In this document: one piece after another, positions 1 to 64,000 of the stretch
How positions within the stretch are numbered: the first letter of the stretch is position 1
Layout: each line of letters begins with the position of its first letter
NCBI GenBank assembly: GCA_945939115.1
Contig: CAMEVC010000003.1
Location: 124,001 to 188,000, forward strand
DNA from: an uncultured Eubacterium sp.
GTDB taxonomy: Bacteria; Bacillota; Clostridia; Lachnospirales; Lachnospiraceae
Length of the DNA stretch: 64,000 nt
Reading direction: 5' to 3'
Made by a program: the position numbers and the translations under genes
The notes under the pieces: model-generated
Databases searched by the model: none
What the model saw: only the letters and a program-made list of their open reading frames with translations
What the model was told of the DNA's origin: nothing

Positions 1-621
1 CTGGTTATTGCTGCATCTTTCAGTTACTTTGTTGTGTTTATATTTGGCGTAGTATCATATAACAAGGAATTGGGAAGCAAGAGCAGTTATCTGATATTCA
101 TGACACCAAACTCATCTCTTAGCATAATAATTTCAAAACTGCTGTACACTCTTATAATTGGCATCGGCATTGCAGCTATTTTTATTGGATTTGGGGCTCT
201 CGATATATATATGTTCTGCGTAAACTTCGGCGAGTACGCAGATATGATTAAATTATACAAGGAAGTATTTGAGGCACTTGGCTTTAATATAAGCCAGATT
301 ATAATAAACCTTATAGGAATGATTATTTCTTTCCTTATATCATTCTTCTTCATTATAACACTCTCTTACTTCTCAATAACGCTCTCTTCAACAGCACTTC
401 AGAATAAGAGAATCAAAGGATTTATATCAGTTGTAGTTTTCTGCCTCCTCTCATTTGTAACAATGAAGATTGCAAATTTAATTCCGGAAATATACAGCAA
501 TCCGGTAACATTCTCAGAGGAACTTATAGCATCACTTCCGTCAAACATATTCCAGCTTCTGGTTTCAGTTGGCTGTGTTTTTGGAAGCGCAGTCCTTCTC
601 GATAAGAAAGTAAGCCTGTAA
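1..621 (+). CDS. ABC-2-type transporter permease-like membrane protein, C-terminal part
   Basis: The reading frame is open from base 1, so the 5' end lies outside the window; the tracked start at base 34 is an internal GTG. The visible part has about five hydrophobic segments separated by short polar loops. Near the start is a polar stretch (SYNKELGSKSSYL) of the kind seen in ABC-2 permeases before a membrane hairpin, and the protein ends in a charged tail (LLDKKVSL). This architecture resembles the C-terminal half of ABC-2 family permeases, but no diagnostic motif is visible, so the family is an inference. A strong terminator follows 30 bases after the stop, so this is the last gene of a plus-strand unit. 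Confidence 0.6.
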   Translation: MVIAASFSYFVVFIFGVVSYNKELGSKSSYLIFMTPNSSLSIIISKLLYTLIIGIGIAAIFIGFGALDIYMFCVNFGEYADMIKLYKEVFEALGFNISQIIINLIGMIISFLISFFFIITLSYFSITLSSTALQNKRIKGFISVVVFCLLSFVTMKIANLIPEIYSNPVTFSEELIASLPSNIFQLLVSVGCVFGSAVLLDKKVSL

Positions 622-650
622 TCGGGCTGCATATATGTCCGATTTATTCA

Positions 651-694
651 AAAAGCGGCATTGTATACAGAAAAGTATACAGTGCCGCTTTTTT
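651..694 (+). terminator. Rho-independent terminator of the partial permease gene
   Basis: An 18-base stem (AAAAGCGGCATTGTATAC pairing with GTATACAGTGCCGCTTTT, one G-U pair) closes a 6-base loop and ends in a T run. It lies directly downstream of the plus-strand permease gene. The A-rich left arm would also allow it to end the minus-strand unit, but no minus gene approaches it from the right except the pseudogene. Confidence 0.9.
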
Positions 695-715
695 GAAGTT
701 TAATATAATGTCTGA

Positions 716-1351
716 TTATAATTTACATAACTTAATTACCGCCGTATCTGCGTATGTCAACGGTTCATTATGCATAAAGAACACATTTCCATCAACGGGA
801 GCGTAAAGTGTTTCCCATATCTGCCAGTTATAGTTAAGCGTTGTTGTATCATAAGGTCTTACCTTTCTTAACACAACATAGGTAAGTCCAAATTGTCTGG
901 CTATATCCACACTGCTGTAATCACAGTCCATCATTCTTACATGAGGGATGAAATTTCCCTTTGGCAATTCTCCCCTCTTCTTCTAATTGCTTAAACTTCT
1001 TGAAGCTCAAAGCATACATACTGCCCTTCAAGCTCATCTCCATGAATACCTGTCACAATACTAATTCTTTTCATGTTATCGTTGGGATTATCCGGCAATA
1101 TACGATTTTTCTTTATTGTAAGCACTTCGTCAACAGGAAGACCTACAGAAGAAACTTCCTCTACCATATGAATATAGTCCTTTCCCTATTCTTTTATACA
1201 GACCGTTAAAGAGATATCCTGAGTCTGTGTTCCTCCGCCAAGCATTATTCCCCGATTTATGGCGCATTCTGTCGCATCTCTCCCATCGTTTAATTTGATA
1301 TGGCTGTCCGTCACTATTGACATTACCCGTGTGCTCAATAAGCTTCTTCAT
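716..1351 (-). pseudogene. Decayed succinylglutamate desuccinylase/aspartoacylase (M14-like) gene
   Basis: A good ribosome site (AAGGGAGGG) precedes ATG at 1351 and the protein begins MKKLIEHTGNVNSDGQPY. After about 24 codons the family-like reading moves by one base, giving DATECAINRGIMLGGG, then meets an in-frame TAG. It resumes as GKDYIHMVEEVSSVGLPVDE and reaches the zinc-site-like ITGIHGDE-type segment (SIVTGIHGDELEGQ), then stops again. A further frame (tracked as 716..967) continues with VVLRKVRPYDTTTLNYNWQIW and a C-terminal LYAPVDGNVFFMHNEPL segment. Frameshifts, a nonsense codon and a total length about two thirds of the usual size show a dead gene. The family call rests on the HGDE motif and the PYDTTTLNYNWQ segment, from memory of the family. 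Confidence 0.8.
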
Positions 1352-1382
1352 ATGTATCCCTCCCTTACAGTTGCACAATGTT

Positions 1383-1420
1383 AAAAAGGGCGTCCAGCAA
1401 TACTGCTGAACGCCCTTTTT
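1383..1420 (-). terminator. Terminator of the 1301-aa sensor gene
   Basis: AAAAAGGGCGT pairs with ACGCCCTTTTT, with an additional inner CAGCA/TGCTG stem. On the minus strand the T run follows the hairpin. It lies about 80 bases beyond the stop of the large sensor gene and just before the pseudogene's ribosome site. Confidence 0.85.
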
Positions 1421-1501
1421 CATAATCATAAATATAAAATAACACTATGTTTTTCTTTGTCAAGAGAGGAATTAGCTTCTCTTTCTAAAAGAATGATAAA
1501 T

Positions 1502-4500
1502 CTACTCTTCGTCTTTTATATTTGTTCTCTCCGTCATGTTATGTATAATTTCCTTCAAAAGCAGCGGTAAAAATGGCTTGGTAATAAAATCGTCACACCC
1601 CAGTTCTCCATATTCAGTTGACGTGTCAAGAGTCTTATCAGCCGTCATCAGAACAACCGGAGTCTGATATTTCTTACGGATAAGTCGAAGCGTTTCCAGT
1701 CCATCCATTTCAGGCATATTGACATCCAGCAAAATCAAGTCGAAAGTCTGCTGTTCAATAATTTCCAATGCCTGTTTTCCGCTACTGGCAGGGATTATTT
1801 CATACATTGGTTCTTCCTTCATGATATGCGCAATAATCCTGTTATTCATAGCCTCATCATCTACAGCCAGAATTCTCTTATGAGTGAATTCTTCCTGTTT
1901 TAGTTTATAATCCATATCTTCATCAATCATTTGAAGCATTATATCTGCAACTTCAGGGTCAAACTGTGTTCCTCTTCCCTTTACAATCTCATTCCTTACA
2001 ACTTCCTGAGGCAATGCATTACGATAGCTTCGATTGCTGGTCATTGCGTCATATGCATCCGCAATTCCAAGAATTCTTGCCACCTCCGGAATCTTTTCCC
2101 CAATAAGGCCATTCGGATATCCCTTTCCATCATATCTTTCATGATGATATTTGGCTGCAATGGCAATCATCTCACTACCTGCAATTCCTCTTAAAATATG
2201 ATATCCTGTTACCGGGTGTATTTTCATTATATTATATTCTTCATCTGTCAGTTTTCCAGGTTTATTAATAATCTCATTTGGGATACGAATTTTACCAACA
2301 TCATGTAATAATCCGGCCCGGTAAATTAATTCCTGTTCTTCCTTGTTTTTTCCCATTCTGGCAGCAATCATGCGTGAATATTCAGCAACTCTCTTTGAAT
2401 GTCCACTGGTATACCTGTCCTTCGCATCCACCGCTTCACTCAGTGCAGTAACTGTCTGTATATACAGTTCTTTTATCGTCTGCTGTTTCCGTACCAGCTC
2501 TCCCGTCTGCTCTTTTACCTTTTGTTCAAGTTCAATCTGGAGCTTTTCCAGTTCATACTTTCTTGTAATAAACAGAATCATGATTACAATGCTTATAATC
2601 GTAAACAAAAAGATTTCTGTACAAACAAGTACAAGATATGTCTTGTACCCTGTTTTTTCCCACATCTGCTTTTCTTTGCTGATGGTGTATTCTGTCTCCT
2701 GAAGAATATTTTCGCCTGAAGCGTCAAGTATCTGCAGACAGACATGATATTCTGACAAATCTGGCTTATAAAGCCTGATTGATTCCATTTCATCCCATCT
2801 GCATACCTTTGGGTTATCTTCTATTTCTTTTATGTAGAAACGCACCTTCACCTCTTCAAATGCATAATTTTTTACCGAAGCATATATTGAAAGATTTTTA
2901 GTGTTGGAAGGTACTACAAAGTTCTTACCGTCTTGCGATTTAATTTCTTTACCATCACATTCAAAGGATACAATTCCATATTTCATGTCCGCAGCAGTAT
3001 TCTCAACGCGGTTATTATAGACTATTACGCCGCTATTACTGCACAGATAAAGACTTCCGTCTTCTGAAATATAATTCCATGAATTAGCAGTAAGCCCTGA
3101 GAACAGGCCTGTTCCCGCGCCATAATACCTGAGCTGCTCATAATTATCCTCGCACAGCTTTGACAACTGTACCTCATACAGTCCTGCACTACAGGTTACA
3201 TATGCTGTTTCGCCATTAATAATAACATCATAATTATTGAAGTATGGAAAACTCTCAAGTCTTCTTATTGTTCCATCCATGTCAACATGGCACAATGCAT
3301 TACTTGTTACAATAAAATATCCATCTCCATGAGGTACAATTCTTAAAATAATATTTGAAGACAGTCCATCCTCAACAGTGTAGTTTTTTATTAATTTACC
3401 TTCTGATATGACATAAATTCCACTGCCGTCACTTCCTGCCCAGACTGTCCCATCAATTCCTTCAACAATAGACAGAATCTGGGTATTAGCAAATCCATCC
3501 TCTGTATCAAAAGTTGCTGTAACCTTGCCATTTTTAATAAAGTTAATTCCATCTGCTGTTCCTGCTGCTATAGTTCCATCTGACAACTGAGTTATACAAC
3601 GGAATCTCTCACTGGTAATGTTATGTGATTGCATCCGGAAAGAACTGATTCCATCCTGCTTATCGTAACAGAACAGTCCGCTGTATGTACATATCCATAA
3701 CCTGTCTTCTAAATCTTTATAAAATGAACGAACCCTGTAACCCTTCACAGTTTCTGAAGCAATATTTGACTTTAAGGTAAGATTATCTCCATCCAGAATC
3801 TTAATTCCGTCATCCATTGCGCAGTAATAATCGCCATCAAAATATTCCACCGCATTTACATACGCCTTCTCAATGCCGGCTTTCTCAAATAAATTGACAA
3901 AAGTACTTTCTGAGAGTTTCATTACGCCATAGTGGCTTGAAGCCACCCAGATATTTCCCTGATAATCCTCATGGAAACTTACAATGGAAGAATCAAATCC
4001 ATCATAATGCATCTTATGATAAGTTCCGTTTGAATCAATATACCCAAAGTCCGAATTCAGTGCTACCCATAAACGTTTTCTGCTATCCTCAAATACAGCT
4101 GAAATCTGATTACCCGGAATATCTATCTGTTCTTTAACAGAAACTGTATGTTCTGAAATATCAGCTATAAACAGTTCTCCCGTTTCAGTTCCTGCTATCA
4201 GCCCCTTAGAAGTTGATGCCAGGCAATAATAAAACTTATCTTTTGTCTTACTATTGTCTATTTCCGCCTGTGTACTGCAATTAACCGCATGAATTTCACC
4301 CTTATTATCAACTATAATAAGCATATCCTGATATACTTCCATTGCTTTTGCAAAGGTAATGTTGACGTCTAATATCTGAATGGTATCATCCGTATTAAAT
4401 CTGCATATCTTATCACTTGTGCCCACATAGACATTTCCCTTTTCATCTTCTGCAAAACAGCGTACAGAATCAGAAGGGAGTCCATCATCACTGGTGAAAT

Positions 4501-5407
4501 ATGTGTATTCTCCATTCTCGTATCTTGCAATTCCCGCATCGTTTGTGCCTATCCAGAGCCTTCCACTGCTGTCTGTCATCATACCGACAACATTGACGAG
4601 TCCGCCTTCACGCACGAATTCAAAGTCTTTTCCATTATATCTGGTAAGACCTGCATAACTTCCTATCCATATATATCCGTCATTAGTTTCACATATAGCA
4701 TTGGCCTCAGATGATACCATACCGTTTTTACTGTCATATATATTTTCAACAAAATTATCAACAAACAGATTATCTTCTTCTGCCTGTACATTCGCCGGAT
4801 TAATTATAAATGCAGACGCTATTCCAACAACAAGAAGCGTCGCAATATTCTGTTTAATATTACATTTTTTCTTCTTGATACTGCCAAGAAGACAGATAAC
4901 AAGATATGCCGCCAGCACTGTAATCTGCTTGTCTACAATTTCCACAACAGTCTCTCCTGCAAGTGCAGCTAATACATCAGGAAAATCATACCATCTCAGC
5001 ATATCCACAAGAGTATCTCCCCATACATTTCCGGAATACCCATTATAAAATATAAGATTCAGAGGAGTTGAGACAACTGTACAGATTAATCCAATCCAGA
5101 AACTTGACACAACCGCTTTCAACAAATTGTTCATATAACCTTTTTTTATGAAAAAATTTAAAAGAAATGCTACTACCATACTTATCAGCATATAAACCAA
5201 TGCAGTCCTATCATAAAAACTTAAAATTAGATTATTAGAAACCCCTGCAATCAAGCCGCCCCATAATCCTACATAGTAGGCTGCAAGAATAGTCCCCATC
5301 ATGTCAAACCATATTGGAAGCCCAAGCCAGCTTGCTATTATCCTTCCAACAACATTTAATAAAATTCCACAAATAACAATTATGCCTTTTCTTACCGTAT
5401 CTTTCAA
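1502..5407 (-). CDS. Membrane sensor: ECF-S-like domain, regulator propeller, HD-GYP phosphodiesterase and receiver
   Basis: A 1301-residue protein that probably senses an external signal and hydrolyses cyclic di-GMP. Residues ~1-190 form several membrane helices with an ECF-transporter S-component-like pattern (LPIWFDMMGTILAAYYVG). A second hydrophobic segment ends near residue 210 at a signal-peptide-like NVQA. Residues ~215-780 hold repeated two-component-regulator propeller motifs (IWIGSYAGLTRYNGK, LWIGTNDAGIARYENG, VWAGSDGSGIYVI). A Y_Y_Y-like beta domain follows, then a membrane helix near 930-950 and a short coiled coil. HD-GYP residues are intact at ~985-1165 (LLHDVGK, IHPVTGYH, HHERYDGKGYPNGL, ADAYDAMTS). 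A receiver domain ends the protein (LLLDVNMPEMDG-type site, Asp ~1228, and TKPF). The start is TTG behind GAGGTGA. The HD-GYP-REC half is paralogous to the 343-aa protein near 53 kb. Confidence 0.9.
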   Translation of the reverse strand: MKDTVRKGIIVICGILLNVVGRIIASWLGLPIWFDMMGTILAAYYVGLWGGLIAGVSNNLILSFYDRTALVYMLISMVVAFLLNFFIKKGYMNNLLKAVVSSFWIGLICTVVSTPLNLIFYNGYSGNVWGDTLVDMLRWYDFPDVLAALAGETVVEIVDKQITVLAAYLVICLLGSIKKKKCNIKQNIATLLVVGIASAFIINPANVQAEEDNLFVDNFVENIYDSKNGMVSSEANAICETNDGYIWIGSYAGLTRYNGKDFEFVREGGLVNVVGMMTDSSGRLWIGTNDAGIARYENGEYTYFTSDDGLPSDSVRCFAEDEKGNVYVGTSDKICRFNTDDTIQILDVNITFAKAMEVYQDMLIIVDNKGEIHAVNCSTQAEIDNSKTKDKFYYCLASTSKGLIAGTETGELFIADISEHTVSVKEQIDIPGNQISAVFEDSRKRLWVALNSDFGYIDSNGTYHKMHYDGFDSSIVSFHEDYQGNIWVASSHYGVMKLSESTFVNLFEKAGIEKAYVNAVEYFDGDYYCAMDDGIKILDGDNLTLKSNIASETVKGYRVRSFYKDLEDRLWICTYSGLFCYDKQDGISSFRMQSHNITSERFRCITQLSDGTIAAGTADGINFIKNGKVTATFDTEDGFANTQILSIVEGIDGTVWAGSDGSGIYVISEGKLIKNYTVEDGLSSNIILRIVPHGDGYFIVTSNALCHVDMDGTIRRLESFPYFNNYDVIINGETAYVTCSAGLYEVQLSKLCEDNYEQLRYYGAGTGLFSGLTANSWNYISEDGSLYLCSNSGVIVYNNRVENTAADMKYGIVSFECDGKEIKSQDGKNFVVPSNTKNLSIYASVKNYAFEEVKVRFYIKEIEDNPKVCRWDEMESIRLYKPDLSEYHVCLQILDASGENILQETEYTISKEKQMWEKTGYKTYLVLVCTEIFLFTIISIVIMILFITRKYELEKLQIELEQKVKEQTGELVRKQQTIKELYIQTVTALSEAVDAKDRYTSGHSKRVAEYSRMIAARMGKNKEEQELIYRAGLLHDVGKIRIPNEIINKPGKLTDEEYNIMKIHPVTGYHILRGIAGSEMIAIAAKYHHERYDGKGYPNGLIGEKIPEVARILGIADAYDAMTSNRSYRNALPQEVVRNEIVKGRGTQFDPEVADIMLQMIDEDMDYKLKQEEFTHKRILAVDDEAMNNRIIAHIMKEEPMYEIIPASSGKQALEIIEQQTFDLILLDVNMPEMDGLETLRLIRKKYQTPVVLMTADKTLDTSTEYGELGCDDFITKPFLPLLLKEIIHNMTERTNIKDEE

Positions 5408-5521
5408 TATCCGTCACCTCAACTATCCTGTAATACCATCCCTACTCTTACGTTCTGTCAGTACTATATTTCATAATACGTTTCATTCTCACTCACCACT
5501 ACTACATTTACGTATAAAAAT

Positions 5522-5551
5522 ATTATATCACATTACCTACAATATACTCAA
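5522..5551 (-). promoter_or_regulatory. Likely sigma-A promoter of the 1301-aa sensor gene
   Basis: On the minus strand TTGAGT and a perfect TATAAT are separated by 18 bases, about 115 bases upstream of the TTG start. The leader between them is unusually long and shows no clear riboswitch. Confidence 0.55.
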
Positions 5552-5600
5552 TATTGCTTTTGCTCTTTCTTTATCATTTTTGCCATTCCCGGAAGATTTT

Positions 5601-5634
5601 AAAAAAAATCTGGATAGCATCATCACCATCCAGA
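5601..5634 (-). terminator. Terminator of the phosphoesterase-YibE/F unit
   Basis: TCTGGAT and ATCCAGA form a stem on the minus strand, followed by eight T residues. It begins 15 bases after the YibE/F stop codon. Confidence 0.85.
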
Positions 5635-5648
5635 CTTATCTCTTACAT

Positions 5649-6779
5649 TTATTCAAATTTTTCTCTTTTAAGAAGGCATGAAGTTATTATAGCTACAGCC
5701 GGAACAGTAAGAATAACCCCTATGCTTCCTGCAACTCCCTGCATTATCTCTATTCCGATATTATAGGAATTAATAATCTGCCTGAAAGGAAGGTCATATG
5801 CATAATTAATAACCAATGTACTTACTGCACTTCCGACATATGCAAGAATAAGTGTATTAGACATTGTTCCCATCATATCACGGCCTACATTCATTCCACT
5901 CTTAAAAAGTTCCATCCATCCAAGATGTGGAGCTTTATCGTGTATCTCATAAATGGCTGATGATACCGACATAGCAACATCCATAACTGCTCCCAATGAA
6001 GCAATTAATATGCCCGAAAACAATAATCCACCTATTCTGATATTAGTTATCTGTCCTACATAAGACAGTGTCTCAATATTAGACACATTATATCCGTCAA
6101 TATCTGCTGCCAGACCAAAGAGCCATGCGCTTAGTCCCGCCAGCAAAACTCCGGTTACTGTTCCCATTATTGCACAAAATGTCTTTATTGTTGCTCCGCT
6201 AATCAGATACATTGTCACTATAGTGGTTATAACTGCTATTATTACTGCAGCCCAGAACGGTGAAAAACCTCTGTATATCATAGGAATATATATCATAAAT
6301 ATAGACACAAATGTAAACACCAGCCCTATAACTGATTTCACTCCATTCTTTCCGCCAATGATACACATCAGAAGAAGAAATACAGAGACAAACAGTACAA
6401 TCTGAAAAGACCTGTCTTTTGAATACACCGAAACATTCATGGTATTATTTGAGACACTCATATGTACAATAACCTTATCTCCTGCCTTACACACTGCCCC
6501 AAAAAGATTTCCCTCTGCACTTGTGGCATCCACTATCTGATCTCTGTACTCACCTGACAGAAGCTTTACTTTGAGATGTTGGTATCCCACTCTCACACCA
6601 TCCTCGGTAAGATTATCCTCAACCACCTTAACAACCCTGGCTGTCTCATATGTATAACCTGTTGTTGATACTATTTCCACCTTATCTGTAACATGAAGCC
6701 GGTGTGCAGCGAAAAGAAACGCTGCAACACCGGCTATAGTTATTATAAGGCGGACAATAAATCTCTTTTTATCCGACAT
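5649..6779 (-). CDS. YibE/F family membrane protein
   Basis: About 376 residues. An N-terminal membrane anchor (LIITIAGVAAFLFAAH) is followed by an extracytoplasmic beta-rich region of about 100 residues (KVKLLSGEYRDQIVDA) and then about seven membrane helices. The pattern GLVFTFVSIFMIYIPMI, GTVTGVLLAGLSAWLFG and GGLLFSGILIASLGAVMDVAMS is typical of YibE/F. The family's biochemical role is unknown; a transporter-like function has been proposed. ATG at 6779 was chosen over the TTG one codon upstream. The gene begins 5 bases after the phosphoesterase stop, so the two are co-transcribed and end at the terminator at 5601-5634. Confidence 0.9.
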   Translation of the reverse strand: MSDKKRFIVRLIITIAGVAAFLFAAHRLHVTDKVEIVSTTGYTYETARVVKVVEDNLTEDGVRVGYQHLKVKLLSGEYRDQIVDATSAEGNLFGAVCKAGDKVIVHMSVSNNTMNVSVYSKDRSFQIVLFVSVFLLLMCIIGGKNGVKSVIGLVFTFVSIFMIYIPMIYRGFSPFWAAVIIAVITTIVTMYLISGATIKTFCAIMGTVTGVLLAGLSAWLFGLAADIDGYNVSNIETLSYVGQITNIRIGGLLFSGILIASLGAVMDVAMSVSSAIYEIHDKAPHLGWMELFKSGMNVGRDMMGTMSNTLILAYVGSAVSTLVINYAYDLPFRQIINSYNIGIEIMQGVAGSIGVILTVPAVAIITSCLLKREKFE

Positions 6780-6784
6780 CAATA

Positions 6785-8794
6785 TTACTCTGCCCTTCTC
6801 TTTCTATCTGAAATTACAATTACTGTAAATCCTGCCAGTGATAAGAAAGCAATTGAGAACCATATTACCATAGGAAGAACTGAATCTCCTGTCTGAACAG
6901 ACTCTTTAGATACATTATTATCTGAACCTGCTACTTTATTATCTGTTTCTGATAAATTGTTCTTAAGACCCTTAACTGCTTCCTGTAATTCAACAACTGC
7001 GCTTGCAATATCAGTGCTTGTTGACTCTGATTCAGCAAATATATTCTTTGCCTGTGCCAGAACCTCTGATAATGCATTTATTGATTCCTCTGTTGCACTT
7101 CCATCATTCTTTGCACTCTCAAGAGCTTCTTCTGCCTTAGTAATTTCTGACTCAAGCGAAGTCTTATCTGCCTGCTTTACTATTGTATATGTTGAATCTA
7201 TTCCACCGTCTGCTATAAGTTTCTCATTAGTTGCTGCATCATATGTGCTGACTGTAAGAGTTGTCTCAGTTATATCTATTACTGAGTAAGTTGGCCTCCA
7301 GCTCTGGCATCTTGCTGCAATATAATCCTGCTGTGTTCCGATAAGCTGATAGAACTTACTTCCTGTTGCAGAGTTTGCCTCAAAGTATACAGTTCCCTTA
7401 GGATCAATCACCTTCGATCTGTCCGCTGCACCTGTTGAAAGCTTATAGCAGATGTTCTGTGTAAGATAAGCTGCAAATGCCTCCTGATTGCTTGTAGAAG
7501 GAGCGCTGCTGTATGCTGTATGTTCAATTCCATCTGATGATATCTGATATGTTCTTGAATATGTGTGGTCATGTCCCTGCAATACAGCATCAATATCGTA
7601 TTTATCTATAACCGGAGTGAGCTGTGTACGAAGTGCCATTCCGTCTGAATCTGAGTGGTCATAACCTGAACCATAAATATCCTGATGGAACATAAGAATT
7701 CTCCATTTTGCATCAGAATTCTTCTCTATAGCTTCCTTTATTACCGCTTCATGTGTTGCAACATTATAATTATTAGTGTCAATACTTATGAATAAGGTAT
7801 TGCCATATGTGAAGTAATAATCTGTTCCAGCGGCTGTCTTACCGGTAGTATTAACATCGCTTGTCTGCTTATTAGGATAGTTAAAATGGTTAGAGTAGTT
7901 CACTGACTGTGAATCATGGTTACCTATAGTTGTTGCTATTGGAAGACTTCTTAATTCCGAAGGATAAAGAAAACCTGCATACTCTATCTGCTGTTCAAGT
8001 TTTTCTGAATCCTTAGATACTTTTGTCTGATTAATCTGGTCTCCCGCTGATAATATAAAGCTTAAGTTCGGATTAGCCTTTACTGCGTTATTAAGTGTGT
8101 GATACCAGTTGTAAGAATCATTCATTGCAAAATATTCTGTAGTAGTAGTCACTCCCTCTACTGTCTGCCCTTTTGATGCTCCAATCTGAGTGTCACCAAT
8201 ATACATTACTGAAAAGCTGTCTGTTGACTGTGTCTTGTAATCATAGGAATCTGACCATGCTCCATTTACATAATACTGATACTTATATGCAGTGTCCTCC
8301 TTAAGACCTGTCAGAGTCACCTTACAAGGAATCAGATTATATGTAGTACCATTATCTGTTACAGTCTCTACATCTGTCCCCTGTGTTCCTTCATATAACT
8401 TATACTCTCCTGTAGCTGTATTAGTGAGCTTTATCATAGGAGTCTCTGACTGAAGAGAATACCATGCTGCATTAAGTTTAGTTGCATTCTCTCCCGGTGT
8501 TAAAGCAATCTGACAGAAGCTTGTTCTTACTGTCTCCCACTTTGTTTTCCATGCTGTCCACTCTGCACTGTCAGCATACACATTAGACTTTACATTATGC
8601 TCTGCTGTCTCTGAGCCATCCTCAACAAAACATGCATCTTTTACAGCCATTTCCGTATCTGCTGAACCGGCTGCAGCATTACTCCATGCTGCTCTCTTTG
8701 AGCTTCTAGCCCATGCTTCTGATGTACCCATAGAAACACTTGCCACCATAATTGCAGCCATGGTTGCAGCTGCTATTTTCTTCATTCTTCTCAT
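6785..8794 (-). CDS. Cell-wall-anchored purple-acid-phosphatase-like metallophosphoesterase
   Basis: About 669 residues, exported. A signal peptide (KIAAATMAAIMVASVSMGTSEAWA) is followed by a fibronectin/PAP-N-like domain (~100-190). The calcineurin-like phosphoesterase domain carries intact metal-ligand motifs in order: GDTQIG, AGDQIN, GNHDSQS, LMFHQD and LQGHDHTYSR. A coiled Glu/Ala-rich segment (~570-630) leads to SVQTGDSV, a hydrophobic helix and RKRRAE, the layout of a sortase sorting signal with a non-canonical motif. ATG at 8794 is preferred over the tracked start because GGGAGG lies six bases upstream. Likely role: extracellular phosphate-ester hydrolysis. It is co-transcribed with the YibE/F gene. 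Confidence 0.9.
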   Translation of the reverse strand: MRRMKKIAAATMAAIMVASVSMGTSEAWARSSKRAAWSNAAAGSADTEMAVKDACFVEDGSETAEHNVKSNVYADSAEWTAWKTKWETVRTSFCQIALTPGENATKLNAAWYSLQSETPMIKLTNTATGEYKLYEGTQGTDVETVTDNGTTYNLIPCKVTLTGLKEDTAYKYQYYVNGAWSDSYDYKTQSTDSFSVMYIGDTQIGASKGQTVEGVTTTTEYFAMNDSYNWYHTLNNAVKANPNLSFILSAGDQINQTKVSKDSEKLEQQIEYAGFLYPSELRSLPIATTIGNHDSQSVNYSNHFNYPNKQTSDVNTTGKTAAGTDYYFTYGNTLFISIDTNNYNVATHEAVIKEAIEKNSDAKWRILMFHQDIYGSGYDHSDSDGMALRTQLTPVIDKYDIDAVLQGHDHTYSRTYQISSDGIEHTAYSSAPSTSNQEAFAAYLTQNICYKLSTGAADRSKVIDPKGTVYFEANSATGSKFYQLIGTQQDYIAARCQSWRPTYSVIDITETTLTVSTYDAATNEKLIADGGIDSTYTIVKQADKTSLESEITKAEEALESAKNDGSATEESINALSEVLAQAKNIFAESESTSTDIASAVVELQEAVKGLKNNLSETDNKVAGSDNNVSKESVQTGDSVLPMVIWFSIAFLSLAGFTVIVISDRKRRAE

Positions 8795-8881
8795 ATTTTC
8801 CTCCCACATTGCGTGTATATTATCCGCATACATTTATCTGTCTGGCGGATTGAACCCAATATAAACCCATGTGGTAAAATC

Positions 8882-8911
8882 AGAATATCATGAGAGTAAA
8901 TCTAATGTAAA
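8882..8911 (-). promoter_or_regulatory. Possible PhoP box and promoter of the phosphoesterase gene
   Basis: On the minus strand TTTACA and TTTACT repeat with an 11-base period, close to the TT(A/T/C)ACA direct repeats bound by PhoP in Firmicutes. They lie 7 bases upstream of a TATTCT -10-like hexamer. The target is a secreted phosphoesterase, which fits phosphate control, but two half-sites are weak evidence. Confidence 0.35.
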
Positions 8912-8942
8912 TTTTATAAGTTTTTCTCCATTATTAATTATG

Positions 8943-8982
8943 AAAAACCCAGACATAGCTGTTTAAGTCCATGCCTGGGTTT
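8943..8982 (-). terminator. Terminator of the class III aminotransferase gene
   Basis: On the minus strand AAACCCAGGCAT pairs with ATGTCTGGGTTT (one G-U pair), followed by TTTTTC. It lies 25 bases after the aminotransferase stop. Confidence 0.85.
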
Positions 8983-9007
8983 ATAATCATGTCCGATTTT
9001 TACAATT

Positions 9008-10360
9008 CTATTTATTTTCTATCTTAGTAAGACATTTATCTACTGAAGATGCAAACCAGTCAATGTCACTCTCCTTAAATACCATTGGAGGTCTGAGCTT
9101 TAATATATTTCCATAGTGTCCTGCAACCGATGTGAGTATATATTCATCTCTTAACATCTCAATAAGGTCAAGCGCTTTGTCTTTATCCGGTGTTTTCTTT
9201 CCATCATCCTTGACAAGTTCAAAGCCCAGGAATAATCCGGCTCCACGGACATCTCCAACTGACTGCGGATGTCTGTCCTTCACTTCGTTCAGCGCCTTAA
9301 GCAGTTCTCCTCCGGCCTTCTTACAATGCTCCATAAGATTTTCTTCTTTTATATATGAAAGCACTGCCTGTGCTGCCGCGATAGATACCGGATTGCCTCC
9401 GAATGTATTAAAATACGGAAGTTTATCACTAAATGCCGCGAGTACATCGCTCTTTGCAGCTAATCCAGATATAGGAATACCATTTCCCATTGGCTTTCCC
9501 ATTGTTATCATATCAGGAATAATTCCATGTCTTGCAAATCCCCAGAAGGCATCACCTGTTCTTGCAAATCCCGGCTGAACTTCATCCGCTATGAATACGC
9601 CGCCATTTTTATGTACAACATCTACTGCTTCCTTTAAAAATCCTACCGGATTAGGATGTACACCATCTGATGAAAAGATTGAATCTGCAAGAAAGCACGA
9701 GAATTTGTATCCTGCAGCATTCAGTTCATCTATAGTTTTCTGCATTTCAGAAACATACCACGCTGTGAATTCTTCCGCTGTCCCACCATGACGATAATAA
9801 TCCGGTGTTTTAATAAGACGTACATTCGGCAGGAGCGGCTGACCTGCACCCAACGAAGGTGAGCATCCTGATGTAAGTGCGCTGGTTCCATGATATGCTT
9901 CCTCAGAGATAATAATACCTGTTCCTCCTGTATATTCCTGTGCCACACGGAGAGCCAGATCATTAGCCTCTGAGCCTGTACACATATACATAATCTTATC
10001 TATCTCATCCGGCATCATGGCAAGAAGCTCCTCACTATAATCCAGAATTCTTTCATGAAGATATCTGGTATGCGTATTTAACAGCTTCATCTGTTCAGTA
10101 ACTGCATCAACTACCTTAGGATTACAGTGGCCAACACCTGCTACATTGTTATACATATCCAGATACTTATTGCCATCAGCATCCCACAGATAACCACCTT
10201 CACCTCTCACAAGATTTACCGGCTTTCTGTAAAAAAGCCTGTATGCTCCGCCCAAATACCGCTCTCTCCTGTCAATCATTTCCTTAGTCTGCGGACTTAA
10301 CATAGAAGTGTATTCCTCCTTAAAACTGTTAGAGTCCATAATACTTGATTCCGTAGCCAT
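9008..10360 (-). CDS. Class III PLP-dependent aminotransferase (AGXT2/phospho-lyase-like)
   Basis: About 450 residues, cytoplasmic, full length for class III. Visible features are the substrate-binding N-terminus (WDADGNKYLDMYNNVAGVGH), the phosphate-binding GSEAND, the PLP-aspartate segment IADEVQPGFARTG and the Schiff-base lysine in MGKPMGNGIP. The overall pattern resembles AGXT2-like enzymes and ethanolamine-phosphate phospho-lyases more than acetylornithine or GABA aminotransferases, but the substrate cannot be fixed from sequence. ATG at 10360 was chosen over the tracked GTG at 10432 because GGAGG precedes it by six bases and the upstream codons overlap a terminator-like hairpin. The gene is alone between two terminators, with its own promoter. 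Confidence 0.85.
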   Translation of the reverse strand: MATESSIMDSNSFKEEYTSMLSPQTKEMIDRRERYLGGAYRLFYRKPVNLVRGEGGYLWDADGNKYLDMYNNVAGVGHCNPKVVDAVTEQMKLLNTHTRYLHERILDYSEELLAMMPDEIDKIMYMCTGSEANDLALRVAQEYTGGTGIIISEEAYHGTSALTSGCSPSLGAGQPLLPNVRLIKTPDYYRHGGTAEEFTAWYVSEMQKTIDELNAAGYKFSCFLADSIFSSDGVHPNPVGFLKEAVDVVHKNGGVFIADEVQPGFARTGDAFWGFARHGIIPDMITMGKPMGNGIPISGLAAKSDVLAAFSDKLPYFNTFGGNPVSIAAAQAVLSYIKEENLMEHCKKAGGELLKALNEVKDRHPQSVGDVRGAGLFLGFELVKDDGKKTPDKDKALDLIEMLRDEYILTSVAGHYGNILKLRPPMVFKESDIDWFASSVDKCLTKIENK

Positions 10361-10380
10361 AACCTTCCTCCATTCTGCAA

Positions 10381-10423
10381 AAGAAAAAGCACAGAACCTC
10401 TGAATACTCAGAAATTCTGTGCT
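10381..10423 (-). terminator. Terminator-like hairpin in the aminotransferase leader (attenuator or pot terminator)
   Basis: On the minus strand AGCACAGAA and TTCTGTGCT close a hairpin with an inner TCTGA/TCAGA stem, then TTTTTCTTTT. It lies after the potD stop but downstream of a strong promoter and only 20 bases before the aminotransferase ATG. It could end pot transcripts and also attenuate the aminotransferase transcript. Confidence 0.8.
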
Positions 10424-10462
10424 CCTTTGCACGTATTTTACAGATTGATTCTGTTTGACTTA

Positions 10463-10491
10463 TATAATAACAACTTTTTATTATTTGTCAA
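10463..10491 (-). promoter_or_regulatory. Sigma-A promoter of the aminotransferase gene
   Basis: Minus-strand TTGACA and ATTATA are separated by exactly 17 bases, in the gap after potD. The predicted start lies near 10455, upstream of the leader hairpin. Confidence 0.6.
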
Positions 10492-10509
10492 TTTATTATT
10501 TTAGGTCTG

Positions 10510-12033
10510 TCAAAAGTATTTCTTACCAATCTTAAGTTTTATTACTAAAGCTATGAGACAGACGACAGCCGCACCTGCTATACACCACACTGACACAGGA
10601 ACATTGTTGATATTGTAGCATCTCACATTAATCCACATCTGGTTGATTCTTGTTGTTTCCTCCGCATCAAAATACTGCATTACAGCACTTCTGTCCATAA
10701 TTTCTTCTGAGGGGTACTGGGCTGAAAGCTGCCTGTATGTCTGTTCTCTCGGAGTATTAAGAATATATCTGTCATCATCTGAATTTCCGGAAAAGAAATA
10801 ACCCAGAGGATAATCCACCGTATCAGTATCATCCTCATCTGCACCATAATTCCACTTCACATAATCATACACAACACTGCTGTCACCGCCGGAAATAACT
10901 GAAGTATAACCGATATAATACATATTTCTCACCGCATTTTCAGGTATAGACAGAAAATTGATAAAGCTCTGGGCTGCATGCTTTTTCTGGGCGTCTGAGC
11001 CCACTCCGGACTTTAACATAACCCATCCGTCAAAATATAAATTGGTACTCTCTACCGGTACTGCAAAGTCTAGTCTGAAGTCGTCATCGTCTGCCTGATC
11101 CATTGTATACACAGCATCTCCGGACCACTGATAACCTGCCACAACCTTTCCTGTTATCATGTCAGCCTTTCCACTGTCTGTCTCGAAAGAATATGCATTA
11201 TCCTTTACCGACTGTAGATAAGACTGGACTTCTGATATTGTCTGTTCAGATGTATCGTTCATCTCCTCTGTAAGTCTGTCCTGGTAGTCTGCCCGGTTCT
11301 TAAAGGACTCTGATGTCAGCTTATCAGCCTTGATGGCTCCTAATGCTGCAAACATTGAATCTCTTACATTATCTTTAATAGTTATCTGTCTCCTGAACTT
11401 ACTGTTACTTATAATCTTCCAGGTGGAAGCCTCCTCCTTTGTAACCTTGTCAGGATTATACACAATTCCTGTTATGCCCCACATATACCCGGCGGCATAG
11501 CGGCTCCATGGTTCCCCATTAATCTTATTCTCGTCAAATGTTTTTCTGATAAAGGGTGACACTCCCTTTGCATAATAATTCTCAGCTATGGATGTATCAT
11601 AAAAATCCTCAGAAAATGGCTCTAACCAGTTCTCTGCTATCAGCTTCATAATCATATATTCTGATGGGCAGACAAGATCGTACTCGTCTCCAAGCGTAAG
11701 CATGTTGTATAACTCTTCATTAGTTCCAAGACAACTATACTCGACTTTAACCTTCTTGCCATATGTCTTGTAATACCAGTCCTCAAAGTCCGAAATCATT
11801 GAGTTGTCACCCCTGATATCACCGCTTTCAAGGTCAATCGTATCATCTTCCTCCCAGTCTCCGGTATCAATATATTCTTCCCAGCTGCATACTCGCAGCG
11901 TTATCGTGTCATCTGCCGCTCCTGCTAAGATAACATTTCCACCAGATAAATTAACCGGAACACACATTAGGCTTACCACTATACATACGGTTGTAAGTGT
12001 AAGAGCCATCGCTTTTTTAATATATCTATTCAT
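10510..12033 (-). CDS. potD: Spermidine/putrescine ABC transporter substrate-binding protein, C-terminally membrane-anchored
   Basis: 507 residues, compared with roughly 350 in typical PotD. A signal/anchor segment (MALTLTTVCIVVSLMCV) is followed by a type II binding-protein fold: VCSWEEYI near the start, LVCPSEYMIMKLI, YMWGITGIVYNPDKV, and a domain-closing VAGYQWSGDAVYTM. Instead of a lipoprotein cysteine, the protein ends with a membrane helix (VWCIAGAAVVCLIALVIKL) and a basic tail, so it is anchored at the C-terminus. It captures polyamines outside the cell for PotABC. The start overlaps the end of potC by 8 bases, with GGAGG upstream. It is last in the potABCD operon. Confidence 0.92.
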   Translation of the reverse strand: MNRYIKKAMALTLTTVCIVVSLMCVPVNLSGGNVILAGAADDTITLRVCSWEEYIDTGDWEEDDTIDLESGDIRGDNSMISDFEDWYYKTYGKKVKVEYSCLGTNEELYNMLTLGDEYDLVCPSEYMIMKLIAENWLEPFSEDFYDTSIAENYYAKGVSPFIRKTFDENKINGEPWSRYAAGYMWGITGIVYNPDKVTKEEASTWKIISNSKFRRQITIKDNVRDSMFAALGAIKADKLTSESFKNRADYQDRLTEEMNDTSEQTISEVQSYLQSVKDNAYSFETDSGKADMITGKVVAGYQWSGDAVYTMDQADDDDFRLDFAVPVESTNLYFDGWVMLKSGVGSDAQKKHAAQSFINFLSIPENAVRNMYYIGYTSVISGGDSSVVYDYVKWNYGADEDDTDTVDYPLGYFFSGNSDDDRYILNTPREQTYRQLSAQYPSEEIMDRSAVMQYFDAEETTRINQMWINVRCYNINNVPVSVWCIAGAAVVCLIALVIKLKIGKKYF

Positions 12034-12835
12034 CAGCGCCTGCCTCCTTACTTACTGCTTTCTTGGCCGGTGCCAGATTAACCGCTGCCTCAACAATAAT
12101 CACAAGAACGAAAATAATTGTAGAAAGCGCCCACAAAGCCGTCTTGATATCTGTCTGGGAACCCTTGGTAGCATTTACAACATATGTGCTTATTGTATCA
12201 AATGTAGCCGGCTTCGTATATGTTGCAACAAAATAATCATCCAGGGACAATGTCACCGCCATAATAAATCCGGAGCCTATTCCTGATGCAATCTGTGGAA
12301 TGATTATCTTAAACAGTGCATACGCCGGTGTCGCTCCAAGGTCTAAAGCAGCCTCGTACAGACTCGGGTCCATCTGCTTTAACTTAGGTACCACCGCGAG
12401 ATATACGAAAGGAGCACTTAAGATAACATGTCCTACAACAAGAGGAATATAAGTATCCTTGCTGACTCCCAATACTACTACCAGAAGAATACATAATGAA
12501 AATCCTGTAACTACATCTGCATTTACAACAGGAACCTGATTAAGTACTGATATTCCTCTGTTAATCTTTTTCTTAGAATAAAAAGCACCAATTGCTCCTG
12601 TAGTTCCAAGAACTGTCGCAATAGCTGCACTTCCTAAAGCAAGGACAACAGAGCCAATTATCATACTAATCAACTCAGGTGTCGTGAAAAGAGTTATATA
12701 ATTATGCAGTGAAAAGGCATGTATAGGGCCTATGTTTGCCGCATCTGTAAAGCTGTAAACAGCCAGAAGAAGAATTGGAATATACATAAACAGAAGAACT
12801 ATACATATGATTGAATATTTTATAAATTTCTTCAC
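12026..12835 (-). CDS. potC: Polyamine ABC transporter permease PotC
   Basis: 269 residues with about six membrane helices and the binding-protein-dependent transport EAA loop (YEAALDLGATPAYALFKIIIP), which contacts the PotA ATPase. The start is GTG, sharing one base with the potB stop (TAGTG), which implies translational coupling. In some Lachnospiraceae PotC and PotD are fused; here they are separate but overlap by 8 bases. Confidence 0.93.
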   Translation of the reverse strand: MKKFIKYSIICIVLLFMYIPILLLAVYSFTDAANIGPIHAFSLHNYITLFTTPELISMIIGSVVLALGSAAIATVLGTTGAIGAFYSKKKINRGISVLNQVPVVNADVVTGFSLCILLVVVLGVSKDTYIPLVVGHVILSAPFVYLAVVPKLKQMDPSLYEAALDLGATPAYALFKIIIPQIASGIGSGFIMAVTLSLDDYFVATYTKPATFDTISTYVVNATKGSQTDIKTALWALSTIIFVLVIIVEAAVNLAPAKKAVSKEAGADE

Positions 12836-13620
12836 TATACAAGTCCTCCTCTTCCCGCATTTTCTGACTCATTTTCTCCTGAAACCAGTGTGACTATGCA
12901 TATAATCACAAGCAGAATGAGTGCTATCATTGATCCATTATGCCAGTCATAGGCGCTGAAATAGCTTCCGATAAGACTTCCCATTATATATGTGCTGTTG
13001 TATAACATATCAAGTACAACATAATTAGTCATTGCCGGGAGAAATACCATGGAAACTCCACTTACAATACCCGGGACTGACAGCGGCAGAATAATCTTAA
13101 TAAATGTCTGAAAATTATCTGCCCCAAGGTCTGATGCAGCCTCAATAACGCTCCTGTCCAGCTTGGACAGTGTTGTGTAAAGCGGCAGTATCATAAATGG
13201 CAGAAAATCGTATGTCATTCCGATTATTGTGTTAATAAATGGATGATATGCAAGATTCCCCTCTATCACCGATAATATTTCCTTTAGAGCGGTAATTCTC
13301 AATGTAAAATTAATCCACATAGGCATGATAAAAAGCAACAGAATTACAGCTTTCTTCTTAATCCTGCTCTGTGCAAGTATATAAGCCACAGGATAAGCTA
13401 TCAACAGACATACCACTGTAGCCGTCAATGCAAGCACAAGGCTGTAACACAGCGTTCCCAGAGTATTAGGGTCTGTGAAGAAATTCTGGAGATTAGATGC
13501 TGTGAACTGTCCCTGTCCATTAGTGAACGCATAATATATAAGTACCAGCAACGGTGCTGCCACAAAAAATATAAGAAATACCCCATAAGGAATTCCAAGA
13601 CATTTGCGTGAAAAAGACAT
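12835..13620 (-). CDS. potB: Polyamine ABC transporter permease PotB
   Basis: 261 residues, about six membrane helices and an EAA loop (IEAASDLGADNFQTFIKIILP). It forms the membrane channel with PotC. It begins 13 bases after the potA stop. The ribosome site is only GGGGG, which is weaker than its neighbours. The C-terminal tail (SENESENAGRGGLV) is short and polar. Confidence 0.93.
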   Translation of the reverse strand: MSFSRKCLGIPYGVFLIFFVAAPLLVLIYYAFTNGQGQFTASNLQNFFTDPNTLGTLCYSLVLALTATVVCLLIAYPVAYILAQSRIKKKAVILLLFIMPMWINFTLRITALKEILSVIEGNLAYHPFINTIIGMTYDFLPFMILPLYTTLSKLDRSVIEAASDLGADNFQTFIKIILPLSVPGIVSGVSMVFLPAMTNYVVLDMLYNSTYIMGSLIGSYFSAYDWHNGSMIALILLVIICIVTLVSGENESENAGRGGLV

Positions 13621-13633
13621 TTTTCTTAACCCC

Positions 13634-15076
13634 CTACTTCTTTAACTGGAATTTCATCTTATCTTCCGGCATTATTAGACCTACCTGGTCATCCATATTC
13701 CACAGATACTCATCATCAACAATCAGGTCGTGGCCATACTCGGTTCTTACAACATAACTGTAATGGTCACCTTTGTATATGAGATTAATAATCTTGCCGG
13801 ACACAAGTCCTGCGTCAATCTCATCACTCATTTCAATATCATCCGGCTGTATTGATACAATAACTCTGAACTTGGATACATCCACAGCCTCTCCGTTCTC
13901 ATCGACAAGAATTCCTTCTTTCATCTTTGACTTCGGAATTACACCTGTGATATCGCACCCAATCACTTTACCGTTAAAATCCAGTGTATAATCACTGTTG
14001 ACTGTAGTTACAAAGCTTGTAGTGTGGTCTTCAGCAATCATTATATGAATTCCGTCAGGCTCAAGCTGCATTCCTACCCGGTCACCGGCATGATAACATC
14101 TGGTAGTCCTTATAATCATCTCGTATTTACCTGACTCCACAGTCACCTCATAGTGCATACCTTTAAATATTACCGAGGTCACTTCTCCTGCCACGGTTCC
14201 ATCTTCAGGTTTAGTAATGATAACATCCTCCGGCCTGATAACCACATCAACGAGAGTTCCCTCCGGCACATCATCCATTCCGGTAAACTCCCCTCCACAG
14301 AATCTCACCTTCATATGTCCTGTCATTATTCCCTTGAAAATATTGCTCTCCCCTATGAAATCTGCTACAAATGCATTCTTGGGTTCATTATATATATCCT
14401 CCGGAGTTCCAACCTGCTGAATCCTTCCCTCAGACATAACGACAATCTTATCAGACATGGTAAGTGCTTCTTCCTGGTCATGGGTCACATATATAAATGT
14501 TATTCCTAACTGGTCATGCATATTTTTAAGTTCAAGCTGCATTTCCTTGCGCATCTTAAGGTCAAGGGCGCCGAGAGGCTCATCCAGCATAAGAATTTCA
14601 GGCTCATTAACCAATGCCCTGGCGATGGCAATTCTCTGCTGCTGTCCGCCTGAAAGTGTTGATATTCTTCTGTTCTCGAATCCTTCCAGATCCACCATAT
14701 CCAGTACATGTTTTACTTTCTTTCTGATTTCTTCTTTAGGAAGTTTCTTTAGCTTAAGACCAAATGCAATATTCTCATATATATTCATGTGTGGAAACAA
14801 CGCATAACGCTGAAACACAGTATTAATGGGCCTTTTATTAGCCGGAAGCTGAGAGATATCTTCCCCATTAAGAAGTATCTGACCGCTTGTGGGAAGTTCA
14901 AACCCGGCTATCATCCTCAGTGTTGTGGTCTTACCGCATCCTGATGGTCCTAAAAATGTTACGAATTCCCCACGCTTAACTTCCAGATTAAAGTCATCTA
15001 CAGCTTTAAACCCGTTATCGCTGTATACCTTACTGATATGCTTAAGTTCAATTATATTCTCTGACTGCCCTGACAT
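13634..15076 (-). CDS. potA: Polyamine ABC transporter ATP-binding protein with an extended C-terminus
   Basis: 480 residues, about 100 more than a typical PotA. ATPase motifs are intact: Walker A GPSGCGKTT, the Q-loop VFQRYALFPH, signature LSGGQQQR, Walker B LMLDEPLGALD and the H-loop VTHD. After a first TOBE-like domain (IRPEDVIITKP, residues ~240-335), a second similar block follows to the end (SIQPDDIEMSDEI then GKIINLIYKGDHYSYVV). This suggests a duplicated C-terminal regulatory domain. GGAGG lies six bases before the ATG. It is first in potABCD and powers polyamine uptake. Confidence 0.93.
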   Translation of the reverse strand: MSGQSENIIELKHISKVYSDNGFKAVDDFNLEVKRGEFVTFLGPSGCGKTTTLRMIAGFELPTSGQILLNGEDISQLPANKRPINTVFQRYALFPHMNIYENIAFGLKLKKLPKEEIRKKVKHVLDMVDLEGFENRRISTLSGGQQQRIAIARALVNEPEILMLDEPLGALDLKMRKEMQLELKNMHDQLGITFIYVTHDQEEALTMSDKIVVMSEGRIQQVGTPEDIYNEPKNAFVADFIGESNIFKGIMTGHMKVRFCGGEFTGMDDVPEGTLVDVVIRPEDVIITKPEDGTVAGEVTSVIFKGMHYEVTVESGKYEMIIRTTRCYHAGDRVGMQLEPDGIHIMIAEDHTTSFVTTVNSDYTLDFNGKVIGCDITGVIPKSKMKEGILVDENGEAVDVSKFRVIVSIQPDDIEMSDEIDAGLVSGKIINLIYKGDHYSYVVRTEYGHDLIVDDEYLWNMDDQVGLIMPEDKMKFQLKK

Positions 15077-15117
15077 ATCTAACCTCCAACAGTTTTATCC
15101 TCTCTCTATTTAATATC

Positions 15118-15159
15118 AAAAACTGGCACAAATCAAGTAATTTCTTGTTTTGTGCCAGT
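15118..15159 (-). terminator. Terminator-like hairpin in the pot operon leader (putative attenuator)
   Basis: On the minus strand ACTGGCACAAA pairs with TTTGTGCCAGT, with an extra inner CAAG/CTTG pairing, followed by five T residues. It lies 42 bases upstream of potA and between divergent genes, so it cannot end either neighbouring transcript. No convincing promoter was found upstream of it. Confidence 0.65.
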
Positions 15160-15224
15160 CCTGTATAAAATATGTATACCCCCTACTCTATGGTCTGTGG
15201 TGAAGCTCCTGATGCAATATGGAT

Positions 15225-15253
15225 TTTACAATCTTAAGGGAATAATGTATATT
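15225..15253 (+). promoter_or_regulatory. Sigma-A promoter of the NSS symporter gene
   Basis: TTTACA and TATATT are separated by 17 bases, with the ATG 38 bases further on. Confidence 0.55.
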
Positions 15254-15291
15254 AGGTACGCTATTCAATCAATTATGTGGGAGAAACAACA

Positions 15292-16614
15292 ATGAAAAAA
15301 AGAGATTCTTTTAATAACAAATGGGGATTCATTCTGGCATGTATCGGCTCAGCTGTAGGTATGGGCAATATCTGGATGTTTCCAACACGTGTGTCAATGT
15401 ATGGTGGAGGTTCATATCTTATCCCATATTTTATATTTGTTGCTCTTATCGGATTTACAGGGGTAATTGGAGAAATGAGTTTTGGACGTGCAACCAGATC
15501 CGGCCCTGTTGGCGCATTCGGATATGCATGTGGCACTAAAGGAAAGAAAAAGCTGGGCGAACTCATAGGACTTATTCCTGTTCTTGGCGCCCTTGCCATG
15601 GCTATTGGTTATACAGTTGTTATGGGATGGATTCTGAAATATATGGTCGGAACCTTTACCGGTTCAACTCTGGCTCCTTCTGCCACTGAAGATTTTGGTG
15701 CAGCATTTGGCAGTATGGCAACCACATTTGGCAATAATGTATGGCAGATTGTGGCTCTCTTAATCGGCATCGCAATTCTTATGTTCGGTGTCGGTCATGG
15801 AATTGAAAAAGCCAATAAGATTATGATGCCTCTTTTCTTCATACTCTTCGTAATTCTGGGAGTGTATATTGCATTTCAGCCGGGTGCCATAGACGGATAT
15901 AAATATATTTTCAGAGTAGAGCCTAAAGCTCTGGCAGACCCATCCACATGGATATTCGCTCTGGGACAGGCTTTTTTCTCACTCTCAGTTGCTGGCAACG
16001 GAACACTTATATATGGTTCTTATCTGCCGGACAAAGAAAATATTCCTGCCGCAGCAGGACGCGTAGCCCTTTTTGACACTTTAGCGGCAATTCTTGCCGC
16101 TTTAGTAATCATCCCTGCCATGGCAACAACAGGCGCACGGCTTAATCAGGGTGGACCGGGACTTATGTTTATTTTCCTTCCTGCATTGTTTAAATCAATG
16201 CCAGGAGGTAACATAATAGCAATTATATTCTTTGTTGCAGTGTTCATGGCCGGCCTTTCATCTCTTATCAATCTGTATGAAGCACCTATCGCTACACTTG
16301 AGGAGAAGCTGGGCTTAGGAAGAAAGGCATGCTGCACCCTGATTGCTGCTATTGCCTTAGTTGTATCTTTATGTATCCAGGGTATAGTGTCTGGATGGAT
16401 GGATGTGCTTTCTATCTATATCTGTCCGCTTGGTGCAGGACTTGCCGGCATTATGTACTTCTGGATATGCGGAAATAAATATGTAGAAGCCCAGATAAAC
16501 ACTGGCAGAGGGAAGAAATTCACTGAGAAATTCTTCCCTATATGCAAATATATATACTGCCCTGTGTGTATTCTTGTATTAATACTTGGAATTATCCTTG
16601 GCGGCATCGGATGA
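15292..16614 (+). CDS. Sodium:neurotransmitter symporter (NSS/SNF) family transporter
   Basis: 440 residues with 11-12 membrane helices. The N-terminus matches the family's first unwound helix (GFILACIGSAVGMGNIWMFP), and later helices carry GQAFFSLSVAGNGTLIYGSY and GLSSLINLYEAP, which line the sodium/substrate sites. It is a sodium-coupled importer, probably of an amino acid; the substrate cannot be assigned. ATG at 15292 behind GGGAG is chosen over the tracked GTG at 15277. It diverges from potA and converges on the lipoprotein gene with only 6 bases between stop codons and no visible terminator. Confidence 0.9.
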   Translation: MKKRDSFNNKWGFILACIGSAVGMGNIWMFPTRVSMYGGGSYLIPYFIFVALIGFTGVIGEMSFGRATRSGPVGAFGYACGTKGKKKLGELIGLIPVLGALAMAIGYTVVMGWILKYMVGTFTGSTLAPSATEDFGAAFGSMATTFGNNVWQIVALLIGIAILMFGVGHGIEKANKIMMPLFFILFVILGVYIAFQPGAIDGYKYIFRVEPKALADPSTWIFALGQAFFSLSVAGNGTLIYGSYLPDKENIPAAAGRVALFDTLAAILAALVIIPAMATTGARLNQGGPGLMFIFLPALFKSMPGGNIIAIIFFVAVFMAGLSSLINLYEAPIATLEEKLGLGRKACCTLIAAIALVVSLCIQGIVSGWMDVLSIYICPLGAGLAGIMYFWICGNKYVEAQINTGRGKKFTEKFFPICKYIYCPVCILVLILGIILGGIG

Positions 16615-16620
16615 TAGAAA

Positions 16621-17145
16621 TTATTTCAGACAATTATTAATCCACTCCACCATATCAAGCTTACCAATACCGCAATAATGGTAGTCGGCAAGGGATAATC
16701 CGGCTTTCTTAAGCTCACTCTCTGCCTCTGATGAATTGAGTTTGTTATACTCACTGTATACTATGTCGAATTTCTTTTTGAAATTTGACATATCTTCATC
16801 ACTCTTTCGCTGTTTCCAGTCTTTTATGACAAGTTCCACCTGATTCTCAACAAGAGAATTGCCTACAGCAAGAGCCATTATTCCTGTGCCTTGCTTAATA
16901 ACATTAATACTTCCTGTCTTATCATTTACAGATACATTCTTATCAATTGTATCCAAAGTTACCTGAATCTCTCTGGCGGCATCAGGATGCACACCACTTA
17001 AATCAACCGCTTCTGTCGTTGTCACAGCAACCAAATTCTTTGTTGTGTCCTCTTCACCATTAACAGCATTTCCTGTTCCACAGCCAATCAGACTTACTGA
17101 CATTGCACACACGCATAACCCCGCAATTATATTCTTTTTTCCCAT
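16621..17145 (-). CDS. Lipoprotein of unknown function
   Basis: About 174 residues. It has a lipoprotein signal peptide (IIAGLCVCAMSVSLIGC) with lipobox LIGC, then a low-complexity Thr/Asn-rich linker and a helical domain of about 130 residues (DAAREIQVTLDTIDKNV, LKKAGLSLADYHYCGIG). I do not recognise the family. ATG at 17145 behind AGGAGG is chosen over the longer tracked start. A hairpin separates it from the upstream ABC operon, so it may be transcribed separately. Confidence 0.75.
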   Translation of the reverse strand: MGKKNIIAGLCVCAMSVSLIGCGTGNAVNGEEDTTKNLVAVTTTEAVDLSGVHPDAAREIQVTLDTIDKNVSVNDKTGSINVIKQGTGIMALAVGNSLVENQVELVIKDWKQRKSDEDMSNFKKKFDIVYSEYNKLNSSEAESELKKAGLSLADYHYCGIGKLDMVEWINNCLK

Positions 17146-17173
17146 AACCTGCCTCCTGTAATTATTATAAACC

Positions 17174-17219
17174 GGGGGCTGTGTCCCAGCGATTAACAAC
17201 CGCTAAAACACAACCCCCC
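17174..17219 (-). terminator. Long hairpin after the GntR-ABC operon
   Basis: Minus-strand GGGGGTTGTGT pairs with ACACAGCCCCC, with an inner AGCG/CGCT stem. It is very stable but followed by GGTTTAT, so the T tract is poor. It may be a terminator or a processing structure. Confidence 0.5.
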
Positions 17220-17248
17220 ACAATCCGTACAAAAAAAGATTACCCGGA

Positions 17249-17551
17249 TTAGAAAATCTGTCCCGGCAGTTTCAGCTTTTCCTTGTGAGGAAACTGTTCA
17301 TCATATTTTTCTGCCTCTTTTTCATCTACCATGTAACCTTCCGGTGTTGCATATTCTCCGGTGATTCCATCCATTTCCATAACAAAATTTAGTTGTGGAA
17401 TAAAATCTTTGTCATCCCTTAAGCAGTGCAGCACATAGTGTTCCAGACATCCCGGACGATACACATTCCAGAAGGATTCCCGTACCAGATTCTCAACTTC
17501 TCTCTGTTCTTCTTTTCTTTCATTACGAATTATATAGTCATTATTATACAT
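17249..17551 (-). pseudogene. Internally deleted GNAT acetyltransferase remnant
   Basis: The 100-residue frame joins two parts that look like the ends of a roughly 200-residue GNAT protein. Residues 1-60 (YIIRNERKEEQREVENLVRE through LNFVMEMDG) match the N-terminal strand-helix region. Residues 61-100 (ITGEYATPEGYMVDEKEAE, then KEKLKLPGQIF) match the C-terminal tail of the same family. The acetyl-CoA-binding core (R/Q-x-x-G-x-G/A) is absent. The deletion kept the frame, so a peptide could be made but cannot be an acetyltransferase. It is last in the GntR-ABC operon. Confidence 0.7.
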
Positions 17552-17570
17552 TTATTTTACCCCCAATGTT

Positions 17571-17750
17571 TCACTCTTTTTCCGGCAATGATGTCACCAG
17601 AATGTAAATCGTTCCCAATACAGCAATAGTACATATCATTAGAATAATCGAAAATGTCCTGTGTAACAGTGTCTTTTTTCTCTGCGCAGTAAAATACATT
17701 CCCGCTATAAAGATTAGCACCATAATCAGTGCAATTTCCATTCTAATCAT
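17571..17750 (-). CDS. Small two-helix membrane protein
   Basis: About 59 residues with two hydrophobic helices (IALIMVLIFIAGMYFTA and TFSIILMICTIAVLGTIYIL) joined by a basic turn (QRKKTLLHR), so both ends probably lie outside the membrane on the same side. The ATG at 17750 follows GGGGGT, the same odd ribosome site as its downstream neighbour. It lies between the ABC permease and the GNAT remnant. No family is recognised; an accessory role in the ABC system is possible. Confidence 0.55.
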   Translation of the reverse strand: MIRMEIALIMVLIFIAGMYFTAQRKKTLLHRTFSIILMICTIAVLGTIYILVTSLPEKE

Positions 17751-17781
17751 AAGTACCCCCAAGCTATATTTACAGTAACTG

Positions 17782-18435
17782 TCAGAATTCTTTTTTCTTC
17801 ATTATTGCAACACTACATTTGTATGAAATTATTACTATCACTGCTGCCACCACAAAAAGAGCGGCCACAATCATTTTATCAGATAATCCCATTATTTTAT
17901 TAATCAACTTATCAATATCAGCTCCTGATGCCTTGACAGTCTTGGCACCAAGAAATACTAATCCGGCGATAATTCCAAACAGCCCAAATATTGCAACCCG
18001 GCTCTTCTCTAATCCGAATTTCAACTGGATTGGCAGCATAAGAGAAATCATTATAACAAATACCGGAATAAGAACCATTTCCATGATTATTTCATCGGAA
18101 ATAATATTCTGCGTTCCTTTTACCAAACCTACAACAATATAAAAAATTACAGAAAATGCCCATACAATAAGGCTTATTCCGTTACAGAACAGATATTTTT
18201 CCCGCACATACATTCTGAAATCTACCGGCATAGACATAATAAATGCATATCCATTATCCATCTCATCATATGAAGCTGTGGTTATAGATAGAATCGCAAT
18301 CATAACCGTAAGATAACACATGACAGATATACCGTTGTTGGTAGCTGCCATAAAGATTGCTATAACCGGAAATATTACTAATGCCTGCTTCAGATGAAGA
18401 AGAAGTCTGATATCCTTTTCTAATAAACCTGCCAT
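17782..18435 (-). CDS. ABC-2 family transporter permease (GntR-ABC operon)
   Basis: 217 residues with about six membrane helices. The N-terminus MAGLLEKDIRLLLHLKQAL and the segment TTASYDEMDNGYAFIMSMP resemble ABC-2 permeases found beside YtrA-type regulators. Its start shares one base with the stop of the ATPase gene, so the two are translationally coupled and form one exporter. The substrate is unknown; related operons respond to cell-wall-active agents or peptides. Confidence 0.82.
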   Translation of the reverse strand: MAGLLEKDIRLLLHLKQALVIFPVIAIFMAATNNGISVMCYLTVMIAILSITTASYDEMDNGYAFIMSMPVDFRMYVREKYLFCNGISLIVWAFSVIFYIVVGLVKGTQNIISDEIIMEMVLIPVFVIMISLMLPIQLKFGLEKSRVAIFGLFGIIAGLVFLGAKTVKASGADIDKLINKIMGLSDKMIVAALFVVAAVIVIISYKCSVAIMKKKEF

Positions 18436-19283
18436 TACTCTCTACCCCCTGTCATCATTATAATCAAATCATCTATACTGCCATTTTCTATTACTATTCC
18501 GGGATAGTTTTCTGAATAATACTGCCTCTCATCAGTAAAACATACATACCCGAATTTCTCCTTTTTCTCTGAAAGAATATGGCTCTTGTCGAGTTTATTG
18601 TACATTTTCTCATCAACTTTCAGCACCGCATAATTATCAAGAATTCTGTCCGTATCTTCATGCAGAATAATTCTCCCATCATGGATAAGATAAATGTCAT
18701 CACATATTCCCTCAAGATCTGTTGATATATGTGAAGTTATAATAACTGATCTCTCCTCATCCTCTGACAGATAATCCCTCAGCATATCCAGTATATTGGT
18801 ACGCGCCTCCACATCCAGCCCTGCTGTCGGCTCATCCATTATGAGAAGCTTAGCTTTATGGCTTATTGCCACCAGAACACGCAGTTTTGCCTTCATACCT
18901 GTAGAGAAACTCTTTATCTGCTTGTCAAGCGGCACTCTCATCCGGCTGCACCCCTGTCTGAAATAATCCTCATCAAATTCTGAATACATTTTTCTTAAAA
19001 TGCATATTACATCCTTCACATTTAAATTAGAGTTAAACCCTGAGTTGGAAAGTGCAACTCCGATATTCTGCTTATCCTGTGCCGAAATCTGTCCTGACGT
19101 CTTCCCAAACACCTCTATACTTCCGGCGTCCGGTTTAACCAGACCTAATATAAGCTTAATTGTAGTACTTTTCCCTGAACCGTTCTTCCCCACAAGACCG
19201 CTCACTCTTCCATCCGGCAGTTCCAAAGAAACATTGAGATGAAAATCTCCATAATCCTTAACAATATCATTGATTAAAACCAT
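18435..19283 (-). CDS. ABC transporter ATP-binding protein (YtrB-like)
   Basis: 282 residues. Walker A is GLVGKNGSGKST, Walker B LLIMDEPTAGLD and the H-loop ITSHIS. The signature is the degenerate SFSTGMKAKL, as is common in this ABC subfamily. A C-terminal extension of about 70 residues follows the nucleotide-binding domain. It begins 2 bases after the GntR stop and is coupled to the permease. Confidence 0.9.
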   Translation of the reverse strand: MVLINDIVKDYGDFHLNVSLELPDGRVSGLVGKNGSGKSTTIKLILGLVKPDAGSIEVFGKTSGQISAQDKQNIGVALSNSGFNSNLNVKDVICILRKMYSEFDEDYFRQGCSRMRVPLDKQIKSFSTGMKAKLRVLVAISHKAKLLIMDEPTAGLDVEARTNILDMLRDYLSEDEERSVIITSHISTDLEGICDDIYLIHDGRIILHEDTDRILDNYAVLKVDEKMYNKLDKSHILSEKKEKFGYVCFTDERQYYSENYPGIVIENGSIDDLIIMMTGGRE

Positions 19284-19285
19284 AC

Positions 19286-19657
19286 TTACTCCTCCAGCAT
19301 AATATCAATTATTTCTCTGATTTCCTCACTGCTAAGTCCAATTGACTTTGCCTTTTCTACTACACATGCGAAATCATCTTCCACAGATTTTCTTCTGGCT
19401 TCTTTAGACAGCTGTAAATCTGTAGCTGAAACAAATGTACCTTTTCCATGTACCGTAATAACAAATCCTTCCTCTTCCAGTTTGTCGTATGCTTTCTTTA
19501 CAGTAAGCGCACTTATCTTAAGTTCTCCTGAAAGAGTCCGCACTGAAGGAAGCGGTTCGTTCTCCTTGAGGTTCCCCGCTATTATCTCGTTCTTAACCTG
19601 ATCCATCAGTTGTTCGTATATTGGTATCATAGATGAGTTATTAAGTATAATATGCAT
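19286..19657 (-). CDS. GntR family transcriptional regulator, YtrA subfamily
   Basis: About 123 residues. It has an N-terminal winged helix-turn-helix (IYEQLMDQVKNEIIAGNLKENEPLPSVRTL-type pattern) and a short C-terminal helical dimerisation tail, which is diagnostic for the YtrA subfamily. ATG at 19657 behind AAAGGAG is chosen. An operator overlaps its promoter, so it very likely represses its own operon with the ABC exporter genes downstream. Confidence 0.9.
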   Translation of the reverse strand: MHIILNNSSMIPIYEQLMDQVKNEIIAGNLKENEPLPSVRTLSGELKISALTVKKAYDKLEEEGFVITVHGKGTFVSATDLQLSKEARRKSVEDDFACVVEKAKSIGLSSEEIREIIDIMLEE

Positions 19658-19680
19658 ATTGTTTACTCCTTTTCTCGTAA

Positions 19681-19725
19681 ACAGTATATAACAGTATATA
19701 ACTGTTGTCAACTGTTATATACTGT
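19681..19725 (-). promoter_or_regulatory. Promoter and GntR/YtrA operator
   Basis: Minus-strand TTGACA and TATACT are separated by 17 bases (19711 to 19683). Overlapping them are ACAGTATATAACAGT and its exact inverse ACTGTTATATACTGT, plus an intermediate ACAGT...ACTGT site. The arrangement fits autorepression by the adjacent GntR protein. Confidence 0.85.
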
Positions 19726-19780
19726 TTATTCAAAATAAATTCTATGTAGTAATAAACGTGCGCCGCCAGGCGCCCCAGCA

Positions 19781-19815
19781 AAATAGTGGGTGTCGCACTA
19801 AGTGCAACACCCACT
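19781..19815 (-). terminator. Terminator of the SDR gene
   Basis: AGTGGGTGT and ACACCCACT form a stem with an inner GCACT/AGTGC stem; ATTTT follows on the minus strand. It lies about 50 bases after the SDR stop. Confidence 0.75.
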
Positions 19816-19863
19816 TCTAAAGCCTCATTATATAATAATGTATGTGTTATATATGGGAGTCAA

Positions 19864-20628
19864 CTACAATGTGCTTCCAAAATCAGTTACTAATGCCTGA
19901 CCTGTAATTGCGCGTGACTCATCTGATGAGAGGAATAACAAGATATTGGCAACATCATCCGGCATACATGGCTGAACTCTAAGGTCGCTGTGCTTTCCCA
20001 TCTGTCCAAACATATCAGCATCCATATTTGCAGGATTCATTCCTGCAACCATAGGAGTGACAATAGTTCCCGGACACACTGCATTACAGCGGATTCCTGT
20101 ACCTGCGAATCTAAGTGCTGTGTGGCGTGTAACACCGATTACGGCAGCCTTAGAGGCAACATAAGCAGCACCTCCGCATCCCATAACTCCCGCTACTGAT
20201 GCCACATTGACAATAGAACCCTTTCCTGTCTTCTCCATCTCAGAAGTTGCGGCACGCATGCAATACATAGTTCCCTTAGTATTAATATCAATTATTCTGT
20301 TGATATCTTCATCTGTACAGCGGTCAATTGGCTTTAATCCCTCTTCGAGTACACCAGCACAGTTAATCAGCACATCAACCTTACCGTATGCCTTGACAGC
20401 CTCTGCAATAAGATTATCTGCATCTCCTTCCTTAGAAATATCAGAGACAACCGGAAGAACCTCTCCTCCTGCTTCACGAATCTTTCCCGCCACTTCCTCA
20501 AGCTGTGGCTGACGGCGTGCAGAAATAACAACCTTAGCGCCCTCCTTTGCAAAAAGAATAGCTGTGGCAGCTCCTACTCCTGAGTTACCTCCTGTGATAA
20601 TTGCAACCTTGTCCTGTAAACGTCCCAT
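19864..20628 (-). CDS. Short-chain dehydrogenase/reductase (classical SDR)
   Basis: 254 residues, cytoplasmic, typical classical SDR length. It has the NAD(P)-binding TGGNSGVGAATA, the NAG-type INCAGV, the catalytic serine in NVASVAG and the YVASK pair. Arg after the first strand (VISARRQ) suggests an NADP preference. The C-terminus contains GQALVTDFG, as in the glucose/3-oxoacyl reductase-like groups. The substrate is unknown. It is single-gene, with a near-perfect promoter and its own terminator. Confidence 0.88.
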   Translation of the reverse strand: MGRLQDKVAIITGGNSGVGAATAILFAKEGAKVVISARRQPQLEEVAGKIREAGGEVLPVVSDISKEGDADNLIAEAVKAYGKVDVLINCAGVLEEGLKPIDRCTDEDINRIIDINTKGTMYCMRAATSEMEKTGKGSIVNVASVAGVMGCGGAAYVASKAAVIGVTRHTALRFAGTGIRCNAVCPGTIVTPMVAGMNPANMDADMFGQMGKHSDLRVQPCMPDDVANILLFLSSDESRAITGQALVTDFGSTL

Positions 20629-20706
20629 AATTAAAAAACCTCCTTGAATTGAATATTGAATAACTAATTAAAATAACCATCTGTTGATAGTTAAAATATT
20701 AACATA

Positions 20707-20735
20707 ATTATACAATATATATCTTTACATGTCAA
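20707..20735 (-). promoter_or_regulatory. Consensus sigma-A promoter of the SDR gene
   Basis: Minus-strand TTGACA and TATAAT are both perfect and separated by 17 bases. An approximately 70-base AU-rich leader precedes the AAGGAGG ribosome site. Confidence 0.75.
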
Positions 20736-20799
20736 AACAAAGCAAGGGTTATTATTTTACGACAAAATCCCATTAAAAACTCTTCTTTATGTTTATATT

Positions 20800-20833
20800 A
20801 TAAATGGGTTGAACAACTATCCAACCCATTTAT
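20800..20833 (-). terminator. Hairpin after hicB
   Basis: A perfect 12-base stem, ATAAATGGGTTG with CAACCCATTTAT, begins 5 bases after the hicB stop. No T tract follows, but the position fits the 3' end of hicAB. Confidence 0.5.
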
Positions 20834-20838
20834 TGTTT

Positions 20839-21258
20839 CTATATTCTTCTTTCTAATTTCAGCGTACTCATTAACGCTTCCTGCAAAATTCTTGATACGT
20901 TAACACCAGCTTGATCCGCTTCATAATTTAACCAGCTTGGCAAAGCTACATTTCTTCTAACTGTTCTGGTGTCAATTTTCTTCCTATATTCTGCTGAATC
21001 AATATCCACAAAAGAAATAAATGTATCTCCTTCATCTGCAAAAGTTCCATTATTAGCATTCAGCTCACTAATATTAGAAGGATTTGGAATATTTTCTTTT
21101 GCGTCTTCCAATGAAACACATTTTAGTTCAATCGCATCTCTTGCCATATTAATAGCATCATTCATGTCTTTTCCTTCTGTCAAAATATCTAAATCAGGAA
21201 CTTCGACTAACACATTATTATTTGTTTTTGTAAAAAAAACTGGATAAACATTTTTCAT
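20839..21258 (-). CDS. hicB: HicB-type antitoxin with ribbon-helix-helix domain
   Basis: 139 residues. The N-terminal part is the partly degraded RNase-H-like HicB fold (YPVFFTKTNNNVLVEVPDLDILTEGKD, then MNDAINMARDAIELKC). The C-terminal part (RRNVALPSWLNYEADQAGVNVSRILQEAL) is a ribbon-helix-helix DNA-binding domain. It should bind and neutralise HicA and repress the operon. It starts 59 bases after hicA. Confidence 0.9.
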   Translation of the reverse strand: MKNVYPVFFTKTNNNVLVEVPDLDILTEGKDMNDAINMARDAIELKCVSLEDAKENIPNPSNISELNANNGTFADEGDTFISFVDIDSAEYRKKIDTRTVRRNVALPSWLNYEADQAGVNVSRILQEALMSTLKLERRI

Positions 21259-21317
21259 TCAATCTTCCTCCATTTTAATCTATATATCTATTTGGGTTGG
21301 GAAAAGAAATAATGGTC

Positions 21318-21491
21318 TTATAACAACCCATTTCTCTTTAAAATTGCCTTTGCTAATCGTTCATCAATTTCTTTGTGTCTTGGAATGGTTTCTTTTATGT
21401 TTCCTTTCTCATATATATCATGGCTGCCGCCATGTCTTTCAAAAACAAATCCACCATTTTCAAGTTTCTTTATCAAATCTGTTCTTTTCAC
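21318..21491 (-). CDS. hicA: HicA-type mRNA interferase toxin (not in ORF track)
   Basis: 57 residues read from GTG at 21491: VKRTDLIKKLENGGFVFERH, then GGSHDIYEK, ending RHKEIDERLAKAILKRNGLL. This is the HicA double-stranded-RNA-binding fold, with the catalytic histidine in the GGSHD segment and the usual RHKEI signature. GGAGG lies 11 bases upstream. An ATG upstream is in another frame and stops quickly. The order toxin-antitoxin is normal for hicAB. The gene is intact in size, so the module may be active. Confidence 0.88.
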   Translation of the reverse strand: MKRTDLIKKLENGGFVFERHGGSHDIYEKGNIKETIPRHKEIDERLAKAILKRNGLL

Positions 21492-21518
21492 TAACCATTA
21501 TACCTCCTTACGCTTCAT

Positions 21519-21571
21519 ATTATACACAATAATTGTGTAAAGTCAATGATTTTATACACAATTATTACACA
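21519..21571 (-). promoter_or_regulatory. hicAB promoter and operator
   Basis: Minus-strand TTGACT and TATAAT are 16 bases apart. ACACAATAATTGTGT (21524-21538) overlaps the spacer and -10. A second related site, TATACACAATTATTACACA (21553-21571), lies upstream and overlaps the last codons of the PsiE-like gene. Two such sites fit cooperative repression by the ribbon-helix-helix HicB. Confidence 0.75.
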
Positions 21572-21954
21572 TTATTATCATCTTCCTCAAGGTTTTTGCA
21601 ATACAGATACTTATGTGTAGCAAACAGGCCGGCAATCGCGGCAACACCAGCCAGAGCTTCAAATCCTGATACATGTCCAACTATCATCTGTCTTGATATT
21701 GCAAAAAGAAGAACCTCAATAACAGTTCCTGGAGTGTGTGTACACAACATTTTAACAAACTCTACTCCTATCGCAAGATTCATTGCCTGCTCAAGATAGT
21801 ACTCCAGAGTGTTATTATCAAAACCTATTCCACATACACTCTCCACAACAAACTTAATGGCAAGAAATATAATTACAATAAGTAAAAATGCAGATAAGGC
21901 AATCTCAACATAAGACGCTATATTCTGCATAATTTTTCTTAATTTCATCTTCAT
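21565..21954 (-). CDS. PsiE-like small membrane protein
   Basis: 129 residues with about four hydrophobic helices and a charged C-terminus. The segment AISRQMIVGHVSGFEALAGVAAIAGLFATHKYL resembles the last helices of phosphate-starvation-inducible PsiE proteins. The function is unknown. The ribosome site AAAGGA lies 11 bases before the ATG. Its stop codon lies within the hicAB operator region, so there is no room for a terminator and it may read into hicA. Confidence 0.7.
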   Translation of the reverse strand: MKMKLRKIMQNIASYVEIALSAFLLIVIIFLAIKFVVESVCGIGFDNNTLEYYLEQAMNLAIGVEFVKMLCTHTPGTVIEVLLFAISRQMIVGHVSGFEALAGVAAIAGLFATHKYLYCKNLEEDDNNV

Positions 21955-22098
21955 ATTACAAAATTATCCTTTCTCTCAACCGACAGTTTTCTATTAAGTA
22001 CCAATATTATATCTTAAGCCCCCAAAATGCGCAATTACATTATATTTCCATATTAATTCAAATCCATTATTTTTCGACAGCATTATGCATAAATTAAA

Positions 22099-22127
22099 TT
22101 GACTATCATGTCATAATTTGTTAGAAT
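22099..22127 (+). promoter_or_regulatory. Sigma-A promoter of hppA
   Basis: TTGACT and TAGAAT are separated by 17 bases. The leader to the hppA ATG is about 95 bases, with no recognised riboswitch. Confidence 0.6.
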
Positions 22128-22228
22128 TATCCAAGTTAGTGTTTTCGCAATAGATGGTGAATGACGCCACATTTTCCATCTACTTACCACACGTAACGGA
22201 CATAAAATCTAACATTGAGGAGAAAAAA

Positions 22229-24406
22229 ATGGAAGCTTTATTAATTTTAGTCATTGTTGCAGCTTTACTTGCACTTGGCTACGCAGCATTTAACTTCATC
22301 GGCGTTAAGAAGCTTGATGAAGGAACTGATCGTATGTCAGAAATCGCAGCCGCTATCAGAGTGGGTGCTAATGCATTTATCACATACGAGTATAAGATTA
22401 TTGCAGTTGTTGTTGTTATTATTGCAGTAATATTTGCAGCTATATTCTCAGTTCAGTATGGAGGATTTAGCTGGGAGCCTTCTGTATGTTTCATGATTGG
22501 AGTAATCATGAGTGCATCTGCAGGCTGGGTAGGTATGAAGATTGCTACTTACGCTAATGTAAGAGTTTCAAATACAGCCCGCAACACTAAGAACATCGGT
22601 TCAACATTAAAAGTCGCATTAAAGGGTGGTTCAGTAATGGGTCTGTGCGTTGGCGGTTTCGCACTTCTCGGTCTGTTCCTTGTCTACATCATATTTGGAT
22701 TTGGTCTTAATATGCTTGACATCGAGCAGCTCCGTGGCGCTCATGTATTTACACAGTGCCTTTCATGCTATGCTTTAGGTTGTTCAATCGTTGCTATGTT
22801 TAACCGTGTAGGCGGTGGTATCTATACTAAGGCAGCCGATATGGGTGCTGACCTTGTTGGTAAGACAGAGGCTCACATCCCTGAGGATGACCCTCGTAAC
22901 CCTGCTACAATCGCAGATAATGTTGGTGATAATGTAGGTGATGTTGCCGGTCTTGGTTCTGACCTTCTTGAATCTTTCGTTGGAGCCATTTCTTCAGCTA
23001 TAATCCTTGCAGTAAGCCTTTACCTTTCAAATGTAGCTAATGACCTTACAGTATCTGATGTAATGCTTTCAAAGATGATGTACTTCCCACTTGTATTTGC
23101 TGCAATTGGACTTATCGCATCAATTCTTGGTATTGCATATGTTCTCTTAAAGAAGGGTTCAGATAACCCACACAGAGACCTTAATATCTCTACATGGAGT
23201 GCTGCAGGTATTACAATCGTAGGTGGTTTTGTTGCTACATATCTGTTATTCAACTGCGAAAGCGCAGATATACTTAAGACAGCAGGATTTAACATTGGTT
23301 TCATCTCACCTTGGATTGCCGCATCACTTGGAGTTATAAGCGGTGTAATCATCGGTGGTATTGCAGAATATTATACAAGTTATGATTATAAGCCAACACA
23401 GACTATTGCACAGGCATCTAAAGAAGGTGCAGCATTGACTATCACACAGGGTCTTGCTGTTGGTATGAAGTCTTGTATGTATCCACTTATTGTATTAGGT
23501 ATAACAACTTATGTATCATATGCAGTAGCCGGTATGTTCGGTATTGCAATGGCAGCCGTAGGTATGCTTTCATTCGTATCTGCAACTGTTTCTGTTGATA
23601 CATATGGTCCAATCTCTGATAATGCCGGCGGTATTGCTGAGATGTCAGAGCTTGAGCCTGAAGTAAGAGAAATCACAGATAAGCTTGACTCAGTTGGTAA
23701 TACAACAGCCGCTATCGGTAAGGGATTTGCCATCGGTTCAGCTTCACTTGCTGCTCTTTCACTTATGGTTAGTTTCCTGTATGCATTCCAGCCAGAGGGA
23801 AGCAGCCTTGACCTTAACTTCACTAACCCGCTTATCCTTGCCGGAGCTTTAGTTGGTGCTGCTCTTCCATACCTGTTCTCAGGTATGCTTATTGAAGCTG
23901 TTGCCAACGCTGCACGTAAGATGGTAGACGAGGTAAGACGCCAGTTCAGAGATATCCCTGGTATCCTTGAAGGAAAGGCAAAGCCAGATTACAAGACATG
24001 TATTGAGATTTCTTCACAGGGCGCATTAAAGGAAATGCGTATGCCTGCTATCATCTCAATTGTATTCCCTGTAGTATCAGGATTCCTTTTCGGACCATAC
24101 TTCGTCGGCGGTGTTCTTATCGGTGCTACACTCTCAGCTATCATGCTTGCTATCTTCACAGGTAATGCAGGTGGTGCTTGGGATAATGGTAAGAAGTACA
24201 TTGAATCCGGAGCTATCGAAGGACAGGGCAAGGGTTCTCCTGCTCACGATGCAGCCGTAGTTGGTGATACTGTTGGTGATCCATTAAAGGATACAGTAGG
24301 ACCATCTCTTGATATCCTTATCAAGATTATGTCAACTGTTTCACTTGTTGCCGCAGTAATGTTCTACAATTACAATCTGCTTTACCTTATCTTCAATATC
24401 AGATAA
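22229..24406 (+). CDS. hppA: Membrane-bound ion-translocating pyrophosphatase, K+-dependent type
   Basis: 725 residues with about 16 membrane helices. It couples pyrophosphate hydrolysis to ion export. The substrate-binding signature is complete: DMGADLVGKTEAHIPEDDPRNPATIADNVGDNVGD. GNTTAAIGKG has alanine where K+-independent enzymes carry lysine, predicting K+ dependence. In helix 6, SDLLESFVG places glutamate at the position used by Na+-type enzymes rather than the later position of plant H+-PPases. Na+ pumping is therefore possible, but this is an inference. AGGAG lies six bases before ATG 22229, so the tracked start is 25 codons too early. The codons are among the most biased in the window, as in highly expressed genes. 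Confidence 0.95.
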   Translation: MEALLILVIVAALLALGYAAFNFIGVKKLDEGTDRMSEIAAAIRVGANAFITYEYKIIAVVVVIIAVIFAAIFSVQYGGFSWEPSVCFMIGVIMSASAGWVGMKIATYANVRVSNTARNTKNIGSTLKVALKGGSVMGLCVGGFALLGLFLVYIIFGFGLNMLDIEQLRGAHVFTQCLSCYALGCSIVAMFNRVGGGIYTKAADMGADLVGKTEAHIPEDDPRNPATIADNVGDNVGDVAGLGSDLLESFVGAISSAIILAVSLYLSNVANDLTVSDVMLSKMMYFPLVFAAIGLIASILGIAYVLLKKGSDNPHRDLNISTWSAAGITIVGGFVATYLLFNCESADILKTAGFNIGFISPWIAASLGVISGVIIGGIAEYYTSYDYKPTQTIAQASKEGAALTITQGLAVGMKSCMYPLIVLGITTYVSYAVAGMFGIAMAAVGMLSFVSATVSVDTYGPISDNAGGIAEMSELEPEVREITDKLDSVGNTTAAIGKGFAIGSASLAALSLMVSFLYAFQPEGSSLDLNFTNPLILAGALVGAALPYLFSGMLIEAVANAARKMVDEVRRQFRDIPGILEGKAKPDYKTCIEISSQGALKEMRMPAIISIVFPVVSGFLFGPYFVGGVLIGATLSAIMLAIFTGNAGGAWDNGKKYIESGAIEGQGKGSPAHDAAVVGDTVGDPLKDTVGPSLDILIKIMSTVSLVAAVMFYNYNLLYLIFNIR

Positions 24407-24430
24407 AATACGTCCCAAGGACGCACATAT

Positions 24431-24468
24431 AAAATGCTGCCAGAACAGTAATGTCTGGCAGCATTTTT
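24431..24468 (+). terminator. Terminator of hppA, probably bidirectional
   Basis: AAAATGCTGCCAGA pairs with TCTGGCAGCATTTT and is followed by T residues. It lies between the convergent hppA and acetyltransferase genes, and the A-rich left arm serves the minus strand. Confidence 0.9.
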
Positions 24469-24483
24469 GCTTTTAATATTATT

Positions 24484-25275
24484 CTACATTAATTCTTCCC
24501 ATCGCTCTCTTTCAATGCCTGAGCTTGTCACAATACACTCAGGGTCTGGTGCAATAATGTGTCTTACAACCGAAAAAACCTTCGCCGCGTCACACAAAAG
24601 GCACTTCGCATCTCCGAAAGCAACCTCTTTCACAGCTCTGCAGTCAAGCAATGCCTGATTGAGTTTAACAAAATCTTCTGATATATGAGGCTGTCCGGCA
24701 TTAAAATGCTTTCTCATATAGGAATCTCTCATACTTCCGTCCGGCATTACAATCTTAAGATGCATTGGCTTATCTGATAATCTGTGCGGAACATTCAGAA
24801 CTTCCTCCACACTGTGTATGTATGTATTTCTTTCATGTCCGACTCCAACAAGAAGTATCTTACCTCCACACTCTTTAAGTCTGTCGTAACATCCACCGGG
24901 CGTACATGGAGTGTTATTATTCTCCTCCCCCTTTAGATAATCCTCCGCCCCAATCCCTATTCCGGCCATACTGTGAGTTGGATGCAGCGACCTTATAACT
25001 CCAGGTCTATTAAGAAACATATTAGTCAATAACCCCACGCATGAAGGCGTACTCTTCGGATTAAAAACAGGTGCATCTGTGTTAACATTTTTCCATGTAT
25101 GAGTAGGAAGCAGCAAAAGCCCCTGTGCAAAATACTCAATCCACGCATCGAGCACAGTGTCTGCTCCACCCTCTACCTGACCTATGGCTTTCATTGACGA
25201 GTGAATAAGAATCGTTTCTGTTCCGGTTAACCCCATATATGTTAATTGCTCTTTTAGTTGCTGCTTTGTGTACAT
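24484..25275 (-). CDS. AAC(3)/YokD-fold N-acetyltransferase family protein
   Basis: 263 residues, full length for the family. It has the N-terminal LIHSSMKAIGQVEGGADTVLDA and LLLPTHTW, a central HPTHSMAGIG and LVGVGHERNTYIHSVEE, which match the AAC(3) antibiotic N-acetyltransferase fold with its conserved histidines. The family also contains enzymes acting on metabolites rather than aminoglycosides, and nothing nearby suggests resistance or mobility, so a resistance function should not be assumed. It is a single gene, converging on hppA. Confidence 0.88.
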   Translation of the reverse strand: MYTKQQLKEQLTYMGLTGTETILIHSSMKAIGQVEGGADTVLDAWIEYFAQGLLLLPTHTWKNVNTDAPVFNPKSTPSCVGLLTNMFLNRPGVIRSLHPTHSMAGIGIGAEDYLKGEENNNTPCTPGGCYDRLKECGGKILLVGVGHERNTYIHSVEEVLNVPHRLSDKPMHLKIVMPDGSMRDSYMRKHFNAGQPHISEDFVKLNQALLDCRAVKEVAFGDAKCLLCDAAKVFSVVRHIIAPDPECIVTSSGIERERWEELM

Positions 25276-25420
25276 AAAATCCTCTCTTATAAACGCTAAT
25301 ACTAAAACTAATATAAATACTAATATAAATACTAATTACTCATACACAAATTATAACACATTATATATCAGCAATGTAAACATAATTATATGCTTTGCCT
25401 ATTCAAAATGTAGCTTGTCC

Positions 25421-25449
25421 TTGAAATATTTCTTCAATAATGTAATAAT
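25421..25449 (+). promoter_or_regulatory. Possible promoter of the VanY-like gene
   Basis: TTGAAA and AATAAT are 17 bases apart and lie about 40 bases before the ATG. In the same gap, 25307-25336 holds 2.5 copies of the 12-base repeat ACTAATATAAAT. Confidence 0.4.
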
Positions 25450-25486
25450 TAGTTATAAAATGAAATTGAAAGGAGCCACATAAATC

Positions 25487-26362
25487 ATGGCCAGACATAG
25501 ACATTTATCACGCAGACAGCGTATTGTAAGAAGAAACCGTATTATTCTTGCATGTACATCCACTATTCTTCTTATTGCAATAATTGTTATAATTTCAATA
25601 GCTGTTCGGGAACGTAATTCAAAATCAACTAATAATAAAGAAACTGAGAATTCAGTCACAAATACTCAGACGAACGAGTCCACTGACAATGTTACAAACA
25701 CAGATAGAGAAAATATTTCTTCCACAGAAGCATCTTCCGAGGAGACAACCGCTGCTTACAAGGTTACTTCCAAGGGATTTAAGATTGAAGAAATTGACGG
25801 TATTACCTATGTGGACGGAGTACTAATCGCCAATAAGACATACTCTCTTCCAGGCACATTTGTTCCGACTGACCCTGACCAGCCAGTCACAGAGGAAAGA
25901 AGTATCAAATGTCTCGACAAAACTCTAATGAGTGCATGGAATACAATGCATAAGGATGCTTCTGCCAAAGGACTCAATCTGTATATTTCAAGCGGATACC
26001 GCTCATATAATTATCAAGTCACAGTTTATAATACTTATGTCAGAACTGACGGTGTAGCCAAAGCTGATACGTATTCTTCAAGGCCGGGGCATTCAGAGCA
26101 TCAGACAGGATTATGCTTCGACCTGAACACAATAGAGGACAGTTTCCAATACACTGATGAAGGCAAATGGGTTAATGACAACTGCTACAAATACGGTTTT
26201 TGTATACGTTTTCCTAAAGGAAAAGACCAGTACACCGGATACCAGTATGAATCATGGCATTTAAGATATGTAGGCGTAGACCTCGCCACTAAGCTTTACA
26301 ACAATGGTGACTGGCTGTCGCTGGAAGAATTTTTTGGAATAACTAGTGAGTACCCGAATTAA
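25487..26362 (+). CDS. D-alanyl-D-alanine carboxypeptidase, VanY/M15B family, membrane-anchored
   Basis: 291 residues. A basic N-terminus and one membrane helix (IILACTSTILLIAIIVIISIA) anchor it. Next comes an Asn/Thr/Ser-rich spacer (~45-90), then an M15B peptidase domain. Zinc and catalytic motifs are present: ISSGYRSYNYQ, RPGHSEHQTGLCFDL (the SxHxxGxxxD pattern) and ESWHLRYVG. It should trim D-Ala from peptidoglycan stem peptides at the cell surface. No VanS/R or VanH/A genes are adjacent, so it is a housekeeping-type enzyme. The stop codon lies inside the loop of its own terminator. Confidence 0.93.
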   Translation: MARHRHLSRRQRIVRRNRIILACTSTILLIAIIVIISIAVRERNSKSTNNKETENSVTNTQTNESTDNVTNTDRENISSTEASSEETTAAYKVTSKGFKIEEIDGITYVDGVLIANKTYSLPGTFVPTDPDQPVTEERSIKCLDKTLMSAWNTMHKDASAKGLNLYISSGYRSYNYQVTVYNTYVRTDGVAKADTYSSRPGHSEHQTGLCFDLNTIEDSFQYTDEGKWVNDNCYKYGFCIRFPKGKDQYTGYQYESWHLRYVGVDLATKLYNNGDWLSLEEFFGITSEYPN

Positions 26363-26379
26363 GCGGGTACTCTTTTTTT
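26348..26379 (+). terminator. Terminator overlapping the end of the VanY-like gene
   Basis: GAGTACCCG and CGGGTACTC form the stem and a run of seven T residues follows. The TAA of the carboxypeptidase is in the loop. The other strand encodes the last residues of the C39 remnant. Confidence 0.9.
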
Positions 26380-26901
26380 CTGTATATTTTTCTGTGGTAA
26401 CAACAAATGAAAAATGCGATTAAACAATCCTTTTGTTTCATCGCCCTTCTTAAATGTTTCATTCTTTACAAGCAGAATTAATACACCACTCCAATGATAT
26501 TTGGAGTGCATTCCTTCCTCATAGACTTCTCCAAAAAATTCCTCTGGTGTAAGTTTTACAATTCCAACTCTCGGATCAGCTATAATTATCTGTTTTTTTG
26601 TAATTTTATGGATAACTACATAATGTAATAACTGTTCATCTACGATAACATGAGCAATGCAGGGCAAGGGAAACTCTGAAAAGAATGATTCCTTATTCCC
26701 TTTTACTCCCTTTGCACTAAAACCCAAGTGCTCTGCTGCTTTAATTACACCATATGCATTAGTTCCCTGTTTATCTGTTCCTGCAACTTCACGAATCTGG
26801 GTAATACCTATCTTGTAACCATTCTGTTTACAAATGGTCGCAAGACATGCGACACCACAATCAGTAATGTCGTGCTGTTTTATACAATAATATCTCATCA
26901 T
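26359..26901 (-). CDS. C39 peptidase domain protein, truncated from a peptidase-containing ABC transporter
   Basis: 180 residues. The C39 bacteriocin-leader peptidase domain is complete: catalytic Cys in DITDCGVACLA, His in LHYVVIHK and Asp in IADPRVG. A linker then reads LFNRIFHLLLPQKN, which in full proteins leads straight into the ABC exporter membrane domain. Here it ends after IQKKRVPA. The last four codons are encoded by the neighbouring gene's terminator, showing the rest was lost by a rearrangement. The membrane and ATPase domains (about 500 residues) are missing. It may be a dead fragment or a free-standing protease; the triad is intact. Confidence 0.8.
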   Translation of the reverse strand: MMRYYCIKQHDITDCGVACLATICKQNGYKIGITQIREVAGTDKQGTNAYGVIKAAEHLGFSAKGVKGNKESFFSEFPLPCIAHVIVDEQLLHYVVIHKITKKQIIIADPRVGIVKLTPEEFFGEVYEEGMHSKYHWSGVLILLVKNETFKKGDETKGLFNRIFHLLLPQKNIQKKRVPA

Positions 26902-26932
26902 TTCCTCTATTTTCTATTTTTATAACAACGCA

Positions 26933-27250
26933 TCATCCTATTACTAACATTAGCAAAGCCATAAAAATACTCAACACTAAATTTACAATAACAAATATAC
27001 TAGTGTATTTCTCTTGGTATCGTTTTAAATCACTAATTTTCTCTTTCTCTCGATCAGTCATTCTCCATGTTGCTGGAAATAACGCTGCAATTGAAAAAAT
27101 TATAAATAATAAAATTGCAACAAAGGACAAAGTAATTACTACACCCATATCTCCATCACAAAAAAGTCCTTTATATATACTAGATGCCAGAACCAATACA
27201 AAACATACAATTTCTAAGCATTTTTGCCAAATATTAAACTTGCCTTCCAT
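26933..27250 (-). CDS. Small membrane protein upstream of the C39 gene
   Basis: About 105 residues with three hydrophobic helices (IVCFVLVLASSIYKGLF, VVITLSFVAILLFIIFSIAALF, IFVIVNLVLSIFMALLMLVIG) and a charged loop of about 30 residues (RMTDREKEKISDLKRYQEKY). ATG 27250 behind AGAGGTGAT is preferred over the tracked start. It is 31 bases upstream of the C39 gene, so they are co-transcribed. Proteins of this shape beside C39 exporters are sometimes immunity proteins, but that is conjecture. Confidence 0.65.
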   Translation of the reverse strand: MEGKFNIWQKCLEIVCFVLVLASSIYKGLFCDGDMGVVITLSFVAILLFIIFSIAALFPATWRMTDREKEKISDLKRYQEKYTSIFVIVNLVLSIFMALLMLVIG

Positions 27251-27344
27251 TTTTATCACCTCTTTTTTTCTAGTGTACCACATAAATATTACTAACACCA
27301 TATCATTTTTATTAATAATTTAGTCTATCCTACCTATTTGAACC

Positions 27345-27437
27345 TTATAAAGTACAAAAATAATATAAATAATAATCTTGTATCTCTTTTTCATACTCCA
27401 TTAGCCTTTCTTCTGCTTGTACCTTTTCGAAATACAT
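27345..27437 (-). CDS. Candidate 30-residue small ORF (not in ORF track)
   Basis: ATG at 27437 follows a full-strength AAGGAGG with an 8-base gap. The peptide begins MYFEKVQAEERLMEYEKEIQ, is acidic and helix-prone, then ends in an aromatic DYYLYYFCTL. It has no double-glycine leader, so it is not an obvious C39 substrate. It is the first ORF of the minus-strand unit leading to the membrane protein and C39 gene. Its reality rests on the ribosome site alone. Confidence 0.4.
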   Translation of the reverse strand: MYFEKVQAEERLMEYEKEIQDYYLYYFCTL

Positions 27438-27588
27438 CAACTTTTCCTCCTTATAGACACTACTTTTCTGCAAGTAATGTATCTTTTCCCCCACTATTAC
27501 ACAACTATCCACCCCTAACCAAACTTATAGGCTTAGAGAATTTCGTATGAGGAATCTGCTTTAAGAAGCATGAAGAGGAGTAATAGCT

Positions 27589-27801
27589 ATGGGATTTAAA
27601 CCCCGAATACATGAATTTAGAAAAGAAATGAACCTGCAACAATCAGATCTTGCTGAAATGGTAGGGGTCAGACAGGAAACCATTGAAAAGCTTGAAAACG
27701 GAAAATACAACCCGTCATTAAAACTTGCCATGGATATTGCAAAAGTATTTGGAAAAACTGTTGAGGAAGTATTTATATTTGATGATTCGGAAGAACAATA
27801 A
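27589..27801 (+). CDS. XRE-family helix-turn-helix regulator
   Basis: 70 residues, essentially a single HTH_3 domain: MNLQQSDLAEMVGVRQETI followed by EKLENGKYNPSLKLAMDIAKVFGKTVEEVF. This is the short YozG-like type found beside membrane-protein genes. GAGGAG lies eight bases before the ATG. It is divergent from the small-ORF/membrane-protein/C39 unit and may control it; the 150-base gap between them has no clear palindrome. Confidence 0.9.
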   Translation: MGFKPRIHEFRKEMNLQQSDLAEMVGVRQETIEKLENGKYNPSLKLAMDIAKVFGKTVEEVFIFDDSEEQ

Positions 27802-27861
27802 TTAGAAGGAAAAACATCTAATTCCTTATACATACAATAATATTATTTAATTTCTAATTTG

Positions 27862-27896
27862 AAAATGGGCATGGATTCTGTTCCATGCCCATTTTT
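27862..27896 (+). terminator. Bidirectional terminator
   Basis: AAATGGGCATGGA pairs with TCCATGCCCATTT and a run of T residues follows. It lies between the convergent XRE gene and the large permease gene. Confidence 0.9.
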
Positions 27897-27918
27897 TCTA
27901 TGTCAATTCTTATTCATA

Positions 27919-30783
27919 TCACATTCTTTTAAGAAAGACTCTTATTACGCAATAACTTATGATCAGTTCTAAGGGCATAAGTACTACAAACCACAATGAC
28001 TCTCTTATACATTCATACATACATATCTTAATCAGCTTATCTGCATCTGCTCCGGAGTTAGAAAGTAATTGCAGTCTGTCCTTATATCCTGCCATTCTGT
28101 TCTTCACAACTATTTCACTAACTATAAGGTATATTATCACAGAAGCAATTCCGGTTAATCCAAAAAGCATCACCGCCTCAATTGTTTTCTGTCTTAACTG
28201 ATTCTTCTCTTCTGAATATGAAATAAACGAAAGCCCTGCTTCTTGAAGATATGAAGTAACAATGTTATCTGTAGCATAAAATTCCGAATTAAGATTATAT
28301 CTTATATTAATCTGATTAGGTTTCATCTTAAGTCTTGCATAATCCGGCAGCTCATCAAGGAAAAGATATTCCCTGTTAAGCTCATTCTGACTGTCTATCG
28401 CTTTTTCCACTAGTTTAGTTGATGCCACAAGGGTATACTGTCCGAATTCAGGTACATAATACTTGAGCTTATCCCTTACATCATCTGTAACCTTTACTAC
28501 CTTCACAACATTAGTGGATGCTGCGGGGATAAGCTTAGATTTTATAGCATATCTGTAATTCCACTTATTTGAAACTTTATCTCCAAAATAATAATTATAA
28601 TCAGTTAGAAACTGTTCTGTTGTTATGTCTCCTCTAATGTATGAGTCATAATCCTCTGATAAATATGATAAGGATGATGGAATACGAATATTAAATCCCT
28701 CTGTCATTTCAAGAACCTGCTCTCTTGGCATATTTCTGGCAATATATTTTTCCCAGAAATCATTATTATATGCATTCCCATCATACTCTCCGACTGTTTC
28801 ATGTATCAGCTTCTCATATGCAGAAGCATACTCATTCTTATATTTAAAATGATTATTTATATAATAATAATATGAATCATCATAGTTCTGAAGATTTAGT
28901 ATAATACCGTCCTTCATACTCTCATCATATATACCTTTGTAATTGCTATCAAGAAACATAACTGCCTGGGAGCCATCGCTAAAAGCCTGATAATCCAGTG
29001 CACCCTCTGCGTATTCATTAAGTATATCATATATCTCTGTATCAGGTTCAACATATTCAGCAGCATATATGTAATTCTCATTCTTTTGGGTACCTGAATA
29101 ACTTTTTCCTAATCCTGCTCCTTTTCCAATGTTGTCCATATTAATACCATGCCATGTAAAACTCCTCTGTGTTTCATAATAACAATATGACATATCTTCT
29201 ACTCCGGGAAGCTTATTTATACTGTCAATGATATCATCACTTATTCCATTAAATATATAACTGTCTCCATACCTGACTTCATCAAAATAGTATTCTTTTA
29301 TGTTAAAATGATCATACGCCTCAGAGTTCCATGTTCCCGGCTCCATATCATCAGAAGCGATTTTCACTGTTGTTACTATTCTTCCATCCTCTAGTTCAAT
29401 CTCCTCATAAAGGGGTAAGGACTGACAGAACAATACATTCTGAGTAGGAACACTGTCTGTCTTATATGCCACTATATCGGGTGAATCGCTGCACCGTTTA
29501 TACTCTGAAAATGCCATCACTGTATTAATAACACATATTAACGTAATAACAGCCATAACAAGTGAAAACACCCTTATCATAATATTCTGCACAGCACCAT
29601 GAGATTTCATAAATCTTCTTCCTGTGCAAACAACATAATTTTTTTTATTAAATATATTTCTACCTGTTAATCTGCGGCTAACACGATTCTTTTTCTTAAC
29701 ACAGCCAAATACCAACTCCACAACAGAACTGATTATAACTGCACCTATAAGCGTTATGGCAGTTCTTTTCAATGTATAACTTCCAACCTTGAAAAATGTA
29801 ATACCAAGGTCTGATTCTATTACAAGACTTATGATTCTTCCAATTCCTAATGCAGCACATATACCAATAACTGTTGATATCACAAGAATCACTGTATTTT
29901 CCAATACATATATAAGAAACATCTGCATGCCTGATGCCCCAAGATTTCTTTGAACAAATCGGACATTCTTTCTTGTTTTATTATATGATATAAGCTGATA
30001 TGTAACTGCCGAAATACCAATAAACATAAAAAGAACATACAGATAATTATTAACCAGCTCATTTCCCCATGGCTTATAATCATATACACTGCTGTTATAT
30101 ATAAAATTATATTTTAATTCTGCTGATTGCTGTATCGCGGACACTATGCTGCTATAATCCTTCTCGTCAATGTAACTTTTTAAAGGATATGCATATATGT
30201 ACCTTCTTTCAGTAACAATTCTGTCTGCCTCATTATCTGTTACAATTATACCGGGAAGGGAACTGCCATCTCTCCATACATTAGTATAACTTGTTAATAT
30301 TCCTGTAAGAATGTATGATTTGTCGTTAATAGTTATCGTCATTCCCGGTTCACTTCCTTGTCCAAGCATAAGAAGGGAATTCCTGTCTATCACAACCTCA
30401 TCATCCTTCTGTGGCATATGTCCCTGTTCCAGTCTGATGTTACCCATTGTTATGAAATCATCTGACATTGTACCTATCATTATGTCTGATGCGCCCGATA
30501 AATCACTGACGCTCCCCACTGTCTCAGCCCTGCGAGCGCTCTCAAGATATGGATGATACTTTATTACATCTTTTTCTTCCGGCTTGTTAGCTCTATATAT
30601 TACAAACCAGTCACCAAAATGCTTTTTTGCAGAAGCTGTCTGCCACCTGTTCATATTTTCCTGAAACAGAAGCATCCCGGTCACAAAGAAAAATGTCAGT
30701 ATCATTACCGCCATAACTCTTAGTACCATTTTCCATCGCCTGAAAAGCCCTTTCAAAGTTAATGCAATAATCTTAACATTCAA
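27919..30783 (-). CDS. Large FtsX-type ABC transporter permease (paralogue B)
   Basis: 954 residues. The N-terminal helix (MVLRVMAVMILTFFFVTGMLLF) is followed by a MacB-like extracellular segment (MPQKDDEVVIDRNSLLMLGQG), then three helices ending near residue 400. A second, very large extracellular region (~440-830) follows, and then three C-terminal helices after KIASVI-type sequence. It is clearly related to the 992-residue permease two genes upstream: both share LLFQEN...KKHFGDWFV and PNQIN...YATDNIV segments. The two probably form a heterodimeric exporter or mechanotransmission complex with the ATPase between them. The start overlaps the ATPase stop by 4 bases. Confidence 0.85.
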   Translation of the reverse strand: MNVKIIALTLKGLFRRWKMVLRVMAVMILTFFFVTGMLLFQENMNRWQTASAKKHFGDWFVIYRANKPEEKDVIKYHPYLESARRAETVGSVSDLSGASDIMIGTMSDDFITMGNIRLEQGHMPQKDDEVVIDRNSLLMLGQGSEPGMTITINDKSYILTGILTSYTNVWRDGSSLPGIIVTDNEADRIVTERRYIYAYPLKSYIDEKDYSSIVSAIQQSAELKYNFIYNSSVYDYKPWGNELVNNYLYVLFMFIGISAVTYQLISYNKTRKNVRFVQRNLGASGMQMFLIYVLENTVILVISTVIGICAALGIGRIISLVIESDLGITFFKVGSYTLKRTAITLIGAVIISSVVELVFGCVKKKNRVSRRLTGRNIFNKKNYVVCTGRRFMKSHGAVQNIMIRVFSLVMAVITLICVINTVMAFSEYKRCSDSPDIVAYKTDSVPTQNVLFCQSLPLYEEIELEDGRIVTTVKIASDDMEPGTWNSEAYDHFNIKEYYFDEVRYGDSYIFNGISDDIIDSINKLPGVEDMSYCYYETQRSFTWHGINMDNIGKGAGLGKSYSGTQKNENYIYAAEYVEPDTEIYDILNEYAEGALDYQAFSDGSQAVMFLDSNYKGIYDESMKDGIILNLQNYDDSYYYYINNHFKYKNEYASAYEKLIHETVGEYDGNAYNNDFWEKYIARNMPREQVLEMTEGFNIRIPSSLSYLSEDYDSYIRGDITTEQFLTDYNYYFGDKVSNKWNYRYAIKSKLIPAASTNVVKVVKVTDDVRDKLKYYVPEFGQYTLVASTKLVEKAIDSQNELNREYLFLDELPDYARLKMKPNQINIRYNLNSEFYATDNIVTSYLQEAGLSFISYSEEKNQLRQKTIEAVMLFGLTGIASVIIYLIVSEIVVKNRMAGYKDRLQLLSNSGADADKLIKICMYECIRESLWFVVLMPLELIISYCVIRVFLKRM

Positions 30784-31460
30784 ATTCCAACACCTCCGGT
30801 CACAGTACCATCAACTATGGTAAGTATCCTGTCAGCATACTCAGCCATCTGCCTGTCGTGCGTTACCATGACAATTGTCTGCTTATATTTAGATGCAGCA
30901 AACGACAACATTTTAGCAACGGTCTCAGCACTCGCTGCATCAAGATTTCCTGTCGGTTCATCTGCAAATATAACTGCCGGATGTGCAATAAGTGCTCTTG
31001 CTATTGCGACCCTCTGCTGCTCCCCTCCTGACATTTGCTCCGGGAACTTATCCCTGCAATACTCGATTCTTAATGACTCCATCAGTTCCATAACCTCATC
31101 CACATCCGCATCTTTCCCATCAAGAACCAATGGAAGAATTATATTCTCATATGCAGTATATTCCGGAATGAGACTGTAATCCTGATACACAAATCCAATC
31201 TGTGTTCTTCTGAATTTCGCAAGTTCAGCACTCTTAAGATTCTCAATCTCCTTATCCGCAATATAGACCTTTCCTTCGTCCGGCTTATCTATAGTTCCAA
31301 GTATCCTCAAAAGCGTTGACTTTCCGGAGCCACTTTTCCCGACAATTGCAGTGAACTCTCCTTTCTCAATTTCAACGTCGCACTTTTTCAAAGCAGACAC
31401 CTTGACCTGTCCTGAAATATAAGTTTTTGATATTCCTTCAGCTCTCAATATTATGTCCAT
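30780..31460 (-). CDS. ABC transporter ATP-binding protein (LolD/MacB/BceA-like)
   Basis: 226 residues. Motifs: Walker A GKSGSGKSTLL, Q-loop FVYQDYSLIPEYTAYENI, signature MSGGEQQRVAIARAL, Walker B VIFADEPTGNLD, H-loop VTHD. This class pairs with FtsX-fold permeases. It sits between the two permease genes and overlaps the second by 4 bases. Confidence 0.93.
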   Translation of the reverse strand: MDIILRAEGISKTYISGQVKVSALKKCDVEIEKGEFTAIVGKSGSGKSTLLRILGTIDKPDEGKVYIADKEIENLKSAELAKFRRTQIGFVYQDYSLIPEYTAYENIILPLVLDGKDADVDEVMELMESLRIEYCRDKFPEQMSGGEQQRVAIARALIAHPAVIFADEPTGNLDAASAETVAKMLSFAASKYKQTIVMVTHDRQMAEYADRILTIVDGTVTGGVGI

Positions 31461-31471
31461 ATCCTCTCCTC

Positions 31472-34450
31472 CTATAACCTATCCACACATTTTCTCGCAA
31501 CCACATAACATACCAGCATATTAACCGGCAGCAATAATACAAACCACAATGACTCTCTGATACATTCCTTAAGCACAATCCGCATAAGCACTTTCTTGTC
31601 TGCCCCTGTATCAGACAGAAGCTTCAGCCTGCTTCTGTACCTTTCCATCCTGCTCTTAACCACGATAGAACTCATAACAAGATACATACATATTGCCGCA
31701 ATTCCTGAACCCCCATACAGAACAAGCGTCTCTAATGCTGAGTTTCGTATCTGGGCCTTGTCTTCTGCATAGGATGTAAAAGAAAACCCTGCTTCGTTAA
31801 GATATGAAGACACAATATTATCTGTTGCAGAATATACAGCCTTCAAGTCATATGTCACATTTATCTGGTTAGGTATAACCTTAAGAGTCAGACAATCCGG
31901 CAGCTCATCTAACAGGAAATAATTCTTTACAATCTCATTCTGTCTGTCGATTGCCTTTCTGACAAGTTCTTTAGAGGCAACAACTGTAAATTGTCCGAAT
32001 TGCGGAACATAGTTTTTCAGCCTGTCTCTCACTTCATCTGTAACTCGCACAACCTTTACTACCTTAGCAGATGCGGAAGGCGAAAGATAAAAATCAAATG
32101 CATACTCCGAATGTAAAAAGCTCATTAATTTCTCAGCATATAATCCTGTTTCCAGATCATACAATTCTTCTCTTGTTATCTTTCCATCTCTATAATCAAA
32201 ATAACATTTATTTACATAATAATAATTTTTCCCTGATTGTTCCGCTTCTTTTATTACCTTTTCAATATATCTGTCTATAAGTTCCATTAACTGCTCATCA
32301 GATAATCTATCAAAAAAATATTTTGCTTCTGCTTGTTGCATTAAATTAATATTATGAAAATTAGTAGAACCATAATAAATATTAGAACTCTTATTAGAGC
32401 TATAATCATAAGAATCGGTATCACAGTTCATTAATTCGATATAAAATTTGTTATATGCTTTAGAATACTCACTTTCACAGATATGTGTATCACGGCTTAT
32501 AGTCCTTACACCGGTATCGAAAGGTGTATAACTCCTAAGATTCAGAGTCACGCCATCCTGCATGGCACCTGCATATACCCCCGCATTGCTGACATCCTCA
32601 AACACAACAACTTCCTCTCCAAGCTGAAACTTCTCATAATCAAGTTCCCCTTCTGCATACTCATTAAGAATGTCAAAAATCTTTTTTGATGGCTCAACAT
32701 ATTCTGATGCAAACAGATACTTTTTATTTCTATCATTTGCACTGTCCGATTGTCCCTGCATTATGTCTACATCAAGTTTATCCATATCCATATCAGTCCA
32801 TGTAAATACTCTTCCGGACTCAAAATATCCAAATGAGATATCCTTAACCCCGTCTATACTCTTTATATTATTAATTATATCCGGGCTTATTTCCTTATAT
32901 ATGCAGCTATCGCCATATCTTATATCTCTATTAAAGCGGTATTCAAACAATCCGGAACTCTCATCAAAGGTTTCACGGCAATTATCATTAGGGTTATATA
33001 TTTTATCATTTCTAACATATGCACCGTTATCGTTATACACCGTTTTATAATCATGCTGATAATACATGATATATGCCATCCCCTCATCTTCAGCCTTATA
33101 TCCAACCAGATCATAATCCTTATTACTATTCATATAAAATATGTATACCTTCGTCACAGTTATAGTGCATATGACGGTTATTACTGCCATCATGAAAGCA
33201 AATAATCTTATGAATATATTCTGTGATAATCCATTGGAACGCATAAATCTCCGGCTCGTCTCTGATATAAATTCCTTTTCAGTGACGGGTTTTGACCTTT
33301 GGAAAGATATCCTTTTCACTCCTGTTAATGTCCGATTATTACATTCCGGTTTTCCAATATACACTAAAGAGGAAAATATTCTTATAATAACGCATATTGT
33401 TATAGATATAGCCAAAGTGAACAACGCCTTGATAAATGTATCTCTTCCGGCACTAAAAAAGCTCACACCCTTAATCTGCCCTATCACTGTACATATAAGC
33501 TTTCCCAGTCCCAGAGCAAGAAAAACACCTGATAAGAATGATATTATCAATATAAATGCGTTCTCTGACAGGCTCATAATCATTAGCTGCCTTTTTTCTG
33601 CGCCAAGATTCTTATGAATAATCCATATATTTTTTCTTGAATTGTTATATCTTAATAACTGATATGTTACCGCTACTGCTCCGATAAGCATGACAAGAAT
33701 ATACATATAATTATTAATAAATGTACTGCCCCAGAGTTTATTGTCATATACATTTCCATTATATGTTAACTTGAACTTTATCCCTGAATCCTCCGATATC
33801 CTATCAAAAATATGCCCATAGTCATCTTCATCAATATAATTCTTTAGAGGATAACAATATATGTATTCCTTCTCCCCCTGCATAATCCTGTCAGCTTCAG
33901 TGTCAGTGACAATAATACCCGGAAACTGGTTTCCATCCTTCCATACATTAGTATAACTGGTCATAATACCTGCAAGCTCGTATGTATTATTGTCAAGTAT
34001 AATCTCTGAACCAATTGTTGTTCCCTGTCCCAGTCTGAGAAGCGTATTCCAGTCTATAGCAACCTCATCATCCCTCTGTGGCATATGCCCCTGTTCAACT
34101 GTAATGTTGCCCATTCTGATAAATCCCTCAGACATAGTACCAATATGAAGTTCTGTAATACCATCTGCATCCTCAATGCTCTTTACAATAGCTGCCCTTC
34201 TTGCTCTGTCAAGATAAGGATGATTCCTGATTTCTTCATTCTCATAATCATGAGGTGATCTGTACATCACGAACCAGTCACCAAAGTGCTTCTTAGCTAA
34301 TGCAATCTGCCACTGCCCTATATTCTCCTGAAACAGCAGCATTCCCATAACAAATGTAAAGGATACCATCACTGCTACAGACACACGAAGCATCTGTTTC
34401 CACCTTCTTAGTATCCCCCTTACACAGAAAGCCAATAATTCAGTATTCAT
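31472..34450 (-). CDS. Large FtsX-type ABC transporter permease (paralogue A)
   Basis: 992 residues, with the same plan as its paralogue: first helix (MLRVSVAVMVSFTFVMGMLLF), extracellular MacB-like segment (MPQRDDEVAIDWNTLLRLGQG), three helices, a ~400-residue extracellular domain rich in Tyr/Asn/Asp, and three final helices. The extracellular domain has diverged most, with insertions around NRDTHICESEY-like and SSNKSSNIYYGSTN segments. It begins 82 bases after the histidine kinase gene, with response-regulator-like repeats in the gap. Confidence 0.85.
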   Translation of the reverse strand: MNTELLAFCVRGILRRWKQMLRVSVAVMVSFTFVMGMLLFQENIGQWQIALAKKHFGDWFVMYRSPHDYENEEIRNHPYLDRARRAAIVKSIEDADGITELHIGTMSEGFIRMGNITVEQGHMPQRDDEVAIDWNTLLRLGQGTTIGSEIILDNNTYELAGIMTSYTNVWKDGNQFPGIIVTDTEADRIMQGEKEYIYCYPLKNYIDEDDYGHIFDRISEDSGIKFKLTYNGNVYDNKLWGSTFINNYMYILVMLIGAVAVTYQLLRYNNSRKNIWIIHKNLGAEKRQLMIMSLSENAFILIISFLSGVFLALGLGKLICTVIGQIKGVSFFSAGRDTFIKALFTLAISITICVIIRIFSSLVYIGKPECNNRTLTGVKRISFQRSKPVTEKEFISETSRRFMRSNGLSQNIFIRLFAFMMAVITVICTITVTKVYIFYMNSNKDYDLVGYKAEDEGMAYIMYYQHDYKTVYNDNGAYVRNDKIYNPNDNCRETFDESSGLFEYRFNRDIRYGDSCIYKEISPDIINNIKSIDGVKDISFGYFESGRVFTWTDMDMDKLDVDIMQGQSDSANDRNKKYLFASEYVEPSKKIFDILNEYAEGELDYEKFQLGEEVVVFEDVSNAGVYAGAMQDGVTLNLRSYTPFDTGVRTISRDTHICESEYSKAYNKFYIELMNCDTDSYDYSSNKSSNIYYGSTNFHNINLMQQAEAKYFFDRLSDEQLMELIDRYIEKVIKEAEQSGKNYYYVNKCYFDYRDGKITREELYDLETGLYAEKLMSFLHSEYAFDFYLSPSASAKVVKVVRVTDEVRDRLKNYVPQFGQFTVVASKELVRKAIDRQNEIVKNYFLLDELPDCLTLKVIPNQINVTYDLKAVYSATDNIVSSYLNEAGFSFTSYAEDKAQIRNSALETLVLYGGSGIAAICMYLVMSSIVVKSRMERYRSRLKLLSDTGADKKVLMRIVLKECIRESLWFVLLLPVNMLVCYVVARKCVDRL

Positions 34451-34488
34451 GTAATCCCCCCATCCTTTGTTGTCCCTCTCTGTACTTA

Positions 34489-34522
34489 AGTATACATTAC
34501 ATAACTTACATACGGCTTACAT
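34489..34522 (-). promoter_or_regulatory. Direct-repeat site and -10 element before the permease genes
   Basis: Minus-strand ATGTAAG occurs twice with an 11-base period, followed by a related ATGTAAT, and TATACT lies immediately downstream with no -35 hexamer. Repeats in the -35 position are typical of promoters activated by OmpR-type regulators, and one is encoded two genes upstream. Confidence 0.55.
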
Positions 34523-34532
34523 ATATAAAAAG

Positions 34533-35687
34533 TTAGTATTTTGTCTTTAACTTATACATTGGCAGCGTCACAACGAATTCAGCGCCTCCATATCTTTCAC
34601 TATTTCCCGCTTTAATTGTACCGTGATGTGCTTCAACTATGAGTTTAGAAAGATTCAGTCCTATTCCCGCCCTGAAGTCCTGTGCCTTTCCTTCGGTCTC
34701 GAATCTGTTGAAAATATTATTGAACACCTCATCATTTAAACCGACACCATTATCCGCAATTGTTACAATGCAATCATCCTCACACCTATCCACATCTATA
34801 TATATCCTGCCATCCACAGAATCCTTAACATAACTTCCACTGTTATCAATAAGATTAATAAAGCTTTCCATTAACCATCCTTCATCTGCATACATATGCA
34901 GACTCTCTTTTCCATAATTGGTAATTACAATTTTTCTGTCCACAGAACTGCTGTTAATACTCTCCTCAATAAGAGATGCCGCTTCTATCTCATCCCTTGC
35001 AATAATAACCTTTCCTGCCTCAAATCTGCTTATATCCAGCAATTCCTTAATAAATGCTTTTATGCGGAAAGCATTGCCTGTACAATCGGAAATAAGTGCA
35101 GCCTGTGAACTATCAGCCTGCAGCATTTCAAGTTTCATGGTTATAACAGCGAGAGGTGTCTTTATCTGGTGTGCAATATTCTCAATAAAGTCATGCATCT
35201 TCTGATACTGCTGCTTATTATAATCCTGCTCATTTTCAAGCTGCTTTTTCAGCTTGTCATTTTCATCAGAAACGCTTATGATATCTGCCATGAATCCGTG
35301 CTTACCAAGCCTGTAACACCAGATAAGTGCCATTACCAGCACAATCATAATCACAGCCGCAATCCCCATAAAAATATATATTTCGCCTGAAATCCTATTT
35401 AGATACGAAAAGCCATGGCTGCCGAACCCGGCATCTACCATGGCTGATTTCCCTGCTATTATTCTGTCTCTGCTCAAATTATTATTAAACATTTCACCGA
35501 CAAGCGTTCTGCTTCCGTTCCTGTCTGCAAGATAATATGCTCCAACGAGTGCCTGTTCCTTCAGCTTGTAATATACAATAATGCCCACTGTAATCAGGCT
35601 GTTTACTGCCGCATAAATAATTACAAATAATGTCTGTCTTCTTCTGAACAAAGACAGCGCTCTCCTTACCTTCTCATTCTTATCCAC
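34533..35687 (-). CDS. Membrane sensor histidine kinase of the FtsX-permease operon
   Basis: 384 residues. Two membrane helices flank an external segment of about 75 residues (YLADRNGSRTLVGEMFNNNLS). A short coiled region leads to HisKA (ENIAHQIKTPLAVI, phospho-His) and an HATPase domain (SFINLIDNSGSYV, DNGVGL, GIGLNLSKLIV). Its partner is the OmpR-type regulator 30 bases upstream. With the FtsX permeases it resembles bacitracin/lantibiotic-type resistance sensors, although its external domain is longer than in BceS. Confidence 0.9.
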   Translation of the reverse strand: MDKNEKVRRALSLFRRRQTLFVIIYAAVNSLITVGIIVYYKLKEQALVGAYYLADRNGSRTLVGEMFNNNLSRDRIIAGKSAMVDAGFGSHGFSYLNRISGEIYIFMGIAAVIMIVLVMALIWCYRLGKHGFMADIISVSDENDKLKKQLENEQDYNKQQYQKMHDFIENIAHQIKTPLAVITMKLEMLQADSSQAALISDCTGNAFRIKAFIKELLDISRFEAGKVIIARDEIEAASLIEESINSSSVDRKIVITNYGKESLHMYADEGWLMESFINLIDNSGSYVKDSVDGRIYIDVDRCEDDCIVTIADNGVGLNDEVFNNIFNRFETEGKAQDFRAGIGLNLSKLIVEAHHGTIKAGNSERYGGAEFVVTLPMYKLKTKY

Positions 35688-35717
35688 TTATATTCCCTCC
35701 ATCATGTCCATACAGTT

Positions 35718-36389
35718 CTAATCAATCCACCTGTATCCGACATTCCTTATAGTCTCAATATACTGGCTATGCTCTGCCCCATAGGTTCCAAGTTTTGCCT
35801 TTATCCTGCTCATTGCAACTGTCAGCGTGTTATACTCAACGAAATTCCCATGTATATCCCATATTTGTTCAAATATAGTGTCCCTCCTTACAACCCTGCC
35901 TTTATTCTCAATAAGCATATGTACTATGGCAAACTCATTAGATGAAATGTTAAGTTCCTCGCCGCATTTGGTAATCTTATACCTGTCGAAGTCAACGCAT
36001 ATATCGCCTTTCCTATATATATTGCCGGCATTAAACTTACTCCGTCTTAAGTTGGCACTGATTCTCGACAGTAATTCTGCTGTATGAAAGGGCTTCGTAA
36101 TATAATCATCCCCTCCGATATCAAGACCTGTAACAATAGATTCCTCATCATCACAGGATGTCAGGAATATTACCGGAACCTCACTTGTCTTTCTTATATC
36201 TCTGCATATATCAAATCCACTTCCATCCGGAAGCTTTACATCCAGAAGATACATATCAACCTGACGGTCTCCCATAATGCCTTCCGCCTGTGCACAGCTT
36301 GCCGCCGTCACAGTATCATATCCTCTGCTTTCAAGCAATGCTTTTAAACTATCCTGTAATTCCTTCTCATCCTCTACGATTGCTATCAT
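35718..36389 (-). CDS. OmpR/PhoB-family response regulator
   Basis: 223 residues. The receiver domain has acidic pocket VEDE, phosphoacceptor Asp in YLLDVKLPDGSG, and the conserved Thr (FLTS) and Lys (ITKPF). A C-terminal winged helix follows (NEFAIVHMLIENKGRVVRRD, YNTLTVAMSRIKAKL, VGYRWID). It is the partner of the adjacent kinase and the probable activator of the downstream permease promoter. Confidence 0.93.
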   Translation of the reverse strand: MIAIVEDEKELQDSLKALLESRGYDTVTAASCAQAEGIMGDRQVDMYLLDVKLPDGSGFDICRDIRKTSEVPVIFLTSCDDEESIVTGLDIGGDDYITKPFHTAELLSRISANLRRSKFNAGNIYRKGDICVDFDRYKITKCGEELNISSNEFAIVHMLIENKGRVVRRDTIFEQIWDIHGNFVEYNTLTVAMSRIKAKLGTYGAEHSQYIETIRNVGYRWID

Positions 36390-36429
36390 ACTCGTCCTTC
36401 TTTAACTTGATATATTTAACAATATAATA

Positions 36430-36786
36430 TCATTTCTTAATACGGTCAACAATATTATCATACTGCTCATACATTTTCTGAACCTCATTTTCAAGAAGAT
36501 AGTAATGCTTAATATATGGGATGAGCAGAATCAATATAACCAGAGCCAGCACTCCAAGAGGAAGGGCTGATGAGCTGTCAAGTGCTCCTGCAATAACAAA
36601 TGCGCACACCGTCATAAGCTCCAGCACAGCAAATGTTACCGTCACTATCAGATGTATAAGTCTCTCATGCTGAAAAAATGATACCTGAGTCAGATGTTCC
36701 TGTTTAATATAATTCCAATCCTGCTCTTCATCTGATTCAAGAATAGAATCTATGTACTTCCTGTATGTTAATATACGCCTCTTCAT
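36430..36786 (-). CDS. Small membrane protein, two helices with cytoplasmic ends
   Basis: 118 residues. A charged N-terminus (RRILTYRKYIDSILESDEEQDW) precedes two central membrane helices (LIVTVTFAVLELMTVCAFVIA and LPLGVLALVILILLIPYI), then an acidic/helical tail (YLLENEVQKMYEQYDNIVDRI). I do not recognise the family. It lies between the transglutaminase operon and the two-component genes, 40 bases before the response regulator, and is separated from the transglutaminase gene by the hairpin element. AAGGAA precedes the ATG. Confidence 0.65.
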   Translation of the reverse strand: MKRRILTYRKYIDSILESDEEQDWNYIKQEHLTQVSFFQHERLIHLIVTVTFAVLELMTVCAFVIAGALDSSSALPLGVLALVILILLIPYIKHYYLLENEVQKMYEQYDNIVDRIKK

Positions 36787-36811
36787 GGTAATTTCCTTCT
36801 TTCTTTATGTG

Positions 36812-36968
36812 TTCATACTATTCCTCATTTCTGAGCAACTTTGTTGCGAAGAGGCGACGAGAAATCTGCGCAGGCAGTTTCTCGTCTGCCATCCGTGCTA
36901 TTTGATTTGCTCAGAATCAAATAGCGGTATGAAAAATCAACTATCGAGTTGATTTTTCATGCTATTCC
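36812..36968. repeat. Hairpin-rich 131-bp element flanked by 13-bp direct repeats
   Basis: TTCATACTATTCC (36812) and TTCATGCTATTCC (36956) flank 131 bases that contain four palindromes in succession: GCAACTTTGTTGC, GACGAGAAA/TTTCTCGTC (36856-36886), GCTATTTGATT/AATCAAATAGC (36897-36925) and ATGAAAAATCAACT/AGTTGATTTTTCAT (36929-36960). The stop codon of the transglutaminase gene lies in the last arm; without the insert the same TGA would be supplied by the other repeat copy. It looks like a small palindromic mobile element with target duplication, but no second copy is present in the window. Confidence 0.6.
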
Positions 36969-39152
36969 TTCACGGAAACTTCTTAAAATATCCACTCCAT
37001 CCTCATCTATTATTCCACCACCATACTCATATGCCTCAATTATCTCCAGAACATTCCTGTATCTGTTGAAAATCTCCGGGGAAGCTATGCATCTGATTTT
37101 CCCGAAATACTCCCTCACTGTCTCTCCATTCTGGATTTTCCCGTATTTCTTTCCAAGAATTCTGAGGATATCTGCTATTATTATATCCGGATTCCTCGTA
37201 TTCTTAAGCTGTTTCCTCCTCCGCAGTAACATCACAATTAATATTACTCCTATCAGAATAACTGCACCTGCAAGAAAAATTACTGCTTCATATATCTGCT
37301 TATCCTCTGATATATCTGGCTGCTGCACATCATCCTCATTCTCGGCTTCCTTATCCACAACTGTTACAGGCATACTGCCCTGTGGTGTCATATCGTCTTC
37401 TTCATCATCTTCTTCCATTATATAATCAGGGTTACTCACCGCATTCCCTGCATTTCCTGTTCTTCTTGGAAATGCCTTCACAGCATCCAGCCGTATCCAT
37501 CCGAATCCTTTAATATATGCTTCTACCCATGCATGTGCGTCATTACCCTTGACCGGATAACCATCAATTCCATCTTCCTGAGAATATTCTACATTAAATC
37601 CTTCCACAAATCTTGCCGGAATCCCCTCGTTTCTTAACATCTGGGTAAGAACTGTCGCATAATGTACACAATATCCTTCTTTTGCATCAAACAGAAAATA
37701 ATTTATTACATTGGCATCTTTTGGAATCCGCACGCGCTTATTATACATATATGAACTTGTGAGATTATTGAGTCTGATACATGTATCAAGTTCTGAGCCT
37801 GAACCCTGAACTGTCTTTTTCTCCAGACTTCTGGCCTCATCTGACAGACTGTCACTCACCTGCATATATTCTGCCGCAACTTTACTATATGCATCCTTCA
37901 CCGCTGCTTTAAAATCATTAAAGCTGAACCCCGGTTTCACTCCGTAATGCTCTCTCATATACTTAAGCATTGTAGTCCATGTCGCCTGATCGTACTTTAC
38001 CTCAGAGGCTCTTTCTATAATGTCCTGCAGCTTCTCATTAGAATAGTCCAGTTCCATATATATGTAATGATACCCGGTCTGCTTCTTCTGGATATTCTTC
38101 CAGCGAAGATTATCCCCTCTGGATAACATCTTTTTCTTCTCGTCGGAAAGTTTTATGCCTAATGTCTTAAGCGGCATAAACACCGACTTTGTGCGGATAT
38201 TTTCATAATTGATATACTGTTGTTTTACCTCAATATACTCTCTTATATCCTCCGGTTCCTCATTCAGATAAAAGCAGGCATATATAGACATCCATGCATC
38301 ATAATCGTAATTTATTGTGACTGTATCCTCTTCACTGACCCAATTTCTTCCATCGTATTCACTACAAATATTACCGCGCAGATAAAGGGCACCAGCAGTC
38401 CGTTCCCCGGTAACCGTGAGTTGCAGCTTAGCACTGTCATTGACCCCGCCTCCCGCTGTATCAGTTCCTTCAGAATAACCTGTATAATTAAACTTATACA
38501 AACCGTTATTGCCGTTAAATATAAGATCGAATCTGTCGGATATGTCAGCTGCCACGTTCTTTATTCCTTCCATACATTTATAAAAGAAATGCCAGTCATA
38601 GGGCTCACTCTTAACCGGAGTAATCATAAGTACAGCCGCAATGATGACATACAACCCGGCTAAAGACCTTCCTTTACATCTGTTAACTCCAAGGAATCCC
38701 AATGTCTCAGAAACTGAAATCAGAAAAAGTACTACTACACCACATATTAACAGTCTGGGGATATTATTATTGAAAAAATCCGACACGACAAGCAGTACAA
38801 GTTCTATATACCCTGACACAATTCTTACTGTTCTTTTCTTGATTGTGCCATATGCTGCCATATATATTATGAACATTGACGCAGTCAGAGCTACATTAAA
38901 TACATTATGACTCACTACCCCACGGTACACGACAGCCGATGCTGCATATATTCCTACTGTAACAGTGATAAAACGGTTTCTTAATATATCTCTTGCTGTA
39001 TTAACTGCAGCAAATATTACAAGCCACACACATACCCCTGCTATGCCCGACTTCACATGAAAATCCAGCATGAGCAGCCAGTACAGACTAATACACGCAA
39101 TTATAGAAAGAAATGTATAGTATATTTTTTCATTCACCGCTTTATCTCTCAT
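36957..39152 (-). CDS. Membrane transglutaminase-like protein (TgpA-type)
   Basis: 731 residues. About seven N-terminal helices (to ~200) are followed by an extracellular region (~200-600). A transglutaminase core has the catalytic Cys in KEGYCVHYATVL, His in NDAHAWVEAY and Asp in WIRLDAV. Another membrane helix (YEAVIFLAGAVILIGVILIVMLL) and a C-terminal DUF4129-like cytoplasmic tail follow. It is encoded directly after DUF58 and MoxR, the classic TgpA arrangement. It probably acts on surface or secreted proteins; the substrate is unknown. Confidence 0.9.
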   Translation of the reverse strand: MRDKAVNEKIYYTFLSIIACISLYWLLMLDFHVKSGIAGVCVWLVIFAAVNTARDILRNRFITVTVGIYAASAVVYRGVVSHNVFNVALTASMFIIYMAAYGTIKKRTVRIVSGYIELVLLVVSDFFNNNIPRLLICGVVVLFLISVSETLGFLGVNRCKGRSLAGLYVIIAAVLMITPVKSEPYDWHFFYKCMEGIKNVAADISDRFDLIFNGNNGLYKFNYTGYSEGTDTAGGGVNDSAKLQLTVTGERTAGALYLRGNICSEYDGRNWVSEEDTVTINYDYDAWMSIYACFYLNEEPEDIREYIEVKQQYINYENIRTKSVFMPLKTLGIKLSDEKKKMLSRGDNLRWKNIQKKQTGYHYIYMELDYSNEKLQDIIERASEVKYDQATWTTMLKYMREHYGVKPGFSFNDFKAAVKDAYSKVAAEYMQVSDSLSDEARSLEKKTVQGSGSELDTCIRLNNLTSSYMYNKRVRIPKDANVINYFLFDAKEGYCVHYATVLTQMLRNEGIPARFVEGFNVEYSQEDGIDGYPVKGNDAHAWVEAYIKGFGWIRLDAVKAFPRRTGNAGNAVSNPDYIMEEDDEEDDMTPQGSMPVTVVDKEAENEDDVQQPDISEDKQIYEAVIFLAGAVILIGVILIVMLLRRRKQLKNTRNPDIIIADILRILGKKYGKIQNGETVREYFGKIRCIASPEIFNRYRNVLEIIEAYEYGGGIIDEDGVDILRSFREGIA

Positions 39153-39167
39153 GCCCTTCTCCCTGTA

Positions 39168-40244
39168 TTACCCTTTCAAGAATTCATCCGCATCCACCCA
39201 GAAAATATTATGGGACACATCATCGCCAATATTTTTTTCTTCTGATGAGACAACAATTATTGTTGTCTGCTGTTCCCACTCTCTGTCCACATTTTTAATA
39301 ATAGTATTAATGTCCGAATTTTTCAAAAATGCATACTCTGAAATTCTGTCATACATTTTTCTGAATTCAATATAATCATAGACAACATGGTTCTCTAAAT
39401 CATCTGTCATATAATTAACGCTGTAGCCACATTTGAACAGATAATTAATAACCGCAATTGCTGCTTCCCTGACCTTATCTGCCGCAATAACCTTCTGCGT
39501 GTAATCATCTGCCTGTATATTACCGTCGATGATAATAAGATACTGTGCTGTCTCCTCCGCAGCCATGGTTCGCACCATGAGGTTCTGGCATTTCACGGAA
39601 TTGCGCCAGTGAATCAAATTCCTGTTATCACCACTTATATATGCACGCACCTGATTGTCAACCACGGACTCATCCTGCCTGAAATTACTGCTGTTTACAA
39701 ATTCCTCGTTATCTGAAAGAAAGGGCAGACTGTCAACTTCGATTATTCTCGGTCTGACAACCACCTTCATTTTCTGCGGCATATCAAACTTTAATCTGAA
39801 TATTCCAAAATAATCCGTTACTTCTATCTTATCAAGTCCTGCATAATACGCCCCTGAATATCTGCAGTTAAGGCTTAATGTTCTCTCTATATTTTCTTTG
39901 GGTTCAAGTCCTATATGCTCCAGCTCTTCACTGCCAGATGTCTTGGACAAATCCTCCAGAAACTTCATCCTGACACTGGAACATGAAAGCAGCCCCTCGT
40001 TTCTCATACTGAACTTAAGGTCAATACTCCTGTTCTTGTCAACCTTGTGTTCCGGAATATACTGGTTCACCCTGAGAGAATAGAACACATTTATTATATA
40101 AATATACGATACTACTATATTGAGAATAAGCAGTGCAAACATCATATATGGAACATTTCCTCCGCGGAATGTTATGAAAACGAGGGACAGTACAATAAGT
40201 ACCGCATACACTGCTCTTCTAATCCAGAAACTTTTATTTTCCAA
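39168..40244 (-). CDS. DUF58 domain protein with N-terminal membrane hairpin
   Basis: 358 residues. Two N-terminal helices (AVYAVLIVLSLVFITF and MFALLILNIVVSYIYII) precede a beta-rich region and the DUF58/vWA-like core (RQDESVVDNQVRAYISGDNRNLIHWRNSVK, then LMVRTMAAEETAQYLIIIDG). Such proteins form a chaperone-like set with MoxR ATPases. The start overlaps the MoxR gene by 11 bases. Confidence 0.9.
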   Translation of the reverse strand: MENKSFWIRRAVYAVLIVLSLVFITFRGGNVPYMMFALLILNIVVSYIYIINVFYSLRVNQYIPEHKVDKNRSIDLKFSMRNEGLLSCSSVRMKFLEDLSKTSGSEELEHIGLEPKENIERTLSLNCRYSGAYYAGLDKIEVTDYFGIFRLKFDMPQKMKVVVRPRIIEVDSLPFLSDNEEFVNSSNFRQDESVVDNQVRAYISGDNRNLIHWRNSVKCQNLMVRTMAAEETAQYLIIIDGNIQADDYTQKVIAADKVREAAIAVINYLFKCGYSVNYMTDDLENHVVYDYIEFRKMYDRISEYAFLKNSDINTIIKNVDREWEQQTTIIVVSSEEKNIGDDVSHNIFWVDADEFLKG

Positions 40245-41163
40245 CAGGCACCTTTACCTTTCCAAGAATCTCAGCAACGACCCTCTCTGCCACTTCCGCC
40301 TGATTTCCGGTAGTCTGTTTGAGAATCAGTCTGTGGCAGAGCACCTTACCCGCAAGATTCTTTAAATCATCAGGAATGCAGTAATCACGCCCTTCTATAA
40401 AGGCATAGCTCTTAGCAGCCCTGACCCAGCTAATAAGCGCTCTCGGACTTGCCCCCAGCATAACCTTATCATGCTTTCTCGTCTCTTCTATACACATGGC
40501 TGCATATCCGATAAGTTCGTCATTAATAAATACCTTATCTGCCTGATGTATAAGCTCACTCCACTGTGCGCAGTCAATAAGATTCTCCATTGTCTTGACT
40601 GTCCTGCCTTCAAGGTGATTCCTGACAATGGCTATGCTCTGATTAACCTCAGGATATCCTATTGAGAGCCTGAACATGAATCTGTCAAGCTGGGATTCCG
40701 GCAGATAATATGTACCTCTCTGGGCAATTGGATTCTGGGTCGCAATAACAATAAATGGTTCAGGCAATAAATGTTTTTTGCCATCCACTGTTACCTGCCT
40801 CTCCTCCATAGCCTCCAACATACTGGCCTGAGTTTTCGGTGATGTCCTGTTTATCTCATCTGCAAGTATAATGTTTCCCATTATGGCACCGGGAACATAT
40901 TCAAATTCATGGGTTTCAAAATTATATACAGAAGAGCCGGTAACATCTCCGGGCATAGTGTCCGGCGTAAACTGTATCCTGGAAAACTTACAGTCAAAGG
41001 TTTTTGCAAATGCATTTGCAAATGTAGTCTTACCAACACCGGGAACATCCTCAATAAGAACATGTCCCTCAGCCAGCATTGCAGTAAGTATCAGTTTTGA
41101 CACATCTTCTTTGCCAACAACAACTCTGTTAACATTCTCTAGAATTTTATCTATAATCACCAT
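40234..41163 (-). CDS. MoxR-family AAA+ ATPase
   Basis: 309 residues. Walker A is EDVPGVGKTTFANA, Walker B IILADEINRTSPKTQ, sensor 1 IATQNPIAQRGTYYLPESQLDRFMF, and a C-terminal lid domain ASPRALISWVRAAKSYA. It is first in the MoxR-DUF58-transglutaminase operon and presumably remodels or assembles the partner proteins. The ATG follows GGAGGGG. It diverges from the AraC regulator. Confidence 0.93.
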   Translation of the reverse strand: MVIIDKILENVNRVVVGKEDVSKLILTAMLAEGHVLIEDVPGVGKTTFANAFAKTFDCKFSRIQFTPDTMPGDVTGSSVYNFETHEFEYVPGAIMGNIILADEINRTSPKTQASMLEAMEERQVTVDGKKHLLPEPFIVIATQNPIAQRGTYYLPESQLDRFMFRLSIGYPEVNQSIAIVRNHLEGRTVKTMENLIDCAQWSELIHQADKVFINDELIGYAAMCIEETRKHDKVMLGASPRALISWVRAAKSYAFIEGRDYCIPDDLKNLAGKVLCHRLILKQTTGNQAEVAERVVAEILGKVKVPVGK

Positions 41164-41295
41164 GTCACCCCTCCATTTATTCTTTTCTTACTATAATTTT
41201 AAATCATGTACTTGTACAAATCTATATAGTTTGCTACCATTTTAAATGCATAATCTACAATTTCATGCTATACTAAAATAAAAAAGGAGTACACT

Positions 41296-42132
41296 ATGCC
41301 ACTTCCGCTGCTTCCTGACGAAAATGTCTATATAGACCACAAGATTCTTTACAATTACTCTATGCCTGCGATGCAGTCTGCTTCTGACCATTACAACATC
41401 GGATTTATTGTATCCGGAGACAGACGATGGATTTCAAGAGATATAATAAGAACCGGTCATGCCGGTGATATAGGAATTGCCAGACCCGGAGTTTACCACA
41501 GAAACTGTTCCATGTCGGATACCCCCTATGAAAGATATGTGTTAAAGGTTCGCTCTGAGATATTTCAGCCAGTCATTGATATAATCGGTGAAGAGACGAT
41601 GAACAGTCTGTGCAGCAGTTATCTTCACTACTCTCAGGAGTCACAGAATACTATCAGAGAGATGTATGAGGATATGCTTGCAGAATATAATAAAAAAACA
41701 CCTGCCTCACAGCTTATACTGCAGGGCATGGTGTACAAATTCTTCTTCTATATATGTGATAACATAATTCCCGGAGAAGAAGACCGGGACATTCATCACC
41801 TTAATGCCTTTGATACCCGGATTCAGGAGGCACTCATATATGTTGAAAATAACCTGGCAGAAGGACCTTCTATTGAAGATACCTCCGCACACGTTTCGCT
41901 CTCGCCATCACATTTTTCCAGACTGTTCAAGAATGTTACCGGCACTTCATACTCTGATTATGTAAGCGAAGTCCGTCTTGAACACGCAATGATAATGCTT
42001 GAGCTCGGCGAAAAAACTATCAGTGACATCGCCGAGGCCATTGGGCTTTCCAGCGGCAACTATCTGTGCGCTCTTTTTAAGAAAAAATATGGAATAACAC
42101 CCAGCGAGTTCAGGAAATCTCATTTACCTTGA
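41296..42132 (+). CDS. AraC-family transcriptional regulator
   Basis: 278 residues. The N-terminal ligand-binding cupin (~1-150: IGFIVSGDRRWISRD, GDIGIARPGVYH) is followed by the C-terminal double helix-turn-helix (SIEDTSAHVSLSPSHFSRLFKNVTG and ISDIAEAIGLSSGNYLCALFKKKYG). AAGGAG precedes the ATG. It is convergent with the MATE gene and overlaps it by 23 bases. The MATE gene is a plausible target, but the divergent MoxR operon is equally near. Confidence 0.92.
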   Translation: MPLPLLPDENVYIDHKILYNYSMPAMQSASDHYNIGFIVSGDRRWISRDIIRTGHAGDIGIARPGVYHRNCSMSDTPYERYVLKVRSEIFQPVIDIIGEETMNSLCSSYLHYSQESQNTIREMYEDMLAEYNKKTPASQLILQGMVYKFFFYICDNIIPGEEDRDIHHLNAFDTRIQEALIYVENNLAEGPSIEDTSAHVSLSPSHFSRLFKNVTGTSYSDYVSEVRLEHAMIMLELGEKTISDIAEAIGLSSGNYLCALFKKKYGITPSEFRKSHLP

Positions 42133-43501
42133 GTATCTTCTTAAACTTCACCATAAATACAACCGTTGTCACTGTTGCTGCAATTATATCACTGACCGGT
42201 TCGGCCAGAAATACTGCAAACACTTTATTTTCAATAAATAATGGCAATATGAATATAAGCGGAATGAGTAATATCAGTTTTCTAAGACACGCAAGCAGCA
42301 GACTGGCCTTAGCCTGTCCCAGCGCCATGAAACTCTGCTGACAGCTTACCTGGAATCCAATGGAGAATATTCCTGCCATATATATTCTTAAAGCCCATGT
42401 TGTATACTCTGAAAGTTCCGGATTGCTGGTGAACATTCCTGCAAATATCTGTGGAACTGTCATCATTATCAGCCAGCTAATTGACGTGAATATTGCGCAT
42501 ACCTTAAACTGGGTAAAAAATGCTTTCTTCACACTCTCATTATTTCCGGCACCATAATTGTAACTGATAATAGGCTGTCCCCCCTGGCAGATACCCTGAA
42601 GCGGCATTGAGATAAGCTGGTTAGTACTTGTAATAATTGTCATTGCACCTACTGCCAGATCCCCTCCAAAACGCGAAAGGCTGGAAGTGAAACTAATTGA
42701 CAGCAGGCTCTCTGTAGATATCATGACAAAGCTTGATACTCCCAGTCCCAGACACGGTCCTATAATCTTACCCTCCAGCTTAAGATTACATTTTCTCAGG
42801 CGGAGAATCGTCTTGTCACCTGTGAGAAAATGCATAATCCATACAGCTCCAACAGCCTGACTTAACACCGTGGCAAGAGCTGCACCCCGTACTCCCATTC
42901 CCAATCCGAAGATAAATACCGGGTCAAGAATGATATTGATAACTGCGCCTATAACTGTAGTCATCATGCTTATCTTGGCAAAGCCCTGTGTTGTTATAAA
43001 CATATTCATTCCCATTACAACCAGTACAAATATGCTTCCAAGTATATAGATTCTTGAGTATGACAGCGCATAAGGAAGCGTTGCGTCACTGGCACCAAAC
43101 AGTCTTAAAAGCCCCGGAGCCGCTGCATAAAATGCGATTGTAAGCACCACTGCACATATCATTATAAATGTAAAGCAATTGCCAAGGATTTTCTCCGCAG
43201 TTTTATTATCCTTCTTCCCCATGAATATTGCTGCTCTCGGCGCACCACCAGAACCTGCCAGCATTGCAAATGCATTGATAAGCATAAGTATAGGTGCAAA
43301 CAGCCCTACTCCTGTAAGGGCATTAGCTCCAATTTCCGGAATATGTCCTATATATATTCTGTCTACTATGTTGTACAGCAGATTTACAACCTGTGCCACA
43401 ACTGCCGGAATTGCCAGTTGTGCTAATAATTTCGGTATACTTCCCTGCCCTAAATCTCTGTTTCCTTTAGGTGTATTCTCATCTGTTACCGTATCAGACA
43501 T
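42110..43501 (-). CDS. MATE family efflux transporter
   Basis: 463 residues with 12 predicted helices in two homologous halves (IPAVVAQVVNLLYNIVDRIYIGH near the start; SFTSSLSRFGGDLAVGAMTI and QPIISYNYGAGN in the second half). It is a cation- or proton-coupled exporter of organic compounds; the substrate is unknown. GAGGAG lies eight bases before the ATG. It follows the VanZ-RDD gene by 15 bases. Confidence 0.92.
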   Translation of the reverse strand: MSDTVTDENTPKGNRDLGQGSIPKLLAQLAIPAVVAQVVNLLYNIVDRIYIGHIPEIGANALTGVGLFAPILMLINAFAMLAGSGGAPRAAIFMGKKDNKTAEKILGNCFTFIMICAVVLTIAFYAAAPGLLRLFGASDATLPYALSYSRIYILGSIFVLVVMGMNMFITTQGFAKISMMTTVIGAVINIILDPVFIFGLGMGVRGAALATVLSQAVGAVWIMHFLTGDKTILRLRKCNLKLEGKIIGPCLGLGVSSFVMISTESLLSISFTSSLSRFGGDLAVGAMTIITSTNQLISMPLQGICQGGQPIISYNYGAGNNESVKKAFFTQFKVCAIFTSISWLIMMTVPQIFAGMFTSNPELSEYTTWALRIYMAGIFSIGFQVSCQQSFMALGQAKASLLLACLRKLILLIPLIFILPLFIENKVFAVFLAEPVSDIIAATVTTVVFMVKFKKILKVNEIS

Positions 43502-43516
43502 GTGTTATACTCCTCT

Positions 43517-44671
43517 CTATCTTCCCAACTCTTTCTTTACCATATTGATATGTGTGATTCCCATCACTCTGTCATAAAGCATATTTCTGGTGCTGCTAAA
43601 CAGACAGAGCATGAAATCTATTGCAAAATATCCCGTGACAAGAAGACATATCACACAGGCTGTCATAAACAATATGAACATCCATCCTTGTGCATCCACT
43701 GCGAGGTGATATAAATTATACGCATATATCGGTGATGGAAGGCTCACGACATACAACATAAAATATCTGCCTGCAAGTCTTAGCACCCCGCAGTGCTTTT
43801 TCTTAACGTCAGCACTTACAAGCCTTATATTTACCAGTGCTTTACCGATAGTTCTTCCCTTAGTTACACTTGTGATAATTGTCAGTACTGCCGATATGTA
43901 AAGCGCAATTCCTGCAACATATCTGACATTATAAACCGCATTTACAAATCGCGCCCTGTCAACCGCAAAAAATATTGCAACCGGAATCATTATTATAAAC
44001 ATGTCCAGCGCCCATGCAATTATTCTGCGGAATTCTGACACTATCTGTCCCCTGTTATAAGCCACCTCATCCATGCGCTCCCGCTTTGGCAGCATGAATA
44101 CAAACAATGGTGTCATCACATACCCCAGCATTCCTCCAAGTGTGTTACATATCAAATCATCAACTTCAAAAAACCTGTAGGGATAAGGATAAATGCCGTA
44201 TAATCCCGAAAGCTGTGTCAATTCAAAAAACAGACTGTATCCAAAGGAGAATATAAGAACCTGCCACCATGGTCTTTTGAAATAATATCTTAAATACACT
44301 CCAAAAGGCAGTAAAAGTAATATATTAAAAGCAATCTGCCAGAAGTCACCACATTTGAACAGATTAAGATAGGTACCCGGAGAGGACAATACCACATTGG
44401 CTGATAAGGCCACCCTTCTTACCGCATCAAAAGGCACAAGCAGCATACAGGCTGAATCCGCTGTAACTGAATCAACTGGTGGCAGCGGAAGAACTGTCAT
44501 GAAATATGAAGTCAGCATATAGAATATAAATGTATACACAACTCCGGTTCTTATAACCAGAACCGAGCCATATCTGTGATATTCATAGATTATGTATGGC
44601 AGTGTGAACAGAACTGCAAGCACAGGAAACACATAGCATGCCGCAATTATCGGCTTTAAGTATACTTCCAT
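43517..44671 (-). CDS. VanZ-RDD fusion membrane protein
   Basis: 384 residues. The N-terminal part (~1-200) is a VanZ-like domain (FWQIAFNILLLLPFGVYLRYYF, SLFFELTQLSGLYGIYPYPYRFFEVDDLICNTLGG). The C-terminal part (~210-384) is an RDD domain, with its Arg in RRIIAWALDMFIIMIPVA and the Asp pair in the late YFAIDFMLCLFSSTRNMLYDRVMG segment. VanZ is associated with glycopeptide tolerance, but this is not a van operon; the function is unknown. ATG at 44671 is chosen, because the tracked GTG overlaps the GAGGAG ribosome site. Confidence 0.85.
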   Translation of the reverse strand: MEVYLKPIIAACYVFPVLAVLFTLPYIIYEYHRYGSVLVIRTGVVYTFIFYMLTSYFMTVLPLPPVDSVTADSACMLLVPFDAVRRVALSANVVLSSPGTYLNLFKCGDFWQIAFNILLLLPFGVYLRYYFKRPWWQVLIFSFGYSLFFELTQLSGLYGIYPYPYRFFEVDDLICNTLGGMLGYVMTPLFVFMLPKRERMDEVAYNRGQIVSEFRRIIAWALDMFIIMIPVAIFFAVDRARFVNAVYNVRYVAGIALYISAVLTIITSVTKGRTIGKALVNIRLVSADVKKKHCGVLRLAGRYFMLYVVSLPSPIYAYNLYHLAVDAQGWMFILFMTACVICLLVTGYFAIDFMLCLFSSTRNMLYDRVMGITHINMVKKELGR

Positions 44672-44802
44672 AAATAATAATCTCCTCACAAAAATGCTAT
44701 TATTTTATCTTGTAATACAATATTCTCTATCATGTATTTTTTGCCAGTATTATATTATCTTCAAAATCCATAAGTATATGTTTTCTCCCCTTTATTACAA
44801 AA

Positions 44803-44840
44803 AGAAATAAAAAAACCGGATACGCTATTATATCCGGAAC
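44803..44840 (-). terminator. Terminator of the Dabb-HD unit
   Basis: CCGGATA and TATCCGG form a short stem followed on the minus strand by TTTTTTTATTTCTTTTT. It lies about 110 bases after the HD hydrolase stop. The rest of the 44672-44947 gap shows no other gene. Confidence 0.75.
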
Positions 44841-44947
44841 ATAAATATTTGAATACCATAATATTATAGCAATAGAAAAAATCTTTTTCAACTTTTTCTT
44901 TACCCCATCAAAAAGTATACTTGTAAATAGCACAATTCACAGAATTC

Positions 44948-45532
44948 TCACAAACTTTCCATCTCTTCGTTAATAGTGTCCTCTGTAGCACTCATCGCCT
45001 CAAGTGTCATTGTGAGCAGTTTGTCTAATTCCCACCCAAGCTGCTCTGCGCCGCGTTCGATTACTTCACGCGAACATCCTGCCGCAAAGCCCTTGCTCTT
45101 ATACTTCTTCTTTAATGACTTGAGCTCCATATCCTTCGTGCTCTTAGATGGCCGCATAAGTGCTGCTGCCCATATAAGCCCTGTCAGCTCATCCGCTGCA
45201 AAAAGCACCTTCTCCATCTCATGTTCCGGAGCTACATCAACCGTAATACCATATCCGTGTGAGACTACTCCATGAATTATATCCTCGGAAACTCCTCCCT
45301 CGCGCAGAAGCTCCGGTGCCTTGATACAATGCTGGTCCGGATATAACTCGAAATCAATATCATGCAATAATCCGACTATTCCCCAGTATTCTGCATTATC
45401 GCCATAACCTAATTCATTGGCATACCATCTCATAACTGCCTCAACTGTGAGTGCATGCTGGATATGAAATGGGTCTTTGTTATATTTCTTCAATAATTCA
45501 AATGCTTGATTTCTTGTAATCTGTTCCATCAT
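44948..45532 (-). CDS. HD-domain hydrolase
   Basis: About 194 residues, cytoplasmic. Metal ligands of a minimal HD domain are visible: His in HIQHALTVEAVMRWYA, the HD pair in GLLHDIDFE, then a distal Asp in LFAADELTGLIWA. The family includes nucleotidases and phosphohydrolases found in Clostridia; the substrate is unknown. ATG at 45532 behind GGAGG is preferred to the tracked TTG. It follows the Dabb gene by 34 bases. Confidence 0.85.
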   Translation of the reverse strand: MMEQITRNQAFELLKKYNKDPFHIQHALTVEAVMRWYANELGYGDNAEYWGIVGLLHDIDFELYPDQHCIKAPELLREGGVSEDIIHGVVSHGYGITVDVAPEHEMEKVLFAADELTGLIWAAALMRPSKSTKDMELKSLKKKYKSKGFAAGCSREVIERGAEQLGWELDKLLTMTLEAMSATEDTINEEMESL

Positions 45533-45566
45533 TATGTCCTCCAATATCGCTGTATATTATTAACTG

Positions 45567-45869
45567 CTAGATTTCGTAATCCATGCATGATCTGATTGCT
45601 GTGTATGGTCTTACCTTGCTGTCCGCAACTGCCACATGCTTAGGATGTACTGCATAAGCTTTAAGGCTGTCCTCATTCTCAAATGTACTGTCTAACATGA
45701 CATCAACATTAGAACTTGGAAGACATTCCGTCAAAACCGTGATATCCACAAGCCCCGGAATCTGTCCTGCAAGACCTTCAAGTCCTTCCTTAATTCCTGC
45801 CTTAACCTGCTCCTTCTCTTCACCTGAAAGTTCGTCTTTTAATTTCCATAAAATAATATGCTTTACCAT
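45567..45869 (-). CDS. Dabb (stress-responsive A/B barrel) domain protein
   Basis: 100 residues, one dimeric alpha/beta-barrel domain. The start KHIILWKLKDELSGEEKEQV, the middle ITVLTECLPSSNVDVMLDSTF and the HPKHVAVADSKVRPY end are characteristic. The biochemical role is unknown in bacteria. It is first of a two-gene unit with the HD hydrolase. Confidence 0.9.
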   Translation of the reverse strand: MVKHIILWKLKDELSGEEKEQVKAGIKEGLEGLAGQIPGLVDITVLTECLPSSNVDVMLDSTFENEDSLKAYAVHPKHVAVADSKVRPYTAIRSCMDYEI

Positions 45870-45901
45870 AACGTACGCTCCTTATCTACATATATGGTCA
45901 A

Positions 45902-45930
45902 AGTGTAGCACATTTATATTTTACCGTAAA
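45902..45930 (-). promoter_or_regulatory. Promoter of the Dabb-HD unit
   Basis: Minus-strand TTTACG and TACACT are 17 bases apart, about 30 bases before the ATG. Confidence 0.5.
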
Positions 45931-46003
45931 CAAAAATCGTTACAATGATATTTTGCCAGGCATCGCCAATATGGTTGTATCCACCTATCCCAAAATTTTC
46001 TTA

Positions 46004-46276
46004 AAACCTACTAAAGTCCCAATCTTAGCTATTTCGTAGGTCTTTTCACTCACTACATATCTGCCTTTCCCGCTTAAAAGCCTACTAAATCATTATCACA
46101 ATTCCTTTCAGTAGGTCTTTTATTCACTTGTCACTTGCTCATGCACATTTTTTATAGCTGATAGACCTATTAAATCTATTCTTTTTTCCTGATTAGTAGG
46201 TTTTGCTATTCGTGTAACACCTGTAGATTTCCAAAAAGACCTACCAGATTTACTAATATTTAACTTTAGTAGGTTT
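46004..46276. repeat. Four palindromic units related to AAGCCTACT...AGTAGGTCTTTT
   Basis: This gene-free stretch holds four imperfect units of about 43 bases at 46004-46046, 46076-46121, 46163-46204 and 46233-46276, spaced 74, 85 and 74 bases. Each begins with a form of AAACCTACTAAA and ends with GTAGGTCTTTT, so each can fold as a hairpin with a 20-base AU-rich loop. The spacers differ and the loops are not conserved, so it is not a CRISPR. Otherwise 45931-46354 contains no gene I can support. Confidence 0.6.
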
Positions 46277-46354
46277 CACCATCTTCAGGCTTTGTTCATT
46301 AACCGCACAACCGGCTTGCAATTATTTTCTTAATGCTTTGCAGCATAAGCAAAA

Positions 46355-46404
46355 TATAAAAAAGCCACTATTCTATGTCCGAAACTTAGAATTAGTGGCT
46401 TTTC
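46355..46404 (-). terminator. Terminator of metY
   Basis: On the minus strand GCCACTAATTCTA pairs with TAGAATAGTGGC, followed by TTTTTTATATTTT. It begins 27 bases after the metY stop. Confidence 0.9.
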
Positions 46405-46430
46405 ATATTATATATCAGGCCTTTCAGCCA

Positions 46431-47714
46431 TTATATTGCCTCCAGAGCCTGTGCAATATCGGCAATCAAATCCTTCTTATCCTCAAGTCCGCAAGAAATA
46501 CGGATAAGTCCTGCAGGAATTCCGGCAGCAGCAAGCTGCTCGTCATTCATCTGTCTGTGAGTTGATGTAGCTGGATTAAGACAGCATGTTCTGGCGTCTG
46601 CTACGTGAGTCTCGATTGCAGCAAGCTTTAAGTTCTTCATAAACTTTTCTGCAGCAGCTCTTCCACCCTTTAACTCAAATGAAACCACACCACATCCACC
46701 GTTAGGCATGTACTTCTTGGCAATTTCATAATATTTGTTTGATGGAAGTGACGGATAATTGACAAACTCTACCTTGTCATGCTTTTCAAGGAATTCTGCA
46801 ACTGCCTGTCCATTCTCAACGTGTCTTGGCATACGCACATGAAGTGACTCGAGTCCAAGATTTAAGATAAATGCACTCTGTGGTGACTGAACGCATCCTA
46901 AATCTCTCATAAGCTGAGAAGTACATTTAGTGATAAATGCGCCTTCTTTTCCAAACTTCTCGGCATATGTAACTCCATGATATGACTCATCCGGTGTGCA
47001 GAGCCCCGGAAACTTATCAGCATGTGCCATCCAGTCAAACTTTCCACTGTCAACGATTGCCCCACCAACGGCTGCGCCATGTCCATCCATATACTTAGTT
47101 GTTGAATGTGTAACAATATCTGCTCCCCACTCAATTGGTCTCAAATTCACTGGTGTCGGGAATGTATTGTCCACTATAAGTGGAACGCCATGAGCATGAG
47201 CGGCCTTAGCAAACTTTTCAATATCTAATACAGTAAGTGCAGGGTTGGCAATAGACTCGCCAAACACTGCTCTGGTGTTATCCTTAAATGCCGCATTAAG
47301 TTCCTCCTCTGAGCAGTCAGGATCAACAAATGTTACGTCTATACCCATCTTCTTCATTGTAACAGAGATAAGATTGTATGTTCCGCCATAGATTGAAGAT
47401 GACGATACAATATGGCTTCCTGCTTCGCAAATATTAAATAATGCAAAGAAATTCGCTGCCTGTCCGGAAGATGTAAGCATTCCTGCTGTTCCACCCTCCA
47501 GCTCAGCAATCTTAGCAGCCACATGATCATTAGTAGGATTCTGAAGTCTTGAATAGAAATATCCTTCAGCTTCCAGGTCAAAAAGCTTTCCCATATCCTC
47601 ACTTGTGTCATACTTAAATGTTGTTGACTGAATAATCGGTATCTGACGCGGCTCACCATTGCCAGGTGTATAGCCTGCCTGTACACATTTTGTGTTAATT
47701 GAATAATTTCCCAT
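46431..47714 (-). CDS. metY: O-acetylhomoserine sulfhydrylase (Cys/Met metabolism PLP enzyme)
   Basis: 427 residues, a full-length member of the Cys/Met PLP family. Visible motifs are SGQAANFFALF (PLP phosphate side), SSSIYGGTYNLI, VDNTFPTPVNLRP and the PLP lysine in THSTTKYMDGHG. ATSTHRQMNDEQLAAAGI near the end is typical of O-acetylhomoserine enzymes. It forms homocysteine (or methionine) from O-acetylhomoserine and sulfide or methanethiol. ATG at 47714 behind GGAGGG is used, not the tracked start. No other sulfur genes are adjacent. Confidence 0.92.
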   Translation of the reverse strand: MGNYSINTKCVQAGYTPGNGEPRQIPIIQSTTFKYDTSEDMGKLFDLEAEGYFYSRLQNPTNDHVAAKIAELEGGTAGMLTSSGQAANFFALFNICEAGSHIVSSSSIYGGTYNLISVTMKKMGIDVTFVDPDCSEEELNAAFKDNTRAVFGESIANPALTVLDIEKFAKAAHAHGVPLIVDNTFPTPVNLRPIEWGADIVTHSTTKYMDGHGAAVGGAIVDSGKFDWMAHADKFPGLCTPDESYHGVTYAEKFGKEGAFITKCTSQLMRDLGCVQSPQSAFILNLGLESLHVRMPRHVENGQAVAEFLEKHDKVEFVNYPSLPSNKYYEIAKKYMPNGGCGVVSFELKGGRAAAEKFMKNLKLAAIETHVADARTCCLNPATSTHRQMNDEQLAAAGIPAGLIRISCGLEDKKDLIADIAQALEAI

Positions 47715-47750
47715 ATTTCCCTCCGGTATTATATGTTTATATCTGTTGGA

Positions 47751-47777
47751 ATTATAACACAATACAACATGTTATAC
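47751..47777 (-). promoter_or_regulatory. Extended -10 promoter of metY with an overlapping palindrome
   Basis: Minus-strand TGTTATAAT is an extended -10 element with a weak -35. Immediately upstream TATAACATGTTGTA is a nearly perfect 14-base palindrome in the spacer, a possible repressor site. Confidence 0.45.
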
Positions 47778-47796
47778 ATAGAAAAATTTATTTAAT

Positions 47797-48462
47797 TCAT
47801 ACCTTTATATACGCTTCATTCTTTTCCCGCCTGCCATATATTTCTTCAAGCCACATTATCACGACATCCTTGGGCTTTCCAAATGGCATCTTATGGCTTA
47901 GCATGAAATTATCTGCCTTAACGCTTTTCAAAACCTTAATCTGCTCCCGTAACAATCCGGAATTATACAGGCGGCTGCCACCTTTCTCCATTGCATACAC
48001 ACCATCTCCAAGAAAACAATATTTCTCATTAACCTCAAGTGCCACGCACCCTTTAGCATGACTTGATGGAAGCGGAAATAAATGCAGTGATATATCTCCA
48101 TCCTGAAAGTACACATCACTCTCTATTATCACGCCAGTATTGGTATGCTTATATGTTAACCTCCCCTGATACATCTCATCATATCTGATCTTAGACAGAT
48201 TTCCTATATGGTCACCATGAAAATGTGATAACACAACATTAACTTTTCTACTATCCTGATTAAGAGTTTCAAGTAATCCCGGAATATCCGGATGAGCTCC
48301 CACATCATAAATCCACTCTGACTCCCTGCCCTGAATCACAACAACATTGGCAGATAACGGATTACTTGTCGGTGCAATATACGATATATCATTGTCTACT
48401 TTTATAAGTCTGCATTCATCCATCGACTTGCTATTGTTATAGTTTATTTCTCTAACAGCCAT
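47797..48462 (-). CDS. Metallo-beta-lactamase-fold hydrolase
   Basis: 221 residues. The zinc motif HFHGDHIGN, a second histidine in [12 protein letters not shown], and Asp in FLGDGVY define the fold. The exact substrate (thioester, lipid, or RNA-type) is not recognisable. It overlaps the end of nfo by 19 bases and precedes the metY promoter. Confidence 0.9.
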
Positions 48463-49310
48463 GCAATCTCTTCCTTATATGGCGGCTCCTTCTTGTCCGT
48501 TCCCTCTACCGCCACCCATGGTGTCTCAAGAATCTTAGGAACATCCATAAATCTTTCATCATGTATAAGTCTTTTTAAAGTATTATATCCGATTGTACCC
48601 TTATCAATATTAGCATGCCTGTCCTTATGGGCTCCCAGCGGATTCATACTGTCATTAATGTGAAATACTGCAATCTGGTCAAGCCCCAATATCCTGTCGA
48701 ATTCATTAAATACTTCATCATAATGATTAACAATATCATATCCGGCATCGTTTACATGACAGGTATCAAAGCAGACTCTCAACCGCTCCTTCTTGTCAAC
48801 TCCGTCATATATAGCCTTAAGTTCTTCAAATGTACGTCCAATTTCGCTGCCTTTTCCAGCCATTGTCTCAAGCGCAATATAGACATTATCATCATTCTTA
48901 TTAAGAACTGTATTCAGTCCCTTGATAATCTGCGCAGTTCCTGCCTCCACTCCTGCATCTACATGGCTTCCCGGATGAAGAACAAGTATCCTGCTCTTCA
49001 TGGCAGCTGTACGGATAATCTCTTTTTCCAGGAATTCAACTGCAAGCTCATAGGTTTCCGGCTTTACAGTATTGGCGAGATTAATTATATATGGAGCATG
49101 AACTATTATTTCCTGTATTCCATGCTCACTGGCATATTTCCAGCCCTCCTCAATATTTAACTCCGAAATATCTTTTCTTCTTGTATTCTGCGGTGCTCCT
49201 GTATATAACATAAATACATTAGCTCCATATGAAACAGCCTCCTTAGCGGATGTAAGAAACATTTCCTTTCCTGCCATTCCAACATGACTTCCCAACTTAA
49301 TATCCTGCAT
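48444..49310 (-). CDS. nfo: Endonuclease IV (apurinic/apyrimidinic endonuclease)
   Basis: 288 residues, full-length TIM-barrel enzyme of base-excision repair. Signature segments are [99 protein letters not shown] and ILETPW, which supply the three-zinc site. The downstream MBL gene overlaps it. Confidence 0.95.
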
Positions 49311-49351
49311 ATAATCCTCCTGTCAGACAATCAGTATCTTGTTATCAAACA

Positions 49352-49384
49352 ATCCCACCGGTCTCATAACAAAACCGGTGGGAT
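49352..49384 (-). terminator. Hairpin after the cupin gene
   Basis: ATCCCACCGGT and ACCGGTGGGAT form a perfect 11-base stem; on the minus strand TTGTTTG follows. It separates the cupin gene from nfo. Confidence 0.65.
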
Positions 49385-49437
49385 ATGTGTTATTTTTATT
49401 AAAGTATATAATATATGTCCTTTTGTTGCAAATCTAT

Positions 49438-49872
49438 TTAATCCTCATTATATTCCATCTGCGCATCTTTTTTAGTTTTATGAACCGTACCGGCCGGGTG
49501 ATGAGGAGGAGCATATACGGTCGATACTCTCATAGGAATCCTTCCTATGTTAACAACATTATGCCACATACCTGATGGAACAAATATAATGTCTCCCCTG
49601 CATACTCTTCTCTGATAATCCATATCATCTCTGCATTCACCCATCTGCACCATTCCAAATCCCTGTTCTATCCTTATTATCTGGTCTGTATCTTCATGAA
49701 TCTCAAGACCTATATCTGAACACACCGGAATGCACATAAGTGTCATCTGTGAATAACATCCTGTCCATATTGTGTTTCTGAAATCTGCATTCTGCATCGA
49801 CATTCTATCAGCATTCATCACATATTGATTATTATTATTTTCTTTTGCGGTATGATAATCTCTATCGTTCAT
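49438..49872 (-). CDS. Cupin-domain protein
   Basis: 144 residues, one cupin barrel. Motif 1 is seen as IGLEIHEDTDQIIRIEQGFGMV and motif 2 as RGDIIFVPSGMWHNVVNIG, supplying His/Glu/His metal ligands. Small cupins of this type bind sugars or metals or act as regulators; nothing more specific can be said. AAAGGTG precedes the ATG. Confidence 0.88.
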   Translation of the reverse strand: MNDRDYHTAKENNNNQYVMNADRMSMQNADFRNTIWTGCYSQMTLMCIPVCSDIGLEIHEDTDQIIRIEQGFGMVQMGECRDDMDYQRRVCRGDIIFVPSGMWHNVVNIGRIPMRVSTVYAPPHHPAGTVHKTKKDAQMEYNED

Positions 49873-49893
49873 ATAAACACCTTTTTAATTGCT

Positions 49894-49921
49894 TCTATAT
49901 CATCATACGCATTTACTTCAA
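49894..49921 (-). promoter_or_regulatory. Possible promoter of the cupin gene
   Basis: Minus-strand TTGAAG and TATAGA are 16 bases apart in the 55-base gap after the hybrid kinase. No terminator is visible in that gap. Confidence 0.4.
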
Positions 49922-49927
49922 GAATGT

Positions 49928-52705
49928 TCACAATATATTGCGAAGCTTGTTCAGAAGACTTTGATATTGTTCCATGACAGATTTATGATTATCCTTAATA
50001 TAATCCATTTTCTCATCTTTACCTGCAAACTCCAATGCCTTGGCGGACTCCGATAAAGAAACTGCACCTATTGTCAATGATGTACTTTTCAATGCATGCA
50101 CGGCTGTAATATAATTCTTCCAGTCCTGTGCTGCAAAAAGCTGGTCAATTGCTTCTACATTATCTGCCTTTATGTATTCATAAAGCATCTCTTGATATAT
50201 TTCTTCATCCATACAGTATTTTAGTCCTGTCTGTACATCCAGTTCGGGCATTTCCTTCAGGCACTGTAAAACATTCCTGTCTTTGCCAGACTGTGAATCC
50301 ACTGGATTACTATTTACCTGTGCATCAAGCTTACTATGATCTGCATCCGGCTTACTGTATAAATTCACATCAAGATACTTCTTCAGCATAGCCTGTAAAG
50401 ACTCTTCCTTAACAGGCTTTGTAAGGTAATCGGTAAATCCTGCATTAATATATTCCTGTCTGGCACCTCTTGTTGCATTAGCTGTAAGCATAATGACAGG
50501 CGTACTTTTATTTAGATTATCTGACATAATCTTCATCTGCTGCAATGTCTCCAAGCCATCCATCTCAGGCATCATATGATCTAAGAATATTATGTCATAG
50601 TGATTTTTCTTTACACTTTGCAGACATTCCATACCGCTTCTTACTGTATCAATCTGGATGCGTGTCTTTTTAAGAAGGCCTTTTATTACCTTAAGATTAA
50701 TCTCCACATCATCCACAACGAGAATATGTGCATCTGGTGCAACAATGGAATTTTCTTTGCTTTCTGAAATATTAACTGACTGTTGATACCTCTTCTTAAA
50801 ATCTCCTACCGGCTTAGAATCAACTACCTTTTGTGGTATCTTCGCTGTGAATTCAGACCCCTTTCCATATTCACTCTGAACTCCAATTTCTCCTCCCATC
50901 AGGCAGACAAGATTCTGGGTAAGCTTTAATCCAAGACCTGTTCCCTCAATACTCCTGTTTCGCTTCTCCTCAATTCTTGTGAAAGAATTAAAAAGCTTGT
51001 CCATATCTTGCTCACGAATACCGATTCCTGTATCCTTCACTGTAATTATCAATACAATCTGGTTTCCTTCGAATCGTTCGTATCCCACCAAGAGCCTGAC
51101 TTCTCCTTCTTTTGTGTATTTCACAGCATTTGAAAGTAAATTGTTTATAATCTGTCTTATGCGCACATCGTCCCCAACAAGAGTAGATGGCAGTTTTGGG
51201 TCAACATCAATCTTCAAGGAAAGAGATTTGCTCTCTGCTCTTACCTTGGCAATATTAAAACAGTCATTAATAACTGAACTCGGTTTATATTCAACCGGCA
51301 TAATTTCCAGTTTTCCCGCCTCAATTTTAGATATATCCAAAATATCATTGATAATAGACAGCAATGACTGACCAGCGCTTTGTATATTCTCTGCATACTC
51401 TCTTAGGTTATCATCCTTACACTCCTCTAACAGTATTGAATCCATTCCCAGAATTCCATTAAGAGGTGTACGGATTTCATGTGACATATTTGCAAGGAAC
51501 TGGCTTTTTGCTACATTTGCCGCTATGGCATCGTTCTTTGCCTTCTCAACAAATTTCACATGCTCCTTCATCATATTACGCATATAGATAATCAAGGTAC
51601 ATATTGCGAAAATGCATACTCCATACCTGCTGGCTTTTCCTAAATCTCCGACTTTAATTATATAGGACCTCATTACATCAATAAATACACCTATCATCAT
51701 GCATATAATACCGATAAAACTTATAGCTGTCTCAAGACTCTTCTCAATATGTACATTCCTTCCCAATGCGACAACATTTACTATTATTATTAAAACAATA
51801 ATCGCATGTGACACAAACGCCATCTCCATAAAATCCATTATTCCGGCAATCTGTAAAATAAGTTGAACCGCAACATTTACTGAAGAAATCAGCATTACCC
51901 CCAGCATAATATTGCCAATTTTCGGAATTGACTCATAACAATAAGCCTCCAGAAACAGAGGTGCAGTCATCAGAATAATAAATATGAGGTTGGAATACAG
52001 AGTCTGGTTTCCATAAAATACTTCAGGAATCTTTGTTTCTATCATATGGTATACACTCATAAGAAGGAGATATATACCAAGATACTGCACACCACCTATA
52101 TTCTTGTTAGACATTTTCTGTATTATTGCAAGTATTATGAAAATAACAGCGGCAATCAGTATGATAACTGACAGAATAATATCCAGTGCCCTTTCCTTTA
52201 TGAAATTAAGAATTGAAACATCTCTTCTGGCAACAGATATATCTGTTATGTATGTTGCATAGTCAGCATATGGTGAACACATCTCTATCTGTATCTCCCC
52301 CACCTGACATTCACTAGGTATATCTGCAAAAACAAATACACTGCCTGGCGTATTTCCAAATAATCTTTTATCATTTAATCCAAAGCTGTATATCTCTTCC
52401 CCATCTACCATAATTCTCAAAGATTTATCCGCAGACAGGAATCTTATAGTCTTTCCCCAATATTCCTTTGGGATTGTATTTTTTATGACGATTTTCTCCC
52501 CCGGCCGGCTGCTGCTGTTGTAAGGCAGTTCCTCCAGCTCGGTCTGGCTTCCATCTTCCCTTACAAGAACCCAACCTGTGTTAAATGATTGCATTTTCCC
52601 TTTTGCAAGAGTCATGTCATCCACTTTAGAAGTTGTAAGTACAACTGTAATTACGACTAATTGTATAAAAAATACTATCCATATAAATTTATCATACTTC
52701 TTCAT
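49928..52705 (-). CDS. Hybrid histidine kinase: 7TM-DISM sensor, HisKA, HATPase, REC, HPt
   Basis: 925 residues. An N-terminal anchor and an extracellular beta-sandwich (~40-165: IRFLSADKSLRIMVDGEEIYS) precede seven membrane helices (~165-385), the 7TMR-DISM layout. Next come HisKA (FLANMSHEIRTPLNG), HATPase (LLSNAVKYTKEG, KDTGIGI, GTGLGLKLT), a receiver (VVDDVEINLKV, FLDHMMPEMDG, TKPV) and a C-terminal HPt with AVHALKSTSLTIG. It carries a full phosphorelay in one chain. It is the last gene of the BMP/kinase/HD-GYP operon. Confidence 0.93.
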   Translation of the reverse strand: MKKYDKFIWIVFFIQLVVITVVLTTSKVDDMTLAKGKMQSFNTGWVLVREDGSQTELEELPYNSSSRPGEKIVIKNTIPKEYWGKTIRFLSADKSLRIMVDGEEIYSFGLNDKRLFGNTPGSVFVFADIPSECQVGEIQIEMCSPYADYATYITDISVARRDVSILNFIKERALDIILSVIILIAAVIFIILAIIQKMSNKNIGGVQYLGIYLLLMSVYHMIETKIPEVFYGNQTLYSNLIFIILMTAPLFLEAYCYESIPKIGNIMLGVMLISSVNVAVQLILQIAGIMDFMEMAFVSHAIIVLIIIVNVVALGRNVHIEKSLETAISFIGIICMMIGVFIDVMRSYIIKVGDLGKASRYGVCIFAICTLIIYMRNMMKEHVKFVEKAKNDAIAANVAKSQFLANMSHEIRTPLNGILGMDSILLEECKDDNLREYAENIQSAGQSLLSIINDILDISKIEAGKLEIMPVEYKPSSVINDCFNIAKVRAESKSLSLKIDVDPKLPSTLVGDDVRIRQIINNLLSNAVKYTKEGEVRLLVGYERFEGNQIVLIITVKDTGIGIREQDMDKLFNSFTRIEEKRNRSIEGTGLGLKLTQNLVCLMGGEIGVQSEYGKGSEFTAKIPQKVVDSKPVGDFKKRYQQSVNISESKENSIVAPDAHILVVDDVEINLKVIKGLLKKTRIQIDTVRSGMECLQSVKKNHYDIIFLDHMMPEMDGLETLQQMKIMSDNLNKSTPVIMLTANATRGARQEYINAGFTDYLTKPVKEESLQAMLKKYLDVNLYSKPDADHSKLDAQVNSNPVDSQSGKDRNVLQCLKEMPELDVQTGLKYCMDEEIYQEMLYEYIKADNVEAIDQLFAAQDWKNYITAVHALKSTSLTIGAVSLSESAKALEFAGKDEKMDYIKDNHKSVMEQYQSLLNKLRNIL

Positions 52706-52742
52706 TGTATATTATGCCTCTTTTCTCGCTATATGATGACTC

Positions 52743-53774
52743 CTACATACTTCCCAGACTGTTAATAATACCATGTACTGTTTCTTTTACTACAAATGGA
52801 TGTAATGGCTTTGTTAAATAATCATCTATCCCCAGTTCACTTATTTTCTGAATTGTCTCAATACCCTTATCCGCCGTCACAATTACAACAGGTATATCAT
52901 ACTTTTCACGTATCAACTTATATAAGTCGAATCCATCAATATCCGGCATCTTTAAATCCAATAGTATCAGATGAATCTCATTCTCTTCTAATACACGGAA
53001 GGTCTCATCCTTGGTCTTTGCTCCTATCACACAGATATCCGGAACATCCTTTAGAATATGTTCTGCCATCCTTATATTCATTATCTCATCATCAACTACA
53101 AGAACATTCTTCATTGTATTATCTGTCTGTCGCATTGAATAACTGCTGTCCTCATCAATCATCTGCAGCATAATATCTGCAATATCTGCATCAAACTGTT
53201 TCCCTCGTCCCTTTACAATCTCCGAGCGGACAACCTCCTGTGGCAGTGCTTTTCTATAGCTTCGATTACTTGCCATTGCGTCATATGCATCTGCAACGCC
53301 AATAATTCTGGCAATTTCCGGAATATTTTCGCCTTCCAGCCCATTAGGATAGCCTGTACCGTCATACCTTTCATGATGGAACTTAGCTGCGTAAGCAATT
53401 CTGTCATCCTCATGAATGTCTTTTAAAATGTGGTATCCACAGACAGTATGAATTCTAATCTGGTCAAACTCTTCCTCGGTAAGCTTACCCGGCTTGTTGA
53501 TTACCTCTTCCGGAACACGTATTTTCCCGACATCGTGAAGAAGACCTGCATAATATATAATCTTCTGTTCATCCTCGGATTTACCCATCCTCTTGGCAAT
53601 GGCTAATGAATAGTCTGCCACTCTTTGAGAATGGCCGCTTGTATATCGGTCCTTCGCATCAATAGTGTATGCAAGTGCACGGATAATATTGGTATTCATC
53701 TGATTAAGGCGTGTTCTGCTTTCTTCATCATTGCACTGGAAATTGTTGAGCATTTTAGAAATAATATTATTCAT
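52743..53774 (-). CDS. HD-GYP phosphodiesterase with C-terminal receiver domain
   Basis: 343 residues, cytoplasmic. After about 30 residues comes an HD-GYP domain with all motifs (KDRYTSGHSQRVADYS, LLHDVGKIRVP, IHTVCGYH, HHERYDGTGYPNGL, ADAYDAMAS), then a receiver (VLVVDDEIMNIRM, LILLDLKMPDIDG, VTADKG, LTKPLHP). The common order in bacteria is REC then HD-GYP; here it is reversed, as in the C-terminal half of the 1301-aa sensor. It should degrade cyclic di-GMP under control of the neighbouring hybrid kinases. It lies between the two kinase genes, 37 and 80 bases from them. Confidence 0.93.
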   Translation of the reverse strand: MNNIISKMLNNFQCNDEESRTRLNQMNTNIIRALAYTIDAKDRYTSGHSQRVADYSLAIAKRMGKSEDEQKIIYYAGLLHDVGKIRVPEEVINKPGKLTEEEFDQIRIHTVCGYHILKDIHEDDRIAYAAKFHHERYDGTGYPNGLEGENIPEIARIIGVADAYDAMASNRSYRKALPQEVVRSEIVKGRGKQFDADIADIMLQMIDEDSSYSMRQTDNTMKNVLVVDDEIMNIRMAEHILKDVPDICVIGAKTKDETFRVLEENEIHLILLDLKMPDIDGFDLYKLIREKYDIPVVIVTADKGIETIQKISELGIDDYLTKPLHPFVVKETVHGIINSLGSM

Positions 53775-53854
53775 ATGTGTTATCCTTTCGTTACGGTTTC
53801 AACGAGTTCCTCATATCCCATGTCCCAGTATTATCAGTCAATTAGCAACCCGCT

Positions 53855-56365
53855 TTATCCGGTGATAATTGTCTTGGCAGCATCAATAGTATCCTTGTAC
53901 ATATTCATGACACCATCATGGTGTTCTCTGATAAATGTTATATTATCATCAACATTGTCTGATGCCTGAATCGCCTTTCCTGCATATTCCAGCTCCTTTG
54001 CTGCCTCTGAAAGACGTTCTCCTCCAATATTAAGTGAAGTTGATTTTAATCCGTGAACATAAACTGTATAATTCTTCCAATCTTCTGACTTATAGGCTTC
54101 TGTTATATTCGTTAAATGTTCTTCGTAACCGTCACAGTATAGTTGCAGCATTTCCATGTAGAATTCCATACTGCCGGCACAATATTTTATCCCTGTTTCC
54201 TTATTAATAAGTAGTTCCCTGCTTTCCGACATATCTTCACCTTTATCTTTCCTGCCATTATCCTCCTGCATAAGATTTATCTTATCTTGGGATATATATC
54301 TTGACAACATTATTTCTAGTTCTTTTCCCTCAACAGGCTTTGAGAGATAATCTGCAAATCCTGCTTTAATATATTCTTCTTTTGCCCCTGCAATCGCATT
54401 AGCCGTCAATGCAATAACAGGTGTAGCCTGACATTTATTTACGGACTGCCTCATATTGTTAAGAGTCTCTATTCCGTCCATTTCCGGCATCATATGGTCA
54501 AGCAGTATTACATCAAAATACTCTCTTTTCACAATGTTAAGACATTCAGCACCACTCATGCATGTCGTAATCTTCACATTGGTCTTCTTCAGGAGAGCCT
54601 TGACTACTGCCAGATTCATCTCATTGTCATCTACTACAAGAACCTTGGCATCTGGCGCAACAAAGCTTTCCTTGTAAGTATCTTCCTGCTCTGCCATATT
54701 TTCAAACCTTCTCTTAAAGTCTCCCATTGGCTTGCTGTCTTTTATTTCTTGTTTAAGATAAACAGTAAAAACAGACCCCTTTCCATACTCACTGGAAACA
54801 TCCATGCGTCCATCCATCTGTTCAATAAGCTTATGGGTAATTGCTAATCCAAGGCCTGTTCCCTCAATGTTGCGGTTCTGTTCCAGATCCAGTCTCCTGA
54901 AATCATCAAAAAGCTTGTTAAGGTCTTCCTCTCTTATTCCGATTCCACTGTCAGACACCTGCATTTTCAGGGTAAATTCATTGTTTTCTCTTATACCTTC
55001 TACAAGAAACTTTACCATTCCATTTTTCGTGTATTTCACCGCATTATTGAGAATATTAACAATTATCTGACGGTTACGCACTTCATCTCCGCATAATGTG
55101 GATGGAAGTTCCCTGTCAATCTCAACCTGAAAATCAAGCTGTTTCTGCCTTGCCTTAATTTCCGTCATATTCACAACATCATTCAGGAATAATGCAACAT
55201 CATAAGGTGCATTGACAATCTCCATCTTACCTGCTTCTATCTTAGAAAAGTCTAGTATATCATTAATCAGAGATAATAATGTCTTGCTTGCGCTCTGGAT
55301 ACTGACAGCATACTCACGTATATTCTTATCATTGCTCTCTCTAAGCACCATCTCATTCATTCCCATGATGGCATTAATCGGGGTACGGATTTCATGTGAC
55401 ATATTTGCAAGAAAATCACTCTTGGCACGGTTGGCATGCTCTGCTACTTTTTTAGCTTCTCTGAGCTCATCGCTCTCTTTTACTTTCTCTTCCGCACTGA
55501 GCAGATATATCATACCTATTACAAACAGGACTATCATTAATCCAAACACCCATAATATCAGCGTTGTAACAGTTTCAATATCTGTCATCACAACTTCCCT
55601 TGGCACAGTTCCCATAAGGGATATTCCAAGCTGTTTAACTTCCGCAACAAATAAGAAACTTCCTTCATCCCCGTCTTTATAATATACTGCTGCGGCCGTG
55701 TCTATGTTCATCTTCTCTGCCAACTGAGTCAATGCATTTTTTACAGAGGACTTTCCCATAAAATCATTTGTATCCGACTTAGAATCTGAAAAAGGAACTA
55801 CAACCTGACCTGTCTTGTCAATAACAGCTACCTCTGCTTTTCCACCATAACAGGTTAAACCGAAATTATCAACCAGAATGCTCTCATCATAAAGCTTGTA
55901 CAAAGTATACCGTACATTTTCTCCATCATAAATAGGTGTAGTAAAAAGGATTCCTTTTCCCTCTTTATAACACACTGATGAATTACCTCTGAAGGCATTC
56001 TGTATTCCTGAAAAATCCGAGAATTCCAGAGGATTTCCAACAATTGCTGTGCCGTCAAGACACAGTATTCCCATTGTTACATTCTCACTGTCCCGGATGA
56101 CAGAATTAATAATAACTGAATCCTTGTTAACATCAGAAGTTATATTTCCTGCAATGCTTTCCAGATTATGTATCTCCAGTTCAAACTGCTCTGCCGAAAG
56201 CATAGCAAGAGTCTTTGCCTGTTGTGATACCTGCTTCTCCACATAGCTTTGAAGAAGGCTTCTAAGACGGAAGTTCATCAAGATACCAACAACACTCATT
56301 ATCACAATTACAACAGCCAGAAATATGGTTACTCTGCCTTTTCTACTAAGACCTTTACTCTTCAT
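53855..56365 (-). CDS. Hybrid histidine kinase: extracellular sensor (Cache-like), HisKA, HATPase, REC, HPt
   Basis: 836 residues. One membrane helix near the N-terminus, an extracellular domain of about 230 residues (CLDGTAIVGNPLEFSDFSG, GILFTTPIYDGENVRYTLYK; Cache-like), a second helix (TLILWVFGLMIVLFVIGMIYLL), HisKA (FLANMSHEIRTPINA), HATPase (ILNNAVKYTKNG, GTGLGLAIT), receiver (VVDDNEMNLAV, LLDHMMPEMDG) and C-terminal HPt (VHGLKSTSLNIG). Its core is clearly paralogous to the 925-aa kinase. Its start overlaps the end of the upstream BMP gene by 11 bases, which points to a functional link with that binding protein. Confidence 0.93.
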   Translation of the reverse strand: MKSKGLSRKGRVTIFLAVVIVIMSVVGILMNFRLRSLLQSYVEKQVSQQAKTLAMLSAEQFELEIHNLESIAGNITSDVNKDSVIINSVIRDSENVTMGILCLDGTAIVGNPLEFSDFSGIQNAFRGNSSVCYKEGKGILFTTPIYDGENVRYTLYKLYDESILVDNFGLTCYGGKAEVAVIDKTGQVVVPFSDSKSDTNDFMGKSSVKNALTQLAEKMNIDTAAAVYYKDGDEGSFLFVAEVKQLGISLMGTVPREVVMTDIETVTTLILWVFGLMIVLFVIGMIYLLSAEEKVKESDELREAKKVAEHANRAKSDFLANMSHEIRTPINAIMGMNEMVLRESNDKNIREYAVSIQSASKTLLSLINDILDFSKIEAGKMEIVNAPYDVALFLNDVVNMTEIKARQKQLDFQVEIDRELPSTLCGDEVRNRQIIVNILNNAVKYTKNGMVKFLVEGIRENNEFTLKMQVSDSGIGIREEDLNKLFDDFRRLDLEQNRNIEGTGLGLAITHKLIEQMDGRMDVSSEYGKGSVFTVYLKQEIKDSKPMGDFKRRFENMAEQEDTYKESFVAPDAKVLVVDDNEMNLAVVKALLKKTNVKITTCMSGAECLNIVKREYFDVILLDHMMPEMDGIETLNNMRQSVNKCQATPVIALTANAIAGAKEEYIKAGFADYLSKPVEGKELEIMLSRYISQDKINLMQEDNGRKDKGEDMSESRELLINKETGIKYCAGSMEFYMEMLQLYCDGYEEHLTNITEAYKSEDWKNYTVYVHGLKSTSLNIGGERLSEAAKELEYAGKAIQASDNVDDNITFIREHHDGVMNMYKDTIDAAKTIITG

Positions 56366-57455
56366 AAAATTCTACACCCTCAACATACCAGTCAAAATGT
56401 TCCAAAAGTACCTCATCTCGAATAGTCTGATTATCTTTACAGCGAAGTCTGCCCTCGTTGTCATATATGACCCCAGAAAATACATCCTGTCCGCTTAGTA
56501 TTCTCTGTGTAGCCTTACTTACCTCTTCTCTCGTCTTTTCTGTTACAAGCGGTGAAAAGTCTGTCAGTTTTACAGCATTTTCCTCCATACCAACCCAGTG
56601 CACCTTAATATCGGGTGAGTCTCCTCTGAGATACTGTCTGATAATTGCCTCGTATGTTAATTTCCAGTCACACACTACAGCAGTGAGATACTTTTCCGAA
56701 CAGTTCTCCAGACCCTGATGGTATCCGATTGAAAAAATACCATATCTTTCTGCTTCTTCTGCCACATATGTCTGGTTCTGATGATATGTAATAACATCCA
56801 CCCCTGTATTATTAATCAGATTATCTGTCTGTTTTCTCTCTTCTGTCTCATTATCCCATGAATTGCTCCACGCAACTGTCACAACTGCATCAGGATTAAC
56901 CTGTCGTACGCCTAGTGTAAAAGCACTGATTCCCCGGTTGACCTCACTGGTAGGCATAGCAGCAACATAACCTATCTTGTTAGTCTTGGTCTGCATTCCG
57001 GCAACAATTCCTGCCAGATAACGTGCCTGGTACATCCTTGAAAAATATGAAGTCACATTATCTGCATGAAAATTAAAGGAATTCGAATAGAATGACACCT
57101 CCGGGTACTTTGCAATAATATCCGCTGCTTCTTCGGCATAGCCAAAGCTTGTAAGAATAATCATTTTGCATCCCTTTTTTACAAGCTCCTCAATTGCCGG
57201 ACCGCATTCTCCCTGAAATTCTTTAACATTTTCCTTAACAATAAGTTCTGCTCCCAGCTCCTTACATGCAGCAGAAACGCCCTCATAATGTATACCATTC
57301 CAGCCCTTTTCATCCACAGAACCTGTTATGATAAACCCTATCTTCTCTCTCTCCTTATGTGACCTCCCGGCAAATAACAGTGCTGAAATTATCACAGCTG
57401 TCAGAAGTACAATTATTATTAGTAAAAATCCCCTTTTTCTCTTATTCAGAACCAT
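56355..57455 (-). CDS. BMP/PnrA-like extracellular binding protein, N-terminally anchored (second copy)
   Basis: 366 residues. A basic N-terminus and one helix (GFLLIIIVLLTAVIISALLFA) lack a lipobox cysteine, so the protein is probably membrane-tethered without a lipid. The rest is a two-lobed type I binding fold: FIITGSVDEKGWNGIHYEG, MIILTSFGYAEEAADI, NKIGYVAAMPTSEVNRGISAFTLG, DVITYHQNQTYVAEEAE. The BMP family includes nucleoside-binding lipoproteins (PnrA, BmpA). No ABC transporter genes are nearby, so a sensory rather than transport role is inferred. It overlaps both neighbours (14 and 11 bases). Confidence 0.88.
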   Translation of the reverse strand: MVLNKRKRGFLLIIIVLLTAVIISALLFAGRSHKEREKIGFIITGSVDEKGWNGIHYEGVSAACKELGAELIVKENVKEFQGECGPAIEELVKKGCKMIILTSFGYAEEAADIIAKYPEVSFYSNSFNFHADNVTSYFSRMYQARYLAGIVAGMQTKTNKIGYVAAMPTSEVNRGISAFTLGVRQVNPDAVVTVAWSNSWDNETEERKQTDNLINNTGVDVITYHQNQTYVAEEAERYGIFSIGYHQGLENCSEKYLTAVVCDWKLTYEAIIRQYLRGDSPDIKVHWVGMEENAVKLTDFSPLVTEKTREEVSKATQRILSGQDVFSGVIYDNEGRLRCKDNQTIRDEVLLEHFDWYVEGVEFYEE

Positions 57456-58542
57456 CTGTGATTACTCCTTCCACATACCAGAAAAAATTATTAAGCATGG
57501 CTGCATCTGTCATGCTCTGCCCTTCTTTGACGCGCACATTTCCCTCGTTATCTGTAATTGGTCCATAAAACACATCAAAAGTTCCATCCATAAGACGGGA
57601 GCGCGCTTCTTCCACTTTTTCTGCTATTCCCGGCTTCACATTATCTGTTAACGGTGCCAAATCTACTATGTCGGTTTCAACACCTTCCCAATAATAAATA
57701 CCTTCAAACCTTCCCTGAAGGCATTCAAGAATTCTAGGTTCGTAAAAACATTCCCAGTTCCATACCGGTGCAGTCAGATATGTATCCGGAAATCTATCAC
57801 TGTTGTCCAGATTATATCCAATGGACCATATTCCGTACTGGTCAGCAATCTCCAACGGAGATGATGCATCTGTATGCATAGCAATAACATCTATATTATG
57901 CTCCTGTATCAATTCTGTAGTAGCCTCAGCATTCTCTTCTTCCCCAGTCCAGGAATCGCTCCATTTCACATATACCTTTGCCTCAGGATTCACTGAGCGC
58001 ACACCTAAAGTAAACGCATTTATTCCTCTGTTAACCTCGGCAATAGGAAATGATGCAACATATCCAATTTCATTAGTTTCTGTCTGCATTCCGGCTACAA
58101 TACCACTAAGATATCTCATCTGGTATATTCTTCCAAAATATGTGGCAAGATTGTCTAACTGTTCCACTCCTGTGGCATGAAAAAAATATATTTCCGGATG
58201 GTCCTTTGCACATTCCAGTTCCCATGTGCCATAGCCAAATGAATTGCAGATTAAAATCTTGCAGCCATCTTTTATTAACTCCTCCATAACATCTCTGGAA
58301 GAATCATCCTCAGGAACATTTTCCCGGTATATTACATTCAGATTCAATTCCTCTGCGCTTTTTTCCATGCCGATATAATGCGATTCTCCCCAACTGTTGT
58401 CATCTACTGTACCGTTAAGAATAAAGCCTACCTTTGTCTGTGTCTTTGTTATATCCGTTTCCTGCTGATTAATATGAATCCAGAATATTCCCGCAACAAT
58501 AACACAGGCAAAAGTTATTATTATTATTAATATCTTCTTCAT
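57442..58542 (-). CDS. BMP/PnrA-like extracellular binding protein, N-terminally anchored (first copy)
   Basis: 366 residues, the same length and plan as its downstream paralogue: an anchor helix (KILIIIITFACVIVAGIFWI), then FILNGTVDDNSWGESHYIGM, ILICNSFGYGTWELECA, NEIGYVASFPIAEVNRGINAFTLG and IDVIAMHTDASSPLEIAD. The cysteine in the anchor is not in a convincing lipobox (ITFAC). Binding-site residues differ between the two copies, suggesting different ligands. It is first of the five-gene signalling operon, with AGAGGAG before the ATG. Confidence 0.88.
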   Translation of the reverse strand: MKKILIIIITFACVIVAGIFWIHINQQETDITKTQTKVGFILNGTVDDNSWGESHYIGMEKSAEELNLNVIYRENVPEDDSSRDVMEELIKDGCKILICNSFGYGTWELECAKDHPEIYFFHATGVEQLDNLATYFGRIYQMRYLSGIVAGMQTETNEIGYVASFPIAEVNRGINAFTLGVRSVNPEAKVYVKWSDSWTGEEENAEATTELIQEHNIDVIAMHTDASSPLEIADQYGIWSIGYNLDNSDRFPDTYLTAPVWNWECFYEPRILECLQGRFEGIYYWEGVETDIVDLAPLTDNVKPGIAEKVEEARSRLMDGTFDVFYGPITDNEGNVRVKEGQSMTDAAMLNNFFWYVEGVITDGSE

Positions 58543-58584
58543 TCTATCTCCTCTGTATCTTCAAATGAATATATAATCTGTTTC

Positions 58585-58593
58585 ATTATAACA
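58585..58593 (-). promoter_or_regulatory. Extended -10 promoter of the BMP/kinase/HD-GYP operon
   Basis: Minus-strand TGTTATAAT lies 43 bases before the first BMP gene, in the 57-base gap after the Gfo/Idh/MocA gene. The -35 is weak. No terminator separates the two operons, so read-through is possible. Confidence 0.5.
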
Positions 58594-58599
58594 ACATTA

Positions 58600-59733
58600 C
58601 TATACAATACATTTATCCGCAAGTGCTTCCTCAAATTCTTTCTCGAATTCTAATTCATAATCACTTCCTGGCTGTGGAATCAGGACTTTTCTGTTCTTCC
58701 ATGAAGACAGATATACTGCATTAGATATATATAGACTGTTTATTGCCTCCTCACCTTCTGCAATCAATTCTCCCTTTACAAAGCCCTCAAGAACCTTATT
58801 ATATGCCTTGTCAGATGGTTCCACATCTATCTGCTGCCACTCGCACACCGGCTTTGCAAATAAATCCCCATGTCCGTTTCTGTATTCTGATTCAGGCTTA
58901 TCAAGTACTCCAATCTTTAATACACCTTTATCACATACGATTAACGCATCATCCAGACTTATCTCCAGCCTGTTTACACCGGGTGCCTCCCCTGTAGATG
59001 CAATAAACACCCCAGTCGCTCCACTCTTCCATTCAAGATATGCAGTCACATCATCCTCAACTTCTATAGGATGAAACCTGCCCTCTTTGCAGAAGCCCAC
59101 AACGCTCTCCGGTTCCCCACATATCCATGCAAGAAGGTCAAGATTGTGTGGACACTGGTTTAGAAGGGTGCCTCCGCCATCGTATTTCCATGTTGCGCGC
59201 CAGCTCCCCGACTCATAATAGGCATTGGGACGATACCAGTCAGTAATAACCCAGTTTACCCTCTTTACAGCGCCATATTGTCCGCTCTCAACTATTTCTT
59301 TAACCTTCTTGTATGTTGGAAATGTTCTCTGATGGAATATATATCCGTACCTTATTGAAGGATGCAGCTTTTTCGCCTCATTAAACGCATTCATCATATT
59401 CCGTGCCTGTCTTGAATAAACACCTGCCGGCTTATCACACAGCACACTGATTCCCCTTTTAAATGCTTCAACTGCCAGCTCCTCATGGGAATAATGGGGA
59501 GTTACAATAATCACTGCGTCAAGACAGAGTTCCCCTCTGTCCACTGCAGCATACATATCATCCCCGGAGCTGACTCTTAGAATATCCGGTGACACATAAT
59601 CCTTAATTCTGTCCCACCTTTCATCTGATACTCTTGTTACTGCCACAAGCTCCATTCCGGCAATTTCACCCTTCGCTATCAGCTCAGCATATTTACTGCC
59701 CATATTACCCATTCCAATAATTCCAGTTTTCAT
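58600..59733 (-). CDS. Gfo/Idh/MocA-family oxidoreductase (larger)
   Basis: 377 residues. N-terminal NAD(P)-binding Rossmann fold (TGIIGMGNMGSKYAE), the EKP-type motif as LCDKPAGVY, and a C-terminal alpha/beta domain with catalytic-type histidine in NQCPHNLDLLAWICG. It acts on a sugar, inositol or related polyol that cannot be named. ATG at 59733 is preferred, since the tracked start overlaps the GGAGGAA ribosome site. It follows another Gfo/Idh/MocA gene by 38 bases. Confidence 0.9.
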   Translation of the reverse strand: MKTGIIGMGNMGSKYAELIAKGEIAGMELVAVTRVSDERWDRIKDYVSPDILRVSSGDDMYAAVDRGELCLDAVIIVTPHYSHEELAVEAFKRGISVLCDKPAGVYSRQARNMMNAFNEAKKLHPSIRYGYIFHQRTFPTYKKVKEIVESGQYGAVKRVNWVITDWYRPNAYYESGSWRATWKYDGGGTLLNQCPHNLDLLAWICGEPESVVGFCKEGRFHPIEVEDDVTAYLEWKSGATGVFIASTGEAPGVNRLEISLDDALIVCDKGVLKIGVLDKPESEYRNGHGDLFAKPVCEWQQIDVEPSDKAYNKVLEGFVKGELIAEGEEAINSLYISNAVYLSSWKNRKVLIPQPGSDYELEFEKEFEEALADKCIV

Positions 59734-59771
59734 ATGTTCCTCCATTCTGCATCAGGTTATATGCCCTTATA

Positions 59772-60761
59772 TTAAATGTCTGTAAAAGATGCTTTTACAG
59801 GCTTAAAACCTGCTCTTCCGGCCTCTTCCATAAGTATTGATATATATGAATCATAAAGTGCTTCATCCATAGGATAAACTTCTTTTCCCGTCTCCACATA
59901 TTCCTTCATTCCGAGCATAATCTCTGCTACAGCCGCTTCGCCTCCGGTAAGTCCGGATTTGGCAAATATATTATCCTTCTCCAGTTTCTTAACCGCGCCC
60001 AGATTATTCTCATCCAGATAGTACACAGTGTCATTAATAATCTCACCTCTTGTACCGCGCACATTAATATACCGGTTTCTTATAGGACTGCGATACTGTT
60101 CAGACATGAAATCATAGAAGGCTACCTTTCCATCTGCATATTCCATGACAAGGTGCTTCTCCTCTTTATCTACAATTCTGCCATCGGTCAGAGTCTCATA
60201 TCTTGTCTTAGTGTTAGCCACTCTCACTGAAAATGCTTTGCCTGTAATTATCACATCACTTAACCCGGTTTTTAACACCCTTCTTATGACACTTGCAGCA
60301 TGATAATCATGCATTGCAGACATTGTGACAGACACAGGTTCTCCGATAGTTCCCCTGTTAATCTCATCAATCATTGCCTTAATGCCCGGCTCCATAAAAT
60401 ACTGTTCTGCGACCTGAATCTTAAGCCCTTCCTTAATCTCCTGCTTCATAATACCAAGTGTATCAAGGTCAAGTGCCGCAGGAGTCTCAGAGAGAACCGG
60501 GATTCCCTTCTTTGCCCAGTATCTCACCACATCGCTCATACTCGTCTTATTAACTGCACTCACAATAAAATCCGGATTAAGACTTATAACTTCATCTTCG
60601 CTCATGGTCGTATGCAGCCCGTATTCCCTCTGCAACCGCAACATTTTCTCCTCGCTTCTGCAAAGCCATGCCACCATCTCAAACTGTTCGGGAAGAGCCT
60701 TTGCAATGCGTGCATAGAACTCACTTCTCCATCCCGAACCAACCACTGCAAATCTAATCAT
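59772..60761 (-). CDS. Gfo/Idh/MocA-family oxidoreductase (smaller)
   Basis: 329 residues. Rossmann start FAVVGSGWRSEFYARIA. The usual EKP motif is replaced by LSETPAAL, so the lysine that polarises the substrate is missing, which hints at an altered or lost catalytic role. The C-terminal domain is present (VSVTMSAMHDYHAASVIRRVL). The gene overlaps the upstream membrane-protein gene by 8 bases, tying it to the DUF5058 unit. Confidence 0.87.
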   Translation of the reverse strand: MIRFAVVGSGWRSEFYARIAKALPEQFEMVAWLCRSEEKMLRLQREYGLHTTMSEDEVISLNPDFIVSAVNKTSMSDVVRYWAKKGIPVLSETPAALDLDTLGIMKQEIKEGLKIQVAEQYFMEPGIKAMIDEINRGTIGEPVSVTMSAMHDYHAASVIRRVLKTGLSDVIITGKAFSVRVANTKTRYETLTDGRIVDKEEKHLVMEYADGKVAFYDFMSEQYRSPIRNRYINVRGTRGEIINDTVYYLDENNLGAVKKLEKDNIFAKSGLTGGEAAVAEIMLGMKEYVETGKEVYPMDEALYDSYISILMEEAGRAGFKPVKASFTDI

Positions 60762-61506
60762 TTTTCTTTTCCTTATCTACTACTTTAATAAACCCCTTCT
60801 TCCACATAATCCATGATGAAAGAATTGCTATAGGAAGCATTATGATAATTATAAAGCCTACAGCACCAAATAAAGAACCGCCACTTGAAATTCTTACTAG
60901 AAGTGCGAGAAGTGCAACTATTACTATTACAGGAATCACTCCCATTATACCATTCTTAACAACCTTCTTGCCTGTGTTAGTGCTTGCGAAAAGTCCAAGT
61001 GTCAATGAACCAAACAATGCAGGAATCAGATAACCTGAAGCTGTCTTAACAGCAGGAAGCTCAAATACAGGGCTAATCCATGCACTCAGCAGTGCAGCCA
61101 GTGCTAAAACAATTATTGTCATTATTGAACAAACTGCAACAGCAACTGAAGCTATAGCCTCTCCTGCCGGTGTATTAGGCTCTTTCTTTGTTAAATTCAT
61201 AGCATTTACAGCACAGGGAACTTTAAGATTCATAATATTTCCTGTTATAAATGTAAGATAAGATGCTGAACCAAGTATCGGTGTATATGTAATTGCTTCT
61301 GAGAATCCAACCGGGATATATATCAGGAGTATTCCAAATGTTGCAACATTAAATACCATACCTAATGTAGGCATGCAGCCGTATACCCCAAGTACTATGA
61401 ATGGAAGTGCTATCATATATGCCAGGGCAATCACTGTGCCAACTCTTCCCCATCTGTGGCACCATGCCTGAAAAGAATCTATCTCGTTATTATTCTTCTT
61501 ACTCAT
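60754..61506 (-). CDS. Multi-pass membrane protein partnered with DUF5058
   Basis: 250 residues with about six helices, for example VGTVIALAYMIALPFIVLGVYG and MPTLGMVFNVATFGILLIYIPVG, and a conserved-looking ITGNIMNLKVPCAVNAMNLT loop. It has a hydrophilic start and a basic tail. ATG at 61506 (GAGGAG upstream) is preferred over the tracked start. It lies 13 bases after the DUF5058 gene. I infer that the two form one transporter or channel for the product or substrate of the M20 enzyme. Confidence 0.7.
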   Translation of the reverse strand: MSKKNNNEIDSFQAWCHRWGRVGTVIALAYMIALPFIVLGVYGCMPTLGMVFNVATFGILLIYIPVGFSEAITYTPILGSASYLTFITGNIMNLKVPCAVNAMNLTKKEPNTPAGEAIASVAVAVCSIMTIIVLALAALLSAWISPVFELPAVKTASGYLIPALFGSLTLGLFASTNTGKKVVKNGIMGVIPVIVIVALLALLVRISSGGSLFGAVGFIIIIMLPIAILSSWIMWKKGFIKVVDKEKKND

Positions 61507-61519
61507 ACTTTTCTCCTCT

Positions 61520-62242
61520 CTAGCCAAACAGCTTAACCCATAAAAGTGACGATGCCATACCGGCTATCATAGAGAATGCCATTATGAATTCTCCAAGCCA
61601 GCGAAGCTTTGGATTCTTTGCAAATATTCCAAGTGCCACAGCTACAACAAGTCCTGTGAGCATTACACAGGCCTGAACAGTATCTCCGATAAGAAGAACC
61701 GGAATATATACAGCAAACATGCAGAGCATAAACACACCACTAAACACATGCTTCCAGTCACTTGAGTTCTCTGTCTTAGTAACACTCATTGAAAGCTTCT
61801 TGCCGAAAGGAATAAGAATAAGGAAACCACTTAACATTCCTATACTCATAAGAATCATTACAACACCAAACTGCTGTCCCGTTGCTCCTGATAACATCTC
61901 AACTGATGAATCAAATCCAAGCGCTGTGGCAACACTTCCTGATATCAGAGTTTCATATGATAATGAACCTATTACTGAAAGTCTCCACCATGACCATACT
62001 GTTCCAAGTGCAGAAATCAACACAAATAAACCTACAACTATAGATAAACTTGGTACAATCGAGAATACGCAGCTCGATTTAATTACCTTCTTAATCTCCT
62101 CTTTGGTAATACCAAGTTCCAAACACCTTTTACATGCTTTCTTAAGATACACAAGTGAAAATCCCACTATGTACAGTAGCCCGATTACTACCAGAATAAG
62201 TAAAAGCGGGCTCTTGATAATATCACTCATCATAACTTCCAT
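61520..62242 (-). CDS. DUF5058 family membrane protein
   Basis: 240 residues with six or seven helices. The segment ITKEEIKKVIKSSCVFSIVPSLSIVVGL and the LSVIGSLSYETLISG region match the DUF5058 pattern as I recall it. The function is unknown; members are found beside amidohydrolases in Clostridia and are probably transport proteins. AGGAGG lies eight bases before the ATG. It is 27 bases after the M20 gene. Confidence 0.75.
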   Translation of the reverse strand: MEVMMSDIIKSPLLLILVVIGLLYIVGFSLVYLKKACKRCLELGITKEEIKKVIKSSCVFSIVPSLSIVVGLFVLISALGTVWSWWRLSVIGSLSYETLISGSVATALGFDSSVEMLSGATGQQFGVVMILMSIGMLSGFLILIPFGKKLSMSVTKTENSSDWKHVFSGVFMLCMFAVYIPVLLIGDTVQACVMLTGLVVAVALGIFAKNPKLRWLGEFIMAFSMIAGMASSLLWVKLFG

Positions 62243-62269
62243 ATGATTTTCCTCCTCATAAAATGTATT

Positions 62270-63487
62270 TTACCTATGTTCCTCAAGCCACTTAATGGCG
62301 TTAAAGGCATATACTGCGCTTCCTGCTGCTAACACTCCTTCATCAAACTTAACCTTCGGATGATGCTGAGGATAGCTGTAACCCTTTGCAGGTTCTCCCG
62401 CTGCCAATGCAAGCATTATTGATGGAACTTCATGGCTTACATAGGCAAAATCCTCTGAACCGCCTGCTTTCGAAGGCTTTCCTCCTGACATGGCAAGAAG
62501 CTGTTCTGCATTGAAGGCCTTGCCGGCACCTAATAATTCTGTTGTATATCGTGTAGCACACCCTGAAAGTTCACTGTCATTAACTAATGTCGGACATCCT
62601 CTTACAAATGCAACCTCTGCCTCGCCTCTGAATGCCTTTGCAATGCTCTCACTTATCTCAGTCATTCTGTCCTTGAGGAACTGTCTTGTCTCCTCATTGT
62701 ATGTCCTTATTGTTCCTGACATCTCAACAGAATCCGGAATTACATTGTCAGCTATTCCTCCGTTAATTGAGCCTATAGTAAGCACAGCCTCATCTGAGAG
62801 ATTAAGCTCCCTTGCATGAATTTCATGAAGAGCTGTGATAATATGGGCTGCAATGCTTATAGGGTCAATTCCTTTATCCGGCATAGAGCCGTGACAGCCC
62901 TTTCCCTGAACCTTTATCGTAAAACAGTCCGCCGCCGGAGCACTTACCCCACCGCTGCACACGATAACATTTCCTGCTGGCATAGGCATGGCAGCAGAAA
63001 CATGTATCATAAGTGCCGCATCAACCTTTGGATTGTCCAGAAGTCCTGAAGTAATCATGTCATGGGCTCCTTCAAAAATCTCCTCAGCCGGCTGGAAATC
63101 AAGCTTTACTGTTCCGCACAATTCATCCTCATGTGCCTTTAAAAGTCTGGCTGCCCCAAGAAGCATTGATGTATGCATATCATGTCCACAGGCGTGCATT
63201 TTCCCATTAGATGATGCAAACTCAACATCAGATTCCTCCTTGATTGGAAGTGCATCCATATCTGCCCTGAGCATAAAAACCCTGCCACCCTTACCCACAG
63301 TAGCAGTAAGTCCTGACTTTCCACATTTCTCAGGTTTAAGTCCTATCTTTTCAAGTTCACTTTTCACATAATCCAATGTGCAGTTTAAGTCAAATCCCGT
63401 CTCAGGATTCTCGTGAAGATGACGTCTTATGCTTATAATGTCAGCTTCATTGTTCTTTGCCTCCTCAAGTAACTGTTGTGCGTCCAT
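62270..63487 (-). CDS. M20-family amidohydrolase (N-acyl amino acid/hippurate-type)
   Basis: 405 residues. Metal-site motifs of the M20D group are intact: MHACGHDMHTSMLLGAA, FQPAEEIFEGAHDM and AGGSEDFAYVSHEV; a dimerisation domain sits between. It hydrolyses an amide such as an N-acyl amino acid, releasing the amino acid. It is first in the M20-DUF5058-membrane protein-Gfo-Gfo operon. AGAGGT precedes the ATG. Confidence 0.92.
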   Translation of the reverse strand: MDAQQLLEEAKNNEADIISIRRHLHENPETGFDLNCTLDYVKSELEKIGLKPEKCGKSGLTATVGKGGRVFMLRADMDALPIKEESDVEFASSNGKMHACGHDMHTSMLLGAARLLKAHEDELCGTVKLDFQPAEEIFEGAHDMITSGLLDNPKVDAALMIHVSAAMPMPAGNVIVCSGGVSAPAADCFTIKVQGKGCHGSMPDKGIDPISIAAHIITALHEIHARELNLSDEAVLTIGSINGGIADNVIPDSVEMSGTIRTYNEETRQFLKDRMTEISESIAKAFRGEAEVAFVRGCPTLVNDSELSGCATRYTTELLGAGKAFNAEQLLAMSGGKPSKAGGSEDFAYVSHEVPSIMLALAAGEPAKGYSYPQHHPKVKFDEGVLAAGSAVYAFNAIKWLEEHR

Positions 63488-63519
63488 AATCTGTACCTCT
63501 TTCCCATTATTCTTAATAT

Positions 63520-63574
63520 AAAAAATGTGCCGCTGTCAGTCACTTTGGTAGGTAATTGACTGCACTCACGACAC
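63520..63574 (-). terminator. Terminator-like hairpin in the M20 operon leader (putative attenuator)
   Basis: On the minus strand GUGUCG pairs with CGGCAC (one G-U) and CAGUCA with UGACUG, around an ACCUACC-containing loop. A run of T residues follows. It lies downstream of the promoter at 63616-63644 and 33 bases before the M20 start, between divergent genes, so it cannot end an upstream gene. Confidence 0.7.
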
Positions 63575-63615
63575 ATCTTCGTATCCGTATATTATTATTA
63601 ATCCTGTTAACATAA

Positions 63616-63644
63616 ACTATACCAAAAAAAGCCCGGATGTGCAA
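63616..63644 (-). promoter_or_regulatory. Sigma-A promoter of the M20 operon
   Basis: Minus-strand TTGCAC and TATAGT are 17 bases apart; the predicted start is near 63609, giving a leader of about 120 bases. The remaining part of the 63488-63820 gap, to azlC, is AT-rich and holds no gene I can support. Confidence 0.6.
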
Positions 63645-63820
63645 TCTTTATATTGTTTATTTTTTGTCATATACATTCCTAAATTTAACTCGCTCATTAA
63701 TAAATAAAAATAATATGTGATTTTATTATAAATATATGGTAGAATTCTTTCTTAGCCTTAATATATTAAGCACATGAAAAACATTGCATTGATTATGACA
63801 ATATAGAAATGAGGTTTACC

Positions 63821-64000
63821 ATGAATAACTTCAGACGCGGACTGGCAGCAGGAATCCCAATTGCACTTGGATATCTGTCAGTGGCATTTACATTTGGAAT
63901 AATGGCGGTATCTTATGGATTGACATGGTGGCAGGCTCTGCTCATTTCCATGACAACCCTTACTTCTGCCGGACAATTTGCAGGCATTGGAATCATGATA
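63821..64000 (+). CDS. azlC: AzlC-family branched-chain amino acid permease, N-terminal part
   Basis: The 60 codons present (MNNFRRGLAAGIPIALGYL, then TTLTSAGQFAGI) match the start of AzlC, the large subunit of the AzlCD exporter for branched-chain amino acids. The gene runs off the window. It starts behind GAGG and is divergent from the M20 operon. Confidence 0.85.
   Translation, partial: MNNFRRGLAAGIPIALGYLSVAFTFGIMAVSYGLTWWQALLISMTTLTSAGQFAGIGIMI

Follow-up and report, generated by a model that had tools for sequence, protein, structure and literature searches.

The window analysed here, a 64,000-nucleotide stretch of a contig from an uncultured Eubacterium sp. of the Lachnospiraceae, was found to encode a protein that we consider, with slightly better than even confidence, to be a precursor joining a transporter-derived sensor to a propeller receptor, in which the sensor would be freed by signal peptidase I and the products would control c-di-GMP breakdown. 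The presumed sensor is an N-terminal domain with the fold of the S-components of ECF transporters (S-domain). In a narrower form, which we hold tentatively, the protein would be a polyprotein sensor, in which a captured S-component and a receptor are produced in a 1:1 ratio and jointly regulate c-di-GMP, the signal being a nucleoside or a nicotinamide-riboside-like vitamin; the Cache–HD-GYP proteins, whose genes pair in operons with those of propeller kinases, would have captured similar S-domains separately.

Domain order and distribution

The frame was confirmed at the predicted coordinates and assigned to the minus strand, which the original prediction had left unstated (Table 1); the plus-strand reading across 1502–5407 was full of stops. 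In the whole-protein Pfam scan, Reg_prop was matched in five stretches (7.7e-27), HD_5 at residues 989–1153 (2e-38), and Response_reg at residues 1179–1288 (1.2e-26); residues 1–190 gave no match at E < 1, and a PHROGs search returned no match. The AlphaFold model of residues 1–1172 (pLDDT 78.5) contained two propellers, an Ig-like domain, a long transmembrane helix, and an HD-GYP domain. Residues 219–912 matched the double-propeller sensors BT4663, BT3049, and BT4673 (E 1e-30 to 1e-34), and a coiled coil follows the membrane helix to residue ~990. The HD-GYP domain matched structure 4mcw, with the motifs HDVGK (1035) and HHERYDGKGYP (1088) intact. The propellers, membrane helix, HD-GYP, and REC named from the sequence were thus borne out by Pfam, AlphaFold, and PDB matches, and so was the Y_Y_Y-like domain, which is below the Pfam threshold in the window protein and scores in relatives (L072 and L017). 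The output is HD-GYP-REC, with no histidine kinase output in the window protein. As 16 GGDEF matches were found in the genome, a c-di-GMP network exists in the cell.

Table 1. Features of the open reading frame, in window coordinates
Feature	Residues	Coordinates	Strand	Basis
Whole ORF, 1301 aa		1502..5407	minus (5407→1502)	TTG start; RBS GAGGTGA ~6 nt upstream of start
S-component-fold domain, six membrane helices, N-in/C-in	1–177	4877..5407	minus	NF045596; AF2; Foldseek
Internal signal peptide	178–209	4781..4876	minus	KKKK n-region, hydrophobic core, P204, V207-Q-A209 site before EED
Two beta-propellers (Reg_prop)	~219–800	3008..4753	minus	Pfam; AF2; BT4663/BT3049 ectodomains, E ~1e-33
Y_Y_Y-like Ig domain	~806–912	2672..2992	minus	AF2 strands; BT4663 alignment; PF07495 in relatives
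Membrane helix, out to in	924–947	2567..2638	minus	sequence; AF2 helix 919–996
HD-GYP phosphodiesterase domain	989–1153	1949..2443	minus	Pfam; 4mcw match; motifs
Receiver domain (REC)	1179–1288	1544..1873	minus	Pfam

An assembly artefact was ruled out, as the identical in-frame domain order was found across dozens of genera. The architecture had been regarded as unusual, and the domain-order search rejected the notion of a rare one-off: the S-domain profile matched 106 of 299 sampled Lachnospiraceae genomes, and the propeller-fused form, judged by open-frame length, was present in ~42 of the 299, about one in seven. Carriers of the S-domain were of four types, namely stand-alone proteins (~200 aa), propeller proteins with HD-GYP and with or without REC (~1200–1300 aa), propeller proteins with kinase, REC, and Hpt (~1500–1620 aa), and proteins with a Cache-like region (a reading from the sequence, as Pfam names the HD part only) followed by HD-GYP or kinase (~570–1440 aa). 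Outside Lachnospiraceae, propeller-sized frames were found in only two genomes of one other family, in the same order (L112 and L114), and none were found elsewhere in the class sample. The named records among the relatives were Lachnospiraceae, Butyrivibrio, and one MAG labelled Thermoflexaceae.

The S-domain and its stand-alone relatives

Pfam alone was too insensitive for the N-terminus, and profiles of relatives and NCBIfam were used in its place. NF045596 (ECF_S_CD3073), the NCBIfam entry for the CD3073 family of putative ECF S-components, matched the window S-domain over residues 13–173 (E = 1.8e-20) at 73 bits, below its curated cut-off of 180 bits. It matched all 65 aligned S-domain relatives, of which 53 were also matched weakly by PF12822. 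When a profile of the relatives was compared with PDB sequences, the best matches were FolT-type and RibU S-components, though weak. The AlphaFold model of the S-domain, built from 65 sequences, had six membrane helices and a mean pLDDT of 94.4, and its credible Foldseek matches in the PDB were all S-components (ThiT and RibU; probability 0.97–1.00, TM-score 0.48–0.66), with E-values of 0.08–0.6 that place this support at the fold level. Identity to S-components in complete ECF operons was at most 38% (to S-component L052). The ECF-S-like character originally ascribed to the N-terminus therefore held by both profile and fold, and an unrelated membrane fold, named beforehand as the finding that would count against it, was ruled out. 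Membership of the 5TMR-LYT family was also rejected: the window S-domain had no PF07694 match at E < 0.1 (32 of the 65 relatives matched weakly), its helix H1 starts from residue 2, and no NxR occurs in residues 20–45.

The closest stand-alone relatives of the propeller-fused S-domains, termed S1, are encoded in complete ECF operons arranged S-T-A or S-T-A-A' (12/12 loci). In the tree, the propeller-fused S-domains formed one clade (98/91) that was sister to S1 (100/100), and the Cache-fused S-domains formed a separate clade near other S-components. The receptor label required two changes on this tree (L043 counted as fused); derivation of all receptor types from one S-domain capture was disfavoured without being formally rejected (p-AU 0.054). 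This tree has no root, so the transporter-to-receptor direction was drawn from the occurrence of receptors in two places among transporters. Descent from CD3073-type S-components, or from an ancestor immediately shared with them, appears to be the best explanation of the window S-domain.

A putative pocket signature of nine residues (W33, D35, Y72, N117, N127, W129, G130, D159, and K160) was exact in 16/16 S1 S-components and 36/45 propeller-fused S-domains, and in 0/10 other S-components and 0/16 Cache-fused S-domains. Loops L1 and L5 hold some of these residues and helices the others, several lying toward the outer half, the region in which S-component substrates bind (PMC11109136). G151 in the window S-domain replaces D151 of the S-components, and the ligand may thus have changed. 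Small residues occupied both position 12 and position 16 of helix 1, a pair that we equate here with the AxxxA motif of PMC11109136, in 25 of 26 stand-alone S-components (16/16 S1 and 9/10 others) as opposed to 5/45 propeller-fused and 1/16 Cache-fused S-domains; the window protein has I12 and L16, and the small-xxx-small motif is absent. An EcfT-docking role is ascribed to this motif on the strength of PMC11109136 and of its pattern of conservation rather than of a solved complex from the CD3073-type family. An S-domain that keeps an outward ligand pocket but not the helix-1 surface by which it would presumably dock on EcfT would bind its ligand without importing it. Loss of the helix-1 motif with the putative pocket kept is what one would expect if part of a transporter had become a sensor.

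Two other roles for the S-domain were weighed against this pattern. If it bound no ligand and served only as a membrane/dimerisation or targeting module, sensing would fall to the propeller and a Bmp partner; the ectodomain is of the known BT4663 type and Bmp lipoprotein genes adjoin most REC-less members, both of which are compatible with such a role, but it is improbable because the nine-residue signature was selectively kept as the helix-1 motif drifted away. As a transport subunit, the released S-domain would dock on a housekeeping ECF module and import its ligand, the propeller receptor being a separate product of the same mRNA. There are no EcfT/EcfA genes at the window locus; EcfT matches were found elsewhere in the genome, including a CbiQ-type EcfT with ECF-like ATPase genes adjoining, and no stand-alone protein of the CD3073-type S-family was found in the genome at the threshold used. 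These findings and the kept putative pocket would suit import, which is nonetheless distinctly improbable given the helix-1 counts above and the extra TM7 that would remain attached to the S-domain.

The internal signal peptide at the junction

The segment first described as secretion-like is present and is, more exactly, a signal peptide lying inside the chain, with a conserved site for signal peptidase I. Throughout the family, a Lys/Arg-rich stretch, a short hydrophobic core, and a c-region lie between the S-domain and the propeller, and an [AVSTGIC]-x-A site followed by a polar stretch was found in 41 of 44 distinct homologous junctions. The same pattern was found in 48 of 354 (14%) internal helices of polytopic proteins used as controls (Fisher p 2e-27; the junction sequences are related, and p-values overstate their independence), in 5/15 Cache-type junctions, and in 2/13 second membrane helices of the same propeller-fused proteins. 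The junctions preferred a K-rich n-region, a Leu/Ala core, P at −6/−7, V/S/A at −3, and A at −1, of which Ala at −1 partly defined the site, so that only the control comparison and the other positions are independent. The stretch upstream of the cleavage site was only 12% identical on average across junctions. An earlier shuffled-tail test (43/44 junctions, against a mean of 30 and a maximum of 37 in 200 shuffles) was less sharp because the tails are Ala-rich, and controls from real membrane helices were therefore used. A comparison set of N-terminal signal peptides was small and impure (5/17).

The window protein itself has the features recognised by signal peptidase I (KKKK...VQA↓EED), and AF2 confidence was low (26–47) around the A209 site, where the linker is disordered. 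With an N-in/C-in S-domain ahead of it, the segment has the right topology for signal peptidase I. In the same family, propeller proteins that lack the S-domain start with an ordinary signal peptide at the corresponding position (L017; L156–L175). From the junction profile, the controls, these S-domain-free relatives, and the topology, cleavage after A209 is expected, and signal peptidase I probably cuts the precursor there into S-domain and receptor. Internal cleavage of a similar kind occurs in the Bradyrhizobium cytochrome b/c1 precursor FbcH.

Alternatively, the protein may act as an uncut single receptor, in which the S-domain, TM7 as a non-cleaved anchor, the propeller, TM8, and HD-GYP-REC form one chain that gates the phosphodiesterase directly. 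The maintenance of one ORF across dozens of genera is consistent with this arrangement, as is the attachment of the S-domain through an ordinary membrane helix in related Cache-type proteins. We consider it unlikely because the signal-peptide profile with its −3/−1 motif recurs at 41 of the 44 junctions, on a disordered linker, and because the propeller relatives without the S-domain begin with normal signal peptides. L043, a candidate for separate S and propeller genes, proved to be a single frame that contains an in-frame TAG within its signal peptide; it comes from a single draft contig and was left out of the evidence.

Gene neighbourhoods, proposed mechanism, and comparison with known systems

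The S1 ECF operons contained genes for a nucleoside phosphorylase (8/12 loci), an HTH_11+3H regulator (5/12), an isochorismatase/nicotinamidase-like protein (4/12), and a PfkB kinase (2/12). We take the regulator to be of the NiaR type and the isochorismatase to belong to the nicotinamidase superfamily, the assignment to NAD precursors coming from family knowledge. These neighbours suggest that the S1 substrate is a nucleoside, possibly nicotinamide riboside. Among REC-less propeller–HD-GYP genes, a Bmp/PnrA-like lipoprotein gene was located directly downstream in 15/18 loci, and the REC-less second copy in the window's genome (L002) has the same neighbour. The nearest solved relatives of the Bmp lipoprotein were 3s99 and AtzT, of which AtzT has been crystallised in complex with guanine (PMC6834077). 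In all five REC-bearing members besides the window's own, the gene directly upstream encodes a hybrid histidine kinase; the window locus has a YibE/F gene upstream, and Bmp and kinase neighbours are absent there. At 49.9–58.5 kb of the same window, a cluster encodes two hybrid kinases, two Bmp lipoproteins, and an HD-GYP-REC protein that is 58% identical to the output of the window protein.

The S-domain ligand is likely to be a nucleoside-like compound, judging from the gene neighbours. Of the ligands originally proposed, the vitamin-like one for the S-domain was partly supported, in that nucleosides or a compound resembling nicotinamide riboside are indicated and the latter would count as vitamin-like. 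No evidence was found for a sugar on the propeller, the nucleoside phosphorylases and PnrA-like lipoproteins pointing to a nucleoside-like ligand. An S-domain–Cache–HD-GYP gene was immediately upstream of a signal peptide–propeller–kinase–REC gene in 10/10 fetched loci (L156–L165), which were chosen for closeness of both matches and thus confirm the pairing and give no frequency. Together with the one-ORF fusions, these neighbours indicate that S-domain, propeller, and HD-GYP travel together both ways.

In the favoured reading, residues 178–209 would direct export of both propellers and of the Y_Y_Y domain, and the cut after A209 would detach the S-domain, which would stay in the membrane as its own subunit next to a double-propeller receptor of conventional type. 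This receptor would cross the membrane once and place the HD-GYP c-di-GMP phosphodiesterase and the receiver domain inside. The S-domain would sense a nucleoside-like ligand in the membrane, and ligand on the S-domain and/or the propeller, with REC phosphorylation by a hybrid kinase, would set the rate of c-di-GMP breakdown. Observed here are the domain anatomy, fold, homology, motif conservation and loss, junction profile, and gene neighbourhoods; from these we infer the cleavage, the ligand, the contact between S-domain and receptor, and the direction of control. Of the original proposal that S-domain and propeller gate c-di-GMP hydrolysis, a ligand-binding S-domain feeding hydrolysis appears to be the best reading, and one gated chain is the less likely form because the conserved signal-peptidase I site makes two mature polypeptides probable.

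The individual parts are already known, as are S-component-fold receptors (PMC11109136). In the open-access papers searched, we found no description of the combination of an HTCS-type propeller with an S-domain, of the conserved internal signal peptide, or of a sequence-level link between S-domain receptors and one ECF operon family, and nothing relevant on CD3073, on the regulator propeller with HD-GYP or c-di-GMP, or on internal signal peptides. The relation of transporters to receptors was not resolved in PMC11109136 despite the common S-component/5TMR fold. Here, the link is visible in sequence as a receptor clade sister to an operonic S-component clade, and the pattern of pocket kept and helix-1 motif lost makes the transporter-to-receptor question directly testable. 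An orphan ECF family also gains a ligand hypothesis, as does a receptor family carried by about one-seventh of the genomes sampled from a gut/rumen family. The analysis further suggests that a single bacterial ORF can yield two membrane proteins by means of an internal signal peptide.

The window S-domain resembles the CD3073-family S-components (NF045596) in sequence family and six-helix fold, and its pocket signature WDYNNWGDK is common with the operonic sister clade; it differs in being fused to a signal peptide and a receptor, in lacking the helix-1 docking motif, and in having no EcfT/EcfA genes alongside. The 5TMR-LYT kinases (LytS, YpdA, and BtsS; PF07694) also have the S-component fold (PMC11109136), recruited for sensing with the helix-1 motif lost, whereas the window S-domain is without the N-terminal H0 helix, NxR motif, and PF07694 match, resembles S-components at the sequence level, and is followed by an extracellular propeller receptor. 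The Bacteroides hybrid two-component sensors BT4663, BT3049, and BT4673 likewise have a signal peptide, two propellers, a Y_Y_Y/Ig domain, and one membrane helix, but the window protein has the S-domain in front and an HD-GYP-REC output instead of a kinase-regulator; kinase-output forms occur among its relatives, unlike in the window protein itself. Compared with the HD-GYP phosphodiesterases (4mcw), the domain is alike in fold and catalytic motifs, whereas REC lies C-terminal of HD-GYP and a membrane receptor would drive the output.

ECF operons and candidate cargo

The operons of the orphan ECF family NF045596 (loci L052-L063 from other sampled genomes) include genes for a nucleoside phosphorylase, a 3H-type regulator, and a nicotinamidase-like hydrolase, and the family is a candidate importer of nucleoside or nicotinamide riboside. 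Among the operons of the closest stand-alone S-components (S1), only that at L059 was devoid of nucleoside genes; apparent riboflavin synthesis genes, judged from sequence, were located ~600 bp upstream.

Coordinates of the features described
Feature	Location	Strand
S1 operon	L059:2142-5624	
In-frame TAG	L043:912-914	
REC-GGDEF gene	L110:8431-9783	
Asp/Leu-repeat protein	L077:10718-11188	
Asp/Leu-repeat protein	L073:1461-2006	
Signalling cluster	window 49931-58542	(-)
Window protein	window 1502..5407	(-)

Fused proteins and their neighbours

At L043 (single draft contig), a TAG within the internal signal peptide separated the S-domain frame from the propeller frame and was immediately followed by ATG. 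L156-L165 harbored a conserved gene pair encoding S-domain-Cache-HD-GYP and then propeller-kinase-REC, often with a downstream ~255-aa protein similar to the REC-bearing proteins adjoining other members. Small proteins adjoining kinase forms at L077 and L073 carried a long N-terminal Asp/Leu repeat (DLDLDLDFDLDDLDLGL...), followed in L077 by a receiver-like stretch. At L110, the REC-GGDEF gene was located 6 bp downstream of the gene for a propeller-fused protein lacking a recognised HD-GYP motif, and its c-di-GMP activity is opposite to that of HD-GYP.

Signalling cluster in the window

This cluster encodes two hybrid kinases (each HK-REC-Hpt), two PnrA-like Bmp lipoproteins, and an HD-GYP-REC protein, which shared 58% identity with the C-terminal output of the window protein.

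Follow-up and report, generated by a model that had tools for sequence, protein, structure and literature searches.

Histidine kinases that depend on a separate binding protein are few, and this rarity may reflect the difficulty of finding them (reviewed in PMC6321045). In LuxP-LuxQ and TorT-TorS, a hybrid kinase carries the binding protein on its extracellular domain in both the apo and the holo state (PMC6321045), while in clostridia the XylFII-LytS-YesN and CuaD-CuaS-CuaR systems use a binding protein encoded beside the kinase as its ligand sensor (PMC6321045, PMC10384115), with XylFII contacting a helical domain of LytS (PMC9769921). KinD of Bacillus subtilis needs Med, a lipoprotein of the PnrA family (Banse et al. 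2011, J Bacteriol, as cited in PMC11210211), and the dCache_1PU domain binds purine (Monteagudo-Cascales 2024, PMC11245519). A review on c-di-GMP states that work on its networks has covered a single family of the PBP clan (PMC8846402).

The locus described here lies in a 64-kb window (the whole stretch of DNA that was analysed) and encodes two binding proteins of the PnrA/BMP type (BMP1 and BMP2), a hybrid kinase (HK1), an HD-GYP-REC protein and a second hybrid kinase (HK2) (Table 1). As in the two clostridial systems, a binding protein gene adjoins a kinase gene, but those systems employ other families of binding protein, other sensor domains and other outputs, and they switch transporter genes. 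LuxP-LuxQ and TorT-TorS are precedents for a binding protein working through a hybrid kinase, and the output of LuxPQ is a phosphorelay; LuxP and TorT, however, belong to other families, are periplasmic and act singly, whereas the window encodes a tandem pair with near-identical pockets. On our best reading, and by analogy, Med-KinD would be the nearest precedent for BMP1 and BMP2 with HK1: in the account as cited, a membrane-attached extracellular protein of the PnrA/BMP family is likewise needed by a dCache kinase, and Med falls in the same Pfam family as BMP1 (sequence match to 2hqb, 1e-36). Med differs in being called a lipoprotein, in that same account, and in being without the purine contacts. 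In the window, a hybrid REC-HPt kinase that has c-di-GMP partners is translationally coupled to two anchored BMPs, while the med and kinD genes are unlinked. The dCache_1PU sensors resemble the window in wiring purine sensing, here putative, to kinases and c-di-GMP enzymes, but their pocket is in the dCache domain itself and the purine-type pocket of the window is in separate proteins.

Gene content of the locus

Table 1. Features of the locus, in order of transcription, with positions in the 64-kb window.
Feature	Position	Strand	Basis
BMP1, membrane-anchored PnrA/BMP-type binding protein, 366 aa, TM at about residues 4-22	57442..58542	-	Pfam Bmp PF02608 2.8e-45
BMP2, second membrane-anchored BMP-type binding protein, 366 aa, TM at about residues 10-28	56355..57455	-	Pfam Bmp PF02608 2.7e-50
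HK1, hybrid histidine kinase, 836 aa, TM-extracellular dCache-fold sensor-TM-HisKA-HATPase-REC-HPt	53855..56365	-	Pfam and sensor model
HD-GYP-REC protein, 343 aa, no TM segment	52743..53774	-	Pfam HD_5 1.3e-35, Response_reg 1.5e-21
HK2, second hybrid kinase, 925 aa, HisKA-HATPase-REC-HPt	49928..52705	-	Pfam
Cupin protein, 144 aa	49438..49872	-	Pfam Cupin_2 2.3e-8
Terminator-like hairpin, 15-pair stem, 3' of the cupin gene	49352..49384	-	Pattern match only

All five open reading frames of a preliminary description of this DNA, together with the Pfam domains claimed for them, were recovered at the same positions, co-directional on the minus strand (58542-49928) and, as it had also stated, with no ABC gene among them. 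BMP1 and BMP2 overlap by 14 nt and BMP2 and HK1 by 11 nt, with gaps of 80 nt from HK1 to the HD-GYP gene and 37 nt from there to HK2. A cupin gene starts 55 nt after HK2 and is probably the last gene of the transcript, the strong terminator-like hairpin 3' of it being its likely end (the hairpin scan gave 9 matches in the region against a shuffle mean of 4.4). An Rfam search of the whole window found no match.

The two BMPs matched most of the PF02608 profile at 155 and 171.5 bits, against a Pfam gathering cut-off of 24.1. A single strong hydrophobic helix lies at the N-terminus of each, and neither has a lipobox, in agreement with the membrane anchors first proposed. Both kinases have the computed domain order HisKA-HATPase_c-Response_reg-Hpt, and catalytic and phospho-acceptor motifs (SHEIRTP, LDHMMP and HGLKST/HALKST) were found in the operon proteins. 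HK2 has about seven hydrophobic segments; its extracellular N-terminal domain, some 140 aa long, gave no Pfam match. The HD-GYP protein, which also matches Pfam HD, carries HDVGK and HHERYDGTGYP, corresponding to the HD and HHExxDGxGYP motifs of the phosphodiesterases, and is predicted from its sequence to be a receiver-controlled c-di-GMP phosphodiesterase. A close orthologue (L075:13732-15657) has an N-terminal dCache (dCache_1) and a TM segment, both absent from the window protein.

Conservation of the core and the importer question

The sampled species that carry the BMP1-BMP2-HK1 core number about 80; most belong to the Lachnospiraceae and Oscillospiraceae, and a second Bacillota family is also represented. 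In 68 of 77 loci the gene after BMP1 is BMP2, and in 7 more it is HK1; an HK1-type kinase comes next after the BMPs in 72/77, the remaining five being explained by the end of a contig or by a disrupted BMP1 frame. The reading frames overlap at the BMP1/BMP2 junction in 68/68 loci and at the BMP2/HK1 junction in 64/65, and an independent search recovered the same order in eight other genera; the order also holds in family f39. A binding protein gene is thus conserved beside a kinase gene, as in three-component kinase systems. No natural BMP-kinase fusion was seen among the matches listed, where the longest BMP frame (about 700 aa) was of the cytoplasmic C31 type.

The five genes are real, but the unit that is fixed in relatives, again free of ABC genes, consists of the first three only, and we have dropped the notion of a conserved five-gene operon: the HD-GYP gene and HK2 are variable attachments of the core. 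HK2, an accessory kinase, occurs in only a few relatives and is missing from most loci, and because of this sporadic distribution we abandoned the original idea that each of the two kinases has a BMP of its own. The core comprises two BMPs and one kinase, with BMP1 alone before the kinase in the seven loci mentioned and, in one genome, two split pairs (BMP1-HK and BMP2-HK).

PnrA/BMP proteins are classic binding proteins of ABC importers, and relatives of the BMPs at 37-46% identity adjoin ATPase-permease-permease genes, from which it could be argued that BMP1 and BMP2 still work for an orphan importer whose genes lie at another site, the kinase being merely co-regulated. However, the genome (97% complete, 48 contigs) encodes five PF02608 proteins and no permease of the BMP importer family (PF02653), and BMP-type ABC genes lie beside none of 80 related loci. 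A lipobox, expected where the binding protein of a Gram-positive importer is a lipoprotein, was found in 0 of 154 kinase-linked BMPs (80 BMP1 and 74 BMP2), every one of which has a TM anchor in its place, versus 28 of 30 ABC-linked BMPs. BMP1 and BMP2 group in a single clade (support 100/100; BMP1 subclade 100/98, BMP2 subclade 100/99) that lies outside the importer-linked BMPs and has no ABC-linked member. In view of the absence of PF02653 from the genome, the type of anchor and the separate clade, we rejected an importer role for these BMPs, and the orphan importer, already strongly disfavoured, is very improbable. None of the three observations that the preliminary description had named beforehand as counting against its proposal (orthologues with ABC genes, a gene order that is not kept, or bmp-ABC genes at another locus of this genome) was made.

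Ligand pockets and the HK1 sensor

The closest solved structures to BMP1 are the Brucella BMP 3s99 (1.6e-70) and AtzT (6pi5, 6.3e-68), which are thought to be uptake proteins (for AtzT, PMC6834077) but share the base contacts of the TM-anchored, kinase-linked BMPs of the window. At the predicted base-contact positions (AtzT numbering 45/97/165/194/218/220), BMP1 has W, S, E, W, H and D and BMP2 has W, S, E, W, H and N, so that position 220 is the sole contact that differs; both conform by sequence to the AtzT/3s99 subgroup (aromatic 45, Ser97, Glu165, Trp194, polar 218 and 220). These contacts are almost invariant across 75 BMP1 and 69 BMP2 proteins, and BMP1 matches adenine-bound 3s99 at 9/9 compared positions, whereas the contacts have been lost in Med (2hqb) and in the cytoplasmic C31 BMP. 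TmpC/PnrA (2fqw) ranks far below 3s99 (4.8e-10 against 1.6e-70), and on this ranking of structure matches a PnrA-type nucleoside ligand is disfavoured; the site is of the purine-base type and not of the nucleoside-binding PnrA type. Since the pocket residues are also present in ABC-linked BMPs of the same subfamily, they define a purine-type pocket and do not make purine the signal. Our best guess from these residues is that BMP1 and BMP2 bind purine nucleobases or close analogues. A different ligand for a genuine BMP-to-HK1 sensor, such as another aromatic heterocycle, a nucleoside or a quorum-type metabolite held in the retained pocket, is possible but the less likely case: AtzT also binds triazines (PMC6834077), the two BMPs differ at position 220 and the pocket comparison is confined to six contacts, yet these six are conserved in nearly all of 144 proteins and in BMP1 are identical to those of the adenine-bound protein.

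The sensor of HK1 was modelled with high confidence (pLDDT 93.2, pTM 0.86) and has the long helix and two PAS-like modules of a dCache domain, its top PDB matches being dCache kinases and chemoreceptors (E 8e-10, TM about 0.6); it has no Cache match in Pfam. The motif Y..[RK]..W[FY]..F.[DN], an approximate pattern rebuilt from the dCache_1PU residues named in PMC11245519, was present in 0 of 74 HK1 sensors, and on this basis the HK1 dCache was rejected as itself the purine sensor. The missing Pfam Cache match and the missing motif also count against the suggestion that the BMPs are a scaffold or accessory that stabilises HK1 and conveys no ligand information, with the dCache binding the signal itself. 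dCache domains often do bind ligands directly, KinD answers other signals via its Cache domain (PMC11210211), and Med, the family precedent that may stabilise KinD, has lost the purine contacts; against this, too, the base pockets are intact in both BMPs, where a pure scaffold would have no need of them, and we regard the scaffold as improbable. Distances among HK1 sensors correlate with those of BMP1 (r 0.84) and BMP2 (0.80) more strongly than with those of the kinase core of HK1 itself (0.65; bootstrap differences 0.08-0.31 and 0.03-0.30), which is only suggestive of a complex, as shared descent contributes to such correlations and kinase-core shuffling could also yield them.

Output and proposed mechanism

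Genes for c-di-GMP proteins make up 46 of 238 genes within two genes of the core versus 4 of 332 further away (p 8e-15), and 45 of these 46 nearby proteins have a REC domain. One locus (L110) has a natural fusion of HK1 into HK-REC-HPt-REC-HD-GYP, and the c-di-GMP association has been gained or lost at least 11 times on the kinase tree. The core idea of the preliminary description, that binding proteins feed a kinase and c-di-GMP, is supported by comparative genomics, and the link is statistically strong, but the HD-GYP protein is one of several interchangeable outputs. A c-di-GMP gene is missing from 28 of 65 scored loci, several of the nearest relatives of the window among them. It is rather unlikely, though worth weighing, that the output here is not c-di-GMP, the HD-GYP-REC protein being mainly under HK2 or other kinases and HK1 acting on an unlinked regulator. 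The HK2 gene directly follows the HD-GYP gene, HD-GYP is absent beside the core in the close relatives L076, L080, L083, L084, L086 and L087, and standalone or tandem receivers take its place at other loci; the repeated, strong tie of the core to receiver-bearing c-di-GMP proteins and the L110 fusion speak against it.

Taken as a whole, the locus probably encodes a three-component system like LuxPQ and XylFII-LytS, one that senses purine-like bases, with BMP1 and BMP2 as dedicated ligand subunits of HK1. Held by their anchors at the outside of the membrane, BMP1 and BMP2 would close around a small molecule and, by a putative contact, report it to the dCache-fold sensor of HK1. The kinase would then change the flux of a phosphorelay (His-Asp-His within HK1) ending on receiver-bearing partners, which in the window would be the adjacent soluble HD-GYP-REC phosphodiesterase; HK2, with its different multi-pass sensor, may feed the same receiver. 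If the HK1 relay does run in this direction and reaches the neighbouring HD-GYP-REC protein, the ligand should change c-di-GMP. A bolder extension, which we hold as doubtful, is a dual-channel extracellular purine detector in which BMP1 (Asp220) and BMP2 (Asn220) would read different bases and act with or against each other on a single dCache hybrid kinase, so that the ratio of two purines would set c-di-GMP; more widely, importer BMPs may have been recruited to signalling several times over in these bacteria, by kinases, by chemoreceptors and perhaps by a propeller-HD-GYP receptor.

Searches of the open-access literature turned up no account of a BMP-kinase module. BMP1, BMP2 and HK1 represent a large, conserved, ABC-free family, for which purine bases are our guess at the ligand and c-di-GMP our guess at the output. 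The switch from lipobox to anchor is a simple genomic marker that separates sensing from importing BMPs, and it matters because automatic annotation would label all BMPs as ABC substrate-binding proteins. The hosts are gut bacteria with few known signals, and the core apparently enables them to detect a small molecule outside the cell, which is probably a purine, and in many cases to turn that signal into c-di-GMP.

The operon and its conserved core

All five genes of the preliminary description were confirmed on the minus strand by an ORF check of the window, and the two membrane-anchored binding proteins, BMP1 and BMP2, gave Pfam Bmp scores of 155 and 171.5 bits against a cut-off of 24.1. 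BMP1 and BMP2 overlap by 14 nt and BMP2 and the first hybrid kinase, HK1, by 11 nt, followed by gaps of 80 nt between HK1 and HD-GYP-REC and 37 nt between HD-GYP-REC and the second hybrid kinase, HK2. HK2 has about seven hydrophobic segments, and its extracellular domain is unclassified. A cupin gene starts 55 nt 3' of HK2; because a strong terminator-like hairpin lies beyond it and the hairpin scan found none of comparable strength between the five genes, the cupin gene is probably the last of the transcript. Just upstream of the operon (window:60754-62242) lie adjoining genes for two small membrane proteins, of which one matches DUF5058 and the other has no Pfam match. Next to them are two Gfo/Idh/MocA-like genes and one amidohydrolase-like gene, and the group may form an uptake and catabolism unit of its own.

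Genes of the window operon and the hairpin at its 3' side
Feature	Coordinates	Strand	Pfam match or description
BMP1	58542-57442	-	Bmp
BMP2	57455-56355	-	Bmp
HK1	56365-53855	-	HisKA-HATPase-REC-HPt
HD-GYP-REC	53774-52743	-	HD_5 + Response_reg
HK2	52705-49928	-	HisKA-HATPase-REC-HPt
Terminator-like hairpin	49384-49352	-	15-pair stem, 3' of cupin gene

In an independent search of 150 genomes from the family, BMP1-BMP2-HK1 turned up in eight other genera; a ninth genome carried two separate pairs, BMP1-HK1 and BMP2-HK1. When a BMP1 alignment was run against genomes of 85,462 species, the best 80 loci came for the most part from gut Lachnospiraceae and Oscillospiraceae; among the 77 with a BMP1 frame, BMP2 followed directly in 68 and HK1 in seven, and an HK1-type kinase was next in 72 (the other five being contig ends or broken BMP1 frames). 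Frames of BMP1 and BMP2 overlapped in 68/68 loci and those of BMP2 and HK1 in 64/65, counts possibly overstated since each frame was taken mechanically to begin at its first start codon. HK2 recurred in few relatives only, so the five-gene unit first proposed contracts to the trio, and the proposed single BMP per kinase gives way to two BMPs before one HK1. Four loci of f39, a separate family within the phylum, also have the trio. Module-bearing contigs titled Fibrobacter sp. MAGs (L114, L149, L152) reflect either horizontal transfer or misbinning.

Importers, other Bmp genes and the origin of the pair

No BMP-type ABC genes adjoined the best 80 loci. The genome comprises 2.46 Mb in 48 contigs and is 97% complete; five Bmp-family proteins were found in it, and no permease of PF02653. 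This permease family stood beside every ABC-linked BMP for which long flanks were examined here, and 12/14 control genomes and 15/16 relatives, searched in the same way, were positive for it.

None of the three remaining Bmp loci of the genome is an importer locus. On contig C21 (L006:6606-10858, minus strand), a Bmp lipoprotein gene is flanked by genes for a GAF-GGDEF protein and an sCache_3 chemoreceptor; Bmp-sCache-MCP adjacency recurs in at least seven further genera (L020, L022-L025, L053, L054), which suggests Bmp-assisted chemotaxis, and the chemoreceptor-linked Bmps nest among importer-linked Bmps in the tree. On C19 (L007:126-4893, plus strand), a Bmp gene, whose product retains a purine-type pocket by residue comparison, overlaps the gene for a 1190-aa receptor consisting of an N-terminal TM region, a Reg_prop beta-propeller and HD-GYP. 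C31 (L008:7838-10400, minus strand) encodes, next to a calcineurin-like phosphoesterase gene, a cytoplasmic 641-aa fusion of a 290-aa N-terminal domain without a Pfam match and a Bmp domain without purine contacts, a type present in a form of about 650 aa in dozens of family members.

In the maximum-likelihood tree, BMP1 and BMP2 together formed one clade (support 100/100), each being a single clade within it (100/98 and 100/99), and all importer-linked and chemoreceptor-linked Bmps fell outside. The closest outside sequences (about 40-46% identity) adjoin ATPase-permease-permease genes and have a lipobox, as do 28/30 importer-linked Bmps; a lipobox was found in 0/80 BMP1 and 0/74 BMP2 sequences, nearly all of which have a strong N-terminal hydrophobic helix. 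We infer that a single importer binding protein duplicated and exchanged its lipid anchor for a transmembrane one; its kinase partnership would have arisen once, either before the sampled families split or with later horizontal transfer.

Predicted ligand site and sensor domain

Among solved structures, Brucella 3s99, which has adenine modelled in it, and AtzT with guanine were nearest, and PnrA/TmpC lay far behind. At the AtzT guanine contacts (Tyr45, Ser97, Glu165, Trp194, Asn218 and Asn220; PMC6834077), both proteins have W, S, E, W and H in the first five places and differ in the last, with D in BMP1 and N in BMP2; these residues are nearly invariant in 75 species for BMP1 and 69 for BMP2, and BMP1 is identical to 3s99 at all nine compared positions. 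This conservation is not trivial, since the contacts are not kept in Med (a B. subtilis PnrA-family protein needed by KinD) or in the cytoplasmic Bmp, although within the same subfamily most of it extends to importer-linked Bmps. With near-invariant contacts of which one differs, BMP1 and BMP2 look like two base-binding proteins, presumably for purines.

The AlphaFold2 model of the HK1 extracellular domain (50 sequences, pLDDT 93.2, pTM 0.86) had dCache kinases and chemoreceptors as its top PDB matches (E 8e-10, TM about 0.6). Pfam recognised no Cache domain in this sensor, and a dCache_1PU-like purine motif, sought with an approximate pattern made from residues named in PMC11245519, was found in 0/74 sensors. 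Across 57 complete loci, pairwise sensor distances correlated with those of BMP1 (r 0.84) and BMP2 (0.80) more closely than with those of the sensor's own kinase core (0.65), with bootstrap intervals of the differences excluding zero. Such tracking fits contact between BMPs and sensor, and shuffling of kinase cores could also give rise to the distance pattern.

Probable output through c-di-GMP, and known systems

Of the 238 genes lying no more than two positions from the core, 46 had GGDEF, HD-GYP or EAL signatures, versus 4/332 at four or more positions (Fisher p 8e-15, optimistic because the loci are related), and such a gene lay inside the apparent operon in 37/65 scorable loci. Their architectures vary (HD-GYP-REC, REC-HD-GYP, REC-GGDEF, HK-REC-HPt-REC-HD-GYP and others), and the kinase tree requires at least 11 gains or losses, or 23 including type changes. 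A receiver was present in 45/46 of these proteins near the core; in L110 (11175-16703) the kinase and an HK-REC-HPt-REC-HD-GYP protein form a single 1842-aa frame, the two being adjoining separate genes in L107 and L111. At other loci the core is followed by receivers without an output domain. Enrichment, receivers and fusion together argue for c-di-GMP as a common though not universal output. The window HD-GYP-REC is a short soluble form, its close orthologue (L075:13732-15657) having an additional N-terminal dCache_1 and TM; the window lineage has apparently lost this protein's own sensor. With 16 GGDEF matches in the genome, c-di-GMP signalling is live there.

The central idea of the preliminary description, that binding proteins act through a kinase on c-di-GMP, thus survives at the level of sequence, in the conserved trio, the lack of an importer and the c-di-GMP enrichment. 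LuxPQ, TorT-TorS, XylFII-LytS and CuaD-CuaS are likewise binding-protein-dependent kinases (PMC6321045, PMC10384115), and the window module is predicted to work like them, through ligand binding, contact and phosphotransfer. Med-KinD, cited in PMC11210211, provides a precedent from the same protein family. The module would be a Bmp-family, importer-free, tandem-binding-protein variant of the binding-protein-dependent kinase, often wired to c-di-GMP.
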